Part shown: positions 1-64,000 of the stretch, one piece after another | Layout: the number at the start of each line of letters is the position of its first letter | Numbering within the stretch: the first letter of the stretch is position 1 | Assembly: GCA_019912425.1 (NCBI GenBank) | Contig: JAIOIU010000080.1 | Location: 1 to 64,000, forward strand | Direction: 5' to 3' | DNA length: 64,000 bases | Source: Candidatus Methylomirabilis tolerans | Lineage (GTDB): Bacteria > Methylomirabilota > Methylomirabilia > Methylomirabilales > Methylomirabilaceae | Made by a program: the position numbers and the translations under genes | Notes under the pieces: model-generated | Seen by the model: only the letters and a program-made list of their open reading frames with translations | Databases searched by the model: none | Told to the model about the DNA's origin: nothing

Positions 1-1032
1 GACGTCCGCCACCGACAGGGTCGACTGATCGGCTACATGGAAGCCCTGGGATTCACGCTCCGCCAGGAGGCCGTCCTGAACACCCTCACGTCCGATGTGC
101 TCAAGAGCAGTGACATCGAGGGCGAGAAGCTGGATGCTGAACAGGTCCGGTCCTCGATTGCGCGCCGCCTCGGTCTGGATATCGGCGCACTCAAACCCGC
201 AGACCGCACGGTCGAGGGTATCGTTGATATGATGCTCGACGCCACGCGCCAGTATGGCCAGCCGCTCAGCGCCGAGAGGGTCTGCGCGTGGCACGCGTCC
301 CTGTTTCCCACCGGGCGCAGCGGTATGACTACCATGAGGACGGGGGGCTGGCGTGACGACCGTACCGGCCCGATGCAGGTCGTTTCTGGGCCGGTTGGGA
401 AGGAGCGCGTCCATTATCACGCGCCTCCCGCATCGCGGGTCGATGGGGAGATGCGTGCGTTCCTGGAGTGGTTCAATGCCAACGCCGACATGGATCCGGT
501 CTTGAAAGCTGGACTGGCCCATCTCTGGTTTGTCACCATCCACCCGTTTGATGACGGCAACGGCCGCATTGCGCGCGCTATCGCCGACATGTCCCTGGCG
601 CGCTCAGAACACAGTTCGCAGCGCTTCTACAGTATGTCAGCGCAAATCCGGCAGGAGCGTCACGCGTATTACGGCGCACTCGAAGCCACGCAGAAGGGGA
701 CGATGAACATCACGCCCTGGCTGGAATGGTTCCTCGGCTGTCTGGGCCGCGCCATCGACGGCGCACACACCACTTTGGCCGCAGTCCTTGCCAAGGCGCG
801 CTTCTGGGACGCGATCGTCGGCATGGCGATCAACAACCGGCAACGTCTTGTGCTCAACCGTCTCCTTGATGGCTTCGCGGTGAAGCTCACGACATCGAAA
901 TATGCGAAGCTCACCAAGTGTTCCCAGGACACCGCTCTCCGTGACATTCTGCTGCTCATCGAGCGCGGTCTCCTTGTCCGCAACCCGAAAGGCGGGCGGA
1001 GCACCAGCTACGCGCTTGCTCCGCGACGATAG
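1..1032 (+). CDS. Fic/DOC family protein, 5' end outside window
   Basis: Fic enzymes usually transfer AMP from ATP to a target protein hydroxyl. The core motif HPFDDGNGRIAR lies at residues 181-192 counting from base 1, with the catalytic His, the phosphate-binding DGNGR loop and the final Arg intact. An inhibitory-helix motif of the S-x-x-x-E-G type (SSDIEG, residues 36-41) lies near the N terminus, so the protein resembles Fic proteins restrained by their own N-terminal helix. The frame is open from base 1 (DVRHRQGRL...), which matches the N-terminal DUF4172-type region, so the ATG at 37 is internal and the true start lies upstream of the window. The C-terminal 80 or so residues look like a winged-helix domain. 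The target is unknown. A HEPN remnant follows in the same frame after the stop. Confidence 0.88.
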   Translation, partial: DVRHRQGRLIGYMEALGFTLRQEAVLNTLTSDVLKSSDIEGEKLDAEQVRSSIARRLGLDIGALKPADRTVEGIVDMMLDATRQYGQPLSAERVCAWHASLFPTGRSGMTTMRTGGWRDDRTGPMQVVSGPVGKERVHYHAPPASRVDGEMRAFLEWFNANADMDPVLKAGLAHLWFVTIHPFDDGNGRIARAIADMSLARSEHSSQRFYSMSAQIRQERHAYYGALEATQKGTMNITPWLEWFLGCLGRAIDGAHTTLAAVLAKARFWDAIVGMAINNRQRLVLNRLLDGFAVKLTTSKYAKLTKCSQDTALRDILLLIERGLLVRNPKGGRSTSYALAPRR

Positions 1033-1218
1033 CGCGACGCATGTGACGCTCCCACGGATCACGGCAAGGCCGCCGTTCTCACAGACTACGTCTGGAGGTG
1101 TCGCTACCCCGGGGAGCCGGAAGACCCCACGCGGCAGGAAGCTGAGTCGGCACTGGCTTTCGCCCGTGAGCTGTGCGAAGCAATTCTGTTGCGTTTGCCA
1201 CCGGTGGTGAAATCATAA
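1033..1218 (+). pseudogene. HEPN-domain C-terminal remnant
   Basis: Directly after the fic stop, the same frame stays open for 61 codons and ends at TAA 1216-1218. The translation includes the pattern RYPGEPEDPTRQEAESAL followed by FARELCEAILLRLP, which matches the C terminus of HEPN-domain proteins (the RYPG...EA..AL.A..V...I...LP pattern). There is no start codon or ribosome binding site and the N-terminal half of the domain is absent, so it is a fragment. The family call is from pattern memory. Confidence 0.5.
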
Positions 1219-1309
1219 GTTTCAAGACCAGGCCATCTCACCAAATCAGGACAATACTCGCCTATAGTCATCAATCGCCTCGATATACCGAGCGTGGCAG
1301 GGGGAGCAG

Positions 1310-1912
1310 GTGAGCGCGAGAAGCGAGGCATACCAGTTCAAGATTACGCTGCGGGGGATCACACCGTCGGTGTGGCGGCGGATCGAGGTGCCGGCAAGCT
1401 ACAGTCTATGGGACCTGCACGTCGCGATCCAGGACGCCATGGGCTGGCAGGACTACCACCTGCACGTCTTCCGGTTCGACGATCCGAACCGGGGCGGGAG
1501 GATCGAGGTCGGGATTCCGGATGAGGACGCGTTCGAGGGGGACCCGGTCGTGCTACCGGGCTGGGAGCAGACGACGTCGGCATACTTCAATCGGCCCGGT
1601 ATGCGGGTCGAATACGAGTACGATTTCGGCGACAGTTGGGAGCACGATCTCCTGTTTGAGGGGATTGTCCAGCGCGTCAAAGGTCAGAAGTACCCACGCT
1701 GCACGGGCGGTGCCAGGGCCTGCCCACCGGAAGACTGCGGTGGCGTGCATGGGTACGAGAGGCTGCTCTCGGTGATATTTGATCCCAAGGATCCAGAGTA
1801 CGAGCGCATGATAACCTGGCTCGGCGGAGGCTTCGATCCGGAGGCGTTTGATCCGGCGCAGGTCAAGTTCGACAACCCACGCGCCAGGTGGCGGCGCGCG
1901 TTCAGAAGCTGA
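1310..1912 (+). CDS. pRiA4b ORF-3 family protein
   Basis: 200 residues from a GTG start preceded by a G-rich Shine-Dalgarno stretch about 5 bases upstream. The N-terminal pattern YQFKITLRGITPSVWRRIEV and the later HLHVFRF and YDFGDSWEHD segments are the hallmarks of the family named after ORF-3 of plasmid pRiA4b (also annotated as 'IS1096 element passenger TnpR family'). Members are common in accessory and plasmid-like DNA; biochemical function is not established, and the TnpR label is misleading because no resolvase catalytic domain is present. Two Cys near residues 130-145 (RCTGGARACPPEDCGG) are typical of the family and could bind metal. The neighbours (Fic, HEPN remnant) also point to accessory DNA. 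Confidence 0.85.
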   Translation: MSARSEAYQFKITLRGITPSVWRRIEVPASYSLWDLHVAIQDAMGWQDYHLHVFRFDDPNRGGRIEVGIPDEDAFEGDPVVLPGWEQTTSAYFNRPGMRVEYEYDFGDSWEHDLLFEGIVQRVKGQKYPRCTGGARACPPEDCGGVHGYERLLSVIFDPKDPEYERMITWLGGGFDPEAFDPAQVKFDNPRARWRRAFRS

Positions 1913-2273
1913 GGCAACACGACGCTCGCGAACAGATCAGAGGAGCACTCGAAGGCTGGAGAGGTGGGCTTGGCCAGTGTGCGCAGAGTCCAGAATGTCC
2001 GCTGGACCCTGCCCTCGACACTTTCCGTTTACTTTTCGACAAGTTCTCAAGTATTATTTCACCCGTTCAGCTTCACCGAATGAACTGGCTGGAAGGCGTA
2101 GGCTGAGCCGCCTATTCCGCAGCGATTCGACAATATCGATCTCAAGCGGTTCCAAGGCGTGCGAGGGGCTTGCGTGTCAGTCGGCTTTTCTGTTCTTTGC
2201 CGGTCACGATGTTATCGTCTTGATCCACATAACCCCCCGGCCTGAAGGCGGGGACTTGTAGGAGTCTTCAATC
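1913..2273. other. Intergenic spacer, no convincing gene
   Basis: About 360 bases between the pRiA4b-type gene and the lipoprotein gene. Short open frames show no recognisable motif. Bases 2231-2257 hold an imperfect hairpin (CCCCCCGGCCTGAAGGCGGGG) of the kind found at IS200/IS605 ends, but no transposase is present, so it may be only a terminator-like or regulatory hairpin. Confidence 0.4.
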
Positions 2274-3023
2274 ATGATCAGCAGGGTGCCTGTGTTCATC
2301 GGTGTGGTGCTGGGTGTGGTCTTCATTGTGGGGTGCGAGAAACGCGAGATGCATGTCAAAACCGTCAATGTCAGCGCGTCAACCATTTACTGTCACTTCG
2401 ATCCATCCTGTGCGGTAAACAGTACCGACAGCACTACGACGCCTATTCCGATGCAGGCTGGGGGGACCGCCTTGCTCCACTCCCGCACCTTCGCGGGCAG
2501 GCCTGGAACGCCGGCGAGCGGTCTGTACGGCTACGAGTATCGGCTGGATCTCGAAAAGGCCAGCGAGACGATGGTGGAGGTCGAAGGGGTGGCGATCAAG
2601 CATAGGCCGTGTTTACTGACCATGTCGCTCGAGTTTGGGCCGATCGTCGATACACTGGATTACGATGGCGATGGGAAGGCGGGAGATTTGATCTATGTCG
2701 TCACGAGCGGCGGGCCTGGCACGATTCGGCCTGGAGCGGTCCACCGGTGGCGCAACAAGCTCATCGTGAACTTCGACACCCCCGTCTGCGTCGGACCGCC
2801 CGGTGACCAAGGCCATAGCAGCTACCTCTTTGGCCTGGCCTCCACGGAGCCCCCAACGTCCGCCGAAGCCACGGTCAAGGAAACGGCCGGCTTAGCCGCG
2901 GCGCCGGTAAAATACGAGCAACTTCCACGGGCGTCAAAACTCGACCAATATCCCTATTACAAAGTGCCGGTCCGCGCCCCCCGGACAAATACGGCGCCTG
3001 AGCCGGAGGATTCCGGAAGCTAG
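2274..3023 (+). CDS. Hypothetical lipoprotein
   Basis: 249 residues, ATG start. The N terminus MISRVPVFIGVVLGVVFIVG followed by Cys is a bacterial lipoprotein signal with cleavage before Cys-21 (VFIVGC lipobox), so the mature protein should be membrane-anchored outside the cytoplasm. The middle contains DYDGDGKAGDLIYVV (about residues 125-139), an acidic loop similar to calcium-binding FG-GAP/dockerin-type loops. Four or so further cysteines (for example YCHFDPSC near residue 40) could form disulfides. I do not recognise a family. The last 13 codons overlap a 23-base sequence repeated exactly at 9654-9676, so the proline-rich C terminus may be of repeat origin. Confidence 0.6.
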   Translation: MISRVPVFIGVVLGVVFIVGCEKREMHVKTVNVSASTIYCHFDPSCAVNSTDSTTTPIPMQAGGTALLHSRTFAGRPGTPASGLYGYEYRLDLEKASETMVEVEGVAIKHRPCLLTMSLEFGPIVDTLDYDGDGKAGDLIYVVTSGGPGTIRPGAVHRWRNKLIVNFDTPVCVGPPGDQGHSSYLFGLASTEPPTSAEATVKETAGLAAAPVKYEQLPRASKLDQYPYYKVPVRAPRTNTAPEPEDSGS

Positions 3024-3053
3024 TGTAGTGTCCCTAACGGTACGTTACATATT

Positions 3054-3094
3054 CCGTTCGTCCTGAGCCTAGTCGAAGGACTCACCACGAACGG
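3054..3094. repeat. Dispersed palindromic repeat
   Basis: A 41-base element with outer inverted arms CCGTTCG (3054-3060) and CGAACGG (3088-3094) and an inner complementary pair TCCT/AGGA around TAGTCGA. Sequences of the type 'TTCGTCCTGAGC..GTCGAAGGA' are widespread intergenic repeats in bacterial genomes. It lies 30 bases after the lipoprotein stop and could also act as a terminator-like structure. The rest of 3095-3443 shows no gene. Confidence 0.55.
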
Positions 3095-3443
3095 GATGTA
3101 TAGGGATTTCTGCGATACTACGCTGGCCCGCCCTTGCAGACCTTATGACCCGGACTGGTTCACCATGGGCCGGTCACCTGTATCAGTATCGAACGCTGCG
3201 ATCTGGCGATGATCGACACCAAGAGCAGAGCGCTCGAAGTCGTTTAAACGCTGAAAGTATAGTTCGCCAGAGTGCAGCCGATCACCGTCCAGTAAGTGCC
3301 TCGGGTTACAGCCCCATGTCGGCCAGATAGTCATGGCTGATGTCCCATGTCGCCACTTTCCCAGGTCCTGGCACATCCCGTGCAATTGTACCCCTGCCTG
3401 AGGGTCGGCCGACAGACACGACAGCCTGACGGGGAGGTAGCGC

Positions 3444-4238
3444 GTGGCGTATGTCAAGACGGATGAAGTCGTTGCGAAGATGATCGAGGTAGGAGTTGCA
3501 AAAGGACAGCTTCCGATAAAGGACCTGCTGATTCGCGGGTTCCTCTCTGGCGCATTGTTAGGCTTCGCCACGACACTCGCCTTTACCGCGACGGTCCAAA
3601 CGGGACTAGGTATTGTCGGCGGGCTGGTGTTTCCTGTCGGCTTCGTCATGGTCATCCTGCTTGGTCTGGAGTTGGTAACGGGGAACTTCGCCGTTGTGCC
3701 GTTGGGTGTACTCGAGGGGAGAATCGATACGCGTGCGCTTTTGCGCAACTGGGGATGGGCCTTTGTCGGCAACCTCCTGGGAAGCCTGCTGTATGCCTTC
3801 ATGTTCGTCGCCGTGACATCCGGCGGGTCGCCGATCGCGGTGAAGTTGGTTCAGGTGGCGGAGGCGAAAACGATCGAGTACGCTCAACTGGGCACAGGGG
3901 GCATGACGAAGGTTGTGATCAAGGCAGTGCTGTGCAACTGGATGGTGACGCTGGGCCTGGTGATGTCGCTCACCTCTGTATCCGTCGTCGGGAAAACGGT
4001 GGCCATGTGGTTACCCATCCTGACCTTCTTCGGGCAGGGATTTGAGCACTCCGTGGTCAATATGTTTCTGATACCGGCAGGCATCATCCTTGGAGCGAAG
4101 ATCTCGCTGGCCGAGTGGTGGCTCTGGAACCAGATTCCGGTGACTGTCGGCAACGTGGTCGGCGGCTTTCTGTTTACCGGCCTTCCGCTCTACATCACCC
4201 ATCATCGTAAGAATCAGGCGCGTTCAACTGCTGAGTGA
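3444..4238 (+). CDS. Formate/nitrite transporter (FNT) family channel
   Basis: 264-residue integral membrane protein of the FocA/NirC family: pentameric channels for small monovalent anions such as formate and nitrite, with six membrane segments per subunit. GTG start, with GGGGAGGT six bases upstream (3431-3438). Family features include the first long hydrophobic segment starting RGFLSGALLGFATT, the LELVTGNFA half-helix region near residue 75, and the later NWMVTLGLVM segment around 170. The substrate cannot be read from sequence, but the neighbouring denitrification-type genes on the opposite strand favour nitrite. It points away from them, so it is probably a separate transcription unit. 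Confidence 0.9.
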   Translation: MAYVKTDEVVAKMIEVGVAKGQLPIKDLLIRGFLSGALLGFATTLAFTATVQTGLGIVGGLVFPVGFVMVILLGLELVTGNFAVVPLGVLEGRIDTRALLRNWGWAFVGNLLGSLLYAFMFVAVTSGGSPIAVKLVQVAEAKTIEYAQLGTGGMTKVVIKAVLCNWMVTLGLVMSLTSVSVVGKTVAMWLPILTFFGQGFEHSVVNMFLIPAGIILGAKISLAEWWLWNQIPVTVGNVVGGFLFTGLPLYITHHRKNQARSTAE

Positions 4239-4348
4239 AACCGCGCCGGCACCTCGCCTCTGCGCAAGGTTCAGGACAGGCCACCCATAAACGGCGCACA
4301 GTCCCTGACTGCGGCGGATCTGACGCTGCCGTTCCTCCGTACAGCCGT

Positions 4349-5167
4349 TCAGGACCTCCGTTTCTCTCTGGTGGAGGGCGTGATCATCATAGACATGAAA
4401 GACAGCGCGAGCAGTCCCAACAGGGCTGGGGTAAAAAGAATCAAAAATCCTGGCCCCATTCGCCATTTTCCCGTAATCGGATCGTAGTCGAAGCAGCGAA
4501 AAATGGTGTTGTCCCCGGGAAGGGGATATGAGGGAATAAATTCTCCCTGCATTTCTCTCAATACCTCTGCCAGCCTGGAGGTCGCCTGAAACCCTACGAG
4601 TATTCTCAGGAGATACCCATTCCGATCAATGCCGGCGACCATCGCCGGGTGGTCGTATCCTTTGATCTCTTCGCGCCATTCAATGTGAAATCCCAAGTTT
4701 TGGGTCAGTGCTGCGATCTCTTTCGTCACGCCAAATAGCCAGCGTTCCGGTTGGGGTAAGTCCAGGGCACTCGCCACTCTCATCATATCCTCTGCAGTAT
4801 CCCGAGGATCAAGACTGAGGACCAGCACGCGATATCCATCCACTCGAATGTTTTGCAGTTCGTTCCGAAGATACTGGAGATACGGGTAGCAAATAGTCGG
4901 ACATCTGGTATACACCATCGTGAGAAGAACGGGATGTGTCGTATAGATCTCAGAAAGGCGAATCTCCTTCTGAGCGGTCTGTACAACGATATCCGGGATC
5001 TTGCGATAGACGTATCGATTCTCATCGGGCAATGCCGGTTGCGCAAAGGCGGACGCTGCCGGCAAAAGTATAATGATGCAGGTGATGAACGCCGCCGAAT
5101 ACAGTCGATAGCGCGCTACGACGGAACAATGCGGCGCCTTCGGCAGGATGATAGTTGAACTGAACAT
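4349..5167 (-). CDS. Sco1/SenC family copper chaperone
   Basis: 272 residues from ATG at 5167 (a GTG lies one codon upstream). Sco proteins carry copper to the CuA or CuB centres of heme-copper enzymes and have a thioredoxin-like fold. Counting from that upstream GTG, the copper ligands are visible: the CX3C pair C90/C94 in RCPTICYPY and the distant His-174 in GYDHPAMVAG. An N-terminal hydrophobic signal (residues 25-45, ending ASAFAQ) exports the domain, and a second hydrophobic stretch near the C terminus (LILFTPALLGLLALSFMSMM) should anchor it in the membrane from both ends. It lies downstream on the same strand as the CuA subunit and heme-copper subunit I, recalling the norSY-senC arrangement of ammonia oxidisers. 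Confidence 0.88.
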   Translation of the reverse strand: MFSSTIILPKAPHCSVVARYRLYSAAFITCIIILLPAASAFAQPALPDENRYVYRKIPDIVVQTAQKEIRLSEIYTTHPVLLTMVYTRCPTICYPYLQYLRNELQNIRVDGYRVLVLSLDPRDTAEDMMRVASALDLPQPERWLFGVTKEIAALTQNLGFHIEWREEIKGYDHPAMVAGIDRNGYLLRILVGFQATSRLAEVLREMQGEFIPSYPLPGDNTIFRCFDYDPITGKWRMGPGFLILFTPALLGLLALSFMSMMITPSTREKRRS

Positions 5168-5357
5168 CACACTTTTATATTCCTGGTCCCAGAGTCGTGA
5201 AATTTGTCTACAGGGAATGGGAGCGCTCTTGCTGTCTCCCTCTGCTATCCCCCCGTCACAAGTTCCAGATTAATTCTACCGCTCCGGTGTCGGTATGTCT
5301 AATGCTGCCGACTATGCATTTATCGGTCAGGCCACGGCAAGTGGGCCGAAGCAGCCG

Positions 5358-5900
5358 CTAGAGGAAATCCGTCAGATGGGGATACCTTCTGCGGATTTCC
5401 GTCGCTTCTTGAGAGCCATCCTCGAAGATGCGGTGATCTTCGTATGCAAAGCCTGGTGCGACGGTACATCCGGCCAGCGTGAACTCGCCGGTCGTGCGAG
5501 CCGCCTGCCAGCAGCCGGCGGGCACGATACGGATGGGGCTGCTATCGGTGGCGGGAGGGCCGAGGCGCACACATCCAGGCACCCACGACTCTGGATCGAT
5601 CGTATACAGCTCAAGCGGATCGCCCTCGTAGAAGTGCCACAGCTCGTCCGATTTGACCACATGCCATCGAGCCTTCTCGCCTGCCAACAGCATGAAGTAG
5701 ATCGTCGTGACGGCAGCCCGGCTCCCTCGTGCGTCGGGGGGAAGAACCTGCAGTGGTGAGCGGTAGAACTCGGCAAAGCGGCCACCCTCAGGATGGGGGA
5801 GGAGGGCAAGCTGTCGAATAAGGTCGTTGACTCGAGGATTCACGATTACTTGGCAAGAGACCATCTCTTGATGCTTGACGGATACACTTGAAATGCTCAT
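5358..5900 (-). CDS. Cupin-5 (DUF985) family protein
   Basis: 180 residues from ATG 5900, with AAGGGGG just upstream. Pattern elements LLPHPEGGRFAEFYRS, TTIYFMLL, WHVVKSDELWHFYEGDPLEL and the final CTVAPGFAYEDHRIF are those of the DUF985/cupin-5 family: single-domain beta-barrel proteins whose substrates are mostly unknown. It sits between the heme-copper subunit genes and the Sco gene on the same strand, but nothing in it links it to nitrogen or copper chemistry, so it may be a passenger in the cluster. Confidence 0.85.
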   Translation of the reverse strand: MSISSVSVKHQEMVSCQVIVNPRVNDLIRQLALLPHPEGGRFAEFYRSPLQVLPPDARGSRAAVTTIYFMLLAGEKARWHVVKSDELWHFYEGDPLELYTIDPESWVPGCVRLGPPATDSSPIRIVPAGCWQAARTTGEFTLAGCTVAPGFAYEDHRIFEDGSQEATEIRRRYPHLTDFL

Positions 5901-5990
5901 GCCCCCTTATTCGTTAACACACCCCACAATACAGATTCTGCCCAGCATCTTTGGATTACGCCTCCCCTCTGCCTTGGGAACTATCACTCC

Positions 5991-6626
5991 TTATGGGGCT
6001 GTACGAACAAACGAAGCAGCGCTGATTGTTTCCTCAGTAAAGCCAAGCCGGAAGTCGTAACGACGGCCTCCGAATGGAACTTGCAAGGTATCCCAATTCC
6101 GGAGAGTCCATTTCTCCCCCGGCCTTCCTTTAACAGCGGACTCCTCGACCGTATTACACGAGTTATCAGCGATCGAAACAACCTTGAATATCTTTCCGTC
6201 TGAGAAAAATCGAACTACAAGTGCGCCAATGGGTTGACCTGAATCGGTGAACTTGACGCCAATGGCTTCTTCCTTATTCTGGTCTCGCGCGATAAGCACA
6301 ACGTCTCTGGAGCCTTCCTCCAAGATCCGCACTCTGCCGTTTGGAACATTGGAGAAAAACTTCTCAAAGCAGCCCTGTGCCCCTGGTGATTGTGCATCCA
6401 TGAGAGTAGAAGGTTGGTTGGCGGGCTGCGCCGAGGGCACAGTCACAGCAGGCCCTCTTGATGCCGACGTCGCAGCGGGGATCGGACGTGCAAGTTTACG
6501 GTCGAACACTCCGAACGAATAAACAATACTAAGCAGTCCGATGATAGCCGTTATGACCGTCGCTATCCCTGTCAGGATTCCCTGCGTGGAACTCCAGAAG
6601 GATTTCTTGTCGCTCATGTCGTTCAT
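5991..6626 (-). CDS. Hypothetical single-pass membrane protein
   Basis: 211 residues from ATG 6626. One clear membrane segment follows a short cytoplasmic head (ILTGIATVITAIIGLLSIVY, about residues 14-33). Next comes a Pro/Ala/Ser-rich linker to about residue 80, then a compact soluble domain with two Cys (near residues 84 and 156) and beta-rich character. I recognise no family. It is in line with the heme-copper and Sco genes, so a role around that enzyme is possible but unsupported by any motif. Confidence 0.6.
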   Translation of the reverse strand: MNDMSDKKSFWSSTQGILTGIATVITAIIGLLSIVYSFGVFDRKLARPIPAATSASRGPAVTVPSAQPANQPSTLMDAQSPGAQGCFEKFFSNVPNGRVRILEEGSRDVVLIARDQNKEEAIGVKFTDSGQPIGALVVRFFSDGKIFKVVSIADNSCNTVEESAVKGRPGEKWTLRNWDTLQVPFGGRRYDFRLGFTEETISAASFVRTAP

Positions 6627-6751
6627 GGCTTGACCCCAATGATATTGCCTTGACTAACCTCGGTCATGGACAGATGGGTTGTTGCCTCCCTGGATGACGA
6701 AGGCAGGCAAACATCAATCGGACATCTCACCAAGTGGCTGAGCATAAACGC

Positions 6752-8176
6752 TCAACGGGAAAAGGCTTTAACGCACCTCTTTGATGCGCCAAAGAAAAAG
6801 ACGATGATCCCCAGCAAATATAGTACAGCGAAGACCACGGCAGCTTTGGCCAGTGTTGTGCCAAGGGGCAGATCGGGCGGATAGAGATTGAATCGTCTGG
6901 GGATGGAGAACGTCCCGGAAAGATAAAACATGCTCACGAATCCCCAGCCCCCTAATAAGAGCAACGCAAAGATGCTCCTTGATAATCCGGCTGAGAAGGG
7001 TGTCCCGGACACCTTCTCCGCAAACCAGACGACAAAGGCGAGATTGAAGAAGATCTGACCCAACAGGTTATAGGTATGAAAGTGGGCGGGAACCCACTGG
7101 GTGTTGTGTAGGACAAAATTGTTGACAATTGTCGCATCCAACACGGCCGCTACCCCGCCTATCGCCCAACCCAGCACCCCATAAAAATAAAGGAGAGAGG
7201 CCAGATTCCATTTCATCGAGTTCCGGTAGGTGTAGGCGAGTACACTGAAAATCGTGACCACCGCCGCAGGGAGAGGAGCCAGGAATGAGGCAATCTGACC
7301 GATAAATTGAAATCCGGTCGGCTGGACAAAATCCATGTACAGATGGTGAAAGTAGGCGAACATCACGATAAGAAAGGTTGCATTCCAGGATAAGGCCACA
7401 TACCACGCAGTCTTCCATTTTGCTCGATGGCCGAATCCCGGATAGAGCTCATACAGCACCGCCACCGCCAAATACAGCATTTCATTGACTAGCGTGTGTC
7501 CAAAAATAAACGTCAGATTCTTCATCAGGAGCGCATCGTTTTTCATCCACCCCAGATACTCCCCAAAGTACAGGGTCAGCAGGGTCACCCCGGCAAGCAG
7601 GCAGATAAAAATACCGATCAGCGTCGCGGTGAGAACGACAATGAACGGTGGGACCTCCGGCTCTTTTTTCCCGCGAAGGTAGTGCCAGGCCAGGGCCTGG
7701 GATAATGAATATTTCCGCAAGATGCCGATCAGCATGGACAGGGTCCAGACCAACCAACCTACCCCCAATACTGCAATGCTGATAAGAAAAAGCGGCGTCG
7801 CCCACTCTTCCCATGTTCTGTAAAAGGGAAGCGGATAGAGAAAATACCACCCGGCGGCAAACTTCCCGATAAAGGTCGCAATGATCAGTAAGACCACACC
7901 GATCACCGTCAGGATATAGGCGACAATGTTTCCGACCAACGGTGACCGAGCGTATTTATTCAACAGATAGTCGTTACTGGCCATGCCGATGACAAACCAG
8001 GTACCCGCCATGCCGAGGCCATGGAGGGTGAGGAACGAGAAGAAACGGTCCGCCGGCACGGTGATCACCCCTCCCTGATTGGCACGCATCAAGATGCCGA
8101 GAAGGATCAGGATCGGAAAGAGGATGAGACCGGTATAGGTCCATACGGCGGTCATGCGGGAATATGCTTTTTCCAT
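6752..8176 (-). CDS. norS: Heme-copper oxidoreductase subunit I, NO-reductase-like (sNOR type proposed)
   Basis: 474 residues with about 12 hydrophobic segments; ATG 8176 has GGAGAAG upstream. Metal ligands are visible: H52 and H367 for the low-spin heme, H365 for the active-site heme, and H227, H277, H278 for CuB. In oxygen reductases the residue four after the first CuB His in this helix is the Tyr that cross-links to it in A and B families (HPEVY type). Here the motif is HTLVNE, with Asn-231 in that position and no Tyr in the motif. NO reductases lack this Tyr (Glu in cNOR/qNOR). Combined with a CuA-bearing subunit II and a nearby senC, this matches the sNOR idea (NorSY) best: reduction of NO to N2O with electrons from a periplasmic c-type or copper donor. 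Substrate is inferred; an unusual B-family oxygen reductase cannot be excluded. Confidence 0.72.
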   Translation of the reverse strand: MEKAYSRMTAVWTYTGLILFPILILLGILMRANQGGVITVPADRFFSFLTLHGLGMAGTWFVIGMASNDYLLNKYARSPLVGNIVAYILTVIGVVLLIIATFIGKFAAGWYFLYPLPFYRTWEEWATPLFLISIAVLGVGWLVWTLSMLIGILRKYSLSQALAWHYLRGKKEPEVPPFIVVLTATLIGIFICLLAGVTLLTLYFGEYLGWMKNDALLMKNLTFIFGHTLVNEMLYLAVAVLYELYPGFGHRAKWKTAWYVALSWNATFLIVMFAYFHHLYMDFVQPTGFQFIGQIASFLAPLPAAVVTIFSVLAYTYRNSMKWNLASLLYFYGVLGWAIGGVAAVLDATIVNNFVLHNTQWVPAHFHTYNLLGQIFFNLAFVVWFAEKVSGTPFSAGLSRSIFALLLLGGWGFVSMFYLSGTFSIPRRFNLYPPDLPLGTTLAKAAVVFAVLYLLGIIVFFFGASKRCVKAFSR

Positions 8177-8188
8177 CTCGTCTTCTCC

Positions 8189-8746
8189 TTACCTGACCTC
8201 AAAACTCGTTCGCATAATGAAATGGGCAATGCCGCAGTATTCCAGGCACAGGATATTATATGTGCCGAGTTTTTCAAACCGGATACGCAAGCGGTTGACA
8301 TAACCCGGCATCGCCTGAACCTGAGCGATGATGGTATGTTCCGGGTCGAAGATGCCGAATCCGTGATTCACATCCCGGCTGGTAACGCGAAACTCCACCA
8401 AAGCACCGGCAGGCAGAACGATGCCGCCTGCAGCTTCGGCTGGAGCCCTTTCCTTGTCGAGCGATTCATCGGACAGGGTAAAGGCAAACTGCTGTGACGC
8501 CACAGCGATGATTTTCTCAGGCCGGTCACGGACAAAAAGCAGATAGGGAGAGCGGGGAAGGGTGAAAAAGAACGTCACAACAAGGATGCCGGCAAGCGTG
8601 AGAAACCAGAGACCCCGGTAGCGATTGACCCGTGCAGGTGCAATGTCGGTCGGGTTTTTTGTACTGGCAAACACCATCTGAAAGACAAGCACAAGTATAC
8701 CGGTCACAACCAGAAAACTGATCAGAACAAGAACCTGCTGCGTCAT
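8189..8746 (-). CDS. norY: CuA-containing subunit II of the heme-copper enzyme
   Basis: 185 residues; ATG 8746 follows AGGAGACAGGC. Two hydrophobic segments near the N terminus (about 4-27 and 46-63) precede a periplasmic cupredoxin domain. The binuclear CuA site is complete: C167, E169, C171, H175 and M178 in CLEYCGIAHFIM, plus H128 in RDVNHGFGI. The protein should therefore accept electrons from a soluble donor and pass them to subunit I, encoded 12 bases downstream in the same operon. The short domain and spacing resemble B-family and sNOR subunit II proteins more than A-type CoxB. No cytochrome c domain is fused. Confidence 0.85.
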   Translation of the reverse strand: MTQQVLVLISFLVVTGILVLVFQMVFASTKNPTDIAPARVNRYRGLWFLTLAGILVVTFFFTLPRSPYLLFVRDRPEKIIAVASQQFAFTLSDESLDKERAPAEAAGGIVLPAGALVEFRVTSRDVNHGFGIFDPEHTIIAQVQAMPGYVNRLRIRFEKLGTYNILCLEYCGIAHFIMRTSFEVR

Positions 8747-9203
8747 GCCTGTCTCCTGGATTGGGGCAAGGTCTCATCGATCGTGAGGTGCAACATACCG
8801 CCGAATACGTCGGTCCCGGCCAGGGCGAGTGCTACGTGCCGGTCACAGATTGCGGCGATCCTGTGGCGCTACCTCTGGTTCCTCCACCGTGCGCAGGCGG
8901 TACGGGGCATCTACACAAAAATGCCGAGGGCAGGGGCTGGTACGTTGCGGCCACATCTCGCATATACCACAAGAGGCGATGCCCAATGCCGTCTCGGCCA
9001 GCTTTGCGATCATGGTCACCTTTCTTGTTCGAGAAGGCGACAATCAAAGTAAGCGTATCACAGCCGACTACGATTCAAAAGAGACAAAATAGGCCCAAAC
9101 AGGATAAAAAAGGGTTCTTCCGGGATGAGCGTGGGTCGAGGTCGAGTCTTCAGCGCCGGACATGGGGACACCCTCTTTGCCAAACGAGGCCATGAGGAAA
9201 GAG
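8747..9203. other. Upstream region of the NO-reductase-like genes
   Basis: About 460 bases with no convincing gene. On the minus strand a 66-codon frame (8843-9043) with several cysteines and an AAAGGTG motif before an internal ATG at 9028 could encode a small protein, but I recognise no relatives. Promoter elements for the operon should lie here; I could not identify them confidently. Confidence 0.3.
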
Positions 9204-9440
9204 AAAAACCCCCTTCGATCCCCCTTTGCGAAAGGGGGAGAAACGATAGATGTGCAAGCCTGTGGTCCCTCCTCGCCTGCTCAACGGGGAGTAGCGCGAG
9301 AGTGTAGTCCCCCCCTTTTGGAAAAGGGGGAGAAACGATAGATGTGCAAGCATGCGGTCCCTCCTCGCCTGCTCAACGGGGAGAAGCCCTAGGGTGTGGT
9401 TCCCCCCTTTGGAAAAGGGGGGTTAGGGGGGTTTATCTTT
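9204..9440. repeat. Cluster of C/G-rich palindromes and a 92-base tandem repeat
   Basis: Three palindromes of the form CCCCC-TTT-(n)-AAA-GGGGG occur at about 9210-9240, 9308-9331 and 9400-9440. The sequence between the first two (from GAGAAACGATAG at 9238) recurs with a period of 92 bases at 9330, with minor changes (for example CCTGTGG to CATGCGG). The last arm reads on into GGTTAGGGGGG. A related palindrome occurs inside the AsmA-like gene at 16891-16940. No spacers or cas genes, so this is not a CRISPR array. Confidence 0.75.
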
Positions 9441-9458
9441 GGCACAAGGGAGAAAGGG

Positions 9459-9483
9459 TGTGCGTATCTGTACGCAGACAGGT
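9459..9483. repeat. Diverged copy of the CTGTCTGCGT palindrome family
   Basis: TGTGCGTATCTGTACGCAGACAGG-type sequence, an imperfect palindrome related to the elements at 40046-40082, 44440-44471, 45548-45582 and 46720-46752. Confidence 0.45.
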
Positions 9484-9559
9484 TCACCCACGCGAATTCC
9501 GGAAGAACCAAAAAGGTAATAGTCGGTTGAAACGGAATCGGGGATGATGGGAATCAGGA

Positions 9560-9652
9560 GGGAGAGTGGGGGACGCCGAGAGAGGTGAGGAAGGCGTTGC
9601 AGATCGAGGATCTGCTCCAGCATTTTGTGCGTTCCGGAGCCGCGCCCCCTGA
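9560..9652 (-). pseudogene. LysR-type regulator remnant with internal deletion
   Basis: On the minus strand RGSGTHKMLEQ matches the effector-domain segment RGSGTRKIMEQ of the intact LysR protein encoded at 14100-15014. Without a gap, but in another frame, it runs into SICNAFLTSLGV, which matches the C-terminal PICNAFLTFLGV of that protein. Roughly 75 codons between the two segments are missing and the frame is shifted. It is therefore a scrambled relic of a second copy of the same or a closely related regulator. Confidence 0.6.
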
Positions 9653-9734
9653 AAAATACGGCGCCTGAGCCGGAGGGGTCCGAAAATCGTTGAGGACACT
9701 CGTGGGCGCCGGGCTCCGGCATTCTCCGCTGGTG

Positions 9735-11246
9735 TCATGCGTGGACGCCCGCGTCGGACACTCCGCACGAGGCCCGATTGCTCCAGCGCTTAATGTACTC
9801 ACGGACGCGCAGCTTACGTCGGGTGTTGACGCTCGACATGTAGCGGATCATGCCGAAGACCTCGCGCTCAGGCCCCCAGGCTCGGTCATAGCGGCCCAGC
9901 ACCCAGAAGATGCCGCTGTACGAGTTCGGGTCGCGCCCATCAACGGCGTACCTGTTGTTCAGCTCGATCATGATCTCGAGTGCCGCCTGCGGACTCTCGC
10001 TCCAGTGCAGGATCTTCTTGCCCCACAGCATCCGCAGGTAGTTGTGGATGCGGCCCTCGATCACCAGTTGGTTTTGAGCCGCGTTCCAGAGCTCGTCGTG
10101 GGTCTGTGCGTCCTCGAACTGCTCCAGCGTGTACAGGTGTGGGCGCCGGTCGCAGGCGTGCCGTTGGAGCGTCGCGCGAGCCCAGTTGGGGAGCGACTCG
10201 AATTGGTTGTAGTCGCCGCGGTGCGCACAGAAGTTGAAGCCCAGCTCCCGCCAGGTTACGAGTTCGTCCAGGAAGGATTCGGCGGCTCCGTCCATCCCCC
10301 ACCAGCCCGAGGACCCGCCGGTTGCGGAGCCCGATATGTCCTTCGCCGACCAGTTTTCGCGCGCGGCGATCTCCGCGAGGACCTCGTGCGCCGACACGTG
10401 CCCGAAGTGCAGGTAGGGCGAGAGTCCGCTGGTGGCGTCGGAGTCCGGATGATTGCGTTGGTCGCAGTAGCGCGCAAGCCGCTGATCGAGGAAGCGCTGG
10501 AGTGTCCGACGACCAGCCCTCGCGCCACCCGAATAGAGGACGGGCGGGACTGTGTGGTCGATAGGCACGCTCGACGCCAATGTGATGTCACCATTGAGCA
10601 ACGCGGGCCCGGCCTGGGGCCAGCGATCGGCGACCCCCTCCGGCAGGCGTTCGAGGGGAGGGAGGTGCCCGCTGAGCAAAGCGCGGTGCGGCGTTATCGA
10701 AAGATGCGGTGCGAGCTCGCGCCGCAGGAAACGTCGGAAATCGAAGGCGCGTGCGAACACATTGCCGGTCGCACGCATCGGCAGAAGTCCGTGAGTGTCA
10801 ACCGCCTCGAGCCGCACCGGGAGCTTTCTTGCCGCCGCCGTGATCACGCGTGGGAAGAAGAATGCCGGGTAGTCGTCGGTCACGACGGTGCAGGCGTGCG
10901 CCGCGAGGTGTTCAATGAGTCCCTTGCCCGCGCCCGCCGTAGGCTCGACGTACGGGTAGTAAAGGATGCCGGTGCCGCTGAAAGCGCGCGCGTTGTCCGC
11001 CATGCCATCGATCACGAAGCGGTGGGTGCGGTCGCTGGCCCATCGGTCATCCGCGTACAACGTCTCCAACACGATCAGCGGCCGGTTAAGGTTGCCGGCG
11101 AGTTCGACGGCGCGATCGAGTGCGAAGTTCCACCGCGCACGGCGCGCGGCGATCATCCAGTAGAGAACGTAGCTGCCATCCGTTCTCACGTCCCCGCCGT
11201 TCAGGTTCCTTCGGCGGATCTCTGGGATGCGGTCGGCGCTGCTCAT
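9735..11246 (-). CDS. phr: Class II deoxyribodipyrimidine photolyase
   Basis: About 503 residues. Start taken as ATG 11246; GTG 11252 is also possible. Class II CPD photolyases use a flavin and blue light to split cyclobutane pyrimidine dimers. Family markers are visible: an N-terminal antenna-domain region (YVLYWMIAARRARWNFAL) and a C-terminal FAD-binding helical domain with the motifs WNAAQNQLVIEGRIHNYLRM, WGKKILHWS, LNNRYAVDGRDPNSYSG and FGMIRYM, all typical of class II rather than class I. It ends a three-gene minus-strand group with DUF523-DUF1722 and an SDR protein, only 13 bases after the DUF523 stop. A long opposite-strand open frame over the same DNA is an antisense shadow. Confidence 0.9.
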   Translation of the reverse strand: MSSADRIPEIRRRNLNGGDVRTDGSYVLYWMIAARRARWNFALDRAVELAGNLNRPLIVLETLYADDRWASDRTHRFVIDGMADNARAFSGTGILYYPYVEPTAGAGKGLIEHLAAHACTVVTDDYPAFFFPRVITAAARKLPVRLEAVDTHGLLPMRATGNVFARAFDFRRFLRRELAPHLSITPHRALLSGHLPPLERLPEGVADRWPQAGPALLNGDITLASSVPIDHTVPPVLYSGGARAGRRTLQRFLDQRLARYCDQRNHPDSDATSGLSPYLHFGHVSAHEVLAEIAARENWSAKDISGSATGGSSGWWGMDGAAESFLDELVTWRELGFNFCAHRGDYNQFESLPNWARATLQRHACDRRPHLYTLEQFEDAQTHDELWNAAQNQLVIEGRIHNYLRMLWGKKILHWSESPQAALEIMIELNNRYAVDGRDPNSYSGIFWVLGRYDRAWGPEREVFGMIRYMSSVNTRRKLRVREYIKRWSNRASCGVSDAGVHA

Positions 11247-11259
11247 CGCCACAAGGTCT

Positions 11260-12264
11260 TCACGGGTGGTTGCGGAGCATCAGCTCCTTGGGATGAGGGT
11301 CGAAGTAAAGCTGACCGGGGAGGTATTCGACCGAGTGGCGCCGGATGCCGTAGCGCAGCAGCGCCACCGGGACCACGAGCGGTACAAGCCCCTGGCGAAA
11401 GTCCTCAATTGTGGCGAGGACTTCGCGCTTTTCGATGGCATCGAGCGCGTTTTTCAGGTAGCCCAGCGCGTGCAAAAGCACGTTGGTGTGTTTCTTTCGC
11501 GTGGCCACCGTGCGCAGGGACTCGTGAAACTCCGATTCATAAGCGTCAAAGAGTTCGCGATCGGGTATAGTCCCGGCGCTTCCGACGAGCTTCCCGAGGC
11601 GCCGGTATGCCGCCTCGTTATGGGCTCGCAGGAGCAGTTTGTGGGCGGTGTGAAACTGTATCAGGCGCCTGCGGCTCAGCCCACGCCGGACGAGTACGCG
11701 CCAGCGATTGCGGCTGAATGCGCGCTCGATGAAGTTCTCGCGCAGGATCGGATCGTTCAGGCGCCCGTCTTCCTCAACCGGCAGCGCGGGCCAGTGCTCC
11801 ATCAGCGTGCGGGCGAAGAGCCCGGACTCGTTACGCGCGACCGGGACGCCGTTCCGGTAGACCCGAATACGTTCCATCCCGCAGGAGGGCGAGGCCTTCT
11901 TCACAATATAGCCATCGAGTCCAAGGCGGAAGAGCTCGGCGACTTTATCTGTGGCGTAGGCCAGCATGAGCTCGGTGAAGTCTTTGCCGTTGGAGGGCGC
12001 CACCAACCGCGTCCCGCGCCCTTCCTCCACAAGCCGCACCGTCGGCCGCGGGGCGCCCATGCCGATCTCCATCTCGGGACACACCGGGGCAAGCTCGAAC
12101 CACTGGCCGAGTGTGTCCGTTACGAAGCGGTCCCGCGCGTGTCCGCCGTCGAATCGCACTTTCTCACCGATGAGGCAGGAGGATACGCCCAGCCGCAGCG
12201 GTACGTCCGCCGAGTGCCAGCTCTGCCAGCAGCCGTGTTCGACGAATTCTGTGTTCGTCTTCAT
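11260..12264 (-). CDS. DUF523-DUF1722 (YbgA-type) fusion protein
   Basis: 334 residues from ATG 12264, chosen because GAGGTCGC precedes it and it falls 13 bases after the upstream gene's stop. The first half is DUF523 (LGVSSCLIGEKVRFDGGH, LAPVCPEMEIGMGAPRP, KKASPSCG), with three conserved cysteines suited to metal or iron-sulfur binding. The second half is DUF1722 (FHTAHKLLLRAHNEAAYRRL, and YSLGPL-like helices). Such fusions often lie next to photolyase genes; some related proteins have been linked to DNA repair or thiouracil handling, but that is family lore, not visible here. Confidence 0.82.
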   Translation of the reverse strand: MKTNTEFVEHGCWQSWHSADVPLRLGVSSCLIGEKVRFDGGHARDRFVTDTLGQWFELAPVCPEMEIGMGAPRPTVRLVEEGRGTRLVAPSNGKDFTELMLAYATDKVAELFRLGLDGYIVKKASPSCGMERIRVYRNGVPVARNESGLFARTLMEHWPALPVEEDGRLNDPILRENFIERAFSRNRWRVLVRRGLSRRRLIQFHTAHKLLLRAHNEAAYRRLGKLVGSAGTIPDRELFDAYESEFHESLRTVATRKKHTNVLLHALGYLKNALDAIEKREVLATIEDFRQGLVPLVVPVALLRYGIRRHSVEYLPGQLYFDPHPKELMLRNHP

Positions 12265-12277
12265 GCGACCTCGGACC

Positions 12278-13738
12278 TCATCTCGTCCTCGTACCGGCCC
12301 GGCGACGACCTGTAGTCGCCGCATCGGCGATACGATCGAGCATGCGGGAAAAGACTATGCGGTGCAGAGGATACGCCAGATACCAGTAGGCCAGGCCTGC
12401 GAGACCGATCGGGTCGAAGAGCGCCGTTTGCCGGATCGTGGCGCCGCCCTCGCGCGGTTCGACCATGAATTCGAGCCAGGCGCGCCCTGGGAGCTTCATT
12501 TCGGCTGAGAGCCGCAGCAGCCGATTCGGCTCGTACGCCTCGACTCGCCAGAAGTCGAGGGCATCGCCGACGTGTATCCGTTCCGGCGAAGACCGCCCGC
12601 GCCGCACGCCCACGCCCCCGACGAGCAAATCGAAAAACCCGCGCAGCCGCCACAACCAATCGTAGGCATACCACCCGGTCTCACCGCCGATGCGGCGGAT
12701 CGGTGCGAAGGCTTCCTCCGGGCCCACGTCGACCGCGCGCGACCGCGAGTCGATGAAGCGGTTGTGGAAACGTACCCCGGTCCAACTGCGGCCCTCGCCT
12801 CCTGACGAGAAGGCGTCGTACCAGCGGCTCTCGGCGACCTCGCGCTCCTCGTTGCGGATGGCTGCCGCGATTGCGTCGCGCATGCCGCGTGGCCGCACGG
12901 GAAAGATCTCCAGCGCCGAGGGGTCGCGCACGACGGTCGGGTGCTTGATCGACTCGATGAGCTTACGGCCGACTCGTGCGTAAATTGGCGTGACCAGCCC
13001 AAGCCACAGGCTCGACAGCTTCGGCGTCAGAAACGGCACGCGGATCATCGCGCGACGCAGCCCGCGTTGTCGCGCGTATTCGCGCATCAGGTCTCCGTAC
13101 GATACGCAGTCGCCGCCGCCGATTTCAAACACCCGGCTCTCGGTGAGCGGTACGTTCAGCGCGGCGATCAGGTAGGCCAACAGGTCGTCGATGGCAATCG
13201 GCTGCGCCTTCACCTCGACCCAACGCGGCGTAATCATGATCGGCAGGCGTTCGACCAGCGCGCGGATCATTTCAAAAGACAGGCTCCCCGAGCCGAGCAC
13301 GATCGAGGCCCGCAGCTCGATCACGGGCACTCCAGACTCGCGAAGCACCTCACCAACCTCGTGGCGGCTTCTCAAGTGCGGTGAAAGATCCTCGCCGTGC
13401 CCGAGGCCACCAAGGTAAATGATGCGCTGCACTCCGGCCATCCGTGCCGCCGACCCGAAGTTGCGCGCAGCCACCCGATCCTGCTCCTCGAAGTCTTGTC
13501 CAGAGCCCATCGAATGGACGAGGTAATAGGCCGCGTCGACCCCGGCGAGCGCGTGGTCAAGCGTCTCAGCCTTCAGCATGTCGCCCTCGACCACCTCAGT
13601 CGCCGCTCCGACCCGCGATGCGAGCCCCGCCCGCCGCCGTCCGAGGCACCGCACCCGCCGGCCATCCGCTTCGAGCCGGCGCCAGAGCCGCCCCCCGACA
13701 TAGCCGGTAGCGCCCGTAACGAGCACGAGACCGTTCAT
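12278..13738 (-). CDS. SDR-family NAD(P)-binding protein with DUF2867
   Basis: 486 residues. The N terminus has the Rossmann nucleotide-binding motif GATGYVGG (residues 8-15) of atypical short-chain dehydrogenases, continuing through LGGLGHGEDLSPHLRSRHEV. The C-terminal third (from about residue 330, HNRFIDSRSRAVDV onward, with FWRVEAYEPNRLLRLSAEMK and ARAWLEF-type strands) is the DUF2867/SRPBCC-like domain usually fused to it. Substrate unknown. First gene of the photolyase group; similar neighbours occur together in many bacteria, suggesting a shared light or oxidative stress role. Confidence 0.85.
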   Translation of the reverse strand: MNGLVLVTGATGYVGGRLWRRLEADGRRVRCLGRRRAGLASRVGAATEVVEGDMLKAETLDHALAGVDAAYYLVHSMGSGQDFEEQDRVAARNFGSAARMAGVQRIIYLGGLGHGEDLSPHLRSRHEVGEVLRESGVPVIELRASIVLGSGSLSFEMIRALVERLPIMITPRWVEVKAQPIAIDDLLAYLIAALNVPLTESRVFEIGGGDCVSYGDLMREYARQRGLRRAMIRVPFLTPKLSSLWLGLVTPIYARVGRKLIESIKHPTVVRDPSALEIFPVRPRGMRDAIAAAIRNEEREVAESRWYDAFSSGGEGRSWTGVRFHNRFIDSRSRAVDVGPEEAFAPIRRIGGETGWYAYDWLWRLRGFFDLLVGGVGVRRGRSSPERIHVGDALDFWRVEAYEPNRLLRLSAEMKLPGRAWLEFMVEPREGGATIRQTALFDPIGLAGLAYWYLAYPLHRIVFSRMLDRIADAATTGRRRAGTRTR

Positions 13739-14099
13739 GCTGATCCCGTGGACCTCAGCACGTAGTCCTCAGTATCCGCATACGGGGAACCGTCCGTTGC
13801 TGTTCCAGAAGAATCCGTACAGCCCATCGGCCTCACTATGAGTAAAATGATTGGCGTATCTCTCCACATCGGTCTGACCGTTACAGTAAATCCTATTGAC
13901 TGTTTCCTTTCTTAGCAAGATATTTCCGCCTTTCTGCAGCATGGCAAACACTGCACGCCTGGTCAGCCTATTCCGGCGGACTCCAATGGTATGTGCAGAT
14001 CGAAGTCGAGTCGATCAGGACCCGTGAGGCGCAAGCGTTCAGACCAGAAAAGACACGTCTGGTGCACAGCGGGCCCGTCCCCGCAGTCTTTCCGCGGAA
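13739..14099. other. Intergenic spacer
   Basis: 360 bases between the SDR gene and the end of the LysR gene. A 60-codon minus-strand frame (13769-13951) has protein-like composition but no recognisable family and no clear ribosome site; I do not call it as a gene. This region should contain the promoter of the photolyase group. Confidence 0.3.
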
Positions 14100-15014
14100 T
14101 CAGGGATGGCGAGCTTCGTGCGGGCGGGTGGAGACCCCGAGAAACGTAAGAAAGGCGTTACAGATGGGTGAGCGCGAGCGGTGGCGATGCGTAATGAGGT
14201 AGAACGTCCGGGTCAGCTTCAGGCCCGCGACGGGAATGGCGTAGAGTTCGCGGAAGTTGAGGTCGCTTGCGACGGCAAGCCTCGAGATGATGGCGATGCC
14301 GCCGCCCGTCTTGACCGCTTGCCGGACCGCCTCGTTACTACCCATCTCCGCGATCACCCTGAAGGCGCTCATCGACAGATTGTGTTGCTCCAGGGCCTGT
14401 TCCATAATCTTGCGCGTTCCCGAGCCTCGCTCCCGAATGAGAAACGGCTGGCTCGGCAGCTCCTTTACCCTGACGCTCCTTCGGGACGCCCATGGGTGGG
14501 TGGGTGGCACGACTAAGACCATCTCATCTTCGGCAAATGTCTGGTACTTGAGCTTGCCATCGTCGAATTGTGCGCCCACGGCGCCGATCTCATAGGTGCC
14601 GTCGATCACGGCTTCGATAATCTCTTTTGAGTCTGAGACCTTGAGGACGATCGAGATGTCCGGGTACTGGGCCCTGAACCGTCCGATCAGGGGAGGCAGC
14701 AGATAGCCGCCGGGGACGCTGCTGGCGCCGAGTACCAGTTCTCCCTTCAGTCCACCCTTAAACTCATCGAGCGCCTGTTGGGCTTCCTGGCGGAGCGTCA
14801 GGATCCGCCTGGCATAGCGATACAGCAGGTTCCCACCCTTTGTTGGGGTGGCCCGATGTCCGAGGCGATCGAGGAGCCGGATGCCGACGTCTTTCTCAAG
14901 CTTCTTGATGTGGCCGCTGACCGTGGGCTGGGTCAGGTACATCGCGTCGGCCGCCTTCGAGAAGCTTCCCGATTCGACGATTCTGCAGAACAGTTCGAGA
15001 ACGTGGAGATCCAT
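14100..15014 (-). CDS. LysR-family transcriptional regulator
   Basis: 304 residues. The N-terminal winged helix-turn-helix is complete (FCRIVESGSFSKAADAMYLT then QPTVSGHIKKLE), followed by a periplasmic-binding-like effector domain (LVLGASSVPGGYLLPPLIGR, then ELVxx-type strands). It resembles the CysB/CbbR branch in general layout. Last gene of the long minus-strand run, 10 bases after the glycosyltransferase stop. LysR proteins often control a divergent neighbour, but here the next gene is on the same strand 360 bases away. A degraded partial copy lies at 9560-9652. Target genes unknown; CbbR control of the distant phosphoribulokinase gene is only a guess. Confidence 0.88.
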   Translation of the reverse strand: MDLHVLELFCRIVESGSFSKAADAMYLTQPTVSGHIKKLEKDVGIRLLDRLGHRATPTKGGNLLYRYARRILTLRQEAQQALDEFKGGLKGELVLGASSVPGGYLLPPLIGRFRAQYPDISIVLKVSDSKEIIEAVIDGTYEIGAVGAQFDDGKLKYQTFAEDEMVLVVPPTHPWASRRSVRVKELPSQPFLIRERGSGTRKIMEQALEQHNLSMSAFRVIAEMGSNEAVRQAVKTGGGIAIISRLAVASDLNFRELYAIPVAGLKLTRTFYLITHRHRSRSPICNAFLTFLGVSTRPHEARHP

Positions 15015-15024
15015 GACGGGTCTT

Positions 15025-16074
15025 CTACTCGCCGCGAGAGCCGGCGCCGATTGCCTCCTGATATAGTTGGAGATAGTTTTGAATCTCCCCTTCCGTCGAG
15101 AACTCCCGTTCGATCTTGTCCTTCCCGTTCTTACCGAGCGTGTGGCGCAGATCCGGCTCCCTGATCAGCCGCTCAGCCTTGTGGCTGAATTCCGCCTCTG
15201 AACCGAAGAGCAGTCCTTCGATTCCGTCTTGCACTACCGATCGGTTTCCCTCGATGTCAGAAGCCAGAACCGCTCGCCCGTGACTCATCGCTTCCAGGAT
15301 ACTATTCGCCATGCCGCCTTCGGAGATCGACGAGTTGATCACCACATCGACGGACGCGAGCATGGCACAGATCTGCTCATGAGGGACCGATCCCAGGTAG
15401 AAGGCCCAGGGGTAGTCTCGCAGGAGTTCCTGCAATGCTGTTCCTTCCTCCGCCTCGATAATCGGCCCTGCAAAGACGGCCTTGATATGGGGATATTGTA
15501 TTCTAAGCGCATCAAGCGGCTTCAGGCAGAAGGTGACATTTTTGACACGCCGGATGCCTGAGGGGATAAAGAAGATCAGGTCGTCCGTCATAAGACCCAG
15601 GTGGTGTCGAAGATTGAACGACGGAGTTCCCTGGCAGTGAACCGTCTGGCCGATCACCCGGATTCGGTGTGCTATCTCGGGCAGTTCGCCCACGAGCTTG
15701 GCCTGTATACAGTCATGAAAGACGACGATGCGCGTTGCCCGTCGAAGGATATCTATAATCTCCGGTCTTCGATGCGGATCGAAGAGATCGGTATTGACAT
15801 CGGTTCCGGTCACGGTGAGGATCGAGGGGATGCCCAGCCGGAATGCGGCGTCAGTCACGATCCGCCCTGAGGAGCTGACATGGAATCCATGGACTAGATC
15901 AGGTGTGAACCCGGCCAGATCTCGAAGGATCTCGTCCGGAGAGGGACCATCCTCCAGGGACCAGACCCGCACGGTCACGCCGTGATCCCGCAATCCTGAT
16001 TCGATACGCTGGACTGTGATCGAATTGCCCCGAACGGACGGAACATAGAAGGGAGTGACAATACCCAGTCGCAT
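15025..16074 (-). CDS. Glycosyltransferase family 4 protein
   Basis: 349 residues from ATG 16074 with GAGGAGACCG before it; this start follows the AsmA-like stop by 8 bases. GT-B fold features: N-terminal MRLGIVTPFYVPSVRGNS with the glycine-rich acceptor loop, DLVHGFHVSSSGRI, and the C-terminal donor-binding segment SSISEGGMANSILEAMSHGR (the E-x7-E motif region of family 4). It probably transfers an activated sugar to a lipid or polysaccharide acceptor at the inner face of the membrane. Acceptor and sugar cannot be read from sequence. A much longer in-frame extension upstream overlaps the AsmA-like gene and is spurious. Confidence 0.85.
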   Translation of the reverse strand: MRLGIVTPFYVPSVRGNSITVQRIESGLRDHGVTVRVWSLEDGPSPDEILRDLAGFTPDLVHGFHVSSSGRIVTDAAFRLGIPSILTVTGTDVNTDLFDPHRRPEIIDILRRATRIVVFHDCIQAKLVGELPEIAHRIRVIGQTVHCQGTPSFNLRHHLGLMTDDLIFFIPSGIRRVKNVTFCLKPLDALRIQYPHIKAVFAGPIIEAEEGTALQELLRDYPWAFYLGSVPHEQICAMLASVDVVINSSISEGGMANSILEAMSHGRAVLASDIEGNRSVVQDGIEGLLFGSEAEFSHKAERLIREPDLRHTLGKNGKDKIEREFSTEGEIQNYLQLYQEAIGAGSRGE

Positions 16075-16082
16075 CGGTCTCC

Positions 16083-18092
16083 TCAGTGGCCGAAGAGTTG
16101 TTGCAGCATCTTCCCAATCTCCTTCTTCCCATCCTTTCCCAGGAGTTTGCCGACCTCTGTTTTGATGCGTCCCTCGATGCTGCCTGCCTGCGGAGTCACC
16201 ACCGGGTCGGACGAGGTTCCTTGCAGCTTGGCCTCGAGCGTTGTTTTCGCTATCTTGGCCTTCACGTCGAAATCCATGGTCTGATTGAGCAGATTGAAAC
16301 TTCCGGCAGCATAGAGCTTCGCCCCGTCCCGAAGCAGCGTGAGATCTCTGGTTCGTAGGATCCCACCGTCGAGGGTCCAATGGGCGCTGAGGCGGTCGAA
16401 CTCGTTCAGGGTTGGAGTATTGATGCCTAACCCCTTCAGGACAGGCTCCGCAGTTTTGGAGAGCTGTTCCAGCGGCGCATAGCCGGTCACGCGTCCGTTC
16501 GTGACGGCGATGTCGGTTTGACCGGTGACCTTGGCGAGCGCCCCAGGTCCCAGTTGTCCGGACAGCTCCATCTTCGAGTCCAGCGTCATCATTCCGCGCA
16601 AGGTCCACTGTGGGTCCTGGATCGCTCCCAGCAATGGTTGGGTCTGAACCCCTTCCAGATGCGTCGTGACCGTTGTGCGAGATGTCGGCCCGCGCCAGTC
16701 GAGGGCAGCATCGCCTGAAACGGTTCCGCCATAGAGACCGCCTTGGAGCCGACGAATCGTGAGGAGTCGGCAACAGTAGTGAACATCGCTTTCCGCAGTC
16801 GTCAGGATCACCTTCCCCCAACGAAGGACGCCGGAACGCAGGTGCCCTTCGACCTGAAGTCCGCCGACTTCCGGGGAGTGCTGGGCGCGAAAATTCCCCA
16901 CCCCCCCTTTATCAAAGGGGGGTACGGGGGGATTTGAAATACGGGGTGAGGGGTGAGGGGTGGCGGAGGGGTTCGCCTCGGTACCTGCCGCGGCCACGAA
17001 TGCTATAATCGGTTCGAGAGACAGATCCGACGTATTCAGCCAAAACTGGAGGCGAGGCGACTGCTGAGTTGCAAGGTGGAGACGTCCGGCAATTGTTTGA
17101 CCCCTCCAGAGCAGATTCATATCAGAAAGGTCGAGCTGACCGCCCTCCCATCGTCCCTTTGCATGCAGCCGTGCTTTGCCACCTGGCGCCTTACCCGTCT
17201 CCTTTGCGAGCGTTACGCCGAGGCGCCGCAGGTCGACGTCGGCTTCAAGGTCAAGGCGCGGCCATTCGCCGACGGCCTTCCCTTCGAAATCGAGGGTGCC
17301 GGTAAACGCTGCGGCAGCGCCGCCTGATCTCCCCATGGCCGATACCAGTTGCGCGGCCTCGAGGCCGCGCACGCGAAGTTCTACCTCAATCGGTATATGA
17401 TCCCCTTCGGCACGTTGTACGCTCCCGGTAAGTTCAAACGAGCCGGTTGTCTCGCCAGGTAAGTGTCCGTCGGCCTGGAAGCGAAGAGGATGATGGGGAA
17501 GCGGGGCCGGGATGTCCAGGTTGATATCCTGAAACTCCAGGGTGACCGGTCCATACGGATGGAGAGGATTGTCGACGACGAGAGCCCCATGGCGGATAGC
17601 CAAGGTTCCTGCCAACAAGACCGGCAGACTAGGCTGTCCTCTGGCCGTTCTCGTCCCTTCGGTGCGGTGTGGCTCGGCCGTTGCGCCTCGCGCAGTCGGC
17701 CGAATCAAGTCATCAAGGTTCCACCCGTCCGGTCCCCTGGCCAACCTGATGCGTGGCCTGTCGATGCGGATATTCCCAATCTGAATGTCGCCCTTGAGGA
17801 GCGGAAGCAGCTTGAGCGAAACATGCAGTTGCTCCGCGTCTACGAACGGTTCGGACCACGGGGCGCGATCGGCAATCACCACGTCCCGGATGGTCACCTC
17901 GGGCGACGGCAGGAGATGTACTCGCAGGCTGGCCGCAGTGACTTTGCGGTTCAAGAGTTGGCTGACTCGGCTGATGAGGATGCCTCGATACCGCTCCTGG
18001 TCCAGCAGAAGCGGACCGACGAGGAGGACTGCGACGATCCCACCTAAGACCAGGAGTAACCCGATGAGCCGACGCTGCCCGCGTCTTGTCAC
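16083..18092 (-). CDS. AsmA-family protein carrying an in-frame palindromic repeat
   Basis: 669 residues. An N-terminal membrane segment ([20 protein letters not shown]) is followed by the AsmA pattern [20 protein letters not shown] and repeated beta-strand blocks such as [20 protein letters not shown]. The C-terminal AsmA-like domain includes [13 protein letters not shown] and [16 protein letters not shown]. AsmA/TamB-like proteins span the periplasm and are tied to outer-membrane lipid and protein homeostasis. Residues about 384-400 ([17 protein letters not shown]) are encoded by a C/G-rich palindromic repeat (16891-16940), and the preceding TPHPSPR by GGGGTGA near-repeats, so this is an insertion tolerated in a linker. 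Overlaps gatB by the ATGA junction. Confidence 0.85.
16891..16940. repeat. C/G-rich palindromic repeat inside the AsmA-like gene
   Basis: Inverted arms AATTCCCCACCCCCC and GGGGGGTACGGGGGGATTT flank TTTATCAAA. The same architecture occurs in the intergenic cluster at 9204-9440. On the minus strand it reads through without a stop and adds about 17 residues ([10 protein letters not shown] core). Adjacent bases 16941-16965 are near-tandem GGGGTGA units. Confidence 0.8.
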
Positions 18093-19582
18093 CCGTCCCC
18101 TCCGGGCTCTTCACTATTGAGTCGCACCAGCAGCAACTCGCGCGCCACCGGTGGGTTGGCCTTGCCGCGACTTAACTTCATCACCATGCCAACCAGGAAG
18201 GTCAGGCTTTGCACCTTCCCTTTCCGGTAGTCGGCGACCGGCCCGGGGTGTGCGGTAAGCACCTCCTCAACGATCCGGCGCAGCTCATCCTGGTCGGAGA
18301 TTTGAGTCAGTCCTTGCTCTTTGACGATCAGCTCAGCCGATTTCCCAGTCTGATACATCTGTTCGAAGACCGTTTTGGCGATCTTGCCGCTGATGGTTCC
18401 ACCATGCAGCAGCGCGAGCAGGGCAGCCAGTTCCGTCGGCGAGATCGGGCTGTCGGTAATGTCCCGACCGTCTTTATTCAAATGGCCCAAAAGCTCCACC
18501 ATCACCCAGTTGCTGGCGACCTTCGAATCGCGGGAGGCCTGCGCGACCTTCTCGTAGTAGTCGGCCAGCGACCTCGATGCCGTCAGTACAGCGGCATCGT
18601 AGTCCGGGATCCCGTACTCTCGGACAAATCGAACGCGGCGCTGCTGCGGCAGTTCGGGCAAGGTTGCGCGGATCTCGTCGATCCACTGCGGCGAGACGGC
18701 TAGTGGGACCAGGTCCGGTTCGAGAAAGTAGCGGTAGTCGTGGGCGTGCTCTTTGCTTCGCATCGACAAGGTCAGCTCTTGACCGGCGTCCCACAGCCGT
18801 GTTTCCTGGACAATCCGTCCCCCGCCCTCGAGGATCTGGGCCTGTCGCTGGATCTCATAGGCCAAGGCCTTCTGAACATTCTTAAAGGAGTTCATGTTCT
18901 TGACCTCAGCCTTCACCCCCAATTCCTCGCTGCCGGCCAGTCGCAGGGAGACGTTGGCATCACAACGGAGGCTGCCTTCCTCCATGTTGCCGTCGCAGAC
19001 TCCCAGGTACACAAGGATCGCTCGGAGCTGCCGGAGATATTCTGCGGCCTCCTCCGGACTACGGATGTCGGGTTCGCTGACGATTTCCATCAGCGGTACG
19101 CCGCTGCGGTTAAAGTCCACCAGGCTATAGTCGGCGGCCTGGAGCGTGCCGGCATGCAGCAGCTTGCCGACATCCTCTTCGAGATGGAGGCGATGAATTC
19201 GGACGCATGTGAGCGCGCCGCCTACTGGAAACACGACCGTCCCACGTTGGGCCAGTGGGAGTTCGTACTGAGAGATCTGGTAGTTCTTCGGCATATCGGG
19301 ATAGAAGTAATTCTTCCGGTGGAATCGACACACCGGAGCGATATCGCATCCCAGGGCGAGTGCACTCTTGATGGCGAACTCTACCACCCGTCTGTTCAGA
19401 ACCGGCAACGCACCAGGCATCCCCAAACAGACGGGGCAGGTCTGACTGTTCGGCGGGGCGCCAAAGGCGGCGCTGCAGCCGCAGAAGATCTTCGATCTGG
19501 TCAGGAGCTGGGCATGCACCTCCAGCCCGATGACTGCTTCGTACAAAGTTTCGGGTTTCATATTTCGGATTTCGGGTTTCAT
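18089..19582 (-). CDS. gatB: Aspartyl/glutamyl-tRNA amidotransferase subunit B
   Basis: 497 residues. GatB recognises mischarged Glu-tRNAGln or Asp-tRNAAsn, activates the side chain with ATP and receives ammonia from GatA. Signature segments: [15 protein letters not shown], the zinc-site cysteines of FCGCSAAF and [49 protein letters not shown], and the C-terminal YqeY-type tail. Start at ATG 19582 has AAGGA upstream. The first seven codons duplicate the next ones ([12 protein letters not shown]), reflecting a short DNA near-repeat, so ATG 19561 may be the ancestral start. It is separated from gatA by two small genes. Confidence 0.95.
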
Positions 19583-19596
19583 GTTCCAATTCCTTG

Positions 19597-20040
19597 CTAT
19601 GTCAGAGGCCGGATTGATTCGAGAACGTCAATATACTCATCGGACAGCCCGTGTTCCTCGGCGCCGTTGATCAGTAGCTGCTTATATCGTTTTGAGGGAG
19701 GCGTCTCGCGCCCCGGATTTCCCATGATATATGCAAATGCCGCAATGATCTTACCTGAGTGAGTTCGAACCTGAACCTCCTGACGGAGATAGAGATCGGG
19801 GAATCCTTCATACTCATCTAACGCCTTTCGTTCCGCTTCGCCGATCTCCCACACCACACCCTCAACCTGACGCCCTGGCCGCTCAAGAATGTTTGCCGTC
19901 CCGCCACCCCAGATCGGGGAGTTGCCGCAGAAGGTGAGTGCATAGTCGGAAAGTACCGCTGCGGCCACAAACTTCCCCTTCGGGCAAAGCCGCTTCAGCA
20001 GGACCCGTTCCATATTCGAGCCGTAGGCGAAGTAGAGCAT
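19597..20040 (-). CDS. Gamma-glutamylcyclotransferase-like (AIG2 family) protein
   Basis: 147 residues. The N terminus [10 protein letters not shown] contains the YGSN substrate-binding loop of the gamma-glutamylcyclotransferase fold, and the predicted catalytic Glu lies in [13 protein letters not shown] (about residue 78). A typical small single-domain family member; it may release 5-oxoproline from gamma-glutamyl amines or peptides, but the family includes members of other specificity. It is embedded between gatA and gatB in the same transcriptional direction. Confidence 0.85.
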
Positions 20041-20384
20041 TCGGCTAACGTCTTCCGGAACGAGTTCGAACCCCCGTTTGCCAGATCGCGTGAGGCTCGA
20101 ACGTGAATGAGGTTGCCATACGGTGCCTCTCGGCGATCTCGACCTCGAAGGGCGCCTCCTGGCCGGAATCGAGCGCCACGACCTTCACCGTCTGCCGGCC
20201 CAACTCCCGCCGTGGGACCGACGTACTTTTTTGCGGTCTGGTATGGCTCGGTGTTTGGCCAAAGAACAGGCGCTCCGAGTTCAGGATGACCAGGTCGTTA
20301 TTTGCGGCCGAGGTCAAACCCGGCAGTACGCTCACCGCCAAGGCCAGCGCCAGAGCGAGTCGTCTCACTGCTGCGGTCGCCACC

Positions 20385-21845
<1,461 letters not shown>

Positions 21846-21849
21846 AGTA

Positions 21850-22140
21850 TTACTCCTCCAGAATCCTCGGGACTCGAAAGAAGAGATCATGGCGGTCCGG
21901 CGCATTCGCCAGGGCCTCCTCCTGAGAAAGCGACGGTACGACCTCGTCCTCGCGGAAGACGTTGATCATCGGCAGGATGTGAGAGGTCGGCTCGACGGCA
22001 GTCGTGTCCAGCTCACTCAATTTGTCGATGTAGCTCAGGATCGAGTCGAGCTGTGCCTGCATCCGCTCCTTCTCCTCCGCGGTGAGCTCCAAACGGGCCA
22101 GCCTGGCCACATGCTCGACCTCTTGCATCGTGATCTTCAT
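21850..22140 (-). CDS. gatC: Aspartyl/glutamyl-tRNA amidotransferase subunit C
   Basis: 96 residues. GatC is the small subunit that wraps around and stabilises GatA. Typical sequence: [45 protein letters not shown] and the C-terminal [12 protein letters not shown]. Lies nine bases after pcrA and immediately before gatA, in the common gatC-gatA order. Confidence 0.95.
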
Positions 22141-22149
22141 GGTTCTCCC

Positions 22150-24363
22150 TCAGGCCTGCTCCAATTGGGCATATCTGACCATGAGCTTCTTTTCACCGGC
22201 GCCATTAAATCTGACGACAACCTTCAGATCGTCCCCGCTGCCGCTCCGCTCACGGATTACCCCAACGCCGAAGTCGGGATGCCGGATGCGGGTTCCAGGA
22301 TGCAGGCGATCGACGAAGGGCTCATCGTCCTGATGCTCTTGACGCGCAGAAAAGGCAGAAAGCGATGCCCCCCTGGATTCCAACGGATCTTGGACCTGTA
22401 GAACGTCGGGCGGAATTTCATCCAGGAACCGTGACGGCAGGTTGAAGCTACGGTTGCCGTACAGCCGCCGCTGCCTTGCTGATGCCAGATAGAGCCGTCG
22501 CCTTGCCCTGGTCATGCCGACATAACAGAGTCGGCGTTCCTCCTCCAGCTCCCGCTCATCAGAGATGGCATAGGCGTGAGGGAAGATCCCTTCCTCCAGT
22601 CCGACCATGAAGACCGTTTCAAACTCCAGCCCCTTGGCCATATGGAGCGTCATGAGCGTCACCGCACCTCGACCTTCGGTGTACTCGTCGAGGTCACTGA
22701 TCAGGGCGACCGAGTCGAGGAACGCCGGCAGCCCCGCTTCCGCATTGCGCTCCATGAACTCCTGGGAGGCAGTCACCAGCTCCTTCAGGTTTTCCAGGCG
22801 GCTCTGAGCCTCCGGCGTCCCCTCGCGCTGAAGCTCCTCAGCGTACCCGGACGCGGTGATCAGTTCAGCGATCAGATCTGGAATCGGGGTGAAGGCGGAT
22901 TGTGCCCTGGCCTCTTCAATAAGGTGGAGTAATCCCTCCATAGCTGCCTGTTGCTTTACATTGAGCAGCTTCTCCCGCACCGCGCGTTGGCATGCCTCCC
23001 AGATCGTAGTTTTCTCGTGCATTGCCGACAGTTCAAGCTTGGCGACCGTGGCCGGTCCGATCCCGCGGGTCGGCGCATTTACAAGTCGCTTAAAACTGAT
23101 GCTGTCGGCGGGATTGACCACCCAGCGTAAATAGGCCAGGAGGTCCTTAATCTCCTTCCGTTCATAGAAGCGGAGTCCCCCCACAATGACGTAGGGGATC
23201 AGGGCCTGCTGCAATGCCTCTTCCAAGACACGAGACTGCGCATTGGTCCGGTAGAAGATCGCGTAGTCATCGTATCGCGTCCCCTCACCGGCCGCCTGAC
23301 TGTGGATCGTCCTGGCGGCGAAGCGGGCCTCATCGGTTTCATCAAGGGCCCGGTAGAGCATGATCGTGTCCCCGATATCGTTTTCGGTCCACAAGGTCTT
23401 TCCCTTGCGACCGAAGTTATGGGCGACCACCGCCCCCGCGCACTCCAAGATCCGCTGCGTCGATCGATAGTTCTGTTCCAGCCGGATGACCACGCAACCC
23501 GGATGGTCCCGCTCGAAGTCCAGAATGTTGTTCAGGTCGGCGCCACGCCACCGATAGATAGACTGGTCGTCATCGCCTACCACGCAAAGATGCCCGTGCT
23601 TGCCGGCCAGCATCTGGATCATCCGGTACTGGACATGGTTGGTGTCCTGGTACTCGTCCACCAGGATGTAACGCCAGAGGTCCTGATAGGCGGCCAGTAC
23701 TTCGTGGTGCTCCTCAAAGAGGCGCACTGTCGACATGAGTAGATCGTCGAAGTCGAGGGCCTGGAGCTCTTCCAACCGCTCCTGATACCTGATGTACAGC
23801 TTGGCGGTCCGCTCCTCCATATGGTCATTGGCCTGCAATGCGTACTCTTCGGGGGAGAGGAGTTCGTTCTTCGCGCGGCTGATGCGGGAAAGGACCGCGC
23901 GGGGGCTAAGCGTGCGCTCGGATAGGCCTAATCCTCGCAGGCAATCCCGCATCAGGCTCAACTGATCGCCCTCATCATAGATGACGAAAGAGCTCTTCAG
24001 GCCCAATGCCGGGGCGTGCTTGCGCAGGATTCGAACGCAGATGGCATGAAACGTCCCGACAAGTGGTGCGGGGTGCGAGGTCCGGGGCGCGAGGTCCGGG
24101 GTGCTGCTGCCGACTGACGATTGTTGATCCAGCAGGTCTGTTACCCGTCGCTTCATTTCTGCGGCCGCCTTATTGGTAAACGTGACGGCCAGAATATTCC
24201 AGGGTGCGACCCCACAGTGGCCGATCAGGTAGGCGATCCGCCTGGTGATGACCCGGGTCTTTCCCGACCCGGCCCCCGCCAATACCAGAAGCGGCCCCTC
24301 GGTATGCAGGACCGCCTCTTCCTGTCTGGGATTCAAGTTTCCCAAGATTGTGTGAGTCTTCAC
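22150..24363 (-). CDS. pcrA: UvrD/PcrA-type ATP-dependent DNA helicase
   Basis: 737 residues from GTG 24363. Superfamily 1A 3'-5' helicase acting in nucleotide excision and replication-associated repair. Motifs in order: Q motif LNPRQEEAVLH, Walker A GAGSGKTRVITRR (about residues 30-42), AVTFTNKAAAEMKRRV, YILVDEYQDTNHVQYRMI (motif II DEYQD), VVGDDDQSIYRWRGAD (motif III), VIRLEQNYRST (IV), VTLMTLHMAKGLEFETVFMV (V) and ERRLCYVGMTRARRRLYL (VI). Residues about 86-100 (SSTPDLAPRTSHP) come from a short DNA near-repeat and look like a recent linker insertion. Heads the gat operon-like run. Confidence 0.95.
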   Translation of the reverse strand: MKTHTILGNLNPRQEEAVLHTEGPLLVLAGAGSGKTRVITRRIAYLIGHCGVAPWNILAVTFTNKAAAEMKRRVTDLLDQQSSVGSSTPDLAPRTSHPAPLVGTFHAICVRILRKHAPALGLKSSFVIYDEGDQLSLMRDCLRGLGLSERTLSPRAVLSRISRAKNELLSPEEYALQANDHMEERTAKLYIRYQERLEELQALDFDDLLMSTVRLFEEHHEVLAAYQDLWRYILVDEYQDTNHVQYRMIQMLAGKHGHLCVVGDDDQSIYRWRGADLNNILDFERDHPGCVVIRLEQNYRSTQRILECAGAVVAHNFGRKGKTLWTENDIGDTIMLYRALDETDEARFAARTIHSQAAGEGTRYDDYAIFYRTNAQSRVLEEALQQALIPYVIVGGLRFYERKEIKDLLAYLRWVVNPADSISFKRLVNAPTRGIGPATVAKLELSAMHEKTTIWEACQRAVREKLLNVKQQAAMEGLLHLIEEARAQSAFTPIPDLIAELITASGYAEELQREGTPEAQSRLENLKELVTASQEFMERNAEAGLPAFLDSVALISDLDEYTEGRGAVTLMTLHMAKGLEFETVFMVGLEEGIFPHAYAISDERELEEERRLCYVGMTRARRRLYLASARQRRLYGNRSFNLPSRFLDEIPPDVLQVQDPLESRGASLSAFSARQEHQDDEPFVDRLHPGTRIRHPDFGVGVIRERSGSGDDLKVVVRFNGAGEKKLMVRYAQLEQA

Positions 24364-24626
24364 CTTACGTATGTTCCTGCGCCGGTTGACCGTTCTACGT
24401 TGACAATCGTGTCCTCATCATAGGCGAACCCGTTCCATGCGACAAGCGATATTTCATGCGTAAAGCTCTGTTGCAAGTGTAGATGGATTGCGTAGAAAGA
24501 TCGGAACGTGGTCAGCGCCACGGCGCCAGTTTCAACTTGACATTCCCTTGGATCGGGGGGTAGGTTTTGGCTGACTTAAGGGCGCGGATGGCACTAGACA
24601 TGTGAAAATCCTGCATTCCGATAAGT
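24364..24626. other. Intergenic spacer between pcrA and MNT-HEPN remnant
   Basis: No gene recognised. It should hold the promoter of the long minus-strand run; I could not assign -35/-10 boxes with confidence. Confidence 0.3.
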
Positions 24627-25433
24627 TAAAAGTCCGCATGTGATTGGGTCAGAAGTGTCATCGCTGAAAAGACTCTACAAGAAGCCGTTCGCCGCATCAC
24701 GGCCGCATCTCGCCCTAGGAAGGTCATTCCATTTGGGTCTCGCGCGCGGGATGAAGCGGACGAGTGTTCTGATGTGGACCTGGTGGTCATTGAGCCGGAG
24801 GTGTCCGACAAATACACAGAGATGGTTCGCCTGCGCGGTGTAGTGGGATCTATCGGTGCTGGAGTGGACCTGCTTGTATACTCCGAAGCTGAGGTGGAGG
24901 CGAGAAAAGCCTGGTGCAGCAGTCCCATCTACTGGGCCCTGCGGGAGGAAGGATCCTCTATGAAGCCGGATGAGCGCAAGCCGGCCACTGTGGAGGCCAA
25001 AACACTACTCAGGGTGGCGGCCCGCGGCTACAAGACGTTCAAGTTGCTTCGAGATATTGCGGAGGCGCCGCTTTCCAGCATCTGTTTTCACGCACAGCAG
25101 GCGGTGGAAAAGTGACTTAAGGCCGTACTGGTTTCGCATGGCGTCGTATTTGGGCGAACACATGACCTGGAGGAACTCGCCCGCCTACTGACAGCTCAGG
25201 ATATTCCGTTGCCGCTTCTAATGGAGGAACTGCGGAAATTGAATCCGTTTGCGGTGACGTTCCGCTATGGCGATGAGGACATCACGCGGATCAGCGTTAT
25301 GCGAATCTTAAGAGCCGCCTGTGTTTCTAATGTGTTCGTTGAAGAGTCGTTGATAAGTATCAGGACAGAATGGACAATATGGTTCAGTTCCGGAGACTTT
25401 GGGCTGGTATGCTACAGACCAGCAGAGCCATAG
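24627..25433 (+). pseudogene. Decayed MNT nucleotidyltransferase-HEPN toxin-antitoxin pair
   Basis: From about 24630 the frame encodes a minimal nucleotidyltransferase domain with the catalytic signature GSRARDEADECSDVDLVV (24735-24788), but no ATG, GTG or TTG start is available in frame between the TAA at 24627 and the GTG at 24774, which cuts the motif. Near 24945 the expected MNT ending (GRILYEAG-stop) is visible only in another frame, so a one-base indel has fused it to the HEPN partner starting at ATG 24960. HEPN helices follow (LLRVAARGYKTFKLL, ICFHAQQAVEK), then an in-frame TGA at 25113-25115. The same frame continues beyond it (LKAVLVSHGVVFGRTHDLEE...LNPFAVTFRYG). Both partners are therefore inactivated. 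Confidence 0.75.
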
Positions 25434-25469
25434 TGAGACTTCTCAGAGGCTGTATCAAGGATAGCGTCA

Positions 25470-26108
25470 GTGGATCCTGAATCTTCTCACTCCGCACAGA
25501 AGCGCCGGTACCGATTGACGGTGGCCTGTATTGCCGTGGTCGTTTCCCTGATTGCAGTAGGGGCAGCGCTTACGATCGTACCGGCGGTCAGGGATCATCT
25601 GTGTTATGAGCACCGCATGAATATGTTTTGCTTGATAGCCCAAATCAGCGAATCCGAAGTGAGAGTATTCGCATGGCATCCGGAGGTGAAATCATCTGAC
25701 CCGTCTCGTTCCAACCCGAATCTAGACCGAACCACGTTGACGCCTCGCAGCGCACTGTCCGAGATTGCACCTGACGAACGACGTGTATACGGCAGCCGTT
25801 TCCCGAGCGGACAGCGACAGTGGCTATACTGGGAAGCGCGGCTGAAGTCTCATGAACCTCCGGGCCGCTCAATCAGGTTCGTCGTCCAATGGACGACGTA
25901 TGCTGCAGGTGATCATGCTGTCGCGGGCGGTGTCGTTGAGGCCACGTGGGCCGCTGATGAACCGGTAGCCCTTATTATTGGCCCTGTCGACACAGTTCCA
26001 ATTGGAACCGGCGGTCAATTCCCGCCGGGCCACTATGAGATTGTTCTAAAGATGTATGGTAATCAACTGGGTGAATCAGAGGTTCGCGGCGGACTCGATA
26101 TTTCTTGA
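25470..26108 (+). CDS. Hypothetical membrane-anchored protein
   Basis: 212 residues from GTG 25470, preceded by AAGGA. One membrane segment (LTVACIAVVVSLIAVGAALTI, residues about 16-36) follows a short basic head; the rest looks extracytoplasmic and beta-rich (QWLYWEARLKSH, FVVQWTTYAAG, GHYEIVLKMYGN) and could be an immunoglobulin-like fold. Two Cys (LCYEHRMNMFC) lie shortly after the membrane segment. No family recognised. Confidence 0.55.
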   Translation: MDPESSHSAQKRRYRLTVACIAVVVSLIAVGAALTIVPAVRDHLCYEHRMNMFCLIAQISESEVRVFAWHPEVKSSDPSRSNPNLDRTTLTPRSALSEIAPDERRVYGSRFPSGQRQWLYWEARLKSHEPPGRSIRFVVQWTTYAAGDHAVAGGVVEATWAADEPVALIIGPVDTVPIGTGGQFPPGHYEIVLKMYGNQLGESEVRGGLDIS

Positions 26109-26336
26109 TGCCTACACATTGTGGTTCCTCTCTCGACCGTGTCAGAGTGGCGAGAGCCCTGTATGCCATCTGAATAAACAATCCGGTAGCCCTGCCCTAT
26201 AGAGGGCGTAGATCATGGTGGAACACGGGACAGGTAAACACTTGACATTCCGTGCAGGCAATCATATAGTCCATCCGCCACTCGAATTCAGAGTCGCGTT
26301 TCCGTTCACGTTCCATACAAGAAGGGTTCGAAAGAG

Positions 26337-27338
26337 ATGAAGAAACGTGACGCTGTCGTTGCCCTGTTGCCCCTGCTGGCTGTTGCTCTCCTCGTTGGAT
26401 GGGCCTGCAGTCGATTGAGTTCGCCGCCCCCCGGCTCTGAAGCTCTTCATGCCCAAGAGGCATCTACCGCGAGCACTGCCGCGCCTCGTCCTCAGTGGAC
26501 CGGTTTCCCGCCACACGCCAAGTACGTGGGGAGCGAGTCCTGTCTGACGTGTCACGAGAAGTCGACCCAGCGCTTCCACAAGACGAAGATGGGGCGCATC
26601 ATGTCTGTGAATCCCCGTACCCCTCAAGAGCAGCGTGGCTGTGAGTCCTGCCACGGCCCTGGAGGCCCGCACGTAGAGACGGAGGGGGGCGCAAAAGAGA
26701 CAATGATGACCTTCAAGAAGGGGGCAGAGCCGGTCGAGGCGCAGAATGCCACATGTGTGAACGGCTGTCACGAGAAGGGTGAGCACACCTTCTGGAAGGG
26801 GAGCACCCACGAGATGCGTGGCGTTGCCTGTGTCACCTGTCACAAGGTGATGGAGTCGGTGTCCGATCGATACAACCTGGCGAAGCCGACCGCCATCGAG
26901 GTCTGCTCCCAATGTCACCAGACCAGGCGGGCCCAGCTCCAGCGTAGCTCTCACATGCCGCTACGCGAGGGGAAAATCAGTTGCTCCGACTGCCACAACC
27001 CCCATGGAACCGTTACGCAGGCGATGCTCCGGGAAGATTCGGTCAATGAGAACTGCTTCAAGTGCCATGCCGAGAAGCGGGGACCGTTTCTCTGGGAACA
27101 TGCGCCTGTCACGGAAAGCTGTTCCAACTGCCATGAGCCGCACGGTTCTACGAACGCAAGGCTCCTAAAGGTCAGAGTTCCCCGCCTCTGTCAGCAGTGC
27201 CACATCGAGACCAGGCACCCAACCAACCCATACGATCCGACGACCGGCTCGAGGTTTGTCATCAACAGAGGCTGCGTCAACTGCCACCAGAAGATCCATG
27301 GATCGAACCATCCATCAGGATTCGCCTTCGTGAACTGA
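26337..27338 (+). CDS. mtrA: MtrA/DmsE-type decaheme c-type cytochrome
   Basis: 333 residues, exported through the signal-anchor segment VVALLPLLAVALLVGWAC. Ten heme c attachment sites: CLTCH, CESCH, CVNGCH (an unusual CX3CH), CVTCH, CSQCH, CSDCH, CFKCH, CSNCH, CQQCH and CVNCH. Length, even spacing and motif context (SCSDCHNPHG, SCSNCHEPHG) match the MtrA/PioA/DmsE family, whose members form a 10-heme wire inside an outer-membrane barrel and pass electrons between periplasm and cell surface. The barrel gene follows after 33 bases. The signal contains Cys (GWAC), so a lipid anchor is possible. No MtrC-like surface cytochrome gene is next to it. Confidence 0.92.
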   Translation: MKKRDAVVALLPLLAVALLVGWACSRLSSPPPGSEALHAQEASTASTAAPRPQWTGFPPHAKYVGSESCLTCHEKSTQRFHKTKMGRIMSVNPRTPQEQRGCESCHGPGGPHVETEGGAKETMMTFKKGAEPVEAQNATCVNGCHEKGEHTFWKGSTHEMRGVACVTCHKVMESVSDRYNLAKPTAIEVCSQCHQTRRAQLQRSSHMPLREGKISCSDCHNPHGTVTQAMLREDSVNENCFKCHAEKRGPFLWEHAPVTESCSNCHEPHGSTNARLLKVRVPRLCQQCHIETRHPTNPYDPTTGSRFVINRGCVNCHQKIHGSNHPSGFAFVN

Positions 27339-27371
27339 GGCGGGGATCTGCATTACGCGGAGGAACGGGCT

Positions 27372-29786
27372 ATGGAGGCAATCGACTGGACGAAACAGAT
27401 TGGCAAAGCGCTGCCGCTCGCCATAGCCCTGTTGCTGACTGTCGTGGCATCGGGTTATGCTGAAGAGGCCTCGCTTCAACAGCAGGAGGCACCCCCTTTA
27501 TGGGTGAGCTGGCTCAATAATCGGCTACCCTTTAACCTTGGCATCACGGGGATAGATATCGAGGGAGGGTATCGCGATATCGATGGCAATCGGAGTTCGG
27601 CCAAGTTCCAGGAGTATCGGGTACTCGAGGAAAGTCCTTTTCTGGACCATGTCCGACTCTCTCTTGAAACCAAAGATAAGAAACAATACGTCGAGTTCTC
27701 CGCAATTGATTCCTTTAAGCAAGATCAGAGCTACCTGTTCCGGGTCGGGAAGTACGGTGACTATGATCTGGAGATCTTCTGGGATCAGGTCCCGCACCAG
27801 TTGAGTACGACGGGACGGACCCTGTTTACTACCACGTACGATAACAACAACCCAAATCTGACTTTGCCGTCCGGTGTTGCCTCGACAGTTCAGGCCGCTA
27901 CTCCGGCCACAAGAGCCTCCGTGCTGGCAGGCTTCCTGGCCAATGCCACGCCGGTGGATCTCAGCTTCCTGACCTCCAAAGCGGGATTCGGGTTAAAGTA
28001 CAACCTGACAGATTCGTTGGATTTCGGTGTCCGCTATACCTTCACACAGAAGGACGGGACGATCCCTTTCGGCGCGGGCTTCAGCAGCCCAGGGGGTAAT
28101 ATCGTCGAGCTTCCGGCCCCACTCTTTAACCGGACTCACCAGATTGAGGTCAAGACGCAGTACGCTCGACCAGGTTGGAATGTCGGCCTCGGCTACACCG
28201 CCTCGATTTTCGACCAGAGCGTCGACAATATCACGTTCGACAATCCGCTGTCGGCGGCGAGCAGCGCGACCGCATCCGCGCTGGGACGAGCGACGATGGA
28301 TCCGAGCAATCAGGCGCATAACGTATTTCTATCGGGTGGTCTTTCGCTTCCGTACCGGACCAGGATCACGGGAAAGGTCTCTTATGGGTGGCGGCTCCAG
28401 GATGAATCGTTTGTCTCCCACACCATCAACCCGGCTCTGGCAGCCGATCCGCAATTGGCGCTCCCAAGAAACAGCTTGGATGGGGAGATCAGGACGACCC
28501 TCGTGACGCTCAACGGGACAAGCCGTCCGCTTGCCGCTTTGCCGCTGACGCTGTACGGGGGCTACCGCTTTTATGACTTCAATAATCGAACGCCTGAGAT
28601 TGTGTTTCCTACGCATACGGTCCGGGATACGTCGCTTACGGCCGAGACGCGGGTCACTGCGCCGTCTTCCTACACCAAGCATAATGCCCACCTGGACGCG
28701 GGTTATTCTCTTCTCAGCGACCTTCATTTCAAACTGGGCTACGAGTGGGAGCGATGGGACCGCGATTCGCAATACCGCGAGACACCGACCAGTGATGAGC
28801 ACTTCCTGAAGACCAGCGTTGATTTTACACCAGTCGACTGGCTGCTCTTCCGAGGTGCCTATCGCCGGAGCTGGCGCAATATCGACGAATATGTGACCCA
28901 GGCCCATGAGGCGCATGTCGTTTCCGACATCGAAGGGGAGGATCTGGGGCCAGGGGTGCCGAATCTCCAGGGTCAATCGATTCTGCTTCGGAAGTTCGAC
29001 GAAGCCGATCGGACCCGGGACCGGGTGGAAATCTTAGCATCAGTTACCCCCTTCGAGACGTTGAACTTTACGACCACCTATAGCCTGATTCGGGATGACT
29101 TTGACAAGTCCGGGCTCGGACTGCAGGAATCATGGGGGTGGAGCCTGGGTGGTGATTTGGCCTACAGTCCTTTCTCGTGGCTGTCGTTTTTTGTGAACTA
29201 CATGAGGGAGGAGTTCAAATACGATCAGCTCTCTCGGTCCAGGCCGGTCGTCAGCAATGTATCTACGGCGACCACACCGGCGGCAGGGTGTGCGTTCACG
29301 AATCCCACGGCTGCCGTCAGTAACGTCGTCTGCGATTTTTCTGATTTTAATTGGAGGAGCCTGAACAGAGACAAGGTTGATACTTATGGGGTGGGCACCG
29401 ACGTCGCCCTGATCCCCAAGCGCCTCAATTTTCGGCTGACCTACACCTTTTCGGATGCCGACACGATCATCAATTCATTTAACCCGGTGACGCCGACTAG
29501 TGGCACCGGAGCCCAGCAAGCGAGCGCGAAAGCCGTCCGCTATCCGGTGGCGAACACGAACCTTCATACCCTGATCGCCGCCCTTCGCTATAACGTGACC
29601 ACAAACTGGAGTCTTAAGGGTGAATACCGATTTGAGCGGTTTAAGGAGAAAGATTGGTCGACCGATACGATCGGGCAATCAGGCCTCACGAACTTACCGG
29701 CGACGACCGATACCTTCTTAGGCGCTCAGTTTCTCCAGAATTACGAAGCCCACATTGCAGCATTTACGCTTCGTTATCAGTTCTGA
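27372..29786 (+). CDS. mtrB: MtrB/PioB-family outer-membrane beta-barrel
   Basis: 804 residues with a signal peptide (ALPLAIALLLTVVASGYAEE). The rest is alternating amphipathic strands typical of a large porin (for example YNLTDSLDFGVRYTFTQKDG, GYRFYDFNNRT, LKGEYRFERFKEKDW), and the last residue is Phe after AFTLRYQ, the usual barrel-insertion signal. With the preceding decaheme gene it forms the porin-cytochrome pair known from metal-reducing and iron-oxidising bacteria. No N-terminal CXXC is seen; the only obvious Cys pair is in a probable loop (GCAFTNP ... VVCDFSD). A strong terminator follows. Confidence 0.9.
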   Translation: MEAIDWTKQIGKALPLAIALLLTVVASGYAEEASLQQQEAPPLWVSWLNNRLPFNLGITGIDIEGGYRDIDGNRSSAKFQEYRVLEESPFLDHVRLSLETKDKKQYVEFSAIDSFKQDQSYLFRVGKYGDYDLEIFWDQVPHQLSTTGRTLFTTTYDNNNPNLTLPSGVASTVQAATPATRASVLAGFLANATPVDLSFLTSKAGFGLKYNLTDSLDFGVRYTFTQKDGTIPFGAGFSSPGGNIVELPAPLFNRTHQIEVKTQYARPGWNVGLGYTASIFDQSVDNITFDNPLSAASSATASALGRATMDPSNQAHNVFLSGGLSLPYRTRITGKVSYGWRLQDESFVSHTINPALAADPQLALPRNSLDGEIRTTLVTLNGTSRPLAALPLTLYGGYRFYDFNNRTPEIVFPTHTVRDTSLTAETRVTAPSSYTKHNAHLDAGYSLLSDLHFKLGYEWERWDRDSQYRETPTSDEHFLKTSVDFTPVDWLLFRGAYRRSWRNIDEYVTQAHEAHVVSDIEGEDLGPGVPNLQGQSILLRKFDEADRTRDRVEILASVTPFETLNFTTTYSLIRDDFDKSGLGLQESWGWSLGGDLAYSPFSWLSFFVNYMREEFKYDQLSRSRPVVSNVSTATTPAAGCAFTNPTAAVSNVVCDFSDFNWRSLNRDKVDTYGVGTDVALIPKRLNFRLTYTFSDADTIINSFNPVTPTSGTGAQQASAKAVRYPVANTNLHTLIAALRYNVTTNWSLKGEYRFERFKEKDWSTDTIGQSGLTNLPATTDTFLGAQFLQNYEAHIAAFTLRYQF

Positions 29787-29847
29787 GTGAGGCCTCGGTT
29801 TCCGGCGGCTTGCCGGTGTGAGTACGTTGTGTACGAAAGAAGTACGG

Positions 29848-29873
29848 AAGCCAGCCTGACAGGCTGGCTTTTC
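29848..29873 (+). terminator. Rho-independent terminator after mtrAB
   Basis: Near-perfect stem AGCCAGCCTG / CAGGCTGGCT with a one-base loop, followed by TTTTC, 62 bases after the mtrB stop. It ends the mtrAB unit and separates it from the Rieske operon. Confidence 0.85.
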
Positions 29874-29901
29874 ACGTTCACGTCTGAAGGAGGGATTGGT
29901 C

Positions 29902-30351
29902 GTGTCACAGCAAGATGAACAGGTCGACCGCGGGCGACGTGCGGTGAATTGGCTTTTGGGGAGTTCCCTGGGCGTGCTCTTCGTATCCATGCTGTACCCG
30001 ATTGCGAAATACCTGATTCCCCCAAAGCTTGCCGAACCGACCACGTTCAGCGTAACCCTTCCCTGGAAGCTCGCGGAATTGAAGGCGAACTCCGGACAGA
30101 TCTTTCGCTTCAGGAGTCGGCCTGGTATCTTGGTGAAGACGGCGGCAGGCGAGTTGCGGGCTTTTTCTGCGGTCTGTACTCACCTGGAATGCACGGTACA
30201 ATATCGGGAAGAGCGGCAGGATATCTGGTGCGCATGCCACAATGGCGTGTACGACCTGAACGGGAAAAACGTCAGCGGTCCGCCGCCCCGGCCCCTGGAA
30301 GCTTTGAAGCTGAACGTCCGGGGAGATCAGGTCATTGTTATGAAAGGATAA
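29902..30351 (+). CDS. Rieske [2Fe-2S] protein of a bc-type complex
   Basis: 149 residues from GTG 29902 with GGAGGG eight or so bases upstream. A single N-terminal membrane anchor ([20 protein letters not shown]) carries a periplasmic Rieske domain. The cluster ligands are C92 and H94 (CTHLEC) and C110 and H113 (CACHNG); C97 and C112 can form the stabilising disulfide. It takes electrons from quinol bound to the partner cytochrome b, encoded 5 bases downstream. The usual CPCHGS box is CACHNG here, a mild deviation also seen in some b6f-like proteins. No dedicated cytochrome c1 or f gene follows; multiheme genes take that place. Confidence 0.92.
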
Positions 30352-30356
30352 GTCAG

Positions 30357-31445
30357 GTGACCGCGGATCGAATCACATCCTGGCTGGAAGAACGAATCGA
30401 CCTCTGGCCGCTTAAGCATCTCATCCAGAAGAAGGTCATCCCCGTCCATCGCCATACTGTCTGGTATTATTTCGGCGGGATGACGCTCTTTCTCTTCGGG
30501 ATTCAAGTGGCCACCGGGATTTTGCTGACCCTCTACTACCGGCCCAGCGGCGAAGAGGCGTATGAGAGCGTGCAATTCATCATGACCGACGTTCAATTCG
30601 GCTGGCTCGTTCGGTCGATTCATAGCTGGTCGGCGAACCTGATGGTGTTGACGATGATGGTCCACCTGTTCAGTGTCTACCTCACCCAGGGCTACCGAAA
30701 GCCGCGAGAACTGACATGGGTGACCGGAATGATGCTGTTCGGTGTGGTGCTGTTCTTCGGTTTCAGCGGGTATCTGCTGCCCTGGAATGTCCTATCGTAT
30801 TTTGCCACCAAGGTCGGGACCGAGATCGCCGGGCAATTCCCGTTTGTGGGTCATATACTGATGAGGCTCCTCCGCGGTGGTGACGAGGTAACCGGTGCGA
30901 CGGTTTCCCGTTTTTACGGGATCCATATTGCGATCCTACCAGCGCTCACGACCCTGATTCTCGGTCTTCATCTGTTCCTGGTCCAGAAGCAAGGGATGAG
31001 CATTCCCCCGACCGTGGAACGAGCCCGGGCGGGGCAGCCGCTTCCGACCATGCCGTTTGCTCCGAATTTTCTGCTCCGAGATCTCTTCGGCTGGTTTGTC
31101 ACCCTTGGGCTCTTGGCTGCCCTGGCCGCGTTGTCCCCGTGGGAATTAGGGCAAAAGGCGGATCCCTTTGCCCCGGCGCCTGCCGGCATCCGACCGGAAT
31201 GGTACTTCGTCTTCATGTTTCAGAGCCTAAAGTATATTCCGGCGAAGGTCGGTCCGTTTGACGGTGAGGTGTTAGGGGTGCTGGGTTTCACGCTGGGCGG
31301 GCTGTTCCTCTTGCTGGTCCCGTTTTTGGACAAACGGTCAGCCCTGGGAGAGCCCAGCCCGCGCTTCCGATCGATCGGGATCGCCATCATTGCGTACATC
31401 GTGATACTTACCGTACTTGGATATGTCGCGCCTGCCGTTAAATGA
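30357..31445 (+). CDS. Cytochrome b of a Rieske/cytochrome b complex
   Basis: 362 residues from GTG 30357; a longer in-frame extension overlaps the Rieske gene and is not used. Heme b ligands are H89 and H103 in one helix and H190 and H205 in another. Fourteen residues between the second pair is the spacing usual for b6-type proteins. The Cys that binds the extra heme c in plant-type b6 appears to be absent (YYFGG context). The C-terminal part holds the quinol-site motif PEWY ([10 protein letters not shown]), so b6- and subunit-IV-like halves are fused in one chain. It oxidises quinol together with the Rieske protein; electrons probably pass on to the multiheme cytochromes downstream. Confidence 0.92.
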
Positions 31446-31452
31446 GGCAATC

Positions 31453-32739
31453 GTGAAGATCGCACTGCGCATTGCATGTCTGGGTCTCCTCCTCACTGTG
31501 GCCGGCCTGATCCGCATCTCCTTCGCGGAAGCGGCGGATGCCTGCATTGACTGCCATATCGGATTACGAGAGGAGCGCTTCAACCGTCCGGCCGTCAAGA
31601 TTAAAGATGATTACCACCTGGCGCGGGGGCTGGGTTGTCAGAGCTGCCACGGCGGCGACCAGACCGCATTCGACAACAAGGCGCAGAGCCACAGCCCGGC
31701 GAAGGGGTTCCTGGGCAAACCGAAGCGTCACGAGATCCCTGAAACCTGTGGGAAGTGCCACAGTGACCCGAACTACATGCGGAAGTTTAATCCGTCAATT
31801 CGGACAGATCAGGTCAAGGAATACTATACCAGTGTCCACGGGAAAAGATTTCGCGAGGGGGATCAGAAGGTTGCCGTGTGCATCAGTTGCCATGACGTGC
31901 ATGCCATTCGCGCCGTGAAAGACCAGATGGCCTGGACCTATCCCACTAAGGTTGCTGAGACGTGTGGTCGATGCCACGGAAACGCTGACTACATGAAAGC
32001 GTACAAGATTTCCACCGATCAGCTCGACAAGTACAAGCAGAGCATTCATTACGAGATGTTGACCAAAAGGGCGGACCTTGCCTCTCCGACATGTAACAGT
32101 TGTCACGGTAGTCACGGCGCCGCCCCTCCAGGTATCGATTCAGTAGCGAATGTCTGCAGTCACTGTCATGTCGCGACGGCTGAGCTCTTCGCGAAGAGCG
32201 CGCATAAATCGGCATTCGCCGAGCTGGGGATGCCGGCGTGCGTGACATGTCATAGTAATCACGATATCACGAAACCGTCAGACGCAATGCTGGCCGGTGG
32301 AGAAGATACGCCTTGCGCTACTTGTCATGAAGCCGACTCTGCGCCCCTGAAGAAGGCCGCCGAATTGCGAACCATGATCGAGGGTCTTTCGAGCCGACTC
32401 GATCAGGCGGCGACAATCCTTACCAGGGCCGAGCACGCGGGCATGGAGATCGGCTCTCCACGATTCGAGCTGCTTGCGGCTAAAGAGTCCTTGATTAAGG
32501 CCAGAGCGGAAACTCATTCACTGCAGATAGAAAAGATAAAGACCGCCACCGACTCAGGGTTGATCGTCGCGCAGAAGAGCCTCGAGAGCGGCCAAGGCCT
32601 CCTGGCTGAGCTACAGTTCCGTCGCAAGGGGTTGGCGGTCTCCATGCTGGTCATTGTCGCGGTCCTGGTCGGCCTCTTCTTGAAGATCAGAGAGGTCGAT
32701 CGACGGAGAGGACCTGGCGGACAATACGACGGGCATTGA
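31453..32739 (+). CDS. Nonaheme c-type cytochrome, membrane anchored
   Basis: 428 residues from GTG 31453 (GAGG upstream, 7 bases after the cytochrome b stop). Signal peptide IACLGLLLTVAGLIRISFAEA, then nine CXXCH sites: CIDCH, CQSCH, CGKCH, CISCH, CGRCH, CNSCH, CSHCH, CVTCH, CATCH. A helical, heme-free region (about residues 300-395) and a C-terminal membrane segment (SMLVIVAVLVGLFLKI) follow. Its position right behind Rieske and cytochrome b suggests it replaces cytochrome c1/f as electron acceptor. Similar NapC/NrfB-like repeats (HGSHG, HDVHA, SNHD) suggest bis-His ligation. Confidence 0.9.
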   Translation: MKIALRIACLGLLLTVAGLIRISFAEAADACIDCHIGLREERFNRPAVKIKDDYHLARGLGCQSCHGGDQTAFDNKAQSHSPAKGFLGKPKRHEIPETCGKCHSDPNYMRKFNPSIRTDQVKEYYTSVHGKRFREGDQKVAVCISCHDVHAIRAVKDQMAWTYPTKVAETCGRCHGNADYMKAYKISTDQLDKYKQSIHYEMLTKRADLASPTCNSCHGSHGAAPPGIDSVANVCSHCHVATAELFAKSAHKSAFAELGMPACVTCHSNHDITKPSDAMLAGGEDTPCATCHEADSAPLKKAAELRTMIEGLSSRLDQAATILTRAEHAGMEIGSPRFELLAAKESLIKARAETHSLQIEKIKTATDSGLIVAQKSLESGQGLLAELQFRRKGLAVSMLVIVAVLVGLFLKIREVDRRRGPGGQYDGH

Positions 32740-32875
32740 CATGACTGAGCCGAGTGATTATAGTTCGGAGATAAGAGGAGCAGGGTGCATGTGTGCCCTA
32801 CCTCTGCGGAATACAGCCGTGACGCTCCGTCAGACTCTTACGATTCGAGAAGATTGCCCACGAAAAGGAGGAAGC

Positions 32876-33289
32876 ATGAAATCGTTGATCGGAAGGAGCG
32901 CGACGCTCGCTCTGGCGTGCCTCCTCATCGTAAACTTTACACCGACTCGAAGTTTCGCCCAGGCAAAGCCGAAGATCCCCCCTGCCTTCGCGTTCGAGCA
33001 GAAGACTAAGGATGAGGCAGGGAATCCGAGCCCAGGGAAGGTGACGTTCGATCATAAAACGCATATTGAAAAAGGCCAGAAGTGCCTCAACTGCCACGGC
33101 AAGGGTAAGCCTTTCAAGACCAAGGCTGGAACCTCGCCCGACCTTACCATGAAGGCCTACAATGAAGGCAAAGCGTGTGGCACATGCCATAACGGGAAGG
33201 TTGCATTCTCCACAAAGGAGATGGCTAACTGTCTGAAGTGCCATAAGGTTGGTGCGGCTCCACAGTCGAACGGCACCGAGACACAGTAA
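32876..33289 (+). CDS. Triheme c7-type cytochrome
   Basis: 137 residues from ATG 32876, with AAAGGAGG upstream. Signal peptide TLALACLLIVNFTPTRSFAQA. Three heme sites, CLNCH, CGTCH and CLKCH, plus isolated His (FDHKTHIEKGQ) that fit the bis-His ligands of the c3/c7 family. As a small soluble periplasmic carrier it could shuttle electrons between the inner-membrane complex and the outer-membrane conduit. The 136 bases before it hold no gene. Confidence 0.9.
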   Translation: MKSLIGRSATLALACLLIVNFTPTRSFAQAKPKIPPAFAFEQKTKDEAGNPSPGKVTFDHKTHIEKGQKCLNCHGKGKPFKTKAGTSPDLTMKAYNEGKACGTCHNGKVAFSTKEMANCLKCHKVGAAPQSNGTETQ

Positions 33290-33364
33290 CTTGGTTGGGG
33301 CGGGTGGCTGACTTGAGAGTCTGTCGATCCGCAATCGGCACTATCGCGCGCCCTGTTTGGCAAT

Positions 33365-35512
33365 GTGGGTAGCGATACTATTTCACGTCTGAGAATCAGG
33401 AGCGTGAGCTGCGGAAAGGTGGTCGGAGGCCTTTTCCTTGCCTGGCTTTTCTTTACGATAGTTCCGAATGCCTTTGCGGCTGCCGCGGAGTCGCCTGCTG
33501 CTCCTCACGAGTGCTCGGTCTGCCATAACGATCCTACCGACCTCGTTCAATCTGCGCACAAAGGGCTCGCCTGCGCCGAGTGTCATAGTGACATCTCGGA
33601 ATCGCCCCACACCGAAACGCCCCAGCCGGTCCGATGCACCTCATGCCATCGCAAGCTTCATGAGACGGTTTCGGAGAACGCTCATGCGGCACTGGGCGGC
33701 GGCCGTCCAAGCGCCAATTGCATCGCCTGTCATGGCAGCCACCAAATTCGAAAGACAGCCGCGGATGCCAACGGCATCTGCGCGTCATGTCATGGCGGCC
33801 AGGCCACGCAGATGGCGGTCGGCATTCATGCTGCCGGCCGGGTGGAGACAACCCGTAACCTGCCTACCTGCGTGACGTGCCACACGGCTCACGCCGTCAA
33901 GTCTCGACGCGACCCCCTGTCGCCTATCCACCGTTCACAGATTCACGAAACCTGCGCCCGCTGCCATGCTGATCCGAAAATCATCGCTCAGGAACGGATC
34001 GCGAGGCCGCGGGTTGTGGCGCTGTTCGAGCAGAGTATCCACGGACAGGCCATCCTGCAGAAAGGTAATCTCGCGGCCGCAACCTGCACCGATTGTCATG
34101 GTGCGCATGAGATCCGACGAGGCGTCGATCCTGCCTCGGCCATCTTCAAAGGACACGTGGCTGCGACCTGCAGCCGTTGTCACGGTAACGAGGCGGCGCA
34201 GTTCCGGGATAGCGTGCACGGCGGGGCCGTCTCACGCGGAATTTCGGCGGCGCCGACATGTACCGATTGTCACGGAGAGCATGGAATTACCGCCACTCGT
34301 GCTCCAGGATCACGGGTCGCGCCGCTGACGGTTTCCAAGACCTGCGCTGCCTGCCACGAGGCAACGCCGGTGGTTGAGGAGTTCGGCCTCGCGCCGCGTC
34401 GAGCCGGAACGTTCTTCGAGAGCTTCCACGGTCTGGCGGTGAGGGGCGGGTCGCCCGTTGTGGCCAACTGTGCAAGCTGCCACGGAACTCACAATATCCG
34501 ACCGTCCTCCGATCCTCGCTCCACCATCAGCCCGATGAACCTTTCGCGCACGTGTGGGCAGTGTCACCGAGGCGCCGGCATGCAATTGGCCGGCACCAGG
34601 ATTCATGTGGCCCCAGGATTCGGCGAACATCCGTGGGTGACCTTGATCCGACGGATCTATCTTGTGATCATCGTTGTCGTTGTCGGCGGGATGGGCCTGC
34701 ACAACGGGCTTGACTTCCTGGCGCATCTGCGAGAGCGTTGGCGGGCGGATGGGCAACAGGCGGCCAGACCCCCTGTGACTCCCGAGGTGGCGCGCCGCCT
34801 CTTTGAACGTTGGACAGTCAATGAGCGAATTCAGCATGTCATGCTGTTGACAACCTTTATGATCTTAGTTATCACAGGCTTTGCCCTGAAGTTTCCCGAT
34901 GCGTGGTGGGCGCGGCCGCTAGTCTGGATCGAAAGAGGGTATACCGTCAGAGCGTGGCTCCATCGAATCTCCGGTGTGCTCATGACGCTGGCGGCCATCT
35001 ACCATCTGGCGTATCTGTTCAGCACACAACGCGGCCGAACTCAGTTTCGATGCATGAAACCCGGGCGACGGGACTTGCATGAGGCGTGGGGAATGGTGGC
35101 CTTTAACCTGGGCCTGCGACCGCACCGGCCCCGCTTCGATCGTTTTACGTACGTGGAGAAGCTGGAGTACTGGGCGGTCATATGGGGCACTGCCGTGATG
35201 ACCGGTACCGGGTTTATGATGTGGTTTCAGACCGGGGTGCTGACGCGCTGGTCCCTTCTCGTCATTGACCTGGCAACCGTCGTCCATTATTACGAGGCCT
35301 GGCTTGCCACGCTGGCTATTGTCGTCTGGCACTTCTACAGCGTCATCTTCCGGCCCGATATCTACCCGATGAGTCTGGTCTGGCTGACGGGGACGATGAC
35401 GGGGGAACAGATGGCCAGGGATCATCCGGCCGAGTTGGATGAGATGCTTGCAGCAGAATCCGCGTCACATTCATTGCCGGGCGATGACATGATACCGCCG
35501 CAGGCCGGCTAA
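33365..35512 (+). CDS. 13-heme cytochrome c fused to a diheme-type cytochrome b
   Basis: 715 residues. After a signal/anchor (GGLFLAWLFFTIVPNAFAAA) come 13 CXXCH motifs to about residue 400 (CSVCH, CAECH, CTSCH, CIACH, CASCH, CVTCH, CARCH, CTDCH, CSRCH, CTDCH, CAACH, CASCH, CGQCH). Then follow about five membrane segments of a formate-dehydrogenase-gamma/thiosulfate-reductase-type cytochrome b, with candidate heme b His in ERIQHVMLL, WLHRISGV...YHLAYLF and VHYYEAWLATLAIVVWHFY. The layout implies direct exchange between membrane quinone and a long periplasmic heme wire in one polypeptide. The start is uncertain: GTG 33365 lacks a good ribosome site, and GTG 33404 has AGGAG too close. Confidence 0.88.
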   Translation: MGSDTISRLRIRSVSCGKVVGGLFLAWLFFTIVPNAFAAAAESPAAPHECSVCHNDPTDLVQSAHKGLACAECHSDISESPHTETPQPVRCTSCHRKLHETVSENAHAALGGGRPSANCIACHGSHQIRKTAADANGICASCHGGQATQMAVGIHAAGRVETTRNLPTCVTCHTAHAVKSRRDPLSPIHRSQIHETCARCHADPKIIAQERIARPRVVALFEQSIHGQAILQKGNLAAATCTDCHGAHEIRRGVDPASAIFKGHVAATCSRCHGNEAAQFRDSVHGGAVSRGISAAPTCTDCHGEHGITATRAPGSRVAPLTVSKTCAACHEATPVVEEFGLAPRRAGTFFESFHGLAVRGGSPVVANCASCHGTHNIRPSSDPRSTISPMNLSRTCGQCHRGAGMQLAGTRIHVAPGFGEHPWVTLIRRIYLVIIVVVVGGMGLHNGLDFLAHLRERWRADGQQAARPPVTPEVARRLFERWTVNERIQHVMLLTTFMILVITGFALKFPDAWWARPLVWIERGYTVRAWLHRISGVLMTLAAIYHLAYLFSTQRGRTQFRCMKPGRRDLHEAWGMVAFNLGLRPHRPRFDRFTYVEKLEYWAVIWGTAVMTGTGFMMWFQTGVLTRWSLLVIDLATVVHYYEAWLATLAIVVWHFYSVIFRPDIYPMSLVWLTGTMTGEQMARDHPAELDEMLAAESASHSLPGDDMIPPQAG

Positions 35513-35526
35513 GGTGAGAAGAACCG

Positions 35527-37722
35527 ATGGCTGAACAACCGCCTGTTCGGCGCCGTGGCTTGCGCATCCTCCTGATTGCCCTGGCGACCGGCATAGTCGT
35601 TGGAGGTCTCGCGCTGGGTGGACTCTATCGCCTTAGTTCGAGCCCGGCCTTATGTAATTCCTGCCATATTATGAAACCGTATGTTGAGGCCTGGAGGAGC
35701 TCTAAGCATAGCAACGTCACGTGCATCGATTGCCATTATCCTCCCGAGCTTCGAGGCACCATATGGGTCAAGTACCAGGCGCTTTCCCAGGTGGCGAAGT
35801 GGGCGACGCAGACCTACAGCTCGAAGCCGTTCGCCGAGGTTGAGGATGCAAGTTGTCTTCGCTCAGGGTGTCATACGAGTCGGCTGCTGGAAGGTACGGT
35901 CACCTTCAAGCGGGGGATCATCTTTGACCACGGCCCGCACCTGAAAGAGGAACGCCGGGGGCGGCAGCTTCGATGCACAAGCTGTCACTCTCAGATCGTA
36001 GTGGGGACGCACATCGAGGTGACCACGACCACCTGTTACCTCTGTCACTTTAAGGGGATGAAGACATCGCGGGAATTTCACCCTCTTGGCGGTTGTACGG
36101 TCTGCCACACAGCGCCAAAGGGGGACATCAAGATGGGGACCATCGCCTTCAACCACGAGGTGATGGTAAAACGAAATGTCGGATGCGAGAAATGCCACCT
36201 CAACGTGGTTGAGGGCAGCGGTCAGGCGCCGAAAGAGCGCTGCTATACCTGTCACAACCAGCCAGAGAAGCTTCAGAAGTACGCCGACACACCATTCATG
36301 CACGAATTCCACGTGGCCGGTCATCATATCGAGTGTACCCGTTGCCACAGCGAGATCAGGCACAAACTCCCGCCCCCCATCGGCTTATCCCTGAGCGGGT
36401 TATTGCAATGGTTATCAGAACCCTCGAGTGCCGAGGCTGCCGAGAGCAATGCCCAACTCCCGCCGAAGCGCCTCTTTCAGTCGCCGGCGGTGAAGATGCC
36501 GGAGGCGCACCCTGCGACTCGGGATCGAGGGCTCGATTGCAAAGCCTGCCATCAGGCTACTCACCAGGGAGTCCTCGAGATGTACGTCGGTATGGGAGGG
36601 AAGGGGACGCCGATGATCCCCGGCCACATGTTTCAGGTCAGGGTAGAGTGCGTAGCCTGTCATGTGGAGCCCGGGAAGGACAAGGCCCTGGCGACATTCG
36701 GTGGACAAACATTCAGACCATCCGAACGCGCCTGTCTGGGCTGCCACGACACGCGATATCAGGGAATGCTGGAACGCTGGAGGCAGACCATCACGACCAT
36801 GCTTACGGCGGTCAATGCAAAGCTCCTGTCAACAGAGCAGACATTGCACACGACCGTTCGGACTCACCCGCAGTTTGCGAAGTCCTGGAAGTTGGTCACT
36901 AATGCGCGACACAATGTGGAATTCGTCACGAATGGAAAGGGCGTTCACAACGTCTTCTTCGCCGCCGATCTTCTGAAGGTCGCGGACGGGTACTTGGATC
37001 AGTCGATGGCGATCCTTGGACAGTCGCCTCTAAGAACCACAGAAGAGACCCTCGTTCGTGGAGGCTATTGCGCGGTGCTGTGTCACAATCAACTGGGAGT
37101 GAAGGCACCGGAGGAGGTAAAATTTGGGGCTGAGACAATCCCGCATGTCCGCCACGTGACTGAGTTCGGCGTCACATGCACGGCATGTCACTCGGCCGAG
37201 CGACACAAGGCGGTGACCGCCACAAAGGCGACTTGCTTAAGCTGTCATCACAGCGCGGGGAATGATAACGAGCGGTGCATCGCCTGTCACACGCTCCAGA
37301 ACGCCTTCTTTTCTGGTACGATTACGGTTGAGGCGGTTGAGCCGACCCCTAGCGGCCACGCAGAGCTGACGGACTGTGTGGGATGCCACAATGTCCAGAA
37401 GCAGCATTCCAGGCAAGCGGTGGCAGCGCAGTGCCTGGGCTGCCATGACATGACGTCCGTCAAGGTGTTCACGCAGTGGCGGAAAGATATCGGTCAAGGC
37501 CTGGAAGAGGCCATGCGCCTCCTGAGGAAAGGGGAGTCCGTCCTGCGCCATGCTCCTCAAGACCCAAAGGCATCTGAGGCGCGCCTTCTCCTTCAGGCGG
37601 CGAAACGGGATCTCGATCTAGTCGTCAAGGCTGGGGGAATTCACAATCCAGAGCTTGCGAAGGCGATTTTGGTGAAGGTCAAGAAGTCGACCGAGGGCGC
37701 CATGCGCCTCTTGAATCGGTAA
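35527..37722 (+). CDS. Large NapC/NrfH-anchored multiheme cytochrome c (about 18 hemes)
   Basis: 731 residues, ATG 35527, 14 bases after the previous stop. An uncleaved N-terminal membrane helix (LLIALATGIVVGGLALGGLY) followed directly by ALCNSCHIMKP is the NapC/NrfH quinol-dehydrogenase layout. I count 16 CXXCH sites plus two non-standard ones, CLRSGCH (CX4CH) and CAVLCH (CX3CH). Between hemes 11 and 12 and at the C terminus lie heme-free helical regions. The protein should face the periplasm, anchored in the inner membrane, and take electrons from quinol or the neighbouring complex. The size is well beyond ordinary NapC (about 200 residues). Confidence 0.88.
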   Translation: MAEQPPVRRRGLRILLIALATGIVVGGLALGGLYRLSSSPALCNSCHIMKPYVEAWRSSKHSNVTCIDCHYPPELRGTIWVKYQALSQVAKWATQTYSSKPFAEVEDASCLRSGCHTSRLLEGTVTFKRGIIFDHGPHLKEERRGRQLRCTSCHSQIVVGTHIEVTTTTCYLCHFKGMKTSREFHPLGGCTVCHTAPKGDIKMGTIAFNHEVMVKRNVGCEKCHLNVVEGSGQAPKERCYTCHNQPEKLQKYADTPFMHEFHVAGHHIECTRCHSEIRHKLPPPIGLSLSGLLQWLSEPSSAEAAESNAQLPPKRLFQSPAVKMPEAHPATRDRGLDCKACHQATHQGVLEMYVGMGGKGTPMIPGHMFQVRVECVACHVEPGKDKALATFGGQTFRPSERACLGCHDTRYQGMLERWRQTITTMLTAVNAKLLSTEQTLHTTVRTHPQFAKSWKLVTNARHNVEFVTNGKGVHNVFFAADLLKVADGYLDQSMAILGQSPLRTTEETLVRGGYCAVLCHNQLGVKAPEEVKFGAETIPHVRHVTEFGVTCTACHSAERHKAVTATKATCLSCHHSAGNDNERCIACHTLQNAFFSGTITVEAVEPTPSGHAELTDCVGCHNVQKQHSRQAVAAQCLGCHDMTSVKVFTQWRKDIGQGLEEAMRLLRKGESVLRHAPQDPKASEARLLLQAAKRDLDLVVKAGGIHNPELAKAILVKVKKSTEGAMRLLNR

Positions 37723-37780
37723 GCACCTACGTCAGATTTCGAATCGAGCGATATCAAACAGAGTCAACCCAGAGAGGACA

Positions 37781-38359
37781 ATGGAAGAACAACGATCATC
37801 CGGTAAGATACGCCTTATCATAATGCTGGGCAGCACGTTGGCCGTAGGATTTCTTCTTGGGTACCTGGCTTCAGCCTTCGTTCCGCTCGTCCCGCGGACA
37901 CAATCGCCAGCCGTGTCGCCGTCTGCCGCTCCTGGTCCTAAGCTTTCACCCTCCGAGATTGATTCGGCCTTAAAGGCGGCGCACGCCTCGCTCGATGCCG
38001 GCGACCTCCAAGCCGCCTGGGAGAAATATCATCAGATCCTGCTCACTGATAGGAATCATATTGAGGCGCTGACGCACCTCGGAGTGATCTTGACGCAGAG
38101 CAATCAGCCGGATGAGGCCATCAAGCTGTACGATCGAGCGTTGAGCCTGAACCCTCAGTACGCCCATGCTCTGTTCGATAAGGGACAGGCTTTAAAAGAG
38201 AAGGGGGATACGAAGGAGGCTACTGAGGCGTTCCGACGGTTTCTCGCCCTGGTACCGCCGGACTCCGACGATGCCAAGCGGGTCAAAGGATGGATAGCAG
38301 AGATGGGTAACTCCGGTCGTTCCGTACGGAATAAAGGCGGTGAGTCTGAGAAAAAGTAG
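37781..38359 (+). CDS. Membrane-anchored TPR protein
   Basis: 192 residues, ATG 37781 after GAGAGGAC. One membrane helix (IIMLGSTLAVGFLLGYLASA, residues about 13-32), a Pro/Ser-rich linker, then about three tetratricopeptide repeats (LDAGDLQAAWEKYHQILLTD, QSNQPDEAIKLYDRALSLNP, EKGDTKEATEAFRRFLALVP). The arrangement resembles the periplasmic TPR part of CcmI/NrfG, which hold apocytochromes during heme attachment, so a cluster-specific maturation or assembly role is plausible, but this is inferred from location. Confidence 0.8.
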   Translation: MEEQRSSGKIRLIIMLGSTLAVGFLLGYLASAFVPLVPRTQSPAVSPSAAPGPKLSPSEIDSALKAAHASLDAGDLQAAWEKYHQILLTDRNHIEALTHLGVILTQSNQPDEAIKLYDRALSLNPQYAHALFDKGQALKEKGDTKEATEAFRRFLALVPPDSDDAKRVKGWIAEMGNSGRSVRNKGGESEKK

Positions 38360-38505
38360 AATTATTGCCTACCGTATTATCCGGACGCTTCAGCGATATC
38401 GATTCTCTGCGCCCTCAACAGTCGCCAGCGGATACTCGGCAGTCACAGTGCAAATTGGACCTGCAGACATTTTGTGGGCAGCGCGATAACAATGCGCATT
38501 ATTTC

Positions 38506-38534
38506 TTGTCATAAATTGCGTGATTGTTTAGAGT
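38506..38534 (+). promoter_or_regulatory. Candidate sigma-70 promoter upstream of prkB
   Basis: TTGTCA (38506-38511), a 17-base spacer and TAGAGT (38529-38534) in the 455-base gap between the TPR gene and phosphoribulokinase. It would give a leader of about 275 bases. A 42-codon frame from TTG 38574 in that leader (THWAHRVVDWFQEGLGALRW...) is possible but unsupported. No other gene is seen in 38360-38814. Confidence 0.3.
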
Positions 38535-38814
38535 TACGGCGGATCTACGAAGGGGGATATCCGTTTGACGCAAGTGACTCATTGGGCGCACAGGGTTGTT
38601 GATTGGTTTCAAGAAGGTCTGGGGGCGCTTCGCTGGCCTCGCGCCGGCCGATTGCTGTCATCAAGAATGATCCCGGTAGAATCGACTTCCACGTGAGGCC
38701 TGATGGAGGGGCTGGAAAGTGCTTGCTTGCGTCAAGTGGATACTTTGCCAATAGAGCTGTGCGAACGTCAGCCGGACGAGAGGCCTCTGGCCGTACCATG
38801 AAAGGGGGAGAGTC

Positions 38815-39702
38815 ATGTCCAAGAAGCATCCCGTGATTGTAGTCACCGGTTCCTCCGGTGCGGGCACAACGACTGTAAAGCGTTCTTTCGAGCAGATCTT
38901 CCGTCGAGAAAACATCACAGCGGCGATACTGGAGGGCGATAGCTTTCACAATGTGACACGCGCCCAATTCGCCGCCGCCGTCAGACTGGCCGAGGAGAAT
39001 AGGCAGCATCCTCCCAGTCATTTCGGACCGGAATGCAACGATTTCGACAAGATCGAGGAAACCTTTCGCCGGTACGGTGAGGAGGGCATGTGTCAGCGCC
39101 GCTTCTACATCCACAGCGACGCTGAGGCGGCTGAATTTAACGCCAAGCTGGGCTCCAGCCTGAAGCCGGGCGAATTTACTCCGTGGGAACCCATCCCCGA
39201 GAACTCCGATGTTCTGTTCTACGAGGGACTGCACGGTGGGGTGGTGACGGACAAGGTCAATATTGCCAAGCATGTCGATCTGATGATCGGCGTTGTTCCC
39301 ATCGTCAACCTCGAATGGATCCAGAAAATTCATCGCGATACCGCGAAGCGCGGCTACTCGGCCGAGGCCGTCACGCAGACCATACTGCGACGTATGGCCG
39401 ATTACGTGGAATATATCTGCCCACAGTTTTCCTATACAGACATCAATTTCCAGCGCGTGTCCACGGTAGATACTTCCAATCCATTCGTGGCGCGCGACAT
39501 CCCGACGCTGGACGAGAGCTTCGTCGTCATCCGCTTCAGCAACCAGGAGAAGGCCGACTTTCAGTACCTGCTGTCCATGATCAAGGACTCATTCATGTCG
39601 CGCCGCAATACCATCGTTGTGCCGGGCGGCAAGATGGATTTCGCGATGCAGTTGATCCTGACGCCGCTGATCAAGGACCTGATCACCATGCGCAACGCAT
39701 AA
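38815..39702 (+). CDS. prkB: Phosphoribulokinase
   Basis: 295 residues, ATG 38815 after AAAGGGGGAG. Converts ribulose-5-phosphate and ATP to ribulose-1,5-bisphosphate, the step unique to the Calvin cycle. P-loop GSSGAGTTT (about residues 12-20), ILEGDSFHNVTRAQF, SHFGPECNDFD, VLFYEGLHGGV and NFQRVSTVDTSNPF match the proteobacterial-type (octameric) enzyme. The rest of the cycle, including Rubisco, is not in this window, so the gene stands alone between the cytochrome cluster and a large repeat. Its presence supports autotrophic CO2 fixation, as reported for NC10 methane oxidisers. Confidence 0.95.
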   Translation: MSKKHPVIVVTGSSGAGTTTVKRSFEQIFRRENITAAILEGDSFHNVTRAQFAAAVRLAEENRQHPPSHFGPECNDFDKIEETFRRYGEEGMCQRRFYIHSDAEAAEFNAKLGSSLKPGEFTPWEPIPENSDVLFYEGLHGGVVTDKVNIAKHVDLMIGVVPIVNLEWIQKIHRDTAKRGYSAEAVTQTILRRMADYVEYICPQFSYTDINFQRVSTVDTSNPFVARDIPTLDESFVVIRFSNQEKADFQYLLSMIKDSFMSRRNTIVVPGGKMDFAMQLILTPLIKDLITMRNA

Positions 39703-39931
39703 AATGGCTCCTCGGATTCGCCCACCCGTATACGACGAGTCCGTCCTCTTTGTGCGTCTCCCGACTCACACGCAGCCTCCGCATATGACGGACTCTTGCG
39801 CCTTGACCAGATTTTCGAGCGCTGTCCTTGACGTTTTGCAACCCCGCATGATGCTGCGGTACCTTACGCAGCTGACCCCCGTCAGAATTTCATTAGACTG
39901 CAGGGTTGATCCATCGAAATCGGGAGGATTG

Positions 39932-40140
39932 AATCTCCTGAGGGTTCATTCCCCGCGGTGTGCCGCAAGTGCGTCATACCGGCGGACCATGGATCAAAGT
40001 CCGGGGCAGGCGCCGGTATCCAGAGAGCCAGACTGGATTTCTTGTCAAGCACCTGTCTGCATGCGGAGACGCACAGGCAGGCGAAATGACGGGTCAGAAC
40101 AGAAGACGAGACCCCGCAGTAAGCTGTGGGGTAGTTCATT
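39932..40140. repeat. Long dispersed repeat, copy A
   Basis: About 209 bases sharing a common frame with 45450-45628: a GAATC...GGGTT start, then CCGCGG.GTGCCGCAAGTGCG, GGATCAAAGTCC, the CTGTCTGC palindrome (40046-40082), GAAATGACGGG.CAGAACAGA and a closing hairpin ACCCCGCAG...GGGGTAGTTCA. Copy A has about 30 extra bases in the middle. The flanking DNA 39703-39931 has no recognised gene. Confidence 0.8.
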
Positions 40141-40197
40141 GCGAAGTGAACGTTGTAATCGCTGGCGCAATGGTCGAGTAAGGACGGAACGGTCGGC

Positions 40198-40929
40198 GTG
40201 AAGAGCGGAGAGCGCGCGTGGCAGCAGGTGATGGCGTGGGCGGTGCACCTGTTCACCGCCTTGGGGGCGATCATCGGGGTCTGGTGCCTCATCGCCATAC
40301 ACAGGGGCGATTATCGGGGAGCGTTTTTCGGGATGGTGTTGGCCGTCGCGATCGATGCTGCGGATGGGCCGCTGGCGCGACTGGCCAGGGTCAAGGAGGT
40401 CCTGCCCCAATTCGATGGAACGAAGCTTGACGATATCGTTGATTATCTGAATTATGTGGTTGTCCCTATCGTGCTGATCCATGCAGCCAACTTGTTACCG
40501 GCATCGATCTCGAACTGGGTTTTACCTATGCCGCTGCTTACGAGCGCCTACCGCTTCTGTCACATCTCTGCCAAGACGCCGGATCATTTTTTCACAGGGT
40601 TTCCTTCATACTGGAACATCCTGGTCTTCTACTATTATGTCGGAAGGAGTCCTCTCTGGTTTAATGCGGCATTCACCCTCTTCGCAGCGATGATGGTGCT
40701 GGTGCCGATCAGGTATATCTATCCCGGCCGAACCCGCACTCTCCGCCCTCTCACCATCGGGCTGAACATCCTATGGGGCGCGACGCTCCTGATCATCCTC
40801 TGGCAGTTTCCCGATCCCTCGCCCTCGCTGGTCGTCTGGTCACTGCTGTATCCAATCTACTATACGATCCTCTCGTTTGGGCTACATTGGCGCTTTCTGT
40901 GGAGGGCAGGTGAAGATCTTTTGAACTAG
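40198..40929 (+). CDS. pcs: CDP-alcohol phosphatidyltransferase, phosphatidylcholine synthase-like
   Basis: 243 residues from GTG 40198, with about eight hydrophobic segments. The full CDP-alcohol phosphotransferase signature is present: D53-x2-D56-G57-x2-A60-R61 ... G74-x3-D78-x3-D82. The long gap before FDGTKLDDIVDYLNY and the later CHISAKTPDHFFTGFPSYWN segment match bacterial phosphatidylcholine synthase, which joins choline to CDP-diacylglycerol in one step. Other head-group alcohols are possible. Its stop overlaps the end of the convergent DUF4340 gene by four bases. Confidence 0.82.
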   Translation: MKSGERAWQQVMAWAVHLFTALGAIIGVWCLIAIHRGDYRGAFFGMVLAVAIDAADGPLARLARVKEVLPQFDGTKLDDIVDYLNYVVVPIVLIHAANLLPASISNWVLPMPLLTSAYRFCHISAKTPDHFFTGFPSYWNILVFYYYVGRSPLWFNAAFTLFAAMMVLVPIRYIYPGRTRTLRPLTIGLNILWGATLLIILWQFPDPSPSLVVWSLLYPIYYTILSFGLHWRFLWRAGEDLLN

Positions 40930-41897
40930 AGCGAGGATGACGTGGATGGGGTCGCCTGCTTGAAGGCGTCCGGCCCGTTCGGTAGGCTGTCCAGGAAGGC
41001 TGCATCGAGGGTCACCACATCTTCTCCGGGCTCAGCCATGGCGTAGACCCCGACCTGTGGGTCGGCGGCCTTCTTGAGCAGGAGACGCTTCACGTTGCCC
41101 GCGTCCTTTATCTCCACGATCAGATCGGGACGCTCCAGGCCATACTTGCGCTTGGCGTCGGCGCCGGAACCGACAAATGCCGTCACGCGAGCGTCCTTGA
41201 TCTTCCACAGCAAGCGTCCGATCACTGCCGCATCCGCCCTGGCCTTGATCGGTTTACTCATCTCCCACCCCTTCCCTGCAGTCTGGCTGAGGCTGATCGG
41301 TTGTCTCGTACCGGCCAGCTCGACCTGGGTAACCTGGTTCGGCTCCAGCGCGAGTAAGGTCTTGTCACGAAAATCGTCCGGCGTTCGGTCTGCGCGGACG
41401 CGTACGATGACAGTCGCCAGGAAGACCGCGGGCTGATCGGGTCGTTTAGCATAGACGGAGCGACCGTTCGGGTTCAAATCGCCCAGCAGGAGAGCCGGTA
41501 GCGTTTTTTGGTTCTTGAGCGTCACGCTGAGCTGCAGCGAGGGACGCTCAAGCCCGTAGTCGGCGAGGCGAGAGGGCGCCTCCTCGATGCGTCGTTCTTC
41601 CGTGGATTCCAGGAGTGTACGGAGCAGCGAGGTAGTCTCTGAAGCATCGGCTGTGGCCTGCACAGGCTCAATCAGTCGCCACCCGCCTGCCTGGTCGGCA
41701 GACAGGTTGCCTTCGCGCTTCAGTACGATCCGCGCTTCACCCCGTGTGATGGTAATCTTTTCGACATCCTTCTCATCGGCTTGAAATAATCGGTTGGTGT
41801 CAGACCGGAATAGCGTGCCCTTGGTCTCCAGGGCGTAGTAGGCAGCACCCAGAGCCGCCAGAATGAATGCGAGAAGGCCCAGCGATTGCCACCTCAC
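40926..41897 (-). CDS. DUF4340 domain protein of a Gld-type ABC system
   Basis: 323 residues from GTG 41897, whose GTGA overlaps the stop of the upstream gldG-like gene. One N-terminal membrane helix (LGLLAFILAALGAAYYALET) then beta-rich DUF4340 repeats (VEKITITRGEARIVLKREG, GGWRLIEPVQATAD, GLERPSLQLSVTL, GLERPDLIVEIKD). DUF4340 proteins habitually follow the gldA/F/G-type ABC genes, as here. Probably an envelope-located accessory of the transporter; substrate unknown. Confidence 0.85.
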   Translation of the reverse strand: MRWQSLGLLAFILAALGAAYYALETKGTLFRSDTNRLFQADEKDVEKITITRGEARIVLKREGNLSADQAGGWRLIEPVQATADASETTSLLRTLLESTEERRIEEAPSRLADYGLERPSLQLSVTLKNQKTLPALLLGDLNPNGRSVYAKRPDQPAVFLATVIVRVRADRTPDDFRDKTLLALEPNQVTQVELAGTRQPISLSQTAGKGWEMSKPIKARADAAVIGRLLWKIKDARVTAFVGSGADAKRKYGLERPDLIVEIKDAGNVKRLLLKKAADPQVGVYAMAEPGEDVVTLDAAFLDSLPNGPDAFKQATPSTSSSL

Positions 41898-43495
41898 CGC
41901 GACCGCCTCCGTCCAAGGACGACGGATGTTCCGGAGACCAGGAACAGTGCCGGCACTACGACGATCAGCAGCCAGAAGGTCAGCCGCCCTTGCGTTGCGC
42001 TCAAAATAAAAGGGGTGTTCTTCGCCTCTCGCGGTCGGATGGAGATCATCTCCTCCTCCTCGGCCAGCCAACTGATGCTGTTCAGGAAGAGATCGCGGTT
42101 CCCCGAGAAGTTCAGGAAGTTATTGCTGGCGAAAGCGGAGTTGCCGTACACCACCAGCCTGGCCATGCCCGGTTGCTCGTGCGCTTGCCCTTCGATGGCT
42201 CCCCGCTCTGTAACTGCCGTTCCCGCCTCTGATCCTTGCGCCGTTGACAACTTTATCTGCACTGTAGCGATGGCTCCCACCGGGACCGGTCCCTCCCGAT
42301 CCTGCCCTTTCTCAAAACTGAGCTGGCCGCGATTTAACTCTCCCTTGTCGGACTCCGCCCAGCTCCCAGGCCCCGTCTCCCCAAGCCTCTGGGCGGTGAT
42401 ACCCTGCGGCGACTTTTCCGCGACGTCCACGGAGCGCGCGAAGGGAAAGAGAGACGCGAGGGTAAAATTCCGGGTAATCGCATGCGGATAGTAGTTGGAG
42501 ACCACTGGCATAAGATAATCGCCGCCCATGGTGCGAGCGTACTGATCCACAACGACATCGTCTCCGACCGCAATGCCGTATCTCGCAACAAACGTTTTGA
42601 GGCTCGGCGCCGTATACGGATCGAGCTGGATAAGCAGCTTTCCGCCGCGCTCGACAAACGCCTGCATCGCCTGCAGCTCCGATTCAGCCAGATCACGCTT
42701 CGGTCCGCTGATGACCAGCATCGAGGTGTCCCGCGGAATCTCTCGTTCGCGGAGCAGTAACAGCTCCTTGACCTGATAGTTGGCCTTCTCAATGGCCTCT
42801 TTGGCCTGTCGATAGCCGTTCCGTGACCCATCCTCCAGTTCGTTCTCCCCGTGCCCCTTCAGGAAATAGATCGTCCGCTTTCCCTCGCGGAGTAGCTTGA
42901 CCAACCCATTCGTCAGATGCGCCTCATCCACCTCAGAGATCTTCTCCTCCTTGTCCTTTGTCTCTAAGATCGTAGTGCCGTACGTGGTGATGCCGTATCG
43001 TTTGGCCCTGCCGGGATTCCTGTCGGGATCGACGACCTCAAAGTGAAACCGCTGCGAGAGGTCGGCGTACTGGCGCAGGAGGTCTTCGGCGGGGCGGCGC
43101 TCCGCTTGGTCGGCTCGGAAGAAGGCAGTGACCTGGACATCCGCAGTGAGTCCTCTGACCACCTTCCTGGTCTGATCGGCAAGGCTGTACCGCTTCCCTG
43201 CGGTCAGGTCGAACCGCGTGTTATGTTTGGCCGAGATGACTTCTACCAGGCCGATGATCGCCAGTACCAGCATCGTCATCAGGGCGACGTTCAGTCCGGT
43301 GATCGTGGAGCGCCGACTCAGCCAGACCATGATTCCGCCAAAAGAACGGTACACGCCGAGAAGGATGAAGATTGCCCCAAGCAGGAGGATGCTCCCCATC
43401 CACGCCTTCAAATCTGGACGGATGTTATACGCAATCCCGCCCGCGACAAGGAGGACGATGCCGGCCGGTATGACGAAGCGAGCGAGTTTTTCCAT
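41894..43495 (-). CDS. GldG-like auxiliary transporter protein
   Basis: 533 residues, ATG 43495, three bases after the upstream permease stop. Several N-terminal membrane segments, then the extracytoplasmic ABC_transp_aux domain (FFRADQAERRPAEDLLRQYA, FEVVDPDRNPGRAKRYGIT, IYFLKGHGENELEDGS) and a final C-terminal membrane helix (LTFWLLIVVVPALFLVSGTS). In flavobacteria GldG works with GldA and GldF in gliding; homologues in non-gliding bacteria have unassigned export-related roles. Confidence 0.87.
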   Translation of the reverse strand: MEKLARFVIPAGIVLLVAGGIAYNIRPDLKAWMGSILLLGAIFILLGVYRSFGGIMVWLSRRSTITGLNVALMTMLVLAIIGLVEVISAKHNTRFDLTAGKRYSLADQTRKVVRGLTADVQVTAFFRADQAERRPAEDLLRQYADLSQRFHFEVVDPDRNPGRAKRYGITTYGTTILETKDKEEKISEVDEAHLTNGLVKLLREGKRTIYFLKGHGENELEDGSRNGYRQAKEAIEKANYQVKELLLLREREIPRDTSMLVISGPKRDLAESELQAMQAFVERGGKLLIQLDPYTAPSLKTFVARYGIAVGDDVVVDQYARTMGGDYLMPVVSNYYPHAITRNFTLASLFPFARSVDVAEKSPQGITAQRLGETGPGSWAESDKGELNRGQLSFEKGQDREGPVPVGAIATVQIKLSTAQGSEAGTAVTERGAIEGQAHEQPGMARLVVYGNSAFASNNFLNFSGNRDLFLNSISWLAEEEEMISIRPREAKNTPFILSATQGRLTFWLLIVVVPALFLVSGTSVVLGRRRSR

Positions 43496-43498
43496 GGG

Positions 43499-44266
43499 CT
43501 AGCCCCTCCACCGTTTCGATTCCAGGGAACGAAGTGTCAGAAAAAGGCAGAGGAATGTGAAGTTAAGGTAAAAGATCACGTCCCTGCTTTCAATGGTTCC
43601 CTTGGCGAAGCTGTCATAATGGTTGATGATCGAGAGGTGCGACAGGATAGGGCCCAGCGTTGGCCCGGCTGCCTCGGTGGACCAGCCGATGACCCACAGC
43701 AACAAGAGGATGCCGAAGGCGCCGACAGCGGCGACGACCTGATTTTCGGTAAGAGAGGAGGCCAGAATCCCGAGTCCCAGGAAGGCCATACCGAGGAGCA
43801 GCAGACCAAGGTAGCCACTCAGAATGAGCCCCCATTCCAGCGTGGCGAAGGATCCCAGTATCGCGATGTCCAGCAAACTGATCCCGAGCATCGTCGAGTA
43901 GAGTGCGAGCGCCGCCAGGAACTTACCCAACAGGAGTTCCCAGTCCTTGATCGGATATGAGAAGAGCAACTCGATGGTCCCCGTCTTCTTTTCTTCTGAA
44001 AACAGGCGCATCGTGGCCGCCGGCATCAGGAGCAACATCGTAATGGCGATATCGCGAAATAACGGGCGAACGATCCACTCGGAAGCGTTCAGGCCCCGAC
44101 CGAACGTAGGGTTCATAGTGGCCTGCAGACTACTGAGCGAGAAAAAAGCGAAGAGGCTATAGAAAAAGTAGCCTGAGATCAGCGCGAAGATAGTCAGGAC
44201 CACGTAGGCGATCGGCGAGGCAAAGTAGGCGCGCCATTCTCTCTTAAAGATCGCCAGGACGTTCAT
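43499..44266 (-). CDS. ABC-2 type permease (GldF-like)
   Basis: 255 residues from ATG 44266, which overlaps the upstream ATPase stop (ATGA). Six or so membrane segments; the cytoplasmic start NVLAIFKREWRAYFASPIAYV and the phrase LFSEEKKTGTIELLFSYPI are typical of ABC-2 permeases. Works with the ATPase encoded upstream and the GldG-like protein downstream. Confidence 0.88.
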   Translation of the reverse strand: MNVLAIFKREWRAYFASPIAYVVLTIFALISGYFFYSLFAFFSLSSLQATMNPTFGRGLNASEWIVRPLFRDIAITMLLLMPAATMRLFSEEKKTGTIELLFSYPIKDWELLLGKFLAALALYSTMLGISLLDIAILGSFATLEWGLILSGYLGLLLLGMAFLGLGILASSLTENQVVAAVGAFGILLLLWVIGWSTEAAGPTLGPILSHLSIINHYDSFAKGTIESRDVIFYLNFTFLCLFLTLRSLESKRWRG

Positions 44267-45243
44267 TGGTGCACCTCCTGCGACTCTTTGGTCACCAGGC
44301 GGACGAAGATCTCCTCCAAGCTCATGTCTGCGGGTCGGAGCTCCAGCAGCCCCCATCCGCGCTCGACGATCAGGCGAGATACTTCCCGGCGCAGGTCACA
44401 GTTACGCTCCGACTCCACGATGAAGTTCTTGGCGGTCTCGCCTGCCTGTGCGTCGCACGCAGACAGGTGCGCCTCATCCTCCGCTACAACGCGCAGCACG
44501 CCGGGAAGCTGTGTCAGGGCTACGCCGACCTGGTCCACTGGCCCATCGACCCTGATGCGCAGTTTGGTGGAGCTCTGAAGCCCGGCTGTAAGGTTCTCCG
44601 GGGTGTCGACCGCTACGACCTGTCCATTGTTAATGATAATGACCCGATGGCAGATCATGCTGACCTCTGGCAGGATGTGAGTCGATAGGATGACCGTACT
44701 TTGGCCGGCCAGCTCCTTGATAAGCTGCCTGATCTCGATAATCTGCTTTGGGTCGAGCCCGATGGTCGGCTCGTCCAGGATCAGCACCTCGGGATCGTTG
44801 AGCAGCGCCTGGGCGATCCCAACCCGCTGCCTGTAGCCGCGTGAGAGCGCCCCGATCAGCGTCCGCCGTACTCCAGCCACCCCGCACTTATCCATAATCT
44901 CGCCGACCCTGTGGCGCCTCCGCCCGCGCTCCAGGCCTTTGACCTCTGCCACGAATTCCAGGTAGTCAGTCACCTTCATGTCGGTGTAGAGCGGCACGTT
45001 CTCCGGCAGGTAGCCGATGCGTCGCCGCATCTGAAGCGACTCGGTAAGGACGTCGTAGCCGGCGACGCGGGCCGTCCCGCTGCTGGGCGGCAGGAAGCCG
45101 GTGAGAATCCGCATCGTCGTGGTCTTGCCGGCGCCGTTCGGCCCGAGGAACCCCACGATCTCGCCTTTCTCAATCTTGAAGGATACATCCCGAATCGCCG
45201 TGAACTTATCGTAATATTTCGTCAGCTTGTCCGCTTCGATCAT
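44263..45243 (-). CDS. ABC transporter ATP-binding protein (GldA-like)
   Basis: 326 residues, ATG 45243 directly after GGAGGCAGG. Walker A GPNGAGKTTTMR, signature LSRGYRQRVGIAQ, Walker B VLILDEPTIGLD and the H-loop STHILPEV are intact. The C-terminal extension (VALTQLPGVLRVVAEDEAHL...) contains the residues LSACDAQAG, encoded by an imperfect palindrome (44440-44471) found elsewhere in the window. The repeat thus sits in frame in a non-catalytic region. First gene of the Gld-type operon. Confidence 0.9.
   Translation of the reverse strand: MIEADKLTKYYDKFTAIRDVSFKIEKGEIVGFLGPNGAGKTTTMRILTGFLPPSSGTARVAGYDVLTESLQMRRRIGYLPENVPLYTDMKVTDYLEFVAEVKGLERGRRRHRVGEIMDKCGVAGVRRTLIGALSRGYRQRVGIAQALLNDPEVLILDEPTIGLDPKQIIEIRQLIKELAGQSTVILSTHILPEVSMICHRVIIINNGQVVAVDTPENLTAGLQSSTKLRIRVDGPVDQVGVALTQLPGVLRVVAEDEAHLSACDAQAGETAKNFIVESERNCDLRREVSRLIVERGWGLLELRPADMSLEEIFVRLVTKESQEVHQ
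44440..44471. repeat. CTGTCTGCGT palindrome inside the ABC ATPase gene
   Basis: CCTGCCTGTGCGT / ACGCAGACAGG arms around CGC. Same element as at 40046-40082, 45548-45582 and 46720-46752. Adds about ten residues without breaking the frame. Confidence 0.75.
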
Positions 45244-45449
45244 CCTGCCTCCTATGAGTACCAGCCTATCCGTGGGGAAGGCTCAATTTATAGAGGAGCC
45301 GCTGCCATCATACACAATCATGTCCGCCGGATGCAATACCGGGAGACGCTATTGAAAGTCCATAGACTTATCGTGACAGGGTCAGAGAGGGATGTGTGGT
45401 CTTGCTTGCTATGGAGACAATATATATAGCCTCACTACTACCCCAGCGG
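45244..45449. other. Intergenic region between divergent units
   Basis: Spacer between the Gld-type operon (-) and lipA (+), before repeat copy B. No gene seen. Confidence 0.3.
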
Positions 45450-45628
45450 TGAATCCCCAAAGGGTTGAGTTCCCGCGGCGTGCCGCAAGTGCGTCATACC
45501 GACGGACCCCGGATCAAAGTCCTGGGCAGGCGGGTTACGCACCTGCCTGTGCGTGTCCGCACGCAGACAGGCGGAATGACGGGCAGAACAGAAGACGATA
45601 CCCCGCAGCGTGCCGCGGGGTAGTTCAC
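45450..45628. repeat. Long dispersed repeat, copy B
   Basis: About 179 bases matching 39932-40140 through most of its length, in the same orientation. Contains CCGCGGCGTGCCGCAAGTG near the left end, the CTGTCTGCGT palindrome (45548-45582) in the middle, and a strong closing hairpin ACCCCGC-AGCGTGCC-GCGGGGT. No open frame suggests a coding role. Confidence 0.8.
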
Positions 45629-45800
45629 TCGATTGACGTTGGGAGAGCAGTGATCGGAAATAGCTGTACGTCGACCTATGTCGACCTGGAATGTTGACAG
45701 ACGAATCAAGACATGGTAGAAAAACGTACATCGTAACTATTATCCGCCTACCCAAACGGCGAGCTGACCAATCACTTTTGCTGGCTCAAACGAGGCATGT

Positions 45801-46739
45801 GTGCTCCAACCGGCTAAGGCAACGCCGCTGATTTCGCTTCCCGAGATTTTTGGCTCACCAAAGCCGCCTTGGCTGAAGGTTAAAGCTCCAGGATCACCTA
45901 ATTATCTTCGGTTGAAGCGACTCCTCCAAGAGCGGCAGCTTCACACCATTTGCGAAGAGGCTCTTTGTCCTAATATTGGTGAGTGCTGGCAACAGCTCAC
46001 TGCGACCTTTCTCATCCTAGGCGAGGTCTGTACCCGCAATTGTAGTTTTTGTGCCGCTACGCACGGTAGGCCGACGGAACTTGATCCGACCGAACCGGAG
46101 CGAGTGGCCAAGGCGGTTTACGAACTGGGGTTAGTCCACGCGGTCATCACTTCCGTGAATCGCGATGATCTGATCGATGGTGGGGCGAGGATCTTTGCGA
46201 CGGTGATTCGTCGAATTCGAGAGCTGTCGCCGAATTGCAGTATCGAAGTGCTGGTTCCTGATTTCCGCGGCAGTGAGGCGGCACTGAGAACTGTTGTCGA
46301 TGCGGCGCCGACCATTCTCAATCACAACATAGAAACGGTTCCCCGGTTGTACCGGGAGGTCCGTCCTGGAGCACGCTATGAGCAGTCACTCGAGCTTCTG
46401 GCCGGGGCGAGACGAACGTTGCCGGAGTTGGTGACGAAGTCGGGAATTATCATGGGATTCGGAGAAGAGTGGCAGGAGTTGCTCCGGACGATGGCGGATC
46501 TCAGAGGGGTAGATTGCGATATTCTGACGCTGGGGCAATACCTGCGGCCAAGCCGTGCGCACCTACCGGTTATGAAATACTATACCCCGGAGGAGTTCAA
46601 GGAATTAAAGGCAATTGGAGAAGGAATGGGGTTTAAGCACGTAGAATCCGGGCCCTTAGTGCGGAGTTCGTATCATGCCCGCGGCCAAGCCGAGGAAGTC
46701 GGCCGGAAGCGTGAGAGCGGCCTGTCTGCGTGCGGATAG
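45801..46739 (+). CDS. lipA: Lipoyl synthase
   Basis: 312 residues from GTG 45801. Radical SAM enzyme that inserts two sulfurs into octanoyl groups on lipoyl domains. Auxiliary cluster cysteines C51, C56 and C62 (CEEALCPNIGECW) and radical SAM cysteines C77, C81 and C84 (CTRNCSFC) are intact, as is the C-terminal RSSYHA. The last residues (LSACG and stop) lie in a copy of the CTGTCTGCGT palindrome, so the repeat supplies the stop codon. It lies just before pyruvate dehydrogenase, whose E2 subunit is a substrate. Confidence 0.95.
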   Translation: MLQPAKATPLISLPEIFGSPKPPWLKVKAPGSPNYLRLKRLLQERQLHTICEEALCPNIGECWQQLTATFLILGEVCTRNCSFCAATHGRPTELDPTEPERVAKAVYELGLVHAVITSVNRDDLIDGGARIFATVIRRIRELSPNCSIEVLVPDFRGSEAALRTVVDAAPTILNHNIETVPRLYREVRPGARYEQSLELLAGARRTLPELVTKSGIIMGFGEEWQELLRTMADLRGVDCDILTLGQYLRPSRAHLPVMKYYTPEEFKELKAIGEGMGFKHVESGPLVRSSYHARGQAEEVGRKRESGLSACG

Positions 46740-46752
46740 GCACAGGCAGGGA
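46720..46752. repeat. CTGTCTGCGT palindrome at the lipA 3' end
   Basis: GCCTGTCTGCGTGCGG, then ATAGG, then CACAGGCAGG. Supplies the last lipA codons and its stop, and ends 10 bases before pdhA. Confidence 0.75.
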
Positions 46753-46762
46753 GGACTGAGCT

Positions 46763-47734
46763 ATGCAGAAGTTAGAGCGGAAGGAGCTGGTGGATCTGCT
46801 TCGGCAGATGCTCCTGATGCGGCGGTTTGAGGAGAAGTGCGCGGAGATGTACGCCACAGGGAAGATCGGCGGCTTCCTCCATTTGTATATCGGCCAGGAG
46901 GCAGTCGCGACCGGTGCCATTTCTGTACTGCGACCAGACGACTATGTCATTGCCAGCTACCGGGAACACGGCCATGCCTTGGCTAAGGGCGTCGATCCAC
47001 GGAAGATGATGGCGGAGCTGTTCGGACGGGCCGATGGCCTTTGCAAGGGTAAGGGTGGATCGATGCACTTGTTCGATAAGGCCCATAATTTCCTGGGTGG
47101 CCATGCGATTGTGGCCGGACAGATCCCGATCGGGACCGGCGCCGCCTTCGCGAGCCAGTACGAGGGGAAGGATCAGGTAACGCTCTGCTTTTTTGGGGAC
47201 GCTGCCGTCAACCAGGGGGTATTTCACGAGGCGCTCAATCTTGCGGCTCTGTGGCACTTGCCGATCGTCTATATTTGCGAGAACAACCGTTACGGTATGG
47301 GCACGGCCGTGGAGCGCGCGACCCCGGTCAAGGAGCTGTACCGGAGGGCTGAGACGTATGGGATACCCGGCGAAGCGGTAGACGGGATGGATGTTCTGGC
47401 TGTTCGGGAATGTGTGGGATCGGCTGTTGAACGGGCGCGACGAGAGCGTATTCCATCCCTCATTGAGGCCAAGACGTATCGATTCCGCGGGCATTCGATG
47501 GCGGATCCGGGAACCTACCGGACGAAAGAGGAGGTTGAACGGGAAAAACAACGAGACCCGCTCTCACTTTTCCGGGATCACCTCATGACCGAGACGGTGA
47601 TAAAGGAATCGGATTGGAAGGCGCTGGAGAAAGAGGTTCGATTCACTGTGGAGGAGGCGGTTCGCTACGCTGATGCCTCCCCTGAGCCGCCGGTGGAGTG
47701 GCTACACACCGACGTCTACGTCTCAGAGCGCTGA
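46763..47734 (+). CDS. pdhA: Pyruvate dehydrogenase E1 component, alpha subunit
   Basis: 323 residues, ATG 46763. The alpha chain of the heterotetrameric thiamine-diphosphate E1. TPP-binding motif from GDAAVNQG to CENNRYGMGT, N-terminal LLRQMLLMRRFEEKCAEMY, phosphorylation-loop-like region YRFRGHSMADPGTYRT. Decarboxylates pyruvate (or acetoin/2-oxoacid relatives; specificity cannot be fixed from sequence). First of four contiguous complex genes after lipA. Confidence 0.93.
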   Translation: MQKLERKELVDLLRQMLLMRRFEEKCAEMYATGKIGGFLHLYIGQEAVATGAISVLRPDDYVIASYREHGHALAKGVDPRKMMAELFGRADGLCKGKGGSMHLFDKAHNFLGGHAIVAGQIPIGTGAAFASQYEGKDQVTLCFFGDAAVNQGVFHEALNLAALWHLPIVYICENNRYGMGTAVERATPVKELYRRAETYGIPGEAVDGMDVLAVRECVGSAVERARRERIPSLIEAKTYRFRGHSMADPGTYRTKEEVEREKQRDPLSLFRDHLMTETVIKESDWKALEKEVRFTVEEAVRYADASPEPPVEWLHTDVYVSER

Positions 47735-47750
47735 GGGAGGAAACGAGAAC

Positions 47751-48728
47751 ATGGCGATCATCACCTATCGAGAAGCCCTGAATCAAGCGCTGCGTGAAGA
47801 GATGCGCCGGGACTCTCGCGTGTTTCTTATGGGGGAGGAGGTAGGTCTCTACCAGGGGGCCTATAAGGTCAGTCAAGGTCTACTTGAGGAGTTCGGTCCG
47901 AAGCGGGTCATCGACACCCCGATCAGCGAGGCCGGGTTCACCGGCGTTGGTATCGGGGCGGCAATGGTCGGATTGCGGCCGATTGTCGAGATGATGACCT
48001 TTAACTTCGCACTGGTGGCCGTTGATCAGATCGTCAATCAAGCGGCCAAGATCCTGTACATGTCCGGCGGTCAGTACAATGTTCCACTGGTCATTCGCGG
48101 TCCTGGCGGCCCGGCGCATCAATTGGCGGCGCAGCACTCCCAGAGTATGGAATCGTACTTCTATCACGTTCCTGGTCTCAAGATTGTGCGCCCTGGGACA
48201 CCCAAGGATGCGAAGGGGCTCCTTAAGAGCGCGATCCGGGATGATGACCCGGTGATCTTCATCGAGTCGGAGCTGCTGTATGGGACTAAGGGCGAGGTGC
48301 CGGATGGCGACTATACCATCCCACTCGGGGTCGGCGAAATTAAGCGGGAAGGGCGCGACGTAACCATTGTGGCCTACTCCACGATGCTCCTGCTGGCCTT
48401 GCAGGCGGCGGAGGAGTTGGAGCAGGAGGGGATCTCTGCAGAGGTGGTGGATCCGCGTACGCTCCGCCCGCTGGATACCGGGCTCATCATCGGGTCGGTC
48501 AGGAAAACCAATCGGGCTGTGGTGATGGAGTCCGGCGCCGGGTTCGGCGGGATTGGGACGGTGATCGGGGAAATCATTTCTGAACAGGCCTTTGATTACC
48601 TGGACGCACCGGTGGAACGGGTGACCGGCGCCAACGCCCCGACGCCGTATGCGAAGAATCTCGAGCGCGCCAAGGTTCCGAGCAAAGAACGGGTTGTCGC
48701 GGCGGTCAAGAAGGTCCTCGCGATTTAG
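47751..48728 (+). CDS. pdhB: Pyruvate dehydrogenase E1 component, beta subunit
   Basis: 325 residues from ATG 47751 (GGGAGGAAACGAG upstream), 16 bases after pdhA. Typical E1-beta sequence: ITYREALNQALREEMRRDSR, FLMGEEVGLYQGAYKVSQGL, DTPISEAGFTGVGIGAAMVG, QLAAQHSQSMESYF, and C-terminal VTGANAPTPYAKNLE. Completes the active site with PdhA. Followed by an 89-base spacer of near-tandem repeats before the E2 gene. Confidence 0.94.
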   Translation: MAIITYREALNQALREEMRRDSRVFLMGEEVGLYQGAYKVSQGLLEEFGPKRVIDTPISEAGFTGVGIGAAMVGLRPIVEMMTFNFALVAVDQIVNQAAKILYMSGGQYNVPLVIRGPGGPAHQLAAQHSQSMESYFYHVPGLKIVRPGTPKDAKGLLKSAIRDDDPVIFIESELLYGTKGEVPDGDYTIPLGVGEIKREGRDVTIVAYSTMLLLALQAAEELEQEGISAEVVDPRTLRPLDTGLIIGSVRKTNRAVVMESGAGFGGIGTVIGEIISEQAFDYLDAPVERVTGANAPTPYAKNLERAKVPSKERVVAAVKKVLAI

Positions 48729-48815
48729 GTCGTTTAGTCTGTTCAGTCTATTCGGTCGTTCCGTCAAACAGACCAGTTCGACCAAACAGACCAAACAGAC
48801 CAAACAGACTACAAG
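48727..48815. repeat. Near-tandem repeats between pdhB and pdhC
   Basis: TTTAGTCTGTTCAGTCTATTCGG on the left is partly complementary to the ACCAAACAGACCAAACAGAC units on the right (9-base period CCAAACAGA), so the spacer can fold into an imperfect hairpin. The ribosome site AAGAAGGAG of pdhC follows it. Confidence 0.7.
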
Positions 48816-48832
48816 AAGGAGACACGCGTACG

Positions 48833-50089
48833 ATGGCCGTTTCTGTGGTCATGCCCAGATTAAGCGATACCATGGAGGAGGGGAAGATCCTTCGATGGTT
48901 GAAGAAAGAAGGAGATCGGATAGAGGGGGGTGACATCATCGCCGAGATCCAGACCGACAAGGCCGACATCGAGATGGAAGCCTTTGGATCGGGCACCCTT
49001 CGAAAGATTTTCGTTGGGGCGGGCGAGTCAGCGCCGGTCGGCCATGTGATCGGGGTGATTGCCGAGAGCGATGAGGATATTTCGACACTGCTTCCACCTG
49101 GTACCGGTTTGGCCGTTCACACTGCGACACCGACTCGGTCAGACGCCCCTATGCTAGTCTCTGCTCCTCTTCAAGCGGCTCCTCCAGGGCGTGTCAAGGC
49201 TTCACCGTTGGCAAAGAGGCTTGCGCGAGCGCAGGGCATCGACCTATCCGGAGTAAGTGGGTCTGGTCCTGGCGGAAGGGTCATTCGCCGGGACCTGGCA
49301 GCCATGATGCCATCGACTACGGCTGCCGGTGAGGCTACGCCATCGATTTCGCCGACGCCCTCAATCCCGGAGCGTGCCGTCTCGGCTGGCACACCTGCGC
49401 CATCGACGGGCTTTGAGGATCTCGAGCTTTCTCCGATGCGTCGTGCGATTGCCAAGCGCGTCACCCAGAGCATGACGACCGTGCCGCACTTTTACTTGAC
49501 GGTCGAGGTGGCGATGGACAAGGCCACGGAGTTGCGTGAGACGATGCAGGCCCAAATGCCGGACGTTAAGGTAACCTTTACTGACATCATCATCAGGGCC
49601 GTGGCGATGGCCCTCGAACGTCATCCGGCAGTCAATGCATCATTCGTGGGCGAACGGATTCGCATCTACTCCCAGGTCAATATCGGCATCGCGGTAGCAC
49701 TTGAAGCGGGACTCATTACCACGGTGTTGCGTGACTGTGGTCGGAAAAGTCTGGCGCAGATCGTGAGGGAAACGAAAAGCCTGATCGAGCGAGCCAGGGC
49801 CCAGAAGCTGAGATCTGAAGAATATTCCGGAGGCACCTTTACCGTTTCGAATCTCGGCATGTATGAGATAGAAGAGTTTACCGCGATCATCAATCCCCCG
49901 GAAGCCGCTATTCTGGCAATTGGCGCGATCCGGAGTAAGCCGGTCATTGTAGATGGGGGAGTACAGGTCGGCCAGCGAATGCGGATGACGCTTTCCTGCG
50001 ATCATCGGGCGGTAGATGGCCTGACGGGCGCGACATTTCTCCAAGAGGTGAAGCGGCTGCTTGAGCACCCGTTTCACCTTGTTCTGTAG
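48833..50089 (+). CDS. pdhC: Dihydrolipoamide acetyltransferase (E2)
   Basis: 418 residues. One N-terminal lipoyl domain (MPRLSDTMEEGKILRWLKKE, lipoyl-lysine in TDKADIEM), an Ala/Pro/Thr-rich linker, a peripheral subunit-binding domain (ASPLAKRLARAQGIDLSGV), a second linker and the catalytic core with the active-site DHRAVDG (LSCDHRAVDGLTGA, near the C terminus). Accepts the acetyl group from E1 and hands it to CoA. Confidence 0.94.
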   Translation: MAVSVVMPRLSDTMEEGKILRWLKKEGDRIEGGDIIAEIQTDKADIEMEAFGSGTLRKIFVGAGESAPVGHVIGVIAESDEDISTLLPPGTGLAVHTATPTRSDAPMLVSAPLQAAPPGRVKASPLAKRLARAQGIDLSGVSGSGPGGRVIRRDLAAMMPSTTAAGEATPSISPTPSIPERAVSAGTPAPSTGFEDLELSPMRRAIAKRVTQSMTTVPHFYLTVEVAMDKATELRETMQAQMPDVKVTFTDIIIRAVAMALERHPAVNASFVGERIRIYSQVNIGIAVALEAGLITTVLRDCGRKSLAQIVRETKSLIERARAQKLRSEEYSGGTFTVSNLGMYEIEEFTAIINPPEAAILAIGAIRSKPVIVDGGVQVGQRMRMTLSCDHRAVDGLTGATFLQEVKRLLEHPFHLVL

Positions 50090-50100
50090 CGGAAGCCGTG

Positions 50101-51510
50101 ATGGGATCGGACGAGCGAACGTTTGATCTGGCAGTGATTGGGGCGGGCCCAGGCGGCTACGTGGCATCGATCCGCGCTGCGCAACTCGGGATGCGGGTAG
50201 CTCTCGTCGAGCGAGATCGATTGGGCGGGATCTGTCTCAACTGGGGGTGCATCCCGACGAAGGCATTACTTCAAAGCGCGCACATCCTTTCTCTTATGCG
50301 CCGCGCTGAGGAGTTTGGGATTCACGCGGACAATCTCCGGGCGGACTTCGGTGTTGCCATCACGCGCAGCCGCGAGAAAGCGGAGCGACTGTCCAAGGGT
50401 ATTGAGTATCTAATGCGCAAGAACAAAGTCGCCGTCTTCCCTGGAGAAGCCCGCTTCACGTCGGCCACGGCACTCGAGATTACGGGTAGGGACGAAAAAT
50501 CAAATGGGCCGATCCGGGCGGAACGGATTCTTCTGGCAACCGGCTCGCGACCGAGATTGCTGCCGGGCCTGCCGATCGATGGCAAGGTCGTCCTCACCAG
50601 CACCGAGGCTATGCTGCTTGGCCGAGTTCCTGCCTCTATGATCATCATTGGAGGAGGAGCGATCGGCGTGGAGTTTGCCGACATCTATCAGGCGTACGGA
50701 ACCGCTGTGACAATTGTTGAACTGCTGCCGACGATCCTTCCCTATGAGGACGAGGAGATCACGGCGCTCCTGCACCGTTCTTTGACCAAAAAGGGGATCA
50801 GGATCCTCACCGGGACGAAGGTTGAGCAGGTGATCGTTGGGGCAGGGGAGGCCAAGGTCAGGGTATCGAGCAACGGCGATAGCCAGGAGCTCCTCGGTGA
50901 GACGGTGCTGGTAGCGGTAGGCAGGGTGCCGAACTCTGAGGTAGGCGGCTTGAAGGAGCTGGGCGTGGCGACGAAGAATGGATATGTCGCGGTGAACGAG
51001 CGAATGGAGTCCAGTGTCGCCGGAATCTACGCCATCGGCGATCTTGCCGGTGCGCCGCTCCTGGCTCACAAGGCTTCTCACGAGGGAATTGTCGTCGTCG
51101 AAAAGATGGCCAAGCCGGACGATGTCACACCGGTGGATCCCAGACGAATCCCGAGTTGCACTTACTGTTACCCACAGGTCGCCAGTATCGGTTTGACGGA
51201 GGCGAAGGCGAAGGCCGAAGGGCACGCGATACGTGTCGGCCGGTTCCCGTTCAGTGCGAGCGGGATGGCGATCACCCTTGGCGAGACCGAGGGGATGGTC
51301 AAGGTGATCGCCGATGCAACACATGGAGAGATCCTGGGTGTACACATCATGGGTGCCCATGCCACCGAACTGATCGCCGAGGCCGGCCTGGCGATGGCAT
51401 TGGAGGCCACTCCGGAAGAGATTGCCGGCTCGATTCATGCCCACCCAACCCTTTCCGAGGCGATGGGGGAAGCTGCCCTTGCCACCCTTGGGCGCACGAT
51501 CCATGTATAA
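50101..51510 (+). CDS. lpdA: Dihydrolipoamide dehydrogenase (E3)
   Basis: 469 residues from ATG 50101 (GGAAG five bases upstream; GTG 50098 also possible). FAD-binding GAGPGGYVASIRAAQLG, redox-active disulfide in GGICLNWGCIPTKAL, NAD-binding GGGAIGVEFADIYQAYG, second FAD motif GIYAIGDL and the C-terminal active-site His in HAHPTLSEA. Reoxidises the lipoyl arms of the complex with NAD+. Confidence 0.95.
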   Translation: MGSDERTFDLAVIGAGPGGYVASIRAAQLGMRVALVERDRLGGICLNWGCIPTKALLQSAHILSLMRRAEEFGIHADNLRADFGVAITRSREKAERLSKGIEYLMRKNKVAVFPGEARFTSATALEITGRDEKSNGPIRAERILLATGSRPRLLPGLPIDGKVVLTSTEAMLLGRVPASMIIIGGGAIGVEFADIYQAYGTAVTIVELLPTILPYEDEEITALLHRSLTKKGIRILTGTKVEQVIVGAGEAKVRVSSNGDSQELLGETVLVAVGRVPNSEVGGLKELGVATKNGYVAVNERMESSVAGIYAIGDLAGAPLLAHKASHEGIVVVEKMAKPDDVTPVDPRRIPSCTYCYPQVASIGLTEAKAKAEGHAIRVGRFPFSASGMAITLGETEGMVKVIADATHGEILGVHIMGAHATELIAEAGLAMALEATPEEIAGSIHAHPTLSEAMGEAALATLGRTIHV

Positions 51511-51599
51511 GACAGGGTGCAGGGTATAGGGGAGAGGACAGAAAGGGAGTCCCATCCGTTTTTCTTACCCTCACCCTTAGATGCTAAACCCTTTCGGTG

Positions 51600-52334
51600 A
51601 TGATGAGGACGTGTCGTCTAGTCGACCTGGGGCTCACGCCATACGACGAGTCATTAATCCTGCAACGACAATTGGCGATCCTTCGGGCTGAGGACCAGCT
51701 GGGGGACGTCTTACTCCTCGCTGAGCACCCGCCGGTTATCACTCTCGGGCGAGCCGGGCAGAAGGCTCACCTGCGCGTATCCGAATCCTCGCTGACCGTG
51801 CGTGGAATTGAGTTTTTCGAGGTAGAGCGTGGTGGTGACATGACCTATCATGGCCCCGGTCAGTTAGTGGGATACCCGATCCTCAATCTGGCCGAACACG
51901 GTCGTGACCTGCATCGCTACCTTCGGCAACTCGAAGAGGTCCTGATTATGACCATATCGGACTTCGGGATCGCTGCCGGCCGCTCACTCGGACGAACGGG
52001 CGTCTGGATCGGAGAAAGCAAGATTGCCTCGTTAGGCATTCATGTCAGCCGTTGGATCACCCGTCATGGCTTCGCACTGAACGTCAATATGGATCTGGCG
52101 CCGTTTGGGCTGATCGTGCCTTGCGGGATCCATGGCGCCGAGGCGACAAGCATGACACGGGAGTTGTCCCGTCCAATCTCGGTTCGTGAGGTGACGGCGG
52201 CGCTGATCGAACATTTCGAGGTTGAGTTCGGAATGTCTCTTCTACCTGTGTCGCTGCCTGAGCTTTTCAATTCGAGGGGTAGGGCAAGCACAATTGATAG
52301 GGGTGGGCCGGCTATCGTTCGAGGCGCGCGTTGA
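51600..52334 (+). CDS. lipB: Lipoyl(octanoyl) transferase
   Basis: 244 residues; ATG 51600 or 51603 (GTG 51597 precedes). Transfers octanoyl from acyl carrier protein to lipoyl domains, the step before LipA. Signature RGGDMTYHGPGQLVGYP, catalytic Lys in SKIASLGIHVSRW and catalytic Cys in LIVPCGI are present. The spacer from lpdA (51511-51599) contains a GGGTGCAGGGTATAGGG near-repeat and no gene. The stop overlaps the start of the HD-GYP gene (TGATG), implying translational coupling. Confidence 0.93.
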   Translation: MMRTCRLVDLGLTPYDESLILQRQLAILRAEDQLGDVLLLAEHPPVITLGRAGQKAHLRVSESSLTVRGIEFFEVERGGDMTYHGPGQLVGYPILNLAEHGRDLHRYLRQLEEVLIMTISDFGIAAGRSLGRTGVWIGESKIASLGIHVSRWITRHGFALNVNMDLAPFGLIVPCGIHGAEATSMTRELSRPISVREVTAALIEHFEVEFGMSLLPVSLPELFNSRGRASTIDRGGPAIVRGAR

Positions 52335-53341
52335 TGGACCCCGAACGCCCACCTCGCCAGACGATTCTGATCGTCGACGACCAGGAAGTCAATACATTGT
52401 TGGTCGAGACGATTCTGGCCTCGCAAGGTTATGAGATTATCTCGGCATCGGATGGGGAGCGGGCCCTCGAACTGGTGGCAGCCAGGCCGCCGGATCTTAT
52501 CCTGCTCGATATCATTATGCCTGGGATGAACGGGTTCGACGTCTGCGCTCGGCTCAAGGAGGACGAACGAACTCGATTGATTCCCATCGTGATGGTGACC
52601 TCTCTGAGCGATCTGCAAGACAGAATCCGTGGGATCGAGGCCGGGGCTGACGACTTCTTGACCAAGCCCTTTCGCTCGGCGGAGTTGATCGCGCGAGTCC
52701 GATCCCTGCTGAAGCTCAAGCAGTTTACCGATGAGTTAGAAGACGCGGAGGACGTGCTGTGCGCATTGGCCTTGAGTGTCGAGGCTAAGGATACATGCAC
52801 CGACGGGCACTGCGAGCGATTGTCCCTGTACTCAGTCGCCCTTGGCCGAAGTCTGGGCCTTTCCCGGGAGCAGTTGAAGGCGCTACACCGTGGAGGCTAC
52901 CTGCACGACATCGGTAAGATTGCTGTAGCAGAGTCGATTCTGAATAAAAAGACGGGATTGACTGATGAAGAATGGCAAATCATACGGGAACACCCGATCA
53001 TCGGGGAGCGGATTTGCAAGCCGCTCAAGTCGCTGAAACTGATCCTTCCTATCATTCGCCACCACCATGAACGATGGGACGGCGGCGGCTATCCCGACGG
53101 CTTGAAGGGGCAGGAGATTCCCCTGCTGGCCAGGATGATTCGAGTTGTTGATATCTACGACGCACTGGTAACGGCCCGACCCTATAAGCCTCCGCTCGAA
53201 CCCTCCAAAGTCTTTTCGACTATGCGTCAGACCTCAGAGAAGGGCTCATGCGATCCCAGATTGATGGAGCAGTTTATCGACCTATTACAGTCTGGTAAGA
53301 CTCTGGTGGGTTGGGAAAAGGTGAGGCCCAGGCGACCGTAG
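52334..53341 (+). CDS. Response regulator with HD-GYP domain
   Basis: 335 residues from ATG 52334. Receiver domain 1-125 with acidic pocket D15/D16, phospho-acceptor D59 (LILLDIIMPG) and K111 (LTKPF). HD-GYP phosphodiesterase domain 140-330 with H191-D192 (YLHDIGKI), EH at 219-220, HHHERWDGGGYP at 243-254 and DIYDAL. It should hydrolyse cyclic di-GMP when phosphorylated. No kinase gene is near. Its fusion to the lipoate/PDH operon by a TGATG junction is unusual and may be accidental. Confidence 0.92.
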   Translation: MDPERPPRQTILIVDDQEVNTLLVETILASQGYEIISASDGERALELVAARPPDLILLDIIMPGMNGFDVCARLKEDERTRLIPIVMVTSLSDLQDRIRGIEAGADDFLTKPFRSAELIARVRSLLKLKQFTDELEDAEDVLCALALSVEAKDTCTDGHCERLSLYSVALGRSLGLSREQLKALHRGGYLHDIGKIAVAESILNKKTGLTDEEWQIIREHPIIGERICKPLKSLKLILPIIRHHHERWDGGGYPDGLKGQEIPLLARMIRVVDIYDALVTARPYKPPLEPSKVFSTMRQTSEKGSCDPRLMEQFIDLLQSGKTLVGWEKVRPRRP

Positions 53342-53533
53342 CATGGCCCCTGTTCGGCTCCTTTTGGGTTGTTCCTCGGTGTGATCTCTGCTAGACTAAA
53401 TCTGTTTTGAAAACACAGCGCGAACGTCTATTCGACTGTATACTCGTCTTGTGCGTGAATCCGTGGTCGGGATGTGGCGTCTCGCGTGACGGAGTCTGCG
53501 ATGGCGCCTGGCCTCCTATTCTCAGGATCTCGA

Positions 53534-54289
53534 ATGACGAGGACTGATGGAGCAGGGCGACTCTCCGAGGTCACGCTTGCCGTCGAGACCAGGGGTTTGG
53601 TCAAGTGGTTCGGCGCATATCCAGCTCTGCGGGGCATTGATCTTCGCGTTGCCAAGGGGGAGATCCTGGCTCTGTTTGGCCCGAACGGAGCGGGGAAGAG
53701 CACCCTGTTGAGAATCCTGGCCGGACTGGTGCGGCCTACTTCCGGGTCAGCGCAGGTCGCTGGGTTCGATGTGAGCAGGGATGGCGATGGTGTGAGGCGG
53801 GTTGTCGGTGTTCTTGCCCATGGCCACCAACTATATGAAACCCTGACCGGACGTGAAAACCTCCTGTTTGCGGCGACCATGCTGGGGCTGGATCGCCCAG
53901 CCGAGCGGGTGTCTGAGGTTCTGGCGAAAGTTGGACTGGAGGGAGCGGCGGTCGCTCGGGTCCGAACCTTCTCCAGCGGGATGAAGCGGCGTCTTGCGCT
54001 CGCGAAGCTGATGCTCCGTGAGCCAAGGATCATGCTGCTTGACGAGCCGTTCACCAATCTCGACCTCCAGGCATCGAAGTTGCTGGAGGAATTCCTCATA
54101 GCCTCAAAAATTGCGGGCGCCACGACATTGCTGGCCACTCATAACCTGTCGATCGGGTTTGCCCTGGCAGACCGTATGGCTATCTTGCAGCAGGGGCGGC
54201 TGGTCTTTGACGCCGGACGCGACGAGGTGAGTCTGGAGTCGTTACGTTCCCTTTTTGCGCTCCATGGGGAGTTGTGGGGGGGCGAATGA
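53534..54289 (+). CDS. ccmA: Cytochrome c maturation ABC ATPase CcmA
   Basis: 251 residues from ATG 53534 (AGGA six bases upstream; GTG 53474 gives a longer form). ABC ATPase with Walker A GPNGAGKSTLL, signature FSSGMKRRLALAKL, Walker B IMLLDEPFTNLD and ATHNLSIGFAL. With CcmB/C it releases holo-CcmE from CcmC. Identified by its place at the head of ccmABCDEFGH. The 190 bases before it may hold the ccm promoter, including a TGTTTTGAAAACACA palindrome near 53401. Confidence 0.9.
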   Translation: MTRTDGAGRLSEVTLAVETRGLVKWFGAYPALRGIDLRVAKGEILALFGPNGAGKSTLLRILAGLVRPTSGSAQVAGFDVSRDGDGVRRVVGVLAHGHQLYETLTGRENLLFAATMLGLDRPAERVSEVLAKVGLEGAAVARVRTFSSGMKRRLALAKLMLREPRIMLLDEPFTNLDLQASKLLEEFLIASKIAGATTLLATHNLSIGFALADRMAILQQGRLVFDAGRDEVSLESLRSLFALHGELWGGE

Positions 54290-54963
54290 TCTTTACTCGA
54301 AGGGTTCTGGCGATCGCGTGGAAGGATCTCATAGCAGAGTGGCGTGATCGAGAAAGCATCACCGCCATGTGTTTTTTTGCGTTCCTGGTCTTATTTCTTT
54401 TCAACTTTGCCCTTGGCGGGGATCAGGCACTTATCCGGCAAGCCTCATCCGGCCTGTTGTGGTTGGCCTTTGCATTTACCGGCGTGCTTGGCTTGGCCCG
54501 ATCGGTTCAGAGTGAACTGGTGAACGACTGTTTAGACGGCCTGCTCCTGTATCCCGCCGAGCGGGAAGCGATTTACCTGGGGAAACTGTTGGGCAGTTTT
54601 ACCGTGATTCTCCTGGTGGAACTGATAAGTTTTCCCCTCTTTGCGGTCCTGTACAATATGAACATCTGGTCGCAACTCCCTAAGCTCCTATTGATCACGG
54701 CGCCTGCGACCCTTGGATTCGCTGCAGCGGGAACGCTGATGTCCACCATGACGGTGGGCCTAAGGGCACGGGAGGCCATGCTGCCGTTCCTCCTGTTCCC
54801 CATGACGATTCCTTTGATTTTAGCTGCTGTACGGGGGACGGAGGTCGTGCTGCGACGCGAGGCATTCGAACTCGCCATGCCCTGGCTCAAGCTGATGGCG
54901 GCGTTTGATGTACTGTTTCTTGTGGGGTCGGTGTTGACATTCGAGTTGCTGGTTGAGGAATGA
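54286..54963 (+). CDS. ccmB: Heme exporter protein CcmB
   Basis: 225 residues from ATG 54286 (overlaps the ccmA stop, ATGA). Six membrane segments; WKDLIAEWRDRESITAMCFF and the LLFPMTIPLILAAVRGTE stretch match CcmB. Membrane partner of CcmA in the system I pathway. Confidence 0.92.
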   Translation: MIFTRRVLAIAWKDLIAEWRDRESITAMCFFAFLVLFLFNFALGGDQALIRQASSGLLWLAFAFTGVLGLARSVQSELVNDCLDGLLLYPAEREAIYLGKLLGSFTVILLVELISFPLFAVLYNMNIWSQLPKLLLITAPATLGFAAAGTLMSTMTVGLRAREAMLPFLLFPMTIPLILAAVRGTEVVLRREAFELAMPWLKLMAAFDVLFLVGSVLTFELLVEE

Positions 54964-54997
54964 TACCGATGACGCGAAGTTCAAGGTGCGAGGCGCG

Positions 54998-55681
54998 ATG
55001 ATCGGACGGAGTGTTGAGCGGGCACTTGGCATCCTGACAGTCATTGGCCTCGTGATCGGGCTATACATTGCGTTCATCTATGCCCCGGCTGATGCAGTGC
55101 AGGGAGACGTACAGCGGCTGATGTACCTGCACGTTCCCCTGATCCTCGTCAGCTACCTGGCCTTCTTTGTCGTGTTCGTCGCCAGCATTCTGTATCTCTG
55201 GCGCCGTCGGCAACAGCACGACGCGATCGCGCACTCGTCCGCCGAGATCGGAGTGCTCTTCACCGCCCTGGCGATCGCCGTCGGTTCAATATGGGGGCGA
55301 CCAACCTGGGGAGTCTGGTGGACGTGGGACGCACGGCTGACTACGTCTGCCATTCTGCTCTTGATGTTCCTGGGCTATCTGATGCTTCGGACGCTGGTAG
55401 ACGATCCGTCGCGAGGGGCCAGATTCTGCGCGGTCCTTGGGATTATCGGCTTTCTCGATGTTCCGATCATCCACCTGTCGGTCGTGTGGTGGCGCACCTT
55501 GCATCAGCCCGCATCGATCCTGAGGCCAGGCCCATCAACGGTAGCCTCGGACATGCAGGTGGCGCTCTATACGAACCTGGCTGCCTTCGTGCTGCTGTAC
55601 GGATATCTCCTGGTCAAGCGACTTCAGGTCGAGGGGGCGAGGCAGGAACTTTTCAGGCTGCAAATGGAATTACTCGGGTGA
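54998..55681 (+). CDS. ccmC: Heme handling protein CcmC
   Basis: 227 residues from ATG 54998, preceded by GCGAGGCGCG. Six membrane helices with the WWD heme-handling loop WGRPTWGVWWTWDARLT between them and conserved His in MYLHVPLIL and IHLSVVWWRTLHQP. Loads heme onto CcmE. Confidence 0.94.
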   Translation: MIGRSVERALGILTVIGLVIGLYIAFIYAPADAVQGDVQRLMYLHVPLILVSYLAFFVVFVASILYLWRRRQQHDAIAHSSAEIGVLFTALAIAVGSIWGRPTWGVWWTWDARLTTSAILLLMFLGYLMLRTLVDDPSRGARFCAVLGIIGFLDVPIIHLSVVWWRTLHQPASILRPGPSTVASDMQVALYTNLAAFVLLYGYLLVKRLQVEGARQELFRLQMELLG

Positions 55682-55824
55682 ATCCATGGTCCTATATTTT
55701 AGCTGGGTATCTGCTCACCGCTGCCAGTGTGCTCTTCTATCTTTTGTCGCTCAACTGGCGAAAGAGGGCGGTGAGCGCTCAGGGTGATGCGCTCAGACGG
55801 CAGCGCAAGGATACGATACGATGA
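55678..55824 (+). CDS. ccmD: CcmD-type small membrane protein
   Basis: 48 residues. GTG 55678 overlaps the ccmC stop (GTGA), and its TGA overlaps the ccmE start (ATGA). One membrane helix (YILAGYLLTAASVLFYLLSL) followed by a basic cytoplasmic tail (NWRKRAVSAQ...RRQRKD) is exactly the CcmD layout. CcmD helps release holo-CcmE. The gene is short and easily missed. Confidence 0.85.
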   Translation: MNPWSYILAGYLLTAASVLFYLLSLNWRKRAVSAQGDALRRQRKDTIR

Positions 55825-56269
55825 CGAAGAAGACCAAACTACTGTTGGGCGGGGGCCTTATCGTAGCGGCCCTCGCGTACTTGATCAACAGCGGGATTCA
55901 GGAGGCTTCTGTCTATTACATCACGCCATCGGAACTCAAGGCGAAAGGTGGGGCGGCCTCGGATCGATCGCTTCGCCTCGGCGGGATGGTGGTGCCCGGG
56001 TCGCTCCACTGGGAGCCGCAGACACTGAAACTCACGTTCCGCCTGACCGACGGGAAGGAAGAGATACCGGTCGAGCACACGGGGTCTCCGCCTGACCTCT
56101 TTAAAGAGGGTGCGGGCGCGGTGGTTGAGGGGAAGTGCATGGACGGTGGTCTCTTTCAATCAAGCATGATCATGGCCAAGCATTCTGAGGAGTATGCCCC
56201 CCCGGAGAAGGGGGGGGCTCCGGCCGAGCACGTCCATCGAACGTTGGTAAAACCGCAGGGTACTCAATA

Positions 56270-56270
<1 letters not shown>
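55821..56270 (+). CDS. ccmE: Heme chaperone CcmE
   Basis: 149 residues. N-terminal anchor LLLGGGLIVAALAYLI, then the beta-barrel domain with the heme-binding H121 and Y125 in KHSEEYAPPE (HXXXY type, not the CXXXY variant of some archaea and sulfate reducers). Carries heme covalently through the periplasm to CcmF/H. Confidence 0.94.
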
Positions 56271-58251
<1,981 letters not shown>

Positions 58252-58273
<22 letters not shown>

Positions 58274-58770
58274 GCCTGCTTCTCAGTATTATCCCGTTTC
58301 TCCTGCTCCTCGCGTACGGTTTCAAGACCAACCCGAGGGAGGTGCCATCACCGTTAGTGGGTCACCAGGCCCCCCCGTTCGCTCTGACGATGTTTGATGG
58401 GAGCAGCAACAGCCTCGAGGCGCTTCGTGGGAAGCCTGTAGTCCTGAACTTCTGGGCCTCCTGGTGCTTCCCGGCGTGTTACGATGAAGCACCACACTTG
58501 GAGGCCGCATGGCAAACCTACCGGGACCGTGGGCTGATAGTGATCGGGGTCGATATACAGGATCGGGATGCGGATGCGAAGGCGTTTATTGAAAAGTTCA
58601 AGCTCAGCTTTCCGAACGGTCCTGACCTGCAGGGAAAGCTCTCCATTGGATATGGTGTCTATGGCGTGCCGGAAACTTTCTTCATCGGAAAAGACGGTAC
58701 GATTCATTACAAGCATGTCGGAGCCCTCGATGAAAGAATACTGAAGGCAAAGGTCGAGGAGATGCTGTGA
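58252..58770 (+). CDS. ccmG: Thioredoxin-like CcmG/ResA with a CX3C site
   Basis: 172 residues from ATG 58252, overlapping the end of ccmF, with GAGGAG upstream. Membrane anchor LLLSIIPFLLLLAYGF, then a TlpA/ResA fold (LVGHQAPPFALTMFDG, VVLNFWASW, YGVYGVPETFFIGKDGTI). It should reduce apocytochrome disulfides. The active site is C72-F-P-A-C76, a CX3C, instead of the usual WCxxC; the codons (TGC TTC CCG GCG TGT) leave no doubt in the read sequence. CX3C is the spacing of Sco proteins, so metal binding is conceivable. Confidence 0.85.
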
Positions 58771-58780
58771 TCGACGTGCA

Positions 58781-58828
58781 AGGTTCAAGGTTTAACCGTT
58801 CAACGTTCAATGTTCAACGTTTGACCGG
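58781..58828. repeat. GTTCAACGTTCAA-type near-repeats, left copy
   Basis: Units of GTTCAA(C/G/T)GTTCAA and CAAGGTTCAAGG fill the ccmG-ccmH spacer. The same units fill 59323-59392. Confidence 0.75.
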
Positions 58829-58843
58829 ATGAAGAGATGACAC

Positions 58844-59311
58844 ATGCGTAAGGCGTTCGTTGCGTTGTTGATTGCGGGAGTCCTATTGGCGGGATGGGCA
58901 TCCGCCACGCTTGCCGGCAGCATCGAGGAGCAGACCCTTCGGTTGGCTGCCGAGTTGCGTTGTCCGGTATGTCAGAACCTCTCGGTAGCCGACTCGCCTT
59001 CAGAGATGGCTATTCAGATGCGCGAGTTGATCTATGAGAAGATGAAGCAAGGTGAGAGTCCCGAGCAGATCCGAAGCTACTTCGTGAGTCGCTATGGCGA
59101 GTGGATTTTGCTCGCGCCGACGCGTCAGGGATTTAACTGGCTCGCTTGGCTGCTGCCATTCGTTGCCATCTTAGCCGGACTCGGGGTTATCGTTCTCACA
59201 ATCCGCCGCTCGATTGAGAGGAGTCACAGGTCGAACGCAGAACAGTTGCGCCCCCCTGATCCACGATATGCCAGCCGACTCGAAGCAGAACTCAAGGAGA
59301 TGGAACGCTGA
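58844..59311 (+). CDS. ccmH: CcmH-type thiol-disulfide protein
   Basis: 155 residues, ATG 58844. Signal/anchor VALLIAGVLLAGWASATLAG, then the reactive pair C40/C43 in LRCPVCQNLSVADS, a three-helix bundle, and a second membrane helix (WLAWLLPFVAILAGLGVIVL). Works with CcmF in heme attachment, keeping CXXCH thiols reduced. Confidence 0.93.
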   Translation: MRKAFVALLIAGVLLAGWASATLAGSIEEQTLRLAAELRCPVCQNLSVADSPSEMAIQMRELIYEKMKQGESPEQIRSYFVSRYGEWILLAPTRQGFNWLAWLLPFVAILAGLGVIVLTIRRSIERSHRSNAEQLRPPDPRYASRLEAELKEMER

Positions 59312-59322
59312 CGAATATAGAA

Positions 59323-59392
59323 AGTTCAATGTTCGACGTTCAATGTTCAACCTCGCACCTTGAACCTCGCACGTTGAACGTTGAACTTTGTA
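59323..59392. repeat. GTTCAACGTTCAA-type near-repeats, right copy
   Basis: Runs of GTTCAATGTTC, CCTCGCACCTTGAACCTCGC and ACGTTGAACGTTGAAC between ccmH and the next gene; direct and inverted versions are mixed, allowing hairpins. Confidence 0.75.
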
Positions 59393-59402
59393 CGTGCTCA
59401 TA

Positions 59403-59723
59403 ATGCCCATACTAATCATCATCCTGCTTATTGTCCTCGCGCTCTTACCGGTGCTCATTCCATTCTTCAGATCGTCCGAGAGAGCTTTACCTGGGTCAGA
59501 ACAGACTGAGTTGCAGGAGCTCTTGGCTGAGAAGCAGACGGTATTCACCGCGATCAAAGAGCTTGAGTTCGATCACCAGTCCGGCAAGCTCAGCCTTGAA
59601 GACTATGAGCAGGCGCGCCACAGCTATGACCTGAGAGCCATGGCTCTCCTTCAGGAGATCGACCGGCTGGGTAGTCAACGGGAAAGTCAGGACAGAGAAT
59701 CCGGAGGAAAACGGAACCGATGA
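59403..59723 (+). CDS. Small CcmI-like membrane protein
   Basis: 106 residues from ATG 59403 (GTG 59394 and TTG 59388 are in-frame alternatives). N-terminal membrane helix (ILIIILLIVLALLPVLIPFF), then a charged helical part with LQELLAEKQTVFTAIKELEF-DHQSGKLSLEDYEQ, the pattern found in the first, cytoplasmic section of CcmI/CycH and in small ccm-linked proteins. No TPR repeats follow. Its stop overlaps the mqnE start. Confidence 0.75.
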   Translation: MPILIIILLIVLALLPVLIPFFRSSERALPGSEQTELQELLAEKQTVFTAIKELEFDHQSGKLSLEDYEQARHSYDLRAMALLQEIDRLGSQRESQDRESGGKRNR

Positions 59724-60859
59724 GCCGCCTGATGGAGTCCAGGCTGACGGCTTCAGGGCTGGATAAGATCTATCAGAAGATCCTGGATGGCGTTCGCCCG
59801 AACTTTTGTGACGGACTGGCGCTCTACCAGACGCATGACCTGACCTCGGTGGCATTCCTCGCTAACCTGGTCCGCGAACGCCTGAATGATAATCTGACCT
59901 ATTTCGTCCGCAACCTGCACATCAACTATACAAACATCTGCAATAAAGGGTGCAAGTTTTGCTCGTTTTACGCCCCGCCCAGCGATTCGCGAGGGTATGT
60001 GCTGAGCATCCAGGATATCCAGGATCAGATTCGTAAGCATGACGGAGTTCCTATTCGTGAGATCCACATTGTGGCCGGGATCAATCCGAAGCTGCCATAC
60101 GAATACTACCTGGACCTCATTCGAGCCGTGAAGGATGTCAGGCCAGGCGTCCAGGTTAAGGCCTTTACGATGATCGAGCTGGCGCAGATCCGGCGAATGG
60201 CCAACAAGCCAATGGAGGAGGTGCTGGACGACCTGAAGGCGGCTGGACTCGATTGTTGTCCGGGGGGAGGAGCGGAGGTGTTCAGCGACCGTGTCCACGA
60301 GGAACTGTTCAGGGCCAAGCTGGATAATCAGGAATGGTTCGACGTGGCCAGATCTGTTCACCGGGCCGGTATACGCTCGAATGTGACGATGCTCTACGGC
60401 CACATCGAGACGGTGGAGGAAAAGGTGACACATCTACTCCATATTCGCGAATTGCAGGACGAAACGGACGGCTTCATGTGCTTTGTCCCGCTGGCGTTTG
60501 ATCCGACCGGCACCGAGCTGAGCCATCTGCCGATCACGACCGGGTATGCCAACCTGCGCGAGATCGCGATCGCCAGGCTGCTCCTTGATAATATTCCTCA
60601 CGTGAAGGCCTTCTGGATCATGACGACGCCGGCGGTGGCGCAGCTCGCACTCTGGTACGGGGCGGACGACCTCGATGGGACGGTCACGCATTACGAGATT
60701 ACGCACGCCTTGGGCGATAACTCCCACCATCAGGAGCTTCGCCATGACCAGCTTCTTGCCATGATTCGTGAGACAGGTCGACAACCGGTCGAGCGCGACG
60801 CGCTCTATAACCCCGTTACCCCTATTCCTCTTGCCACTTCGGGAATTGAAGCAAGGTAA
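59720..60859 (+). CDS. mqnE: Aminofutalosine synthase (menaquinone, futalosine route)
   Basis: 379 residues, ATG 59720. Radical SAM cysteines C74, C78 and C81 (CNKGCKFCSF). EIHIVAGINPKLPYEYYLDL, VQVKAFTMIELAQI, GGGAEVFSDRVHEELF and SNVTMLYGHIET match MqnE, which joins SAM to the chorismate-derived enol-pyruvyl benzoate. MqnC is a close relative, but the sequence blocks fit MqnE better. It implies menaquinone as membrane quinone, in keeping with the quinol-linked cytochromes in this window. Coupled by ATGA overlap to the ccm operon. Confidence 0.9.
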   Translation: MSRLMESRLTASGLDKIYQKILDGVRPNFCDGLALYQTHDLTSVAFLANLVRERLNDNLTYFVRNLHINYTNICNKGCKFCSFYAPPSDSRGYVLSIQDIQDQIRKHDGVPIREIHIVAGINPKLPYEYYLDLIRAVKDVRPGVQVKAFTMIELAQIRRMANKPMEEVLDDLKAAGLDCCPGGGAEVFSDRVHEELFRAKLDNQEWFDVARSVHRAGIRSNVTMLYGHIETVEEKVTHLLHIRELQDETDGFMCFVPLAFDPTGTELSHLPITTGYANLREIAIARLLLDNIPHVKAFWIMTTPAVAQLALWYGADDLDGTVTHYEITHALGDNSHHQELRHDQLLAMIRETGRQPVERDALYNPVTPIPLATSGIEAR

Positions 60860-60871
60860 GGGGGTAGTCGA

Positions 60872-60901
60872 GTAGGTCGGGTTAGCGCAGCGCAACCCGA
60901 C
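60872..60901. repeat. REP-like element, left of RAYT remnant
   Basis: 30 bases beginning GTAGGTCGGGTTAGCGCAGC. Reverse complement matches 61457-61486 at 29 of 30 positions. Also palindromic within itself (GTCGGGTT...AACCCGAC). Confidence 0.85.
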
Positions 60902-60908
60902 GGAGCAC

Positions 60909-61444
60909 ATGCGATACCGGCGAGCATGTATTCCGGGTGGCTCGTTCTTCTTCACCGTGGTGACGGAGCAACGGCGGCCGCTCTTTACGTCCGCGGATAC
61001 GGTTGGGGTCTTGCGAGCGGCGTTCCGCGCAGTACGTTCAACTCACCCCTTCGAGATAGATACCATGGTAGTTCTGCCTGATCATCTGTATTGCATCTGG
61101 ACGCTGCCGCCGGGCGATGCCGACTTCGCGACGCGCTGGCGGCTCATCAAGACATGGTTCACCAAGCACCGTGACCCGGCACTACGCACCAGGCCGAATC
61201 CCGCACGGACAGCAAAGCGGAACAGGCGGTATGGCACCAGCGCTATTGGGAACATGCGCTCCGGGACGAAGCCGATGCCATCCGGCATGGCGAGTACGTG
61301 CATTTCAACCCGGTCAAGCACGGGCTGGTGTCATCGGCAGTGGCGTGGCCGTATTCCAGCTTTCACCAATATGTTGAGGCCGGGATCTATTCAGCGGAGT
61401 GGGGACAGGGTACGATGGATTTCGAAGGGGTAGGGCAGGAATGA
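60909..61444 (+). pseudogene. REP-associated tyrosine transposase (RAYT), frameshifted
   Basis: Starts at ATG 60909 just inside the left REP-like repeat. IS200-like Y1 domain: RRACIPGGSFFFTVVTEQRR, VVLPDHLYCIWTLPPGDADF and RWRLIKTWFTKH. Near 61200 the frame shifts: the typical C terminus (RYWEHALRDEADAIRHGEYV, HFNPVKHGLV, AWPYSSFHQYV) is encoded in another frame and ends at TGA 61442-61444. The HUH motif is also altered (HLY where HLH is usual). The enzyme should be dead. Confidence 0.85.
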
Positions 61445-61456
61445 TGGAATCGGGTT

Positions 61457-61486
61457 GTCGGGTTACGCTGCGCTAACCCGACCTAC
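61457..61486. repeat. REP-like element, right of RAYT remnant
   Basis: 30 bases beginning GTCGGGTTACGCTGCGCTAA; inverted copy of 60872-60901 with one mismatch. Bases 61487-61670 hold no gene; CAGATTAGGC is repeated there. Confidence 0.85.
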
Positions 61487-61670
61487 AATACTGATGCTTC
61501 CAGCCGGTCTCGATAGCAAGGCTGCCGCCGCCTTGCCGCTAAAACATCCGCAATGACGCGGCGATAGGCTCCGAGGGGAGATGGGGCTCCGTCAGATTAG
61601 GCGGCGAGCCCGTCGGCCCTAAACAGATTAGGCCGATCTGTCTAATGTGAGTCAGCCGGAAAGTGGGAGG

Positions 61671-61959
61671 TCAAGCAGCCGCGAGCTTCTTGACGCGGAG
61701 CGACCGGCGTTTGGTCTCTGCCTTCGCCAGATCGTAGTGGAGTTGCTGGCTGAGCCCGCTCTCCGCTGTGGTACCGAAGACGATCGACAGACGGACCGCC
61801 ATCTCCGGGCTAATGCCTGCGCGGCAGTTCAGGATACTCGAGAGGGTCTTGCGGGCTGACTCCGAGCGCGTTGGTCGCCTCGGTCACGGTCAAACCGAGA
61901 GGCTGAAAACAGAGCTCTCGGAGGACCTTACCGGGATGGGGCGGATTGTGCATTGTCAT
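61671..61959 (-). pseudogene. higA: HigA-type antitoxin, frameshifted
   Basis: ATG 61959 opens [18 protein letters not shown] then [15 protein letters not shown], the start of HigA/VapI-type XRE antitoxins. One extra C near 61847 shifts the frame within the helix-turn-helix. The other frame continues [20 protein letters not shown], then AKAETKRRSLRVKKLAAA, to the stop at 61671. Loss of the reading frame inside the DNA-binding helix should abolish function. Confidence 0.75.
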
Positions 61960-61968
61960 AGGGACACT

Positions 61969-62236
61969 TCAGCGATAATCCTCATAATCGACATTGACAA
62001 CATCGCGGCCTGAGAGCGCGAACGTGATATGCCAATTCCCACTCACGCTCACAGCCCATGTTCCTGTTCGATCGCCCTTTGGTAGGTGCAGGTCCAGTCT
62101 CGGCAGGCCCATGCCGCGAGGCGCCCTCGCGACGTTCGATCGACCGAGGATCAGGCGTAGTCCATGGGCATGCTTGGTTTGGATGCCGGCAGTTGTTCCG
62201 CTGGCTGAATGTTCATATAAACGTGAGTCATCATTG
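61969..62236 (-). pseudogene. higB: HigB/RelE-type toxin, 5' end lost
   Basis: The frame encodes AGIQTKHAHGLRLILGRSNV, then LDLHLPKGDRTGTWAVSVSG and NWHITFALSGRDVVNVDYED, the core and end of HigB mRNA-interferase toxins. The usual first ten or so residues are absent: upstream codons continue antisense into the DUF486 gene without a credible start. It lies 9 bases before higA, the normal toxin-first order for this family. Confidence 0.7.
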
Positions 62237-62263
62237 TATATATCCTGATGGGGGGATTTCTGA

Positions 62264-62605
62264 ATGCCGATTATTCTTCGCACGGGGCTGTTGCTGACAC
62301 TCTCGAACATTTTCATGACGTTTGCCTGGTATGGTCATCTGAAAAATCTGAACAATCGTAACTGGTACATTGCGGCCTTGGCCAGTTGGGGGATCGCACT
62401 TTTCGAGTATTTGCTCCAAGTGCCGGCCAACCGCATTGGTTATACACAACTCAGTGTTTCGCAGTTAAAAATTATGCAGGAAGTCATCGCCTTATCCGTG
62501 TTTGCCCCGTTTGCTGTCCTCTACATGAATGAGCCCGTGAAACTTGATTTTCTATGGGCAGGCCTCTGTCTGCTCGGTGCGGTCTATTTTATCTTTCGCG
62601 CGTGA
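62264..62605 (+). CDS. DMT-family membrane protein (DUF486)
   Basis: 113 residues, ATG 62264 after GGGGG. Four hydrophobic segments. LLLTLSNIFMTFAWYGHLKN, WGIALFEYLLQVPANRIGY, QLKIMQEVIALSVFAPFAVLY and DFLWAGLCLLGAVYFIFR are near-universal in the DUF486 family, a small branch related to SMR-type transporters. Substrate unknown. Confidence 0.93.
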   Translation: MPIILRTGLLLTLSNIFMTFAWYGHLKNLNNRNWYIAALASWGIALFEYLLQVPANRIGYTQLSVSQLKIMQEVIALSVFAPFAVLYMNEPVKLDFLWAGLCLLGAVYFIFRA

Positions 62606-62632
62606 GTGAACCGGAGAGATGTCGGCGTAAGG

Positions 62633-62807
62633 ATCAGCTTTTCTCACCCACCTGTAATTCCTTGATCAGACGGGCAAGCACGTCCGTTGAGGATGTTGCG
62701 GCCTTCGATTGATTGCCCCCAAAATGGTGCAGGGCCTCGACGAGGCCGGCCGCCTTCCGATCGTTGGTAACAACCGTATGAAATGGGACGCTTCGATCGG
62801 TTGTCAC
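62633..62807 (-). CDS. Small hypothetical protein coupled to the deaminase
   Basis: 57 residues from GTG 62807, whose GTGA overlaps the stop of the deaminase gene: the classical coupling junction. Sequence VTTDRSVPFHTVVTNDRKAA then ALHHFGGNQSKAATSSTDVL then ARLIKELQVGEKS. Soluble, partly helical, no family recognised. It is below common length cut-offs, so it may be unannotated. Confidence 0.45.
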
Positions 62808-63259
62808 GCCTCGCCGATGTCTTCATACCAAACGTCAGAATGCGCCTCGATGAACGCGCTCAGCAGACCTGCGCATTCCGATGAATCCAGGTCGAGGACG
62901 TTCACGTTCCGTTCACGGAGCCAGTCTATCCCACCGCGGAACGTCCGCGACTCGCCAACAACGACCGTGCCGATCCGGAACTGGACGATGAGCCCGCTAC
63001 AGTACCAACACGGAGCCAAGGTCGTAACCATGATCGTGTCCTGGTACCTGCGCTGACGTCCTGCCTTTCGAAACGCATCGGTCTCACCGTGCACCGACGG
63101 GTCATTCTCCTGGACACGACGGTTATGACCTCGGCCGAGTAGTGCCCCGTTCTGATCGAAGAGGGCCGCGCCGATCGGAATCCCACCTTCAGTCAGGCCA
63201 AGCCTGGCTTCTTCGAGGGCAACAGCAAGCATTGCCTGGTAATCAACTCCCTCGCTCAT
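62804..63259 (-). CDS. Cytosine deaminase-like (Fcy1-type) nucleobase deaminase
   Basis: 151 residues, ATG 63259. Zinc ligands H57 (with catalytic E59, HGETDAF) and C84/C87 (APCWYCSG). The overall sequence (EARLGLTEGGIPIGAALF, LGRGHNRRVQEND, VVVGESRTFRGGIDWLRERN, FIEAHSDVWYEDIGE) resembles fungal Fcy1 cytosine deaminase more than TadA. It would convert cytosine to uracil for salvage. The C-terminal WYEDIGE helix, which caps the active site in Fcy1, is kept. Confidence 0.85.
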   Translation of the reverse strand: MSEGVDYQAMLAVALEEARLGLTEGGIPIGAALFDQNGALLGRGHNRRVQENDPSVHGETDAFRKAGRQRRYQDTIMVTTLAPCWYCSGLIVQFRIGTVVVGESRTFRGGIDWLRERNVNVLDLDSSECAGLLSAFIEAHSDVWYEDIGEA

Positions 63260-63422
63260 ACGTAACCTCGCAAGCAGCGGCCCAAGAGGGCGGCATGGGT
63301 CTCCTCCCGCGCCCAGATAGGGGGATGGGCGAAACTTAAGAAAGCGACTTTATGACTGATCACGAACACACACGCTCCATGATTCGACACAGGAATATTC
63401 ACACGCCCCCGGCTTCAGATGC

Positions 63423-63986
63423 CTAGTTGCCGACAGTGACACGATGCGCCTCGAAGGCATCGCTGAACTCGGCAATCGGTTCCACTCCACCCGGGTTCAG
63501 CGGGTCTATGCCCGGACTGAACACCTTCCCTGCAACCGTCCCCGTCACGTTCTGAAACGTACTGTCGAACTGCAGGTCATAGCGTGCGGCAGTAGAGCCG
63601 AGGAAATTACCGGTAAGGGGATCGTACGAGAAATCGAGAACCGTGGCTTGGATCTTTCGCAGTCCAAGGCGCTTCCATACTCCCTGTTGATTACTGAAGC
63701 CGCCGCCGGCAACTCCTCCGCCGAACTGAATTGACTGTATACTGCTCAAATTACCATCAGAAAAGATTGTCAAAATCCTGGAGGGGCCTGCGGCCGGGTT
63801 GCGCATCACCACGTAGGTACCGGCAATCCGCGGGCTGAAGAGCTTGAGGCCCCCTTTTTCTTTACTTTCTGCTCGATCCTCTGTGTTTTCAGATTCTAAT
63901 CCGGGTGATACAGAACCTGCTGGAGAAGAAAACGCAAACAGTCCTAGAAGGACTACGGTAACAGCACATGATGTTATTCTTCTCAT
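63423..63986 (-). CDS. Hypothetical secreted protein
   Basis: 187 residues from ATG 63986, chosen because GGAGG lies five bases upstream; ATG 63998 overlaps that site. Signal peptide SCAVTVVLLGLFAFSSPAGS, a charged linker (SENTEDRAESKEKGG), then a beta-rich domain with IAGTYVVMRNPAAGPSRILT, FSDGNLSSIQSIQFG and TAARYDLQFDSTFQNVTGTV. This resembles lipocalin-like or repeat beta-structures of unknown function. The last feature before the window end. Confidence 0.65.
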   Translation of the reverse strand: MRRITSCAVTVVLLGLFAFSSPAGSVSPGLESENTEDRAESKEKGGLKLFSPRIAGTYVVMRNPAAGPSRILTIFSDGNLSSIQSIQFGGGVAGGGFSNQQGVWKRLGLRKIQATVLDFSYDPLTGNFLGSTAARYDLQFDSTFQNVTGTVAGKVFSPGIDPLNPGGVEPIAEFSDAFEAHRVTVGN

Positions 63987-64000
63987 TTGAACCTCCATCC

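What the first reader, a model, noticed from the sequence alone, without database searches (positions are those of the whole stretch)
6752..8746. CuA-type heme-copper enzyme with Asn in place of the active-site Tyr
Subunit I keeps all six heme and CuB histidines (H52, H227, H277, H278, H365, H367), but the cross-linking Tyr position four residues after the first CuB His in that helix is Asn-231 (HTLVNE). Subunit II has a complete CuA site. Loss of this Tyr is a mark of NO reductases; the CuA partner rules out simple cNOR or qNOR. The best fit is the little-studied sNOR (NorSY) group. In an NO-centred organism this would be a second NO sink competing with NO dismutation.
Basis: partly seen in the sequence, partly recalled or inferred. 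Interest (0 to 1): 0.75.

Follow-up and report, generated by a model that had tools for sequence, protein, structure and literature searches.

The report
Known CuA-type nitric oxide reductase (sNOR)
The two genes encode a membrane enzyme of the oxygen-reductase superfamily that lacks the tyrosine needed for oxygen chemistry and is almost certainly a nitric oxide reductase of the sNOR (NorSY) type, which has already been reported from this group of methane-eating Methylomirabilis bacteria.

Summary
Subunit I (6752-8176, minus strand, 474 aa) keeps all six heme/CuB histidines and has Asn-231 where heme-copper oxidases have the cross-linking Tyr. Subunit II (8189-8746, minus) has a complete CuA site. 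No C-family Tyr replaces it: that column (271) is Val. Asn-231 is invariant in 91 of 91 relatives from many phyla. They form one clade (100/100), apart from A-, B- and C-type oxidases, gNOR and qNOR/NOD; it includes Ruegeria (formerly Silicibacter) pomeroyi, and Silicibacter is a listed sNOR bearer. The CuA gene adjoins in nearly all; most have a SCO/SenC gene nearby, as here (4349-5170). It is also already published: sNOR is named in Ca. Methylomirabilis oxyfera, M. lanthanidiphila and M. tolerans (PMC6094997, PMC8906906). 'Second NO sink' understates it: the genome also has qNOR, gNOR-like and NOD genes. NO turnover by a purified sNOR was not found in the papers read. One side result may be new: the genus carries two non-orthologous sNOR lineages, never together (5 genomes, 6 genomes, 4 with neither; single origin rejected, p-AU 7e-5).

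The parts
6752..8176 (-). norS-like: heme-copper subunit I, 474 aa, 12 predicted helices; Asn-231 (codon 7484-7486) replaces the cross-linking Tyr
   Evidence: COX1 PF00115 E 2.6e-42; residues; tree; model pLDDT 87.9
8189..8746 (-). norY-like: CuA subunit II, 185 aa, two N-terminal hydrophobic helices, complete CuA motif
   Evidence: COX2 PF00116 E 4.6e-8; CoxB TIGR02866 1.6e-21, below cut-off; ligands and 12-base gap to norS holding GGAG
4349..5170 (-). SCO1/SenC-type copper chaperone (CPTIC, His-174)
   Evidence: PF02630 E 2.4e-8; SCO found in the fetched DNA of 83 of 94 relative loci, mostly directly downstream
5991..6626 (-). orf211, unknown protein between norS and the SCO gene; kept in G006 (M. 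oxyfera-like, 89%), not found in the clusters of other genera
   Evidence: no Pfam match
5358..5900 (-). cupin (DUF985) between orf211 and the SCO gene; mostly deleted in G006; probably a passenger
   Evidence: PF06172 E 2.4e-41
3444..4238 (+). formate/nitrite transporter family protein next to the cluster, possible associate
   Evidence: PF01226 E 2.5e-68; FNT also near norSY in 12 of 94 loci incl. Thermomicrobium roseum and Ruegeria pomeroyi; about 600 bases of it are missing in G006

Best explanation
This is an sNOR (NorSY): a two-subunit, membrane-bound, CuA-containing nitric oxide reductase of the heme-copper superfamily. Electrons from a periplasmic cytochrome c (or similar donor) enter at CuA in subunit II, pass through the low-spin heme (ligands H52 and H367) to the binuclear centre (heme on H365; CuB on H227, H277, H278), and reduce two NO to N2O. 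With no cross-linked Tyr to supply an electron and proton for O-O cleavage, the site is set for NO rather than O2. A SCO/SenC chaperone nearby loads CuA. In this NO-dismutating methanotroph it most likely serves as a NO safety valve beside qNOR and gNOR. Shown: sequence, ligands, loss of Tyr, gene cluster, clade. Inferred: metal content, electron donor, NO turnover, physiological role.
For: Six His and complete CuA. Asn at the Tyr position in 91/91 relatives; Asn is the tabulated active-site residue of sNOR and of the characterised CuA-NOR (PMC8756737 Table A4; PMC3475470). No substitute helix-7 Tyr. One clade at 100/100 with R. pomeroyi, apart from A, B, C, gNOR, qNOR/NOD. CuA subunit next to it in 93/94 loci and a SCO gene found in 83/94. 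The model has 12 helices and the heme-copper fold, TM 0.77-0.85 to oxidases. Of the B-type K-path residues checked, Y244 is hydrophobic and S309 mostly Ala. The host genome has a cd1 nitrite reductase gene, so it can make NO, and has NOD. Published as sNOR in M. oxyfera Damo_0801-0802, and norSY is transcribed in M. tolerans.
Against: No sNOR has been purified in any paper read here; O2 reduction has been argued for the Nitrosomonas enzyme from its induction under O2 limitation (PMC6967387). M. oxyfera releases little N2O (PMC6094997). The nitrifier NorS sequences could not be fetched for the tree; the only named anchor is R. pomeroyi, and the literature table gives the genus Silicibacter, not the species.
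Confidence: 0.83

Rival explanations
1. A Tyr-less high-affinity oxygen reductase: it uses the O2 made by NO dismutation, with NO reduction as a side reaction.
For: CuB-type His set and SCO/CuA architecture as in oxidases; the nearest solved relatives by profile are ba3 and aa3-600 oxidases; induction of Nitrosomonas sNOR under O2 limitation (PMC6967387).
Against: The cross-linked Tyr is absent in 91/91 with no substitute; all oxygen reductases in the tree form other groups; the genome already has an aa3-type oxidase (L001, HPEVY).
Confidence: 0.12
2. It belongs to bNOR (Bacillus CuA-NOR type I), not sNOR, both having Asn.
For: Same Tyr-to-Asn change and CuA subunit (PMC3475470).
Against: bNOR subunit I is longer (1,707-base gene, 13 helices) with a one-helix subunit II. 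This one has 12 helices and a two-helix subunit II, matching 'type II' of the same paper. It groups with Ruegeria and not with ba3. No bNOR sequence was in the tree.
Confidence: 0.05

Closest known systems
sNOR (NorSY) of Ca. Methylomirabilis oxyfera / lanthanidiphila (Damo_0801-0802, mela_2378-2377; PMC6094997)
   Same: G006 (single contig of 2,752,854 bases, taken by size, from memory, to be M. oxyfera) has one sNOR, 97% identical, with the same neighbours orf211 and SCO
   Different: In G006 the cupin and FNT genes are largely deleted and the LysR gene lies next to norY; in the window about 5 kb separates them
sNOR of Silicibacter/Ruegeria, nitrifiers and Geobacillus; 'qCuANOR type II' of Bacillus (PMC8756737, PMC3475470)
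   Same: Asn at the Tyr position, CuA subunit II, SCO/SenC; 12-helix subunit I and two-helix subunit II in type II
   Different: About 32% identity over aligned columns to Ruegeria; the Bacillus cluster has a further small membrane-protein gene not seen here
ba3 (B-type) oxygen reductase, Thermus thermophilus
   Same: Among the best-matching solved families by profile; same His ligands, Y248 and T312 counterparts
   Different: Tyr-237 is Asn, Y244 Val, S309 Ala; separate clade
gNOR of Methylomirabilis
   Same: Weakly next to sNOR in the tree (89/74)
   Different: CuB His-1 and Tyr positions are both Asp

Membership tests
sNOR (NorSY) | Heme-copper subunit I with six His and Asn at the cross-linking Tyr position | tested here: met
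   definition from PMC8756737 Table A4
sNOR (NorSY) | CuA (cupredoxin) subunit II gene next to it | tested here: met
   93 of 94 loci
sNOR (NorSY) | senC/SCO linked to norSY | tested here: met
   PF02630 at 4349-5170, with orf211 and the cupin gene in between
sNOR (NorSY) | Groups with named sNOR sequences | tested here: met
   One clade 100/100 with R. pomeroyi; nitrifier NorS not available for the tree
sNOR (NorSY) | NO to N2O activity | not testable with these tools
   needs enzyme; not shown on purified sNOR in the papers read
B-type oxygen reductase | Cross-linked Tyr at H+4 | tested here: not met
   Asn in the window; Tyr in 9/9 ba3 rows
C-type (cbb3) oxygen reductase | Tyr on helix 7, six residues before the HH pair | tested here: not met
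   V271; V/I/L/F in 91 relatives
cNOR/qNOR/NOD | HxWVE helix-6 motif; heme-c subunit or fused quinol domain instead of CuA | tested here: not met
gNOR | Asp at the Tyr position | tested here: not met
   Asn here; Asp in L127/L128
eNOR | Gln at the Tyr position | tested here: not met
   Asn here; Gln in the eNOR-like L172, which groups near ba3
bNOR (CuA-NOR type I) | 13-helix subunit I, one-helix subunit II, Asn | tested here: not met
   12 helices, two hydrophobic stretches in subunit II; definition from PMC3475470

The most novel reading that the evidence does not exclude
Methylomirabilis species acquired two non-orthologous sNORs independently and never keep both, so a Tyr-less CuA NO reductase is a repeatedly recruited, replaceable part of NO-dismutating methanotrophy, and may balance NO against O2 supply instead of being a rarely used relic.
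Probability: 0.3. Interest if true: 0.45.

Novelty: already known. Interest (0 to 1): 0.2.

Why it matters
Organisms that make O2 from NO need to control NO. A CuA-linked NO reductase beside NOD, qNOR and gNOR could divert NO to N2O, a greenhouse gas, and this genome has all of these genes. The identification itself adds little beyond the published annotations. What remains open, and testable here, is whether sNOR reduces NO or O2 in vivo and why the genus has two non-orthologous versions.

Tried and rejected
C-family-style Tyr on helix 7: rejected (V271). Y275 near the HH pair as a substitute: rejected, it is Phe in 29 of 91 relatives and aligns to Gly in Thermus ba3. Placement in A, B, C, gNOR, qNOR/NOD or eNOR groups: rejected by tree and motif. 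Viral or phage origin: no relatives in phage records or viral contigs. NCBIfam gave only sub-threshold oxidase models. Nitrosomonas/Nitrosococcus NorS and Bacillus bNOR sequences could not be fetched; the key 2024 PNAS survey (Murali et al.) is not in the library. One script picked a wrong frame for the Haloarcula ba3 row; it was corrected before the tree. Nearest solved structures by fold are A-type and ba3 oxidases about equally, so fold alone does not decide the subfamily.

Full report
What is there. The window is contig C80 of a 2.65 Mb genome. A Ca. Methylomirabilis sp. contig (isolate Ru_enrich_MO2) encodes the identical subunit I. On the minus strand lie a 185-aa CuA subunit II (8189-8746) and, 12 bases later, a 474-aa subunit I (6752-8176), then orf211 (5991-6626), a DUF985 cupin (5358-5900) and a SCO1/SenC protein (4349-5170). 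A formate/nitrite transporter gene (3444-4238) lies on the plus strand beyond.

Active site. All six histidines are present and the H+4 position is Asn-231. Alignments to bovine-type aa3, to Thermus and Aquifex ba3 and among 63 sequences agree on this column. cbb3 enzymes carry their Tyr on helix 7, six residues before the HH pair; that column is Val-271 here and V/I/L/F in 91 relatives. CuA ligands are complete, as in 112 of 113 subunit II relatives. Of the B-type K-path residues checked, Y248 and T312 have counterparts (Y242, T308), Y244 is Val and S309 is Ala (Thermus numbering from own knowledge, corrected by six for the construct).

Relatives. A scan of genome contigs gave 80 loci from Bacteroidota, Acidobacteriota, Planctomycetota, Myxococcota, Bdellovibrionota, Spirochaetota, Actinomycetota and Pseudomonadota, among others. 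Plasmid records added Thermomicrobium roseum, Ruegeria pomeroyi and Parasedimentitalea. N231 is invariant in 91 of 91, although the scan patterns did not include it. The CuA gene adjoins in 93 of 94 loci; a SCO gene is found in 83 of 94, mostly directly downstream, and some loci are too short to tell.

Tree. IQ-TREE with a mixture model on 461 columns puts the 35 Asn-bearing sequences in one clade at 100/100. A-type, B-type ba3, C-type, qNOR/NOD and gNOR are each separate. The join of sNOR with gNOR is weak (89/74) and involves long branches. The window protein sits with M. oxyfera-like G006 (97%), G004 and G013, and with an Acidobacteria-labelled MAG (82%).

Structure. An AlphaFold2 model (pLDDT 87.9, pTM 0.90) has 12 membrane helices and matches heme-copper oxidase subunits I at TM 0.77-0.85. 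Twelve helices plus a two-helix subunit II match Bacillus 'qCuANOR type II', not type I/bNOR.

Function. NO reduction is inferred from the missing Tyr, the clade and a genome with a cd1 nitrite reductase gene, NOD fragments at contig ends (SHNFYW, NHAH), a qNOR (HLWVE) and a gNOR-like fragment (C10). No purified sNOR activity is reported in the papers read, and an O2 role has been argued in Nitrosomonas. Overall confidence that this is an sNOR is about 0.95; that its main reaction is NO to N2O, about 0.8.

Known or new. Versantvoort et al. 2018 (PMC6094997) list one sNOR in M. oxyfera (Damo_0801-0802) and one in M. lanthanidiphila, none in M. limnetica, and suggest a role against nitrosative stress. 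A 2022 paper (PMC8906906) adds M. tolerans with transcribed norSY. The finding is therefore already known.

Side result. In the genus, five genomes carry the window type, six carry a second type at about 37-41% identity with HTLAN, and four carry neither; none has both. Some of the genomes without a hit are only about 80% complete. Holding both types as one clade is rejected (p-AU 7e-5); the group was named after the tree was seen, so this p is optimistic. The second type has a complete CuA subunit next to it and no SCO gene found beside it.

Noticed in passing
L013-L018, L200, L201 (G001, G003, G005, G008, G010, G012): A second, non-orthologous sNOR lineage in the same genus, about 37-41% identical to the window type, with its own CuA subunit and no SCO gene found beside it; never found in the same genome as the window type; single origin rejected.
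   Followed up: partly
window 9109-14094: About 5 kb holding a 505-aa ORF that looks photolyase-like (no Pfam hit), a thiouracil-desulfurase/DUF1722 gene and an NmrA/DUF2867 gene lies between norY and a LysR gene that are adjacent in G006; a 97-base stretch at 9510-9606 resembles the 3' end of the LysR gene region, suggesting insertion with a partial duplication.
   Followed up: partly
window 3444-4238: A formate/nitrite transporter gene lies beside norSY here and in other loci (Thermomicrobium, Ruegeria, Acidobacteria and others; 12 of 94 in all); about 600 bases of it are missing in G006.
   Followed up: partly
window 9220-9403: Tandem pair of 92-base repeats, 88% identical, starting with a C-run/G-run hairpin-like stretch.
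   Followed up: no
window 5158-5799: The cupin gene is largely deleted in G006, leaving a remnant in frame upstream of the SCO gene.
   Followed up: no
L043: A contig labelled Acidobacteria (isolate nzgw67) carries a NorS 82% identical to the window's, far above other relatives outside Methylomirabilis (about 58% or less); possible recent transfer or misbinned contig.
   Followed up: no

Follow-up and report, generated by a model that had tools for sequence, protein, structure and literature searches.

Nine genes at 26337-38359 of a 64,000-nucleotide stretch of the Candidatus Methylomirabilis tolerans genome (the window, meaning this whole stretch) probably encode a route across both membranes, in which a menaquinol-oxidising Q-cycle Rieske/cytochrome b complex, with multiheme cytochromes standing in for cytochrome c1, would feed an MtrAB-type conduit with net flow outward. 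Synteny within the genus and phylum-wide co-occurrence with mtrAB make such a route the best reading of the block. The original prediction of an extracellular electron route held as far as the missing c1-type partner, the multihemes in its stead and the link to mtrAB are concerned; we infer the transfer itself and its direction, as well as the formation of the complex, the relay through a c7-type cytochrome, the extracellular end and what the TPR protein does.

Gene content of the block and its outer-membrane pair

The ORF listing of the window confirmed the predicted contiguous run, with all nine ORFs on the + strand and intergenic spacing from a 29-base overlap up to 136 bases. The features are as follows, with the evidence for each in brackets.

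26242..26270, +: promoter-like site TTGACA-17-TATAGT upstream of mtrA (consensus scan, 11/12 matches; a consensus match only, to a consensus that may not fit NC10 promoters)
26337..27338, +: mtrA-like periplasmic decaheme cytochrome (TIGR03508, 6r2q_A)
27372..29786, +: mtrB-like 26-stranded outer-membrane barrel (PF11854, TIGR03509, 6r2q_B)
29848..29870, +: hairpin in the mtrB-Rieske gap (longer version in relatives, z-scores)
29896..30351, +: Rieske [2Fe-2S] protein with one N-terminal membrane helix (PF00355, motif comparison, hydropathy)
30357..31445, +: cytochrome b of the one-piece b6/subunit-IV type (Pfam, structure-sequence match, ligand alignment)
31417..32739, +: nonaheme cytochrome c with C-terminal helical domain and membrane helix (heme count, model, hydropathy)
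32876..33289, +: triheme c7-type periplasmic cytochrome (PF14522, E=2e-15; TIGR04257, 63 bits, cut-off 40)
33365..35512, +: 13-heme cytochrome c fused to a b561-type membrane domain (PF01292, heme count)
35527..37722, +: NapC/NirT-type membrane-anchored 18-heme cytochrome (PF03264, heme count)
37781..38359, +: membrane-anchored TPR protein (PF13432 and other TPR families)

The longest ORF of the triheme gene starts at 32741, with a probable start at 32876; the Rieske gene has a probable start at 29902 (GTG), judged by spacing to the ribosome-binding site. Pfam and NCBIfam matches (MtrA/DmsE, MtrB/PioB, Rieske, cytochrome b, c7/c3, b561, NapC/NirT) and heme-site counts upheld the kinds of protein predicted for the nine genes, and the predicted total of about 53 heme c sites came to exactly 53 (50 CXXCH and 3 CX3-4CH). 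These are distributed over mtrA (9 CXXCH and 1 CX3CH), the nonaheme protein (9), the triheme protein (3), the 13-heme/b protein (13) and the NapC-type protein (16 CXXCH, 1 CX4CH and 1 CX3CH). The window contains 55 occurrences of the heme pattern versus 3.4 +/- 1.9 in shuffled sequence, and the whole genome 270 versus 124 for a reversed-pattern control, so that these 12 kb hold roughly one third of the excess heme-c motifs of the genome. In the nearest named Ca. Methylomirabilis record the block is 99-100% identical, with the cytochrome b at 99%.

The mtrA and mtrB genes are genuine, and both parts of an MtrAB-type porin-cytochrome conduit are present. The mtrA product scores 271 bits against the DmsE/MtrA subfamily model TIGR03508 (cut-off 192), and among solved structures it is closest to MtrA of 6R2Q (6r2q_A, E=4.8e-73), a match for which the molecule label printed in the table is at odds with the entry 6R2Q. 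The product of mtrB, single-copy in the genome, scores 389 bits against PF11854 (MtrB/PioB; cut-off 23) and 310 bits against TIGR03509 (cut-off 240), and by sequence it matches 6r2q_B among solved structures (E=2.2e-18). Its AlphaFold2 model (ten sequences, mean pLDDT 66) has 26 long strands by count, and the top fold match of this model was again 6r2q_B (E=1.1e-33, TM (target) 0.80), with the next match far behind. Adjacent genes for an MtrA-family decaheme cytochrome and a 26-strand MtrB-family barrel are likewise found in MtrAB, MtoAB, PioAB and DmsEF (6R2Q; PMC12016527).

Two side observations concern this pair. The CX3CH site of the window's mtrA, beside nine canonical sites, may be unmatured, which would leave a gap in the ten-heme wire; ten canonical CXXCH are present in some congeners (L128, L129, L134). 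One Methylomirabilis genome (G026; L126 1958-8942) carries two tandem mtrAB pairs, the outer of which is only 30-50% identical to that of the window.

Unlike those known modules, the block is without an MtrC, PioC or MtoD partner. No MtrC/OmcA homologue exceeded the cut-off genome-wide (TIGR03507, best 19.6 bits versus 209), and neither an MtoD monoheme nor a PioC HiPIP gene was seen among the nine genes. The two-subunit iron-oxidising MtoAB conduit that Sideroxydans expresses on magnetite (PMC12016527) likewise lacks an MtrC-type surface cytochrome, and this lends some weight to a rather unlikely alternative, in which electrons flow inward. MtrAB would then take them from Fe(II), Mn(II), a mineral or a partner cell, in the manner of MtoAB or PioAB; the multihemes would pass them to periplasmic acceptors, and a reversed Rieske/b complex or the b561 domain would drive them uphill into menaquinone for CO2 fixation. 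A phosphoribulokinase-like gene after the block (38815-39702, by eye) would fit such a use, but the absence of a HiPIP or MtoD-type gene from the block speaks against it.

The Rieske/cytochrome b pair and its putative multiheme partners

The Rieske cluster motif reads CTHLEC...CACHNGVYD, with all four ligands present and CACHNG where others read CPCHGS. The tuning serine is absent from essentially all members of this Rieske family (the exception being a distant outlier, L053), whereas the two other Rieske proteins of the genome (contigs C17 and C97) have CPCHGS and keep it; mutating this serine in the yeast Rieske protein lowers its potential by ~130 mV (PMC12954380). Among solved structures the cytochrome b matches b6 (E=6.7e-64), with its C-terminal part aligning to subunit IV, and the Rieske protein aligns to that of b6f. 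The four heme-b His ligands and PEWY are all present, and across loci from about ten phyla conservation extends to the heme ligands and almost fully to PEWY. By these four His, PEWY and the Rieske Cys/His ligands, the pair is assigned to the Rieske/cytochrome b (bc) superfamily. It differs from cytochromes b6f and bc1 in lacking cytochrome f and c1, neither of which is encoded in the block, where the nonaheme protein takes the third position, and in lacking the heme-cn cysteine (b6 Cys35), which is Tyr39 here and Tyr in 55/60 family members with a residue in that column.

The genome contains futalosine-pathway menaquinone genes (two genes of MqnA/MqnD type), and COQ7 was not found in it, which together point to menaquinone as the quinone. 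The pair would accordingly be read as a low-potential menaquinol complex, and a Q-cycle complex with menaquinone and a predicted low-potential Rieske protein would suit quinol oxidation better than the reverse flow that inward transfer requires.

The extHIJKLMNOPQS/GSU2937-2930 cluster of Geobacter (PMC5877670, PMC2825233) likewise combines Rieske, cytochrome b, multihemes and a porin-like protein. However, its ExtI is, per paper, not an MtrB relative, whereas the barrel of the block is MtrB-family, and its ExtP is a short b6 with a separate ExtQ, whereas the cytochrome b of the block is in one piece and scores 214.9 bits against the ExtP model, under the cut-off of 290; the other two cytochromes b of the genome score closer to ExtP. 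The anammox complexes kuste4569-4574 and kustd1480-1485 (PMC12954380) share a Rieske/b core with a multiheme c-type partner, but they have a high-potential Rieske protein with the serine, and NAD(P) oxidoreductase subunits, in place of the serine-free Rieske and the mtrAB of the block.

Non-canonical bc1 complexes, at least two of them, were listed for Methylomirabilis genomes in a bioreactor study (PMC8906906). In the present genome, contig C97 (L124 5875-10922) encodes a second Rieske/b6/subunit-IV complex with a 908-residue cytochrome that has eight CXXCH sites in class I-type domains, and contig C17 (L123 3296-6394) encodes a third Rieske/b complex with a tetraheme FixO-like cytochrome.

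The Rieske protein, cytochrome b and membrane-anchored nonaheme cytochrome form a widespread module, found in about ten phyla, and in nearly all loci the nonaheme gene stands before or after the Rieske/b pair. The nonaheme protein has a C-terminal membrane helix by hydropathy, and its model is confident, with a mean pLDDT of 89. It has no relatives by sequence among solved structures and none in the plasmid collection at E<=1e-5. Seven distal His are invariant in 36 sequences, an eighth is kept in 32, and the ninth column is mostly Met/His; no CXXCK is present. With a candidate second ligand for each of the nine hemes and no CXXCK, the protein looks like a wire and not an enzyme, and we interpret it as a conductor of electrons that occupies the cytochrome c1 position. 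Since its model weakly resembles the hydroxylamine oxidoreductase/NrfA group in fold (E=0.04), a catalytic heme was considered; the candidate second ligand at each heme disfavours it. In loci outside the genus (L134 17198-18484 and others) a tetraheme protein with four class I cytochrome c domains adjoins the nonaheme gene; it is absent from the block of the window.

Outside the genus, separate genes often encode the 13-heme protein and its b561 partner, and likewise the halves of the NapC-type 18-heme protein; their fusion here suggests that the fused parts act together. CbcL, MtoC and MtrH (PMC6295460) also combine an N-terminal multiheme domain with a b-type quinone domain in one protein, in some cases encoded beside mtrAB, and the protein of the block, with 13 hemes and a b561/formate-dehydrogenase-gamma-type domain, is likened to them by arrangement. 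No feature distinguishes CbcL of an Fe(III) reducer from MtoC of Fe(II) oxidisers (PMC6295460), a point that inward transfer can also claim. Near the core, two other genomes of the class encode proteins with 25-26 CXXCH (L140 586-2544, L142 3-1865).

Conservation of the block and linkage of its halves

The original prediction called for a search for this gene order in other NC10 genomes, and the block proved to be kept in the genus members with mtrB. In the Methylomirabilis loci read, one of them in a one-contig genome, the order mtrA-mtrB-Rieske-b-nonaheme-c7-13heme/b is maintained on the same strand; one locus carries a 7 kb insertion between the halves, and one has tandem mtrAB copies. The TPR gene is in the block in most of these loci. 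Several Methylomirabilis genomes have no NapC-type gene in the block, and the gene is thus optional; this is also what can be said for a chance neighbourhood or a decaying, functionless island, the block then not being fixed. We hold that explanation to be extremely improbable in view of intact frames, high identity across the genus, invariant ligands and the co-occurrence described below.

Among the 53 Methylomirabilota genomes at least 90% complete, 23 have both MtrB and the nonaheme protein, 26 have neither and 2+2 have a single one (Fisher's exact test, p=1.3e-10); outside the genus the corresponding counts are 15, 25 and 2+2 (p=7e-8). The p-values exaggerate how strong the association is, since related genomes do not count as independent samples, but the pattern holds in several families. 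One part occurs without the other in 12/95 genomes of the phylum and in 4/53 of the good ones. In other orders, mtrAB is found on either side of the core at distances of up to about 20 kb. Some Acidobacteriota, one Rokubacterium and one Zixibacterium also have mtrB no more than about 10 kb from the core. Loci with mtrB near the core are scattered over the cytochrome b tree; as contigs are truncated, we make no claim of independent origins.

The core also occurs in many loci without mtrB nearby, so its partner is not always MtrAB. This suits a further alternative, in which the Rieske/b-multiheme module feeds nitrogen-oxide or other soluble reductases in the periplasm and mtrAB works separately, for instance with a soluble acceptor in the manner of DmsEF. 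The mtrA product falls in the DmsE subfamily model, the Rieske/b of Caldithrix sits in a nitrate-reductase locus (PMC5317091), a hairpin divides the two halves of the block, and the weak hydroxylamine oxidoreductase/NrfA matches of the nonaheme model (E=0.04) can be read in the same sense. Tight co-occurrence and synteny with MtrB, the lack of a reductase gene in the block and a nonaheme protein that by sequence has no open heme make this alternative quite unlikely.

The hairpin (29848-29870, followed by T residues) lies in the 109 bp mtrB-Rieske gap (29787-29895). It is kept across Methylomirabilis (L125, L127, L128, L130, L131), and relatives carry an extended form that mostly has a second hairpin ahead of it and TTTT behind it. 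Its z-score is -1.4 in the window and from -0.2 to -6.0 in relatives, with three compensated pairs. It has no Rfam family, and the automatic terminator scan passed over it, there being only four T after it; it was spotted by eye and then tested. The element resembles a partial terminator or an mRNA-stability element. With only about 25 bases from the hairpin to the Rieske start, a promoter after it is unlikely, and transcription of the Rieske half probably reads through. A conserved hairpin at this point may mean that mtrAB and the Rieske half are unequally expressed.

Proposed electron route and its significance

In the outward route that we favour, the Rieske protein, cytochrome b and nonaheme protein would form a Q-cycle menaquinol oxidoreductase in the cytoplasmic membrane, with the membrane-anchored nonaheme protein substituting for cytochrome c1. 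Electrons would pass from the nonaheme protein to the triheme c7 carrier, on to MtrA within the MtrB barrel, and to the outside. The 13-heme/b561 protein would provide a second quinone-reactive entry, CbcL/MtoC-like, that bypasses the Q-cycle and serves low-potential acceptors, and the NapC-type 18-heme protein an optional third. In Geobacter, CbcL and other gates divide the potential range. The TPR protein would aid assembly, being a possible assembly factor. Under nitrite shortage, the net flow would most likely discharge electrons from menaquinol onto an acceptor outside the cell, and protons would be pumped if the potential of that acceptor were sufficiently high.

Known MtrAB-type modules have CymA alone on the quinone side, where the block has a Rieske/b-multiheme complex. 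We tentatively raise the possibility of an electrogenic Mtr pathway, in which a Q-cycle Rieske/b complex coupled directly to MtrAB would let extracellular transfer conserve energy at the quinol step, with the b561 bypass as a second gear; the CymA-based route, in contrast, conserves no energy at this step.

In several bacteria mtrAB is known to cluster with genes for multiheme/b-type quinone proteins (PMC6295460). A Baikal MAG study found mtrA in some Methylomirabilota (PMC10386581), and a survey of mtrCAB did not name NC10 (PMC8805035). A stable-isotope study reported labelling of Methylomirabilis with methane and nitrate and did not report labelling with methane and ferrihydrite (PMC12366373); searches of the open-access literature turned up no direct evidence of iron reduction by Methylomirabilis. 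We found no description of the nine-gene operon in that literature, which bears out the predicted novelty of the gene order in part, the parts and the principle being already known. What appears to be undescribed is the direct joining of a quinol-oxidising complex to MtrAB in these bacteria.

The proposed route, if correct, would make Methylomirabilis and many Rokubacteria candidates for electron exchange with the outside, with a bearing on iron- and manganese-linked methane oxidation and on partnerships in nitrite-dependent methane-oxidising communities. The MtrB and nonaheme pair is a marker for screening environmental genomes. The Mtr-type route would gain an energy-conserving entry complex, and, were the pathway electrogenic, nitrite-dependent methanotrophs could oxidise methane or dispose of electrons without nitrite.
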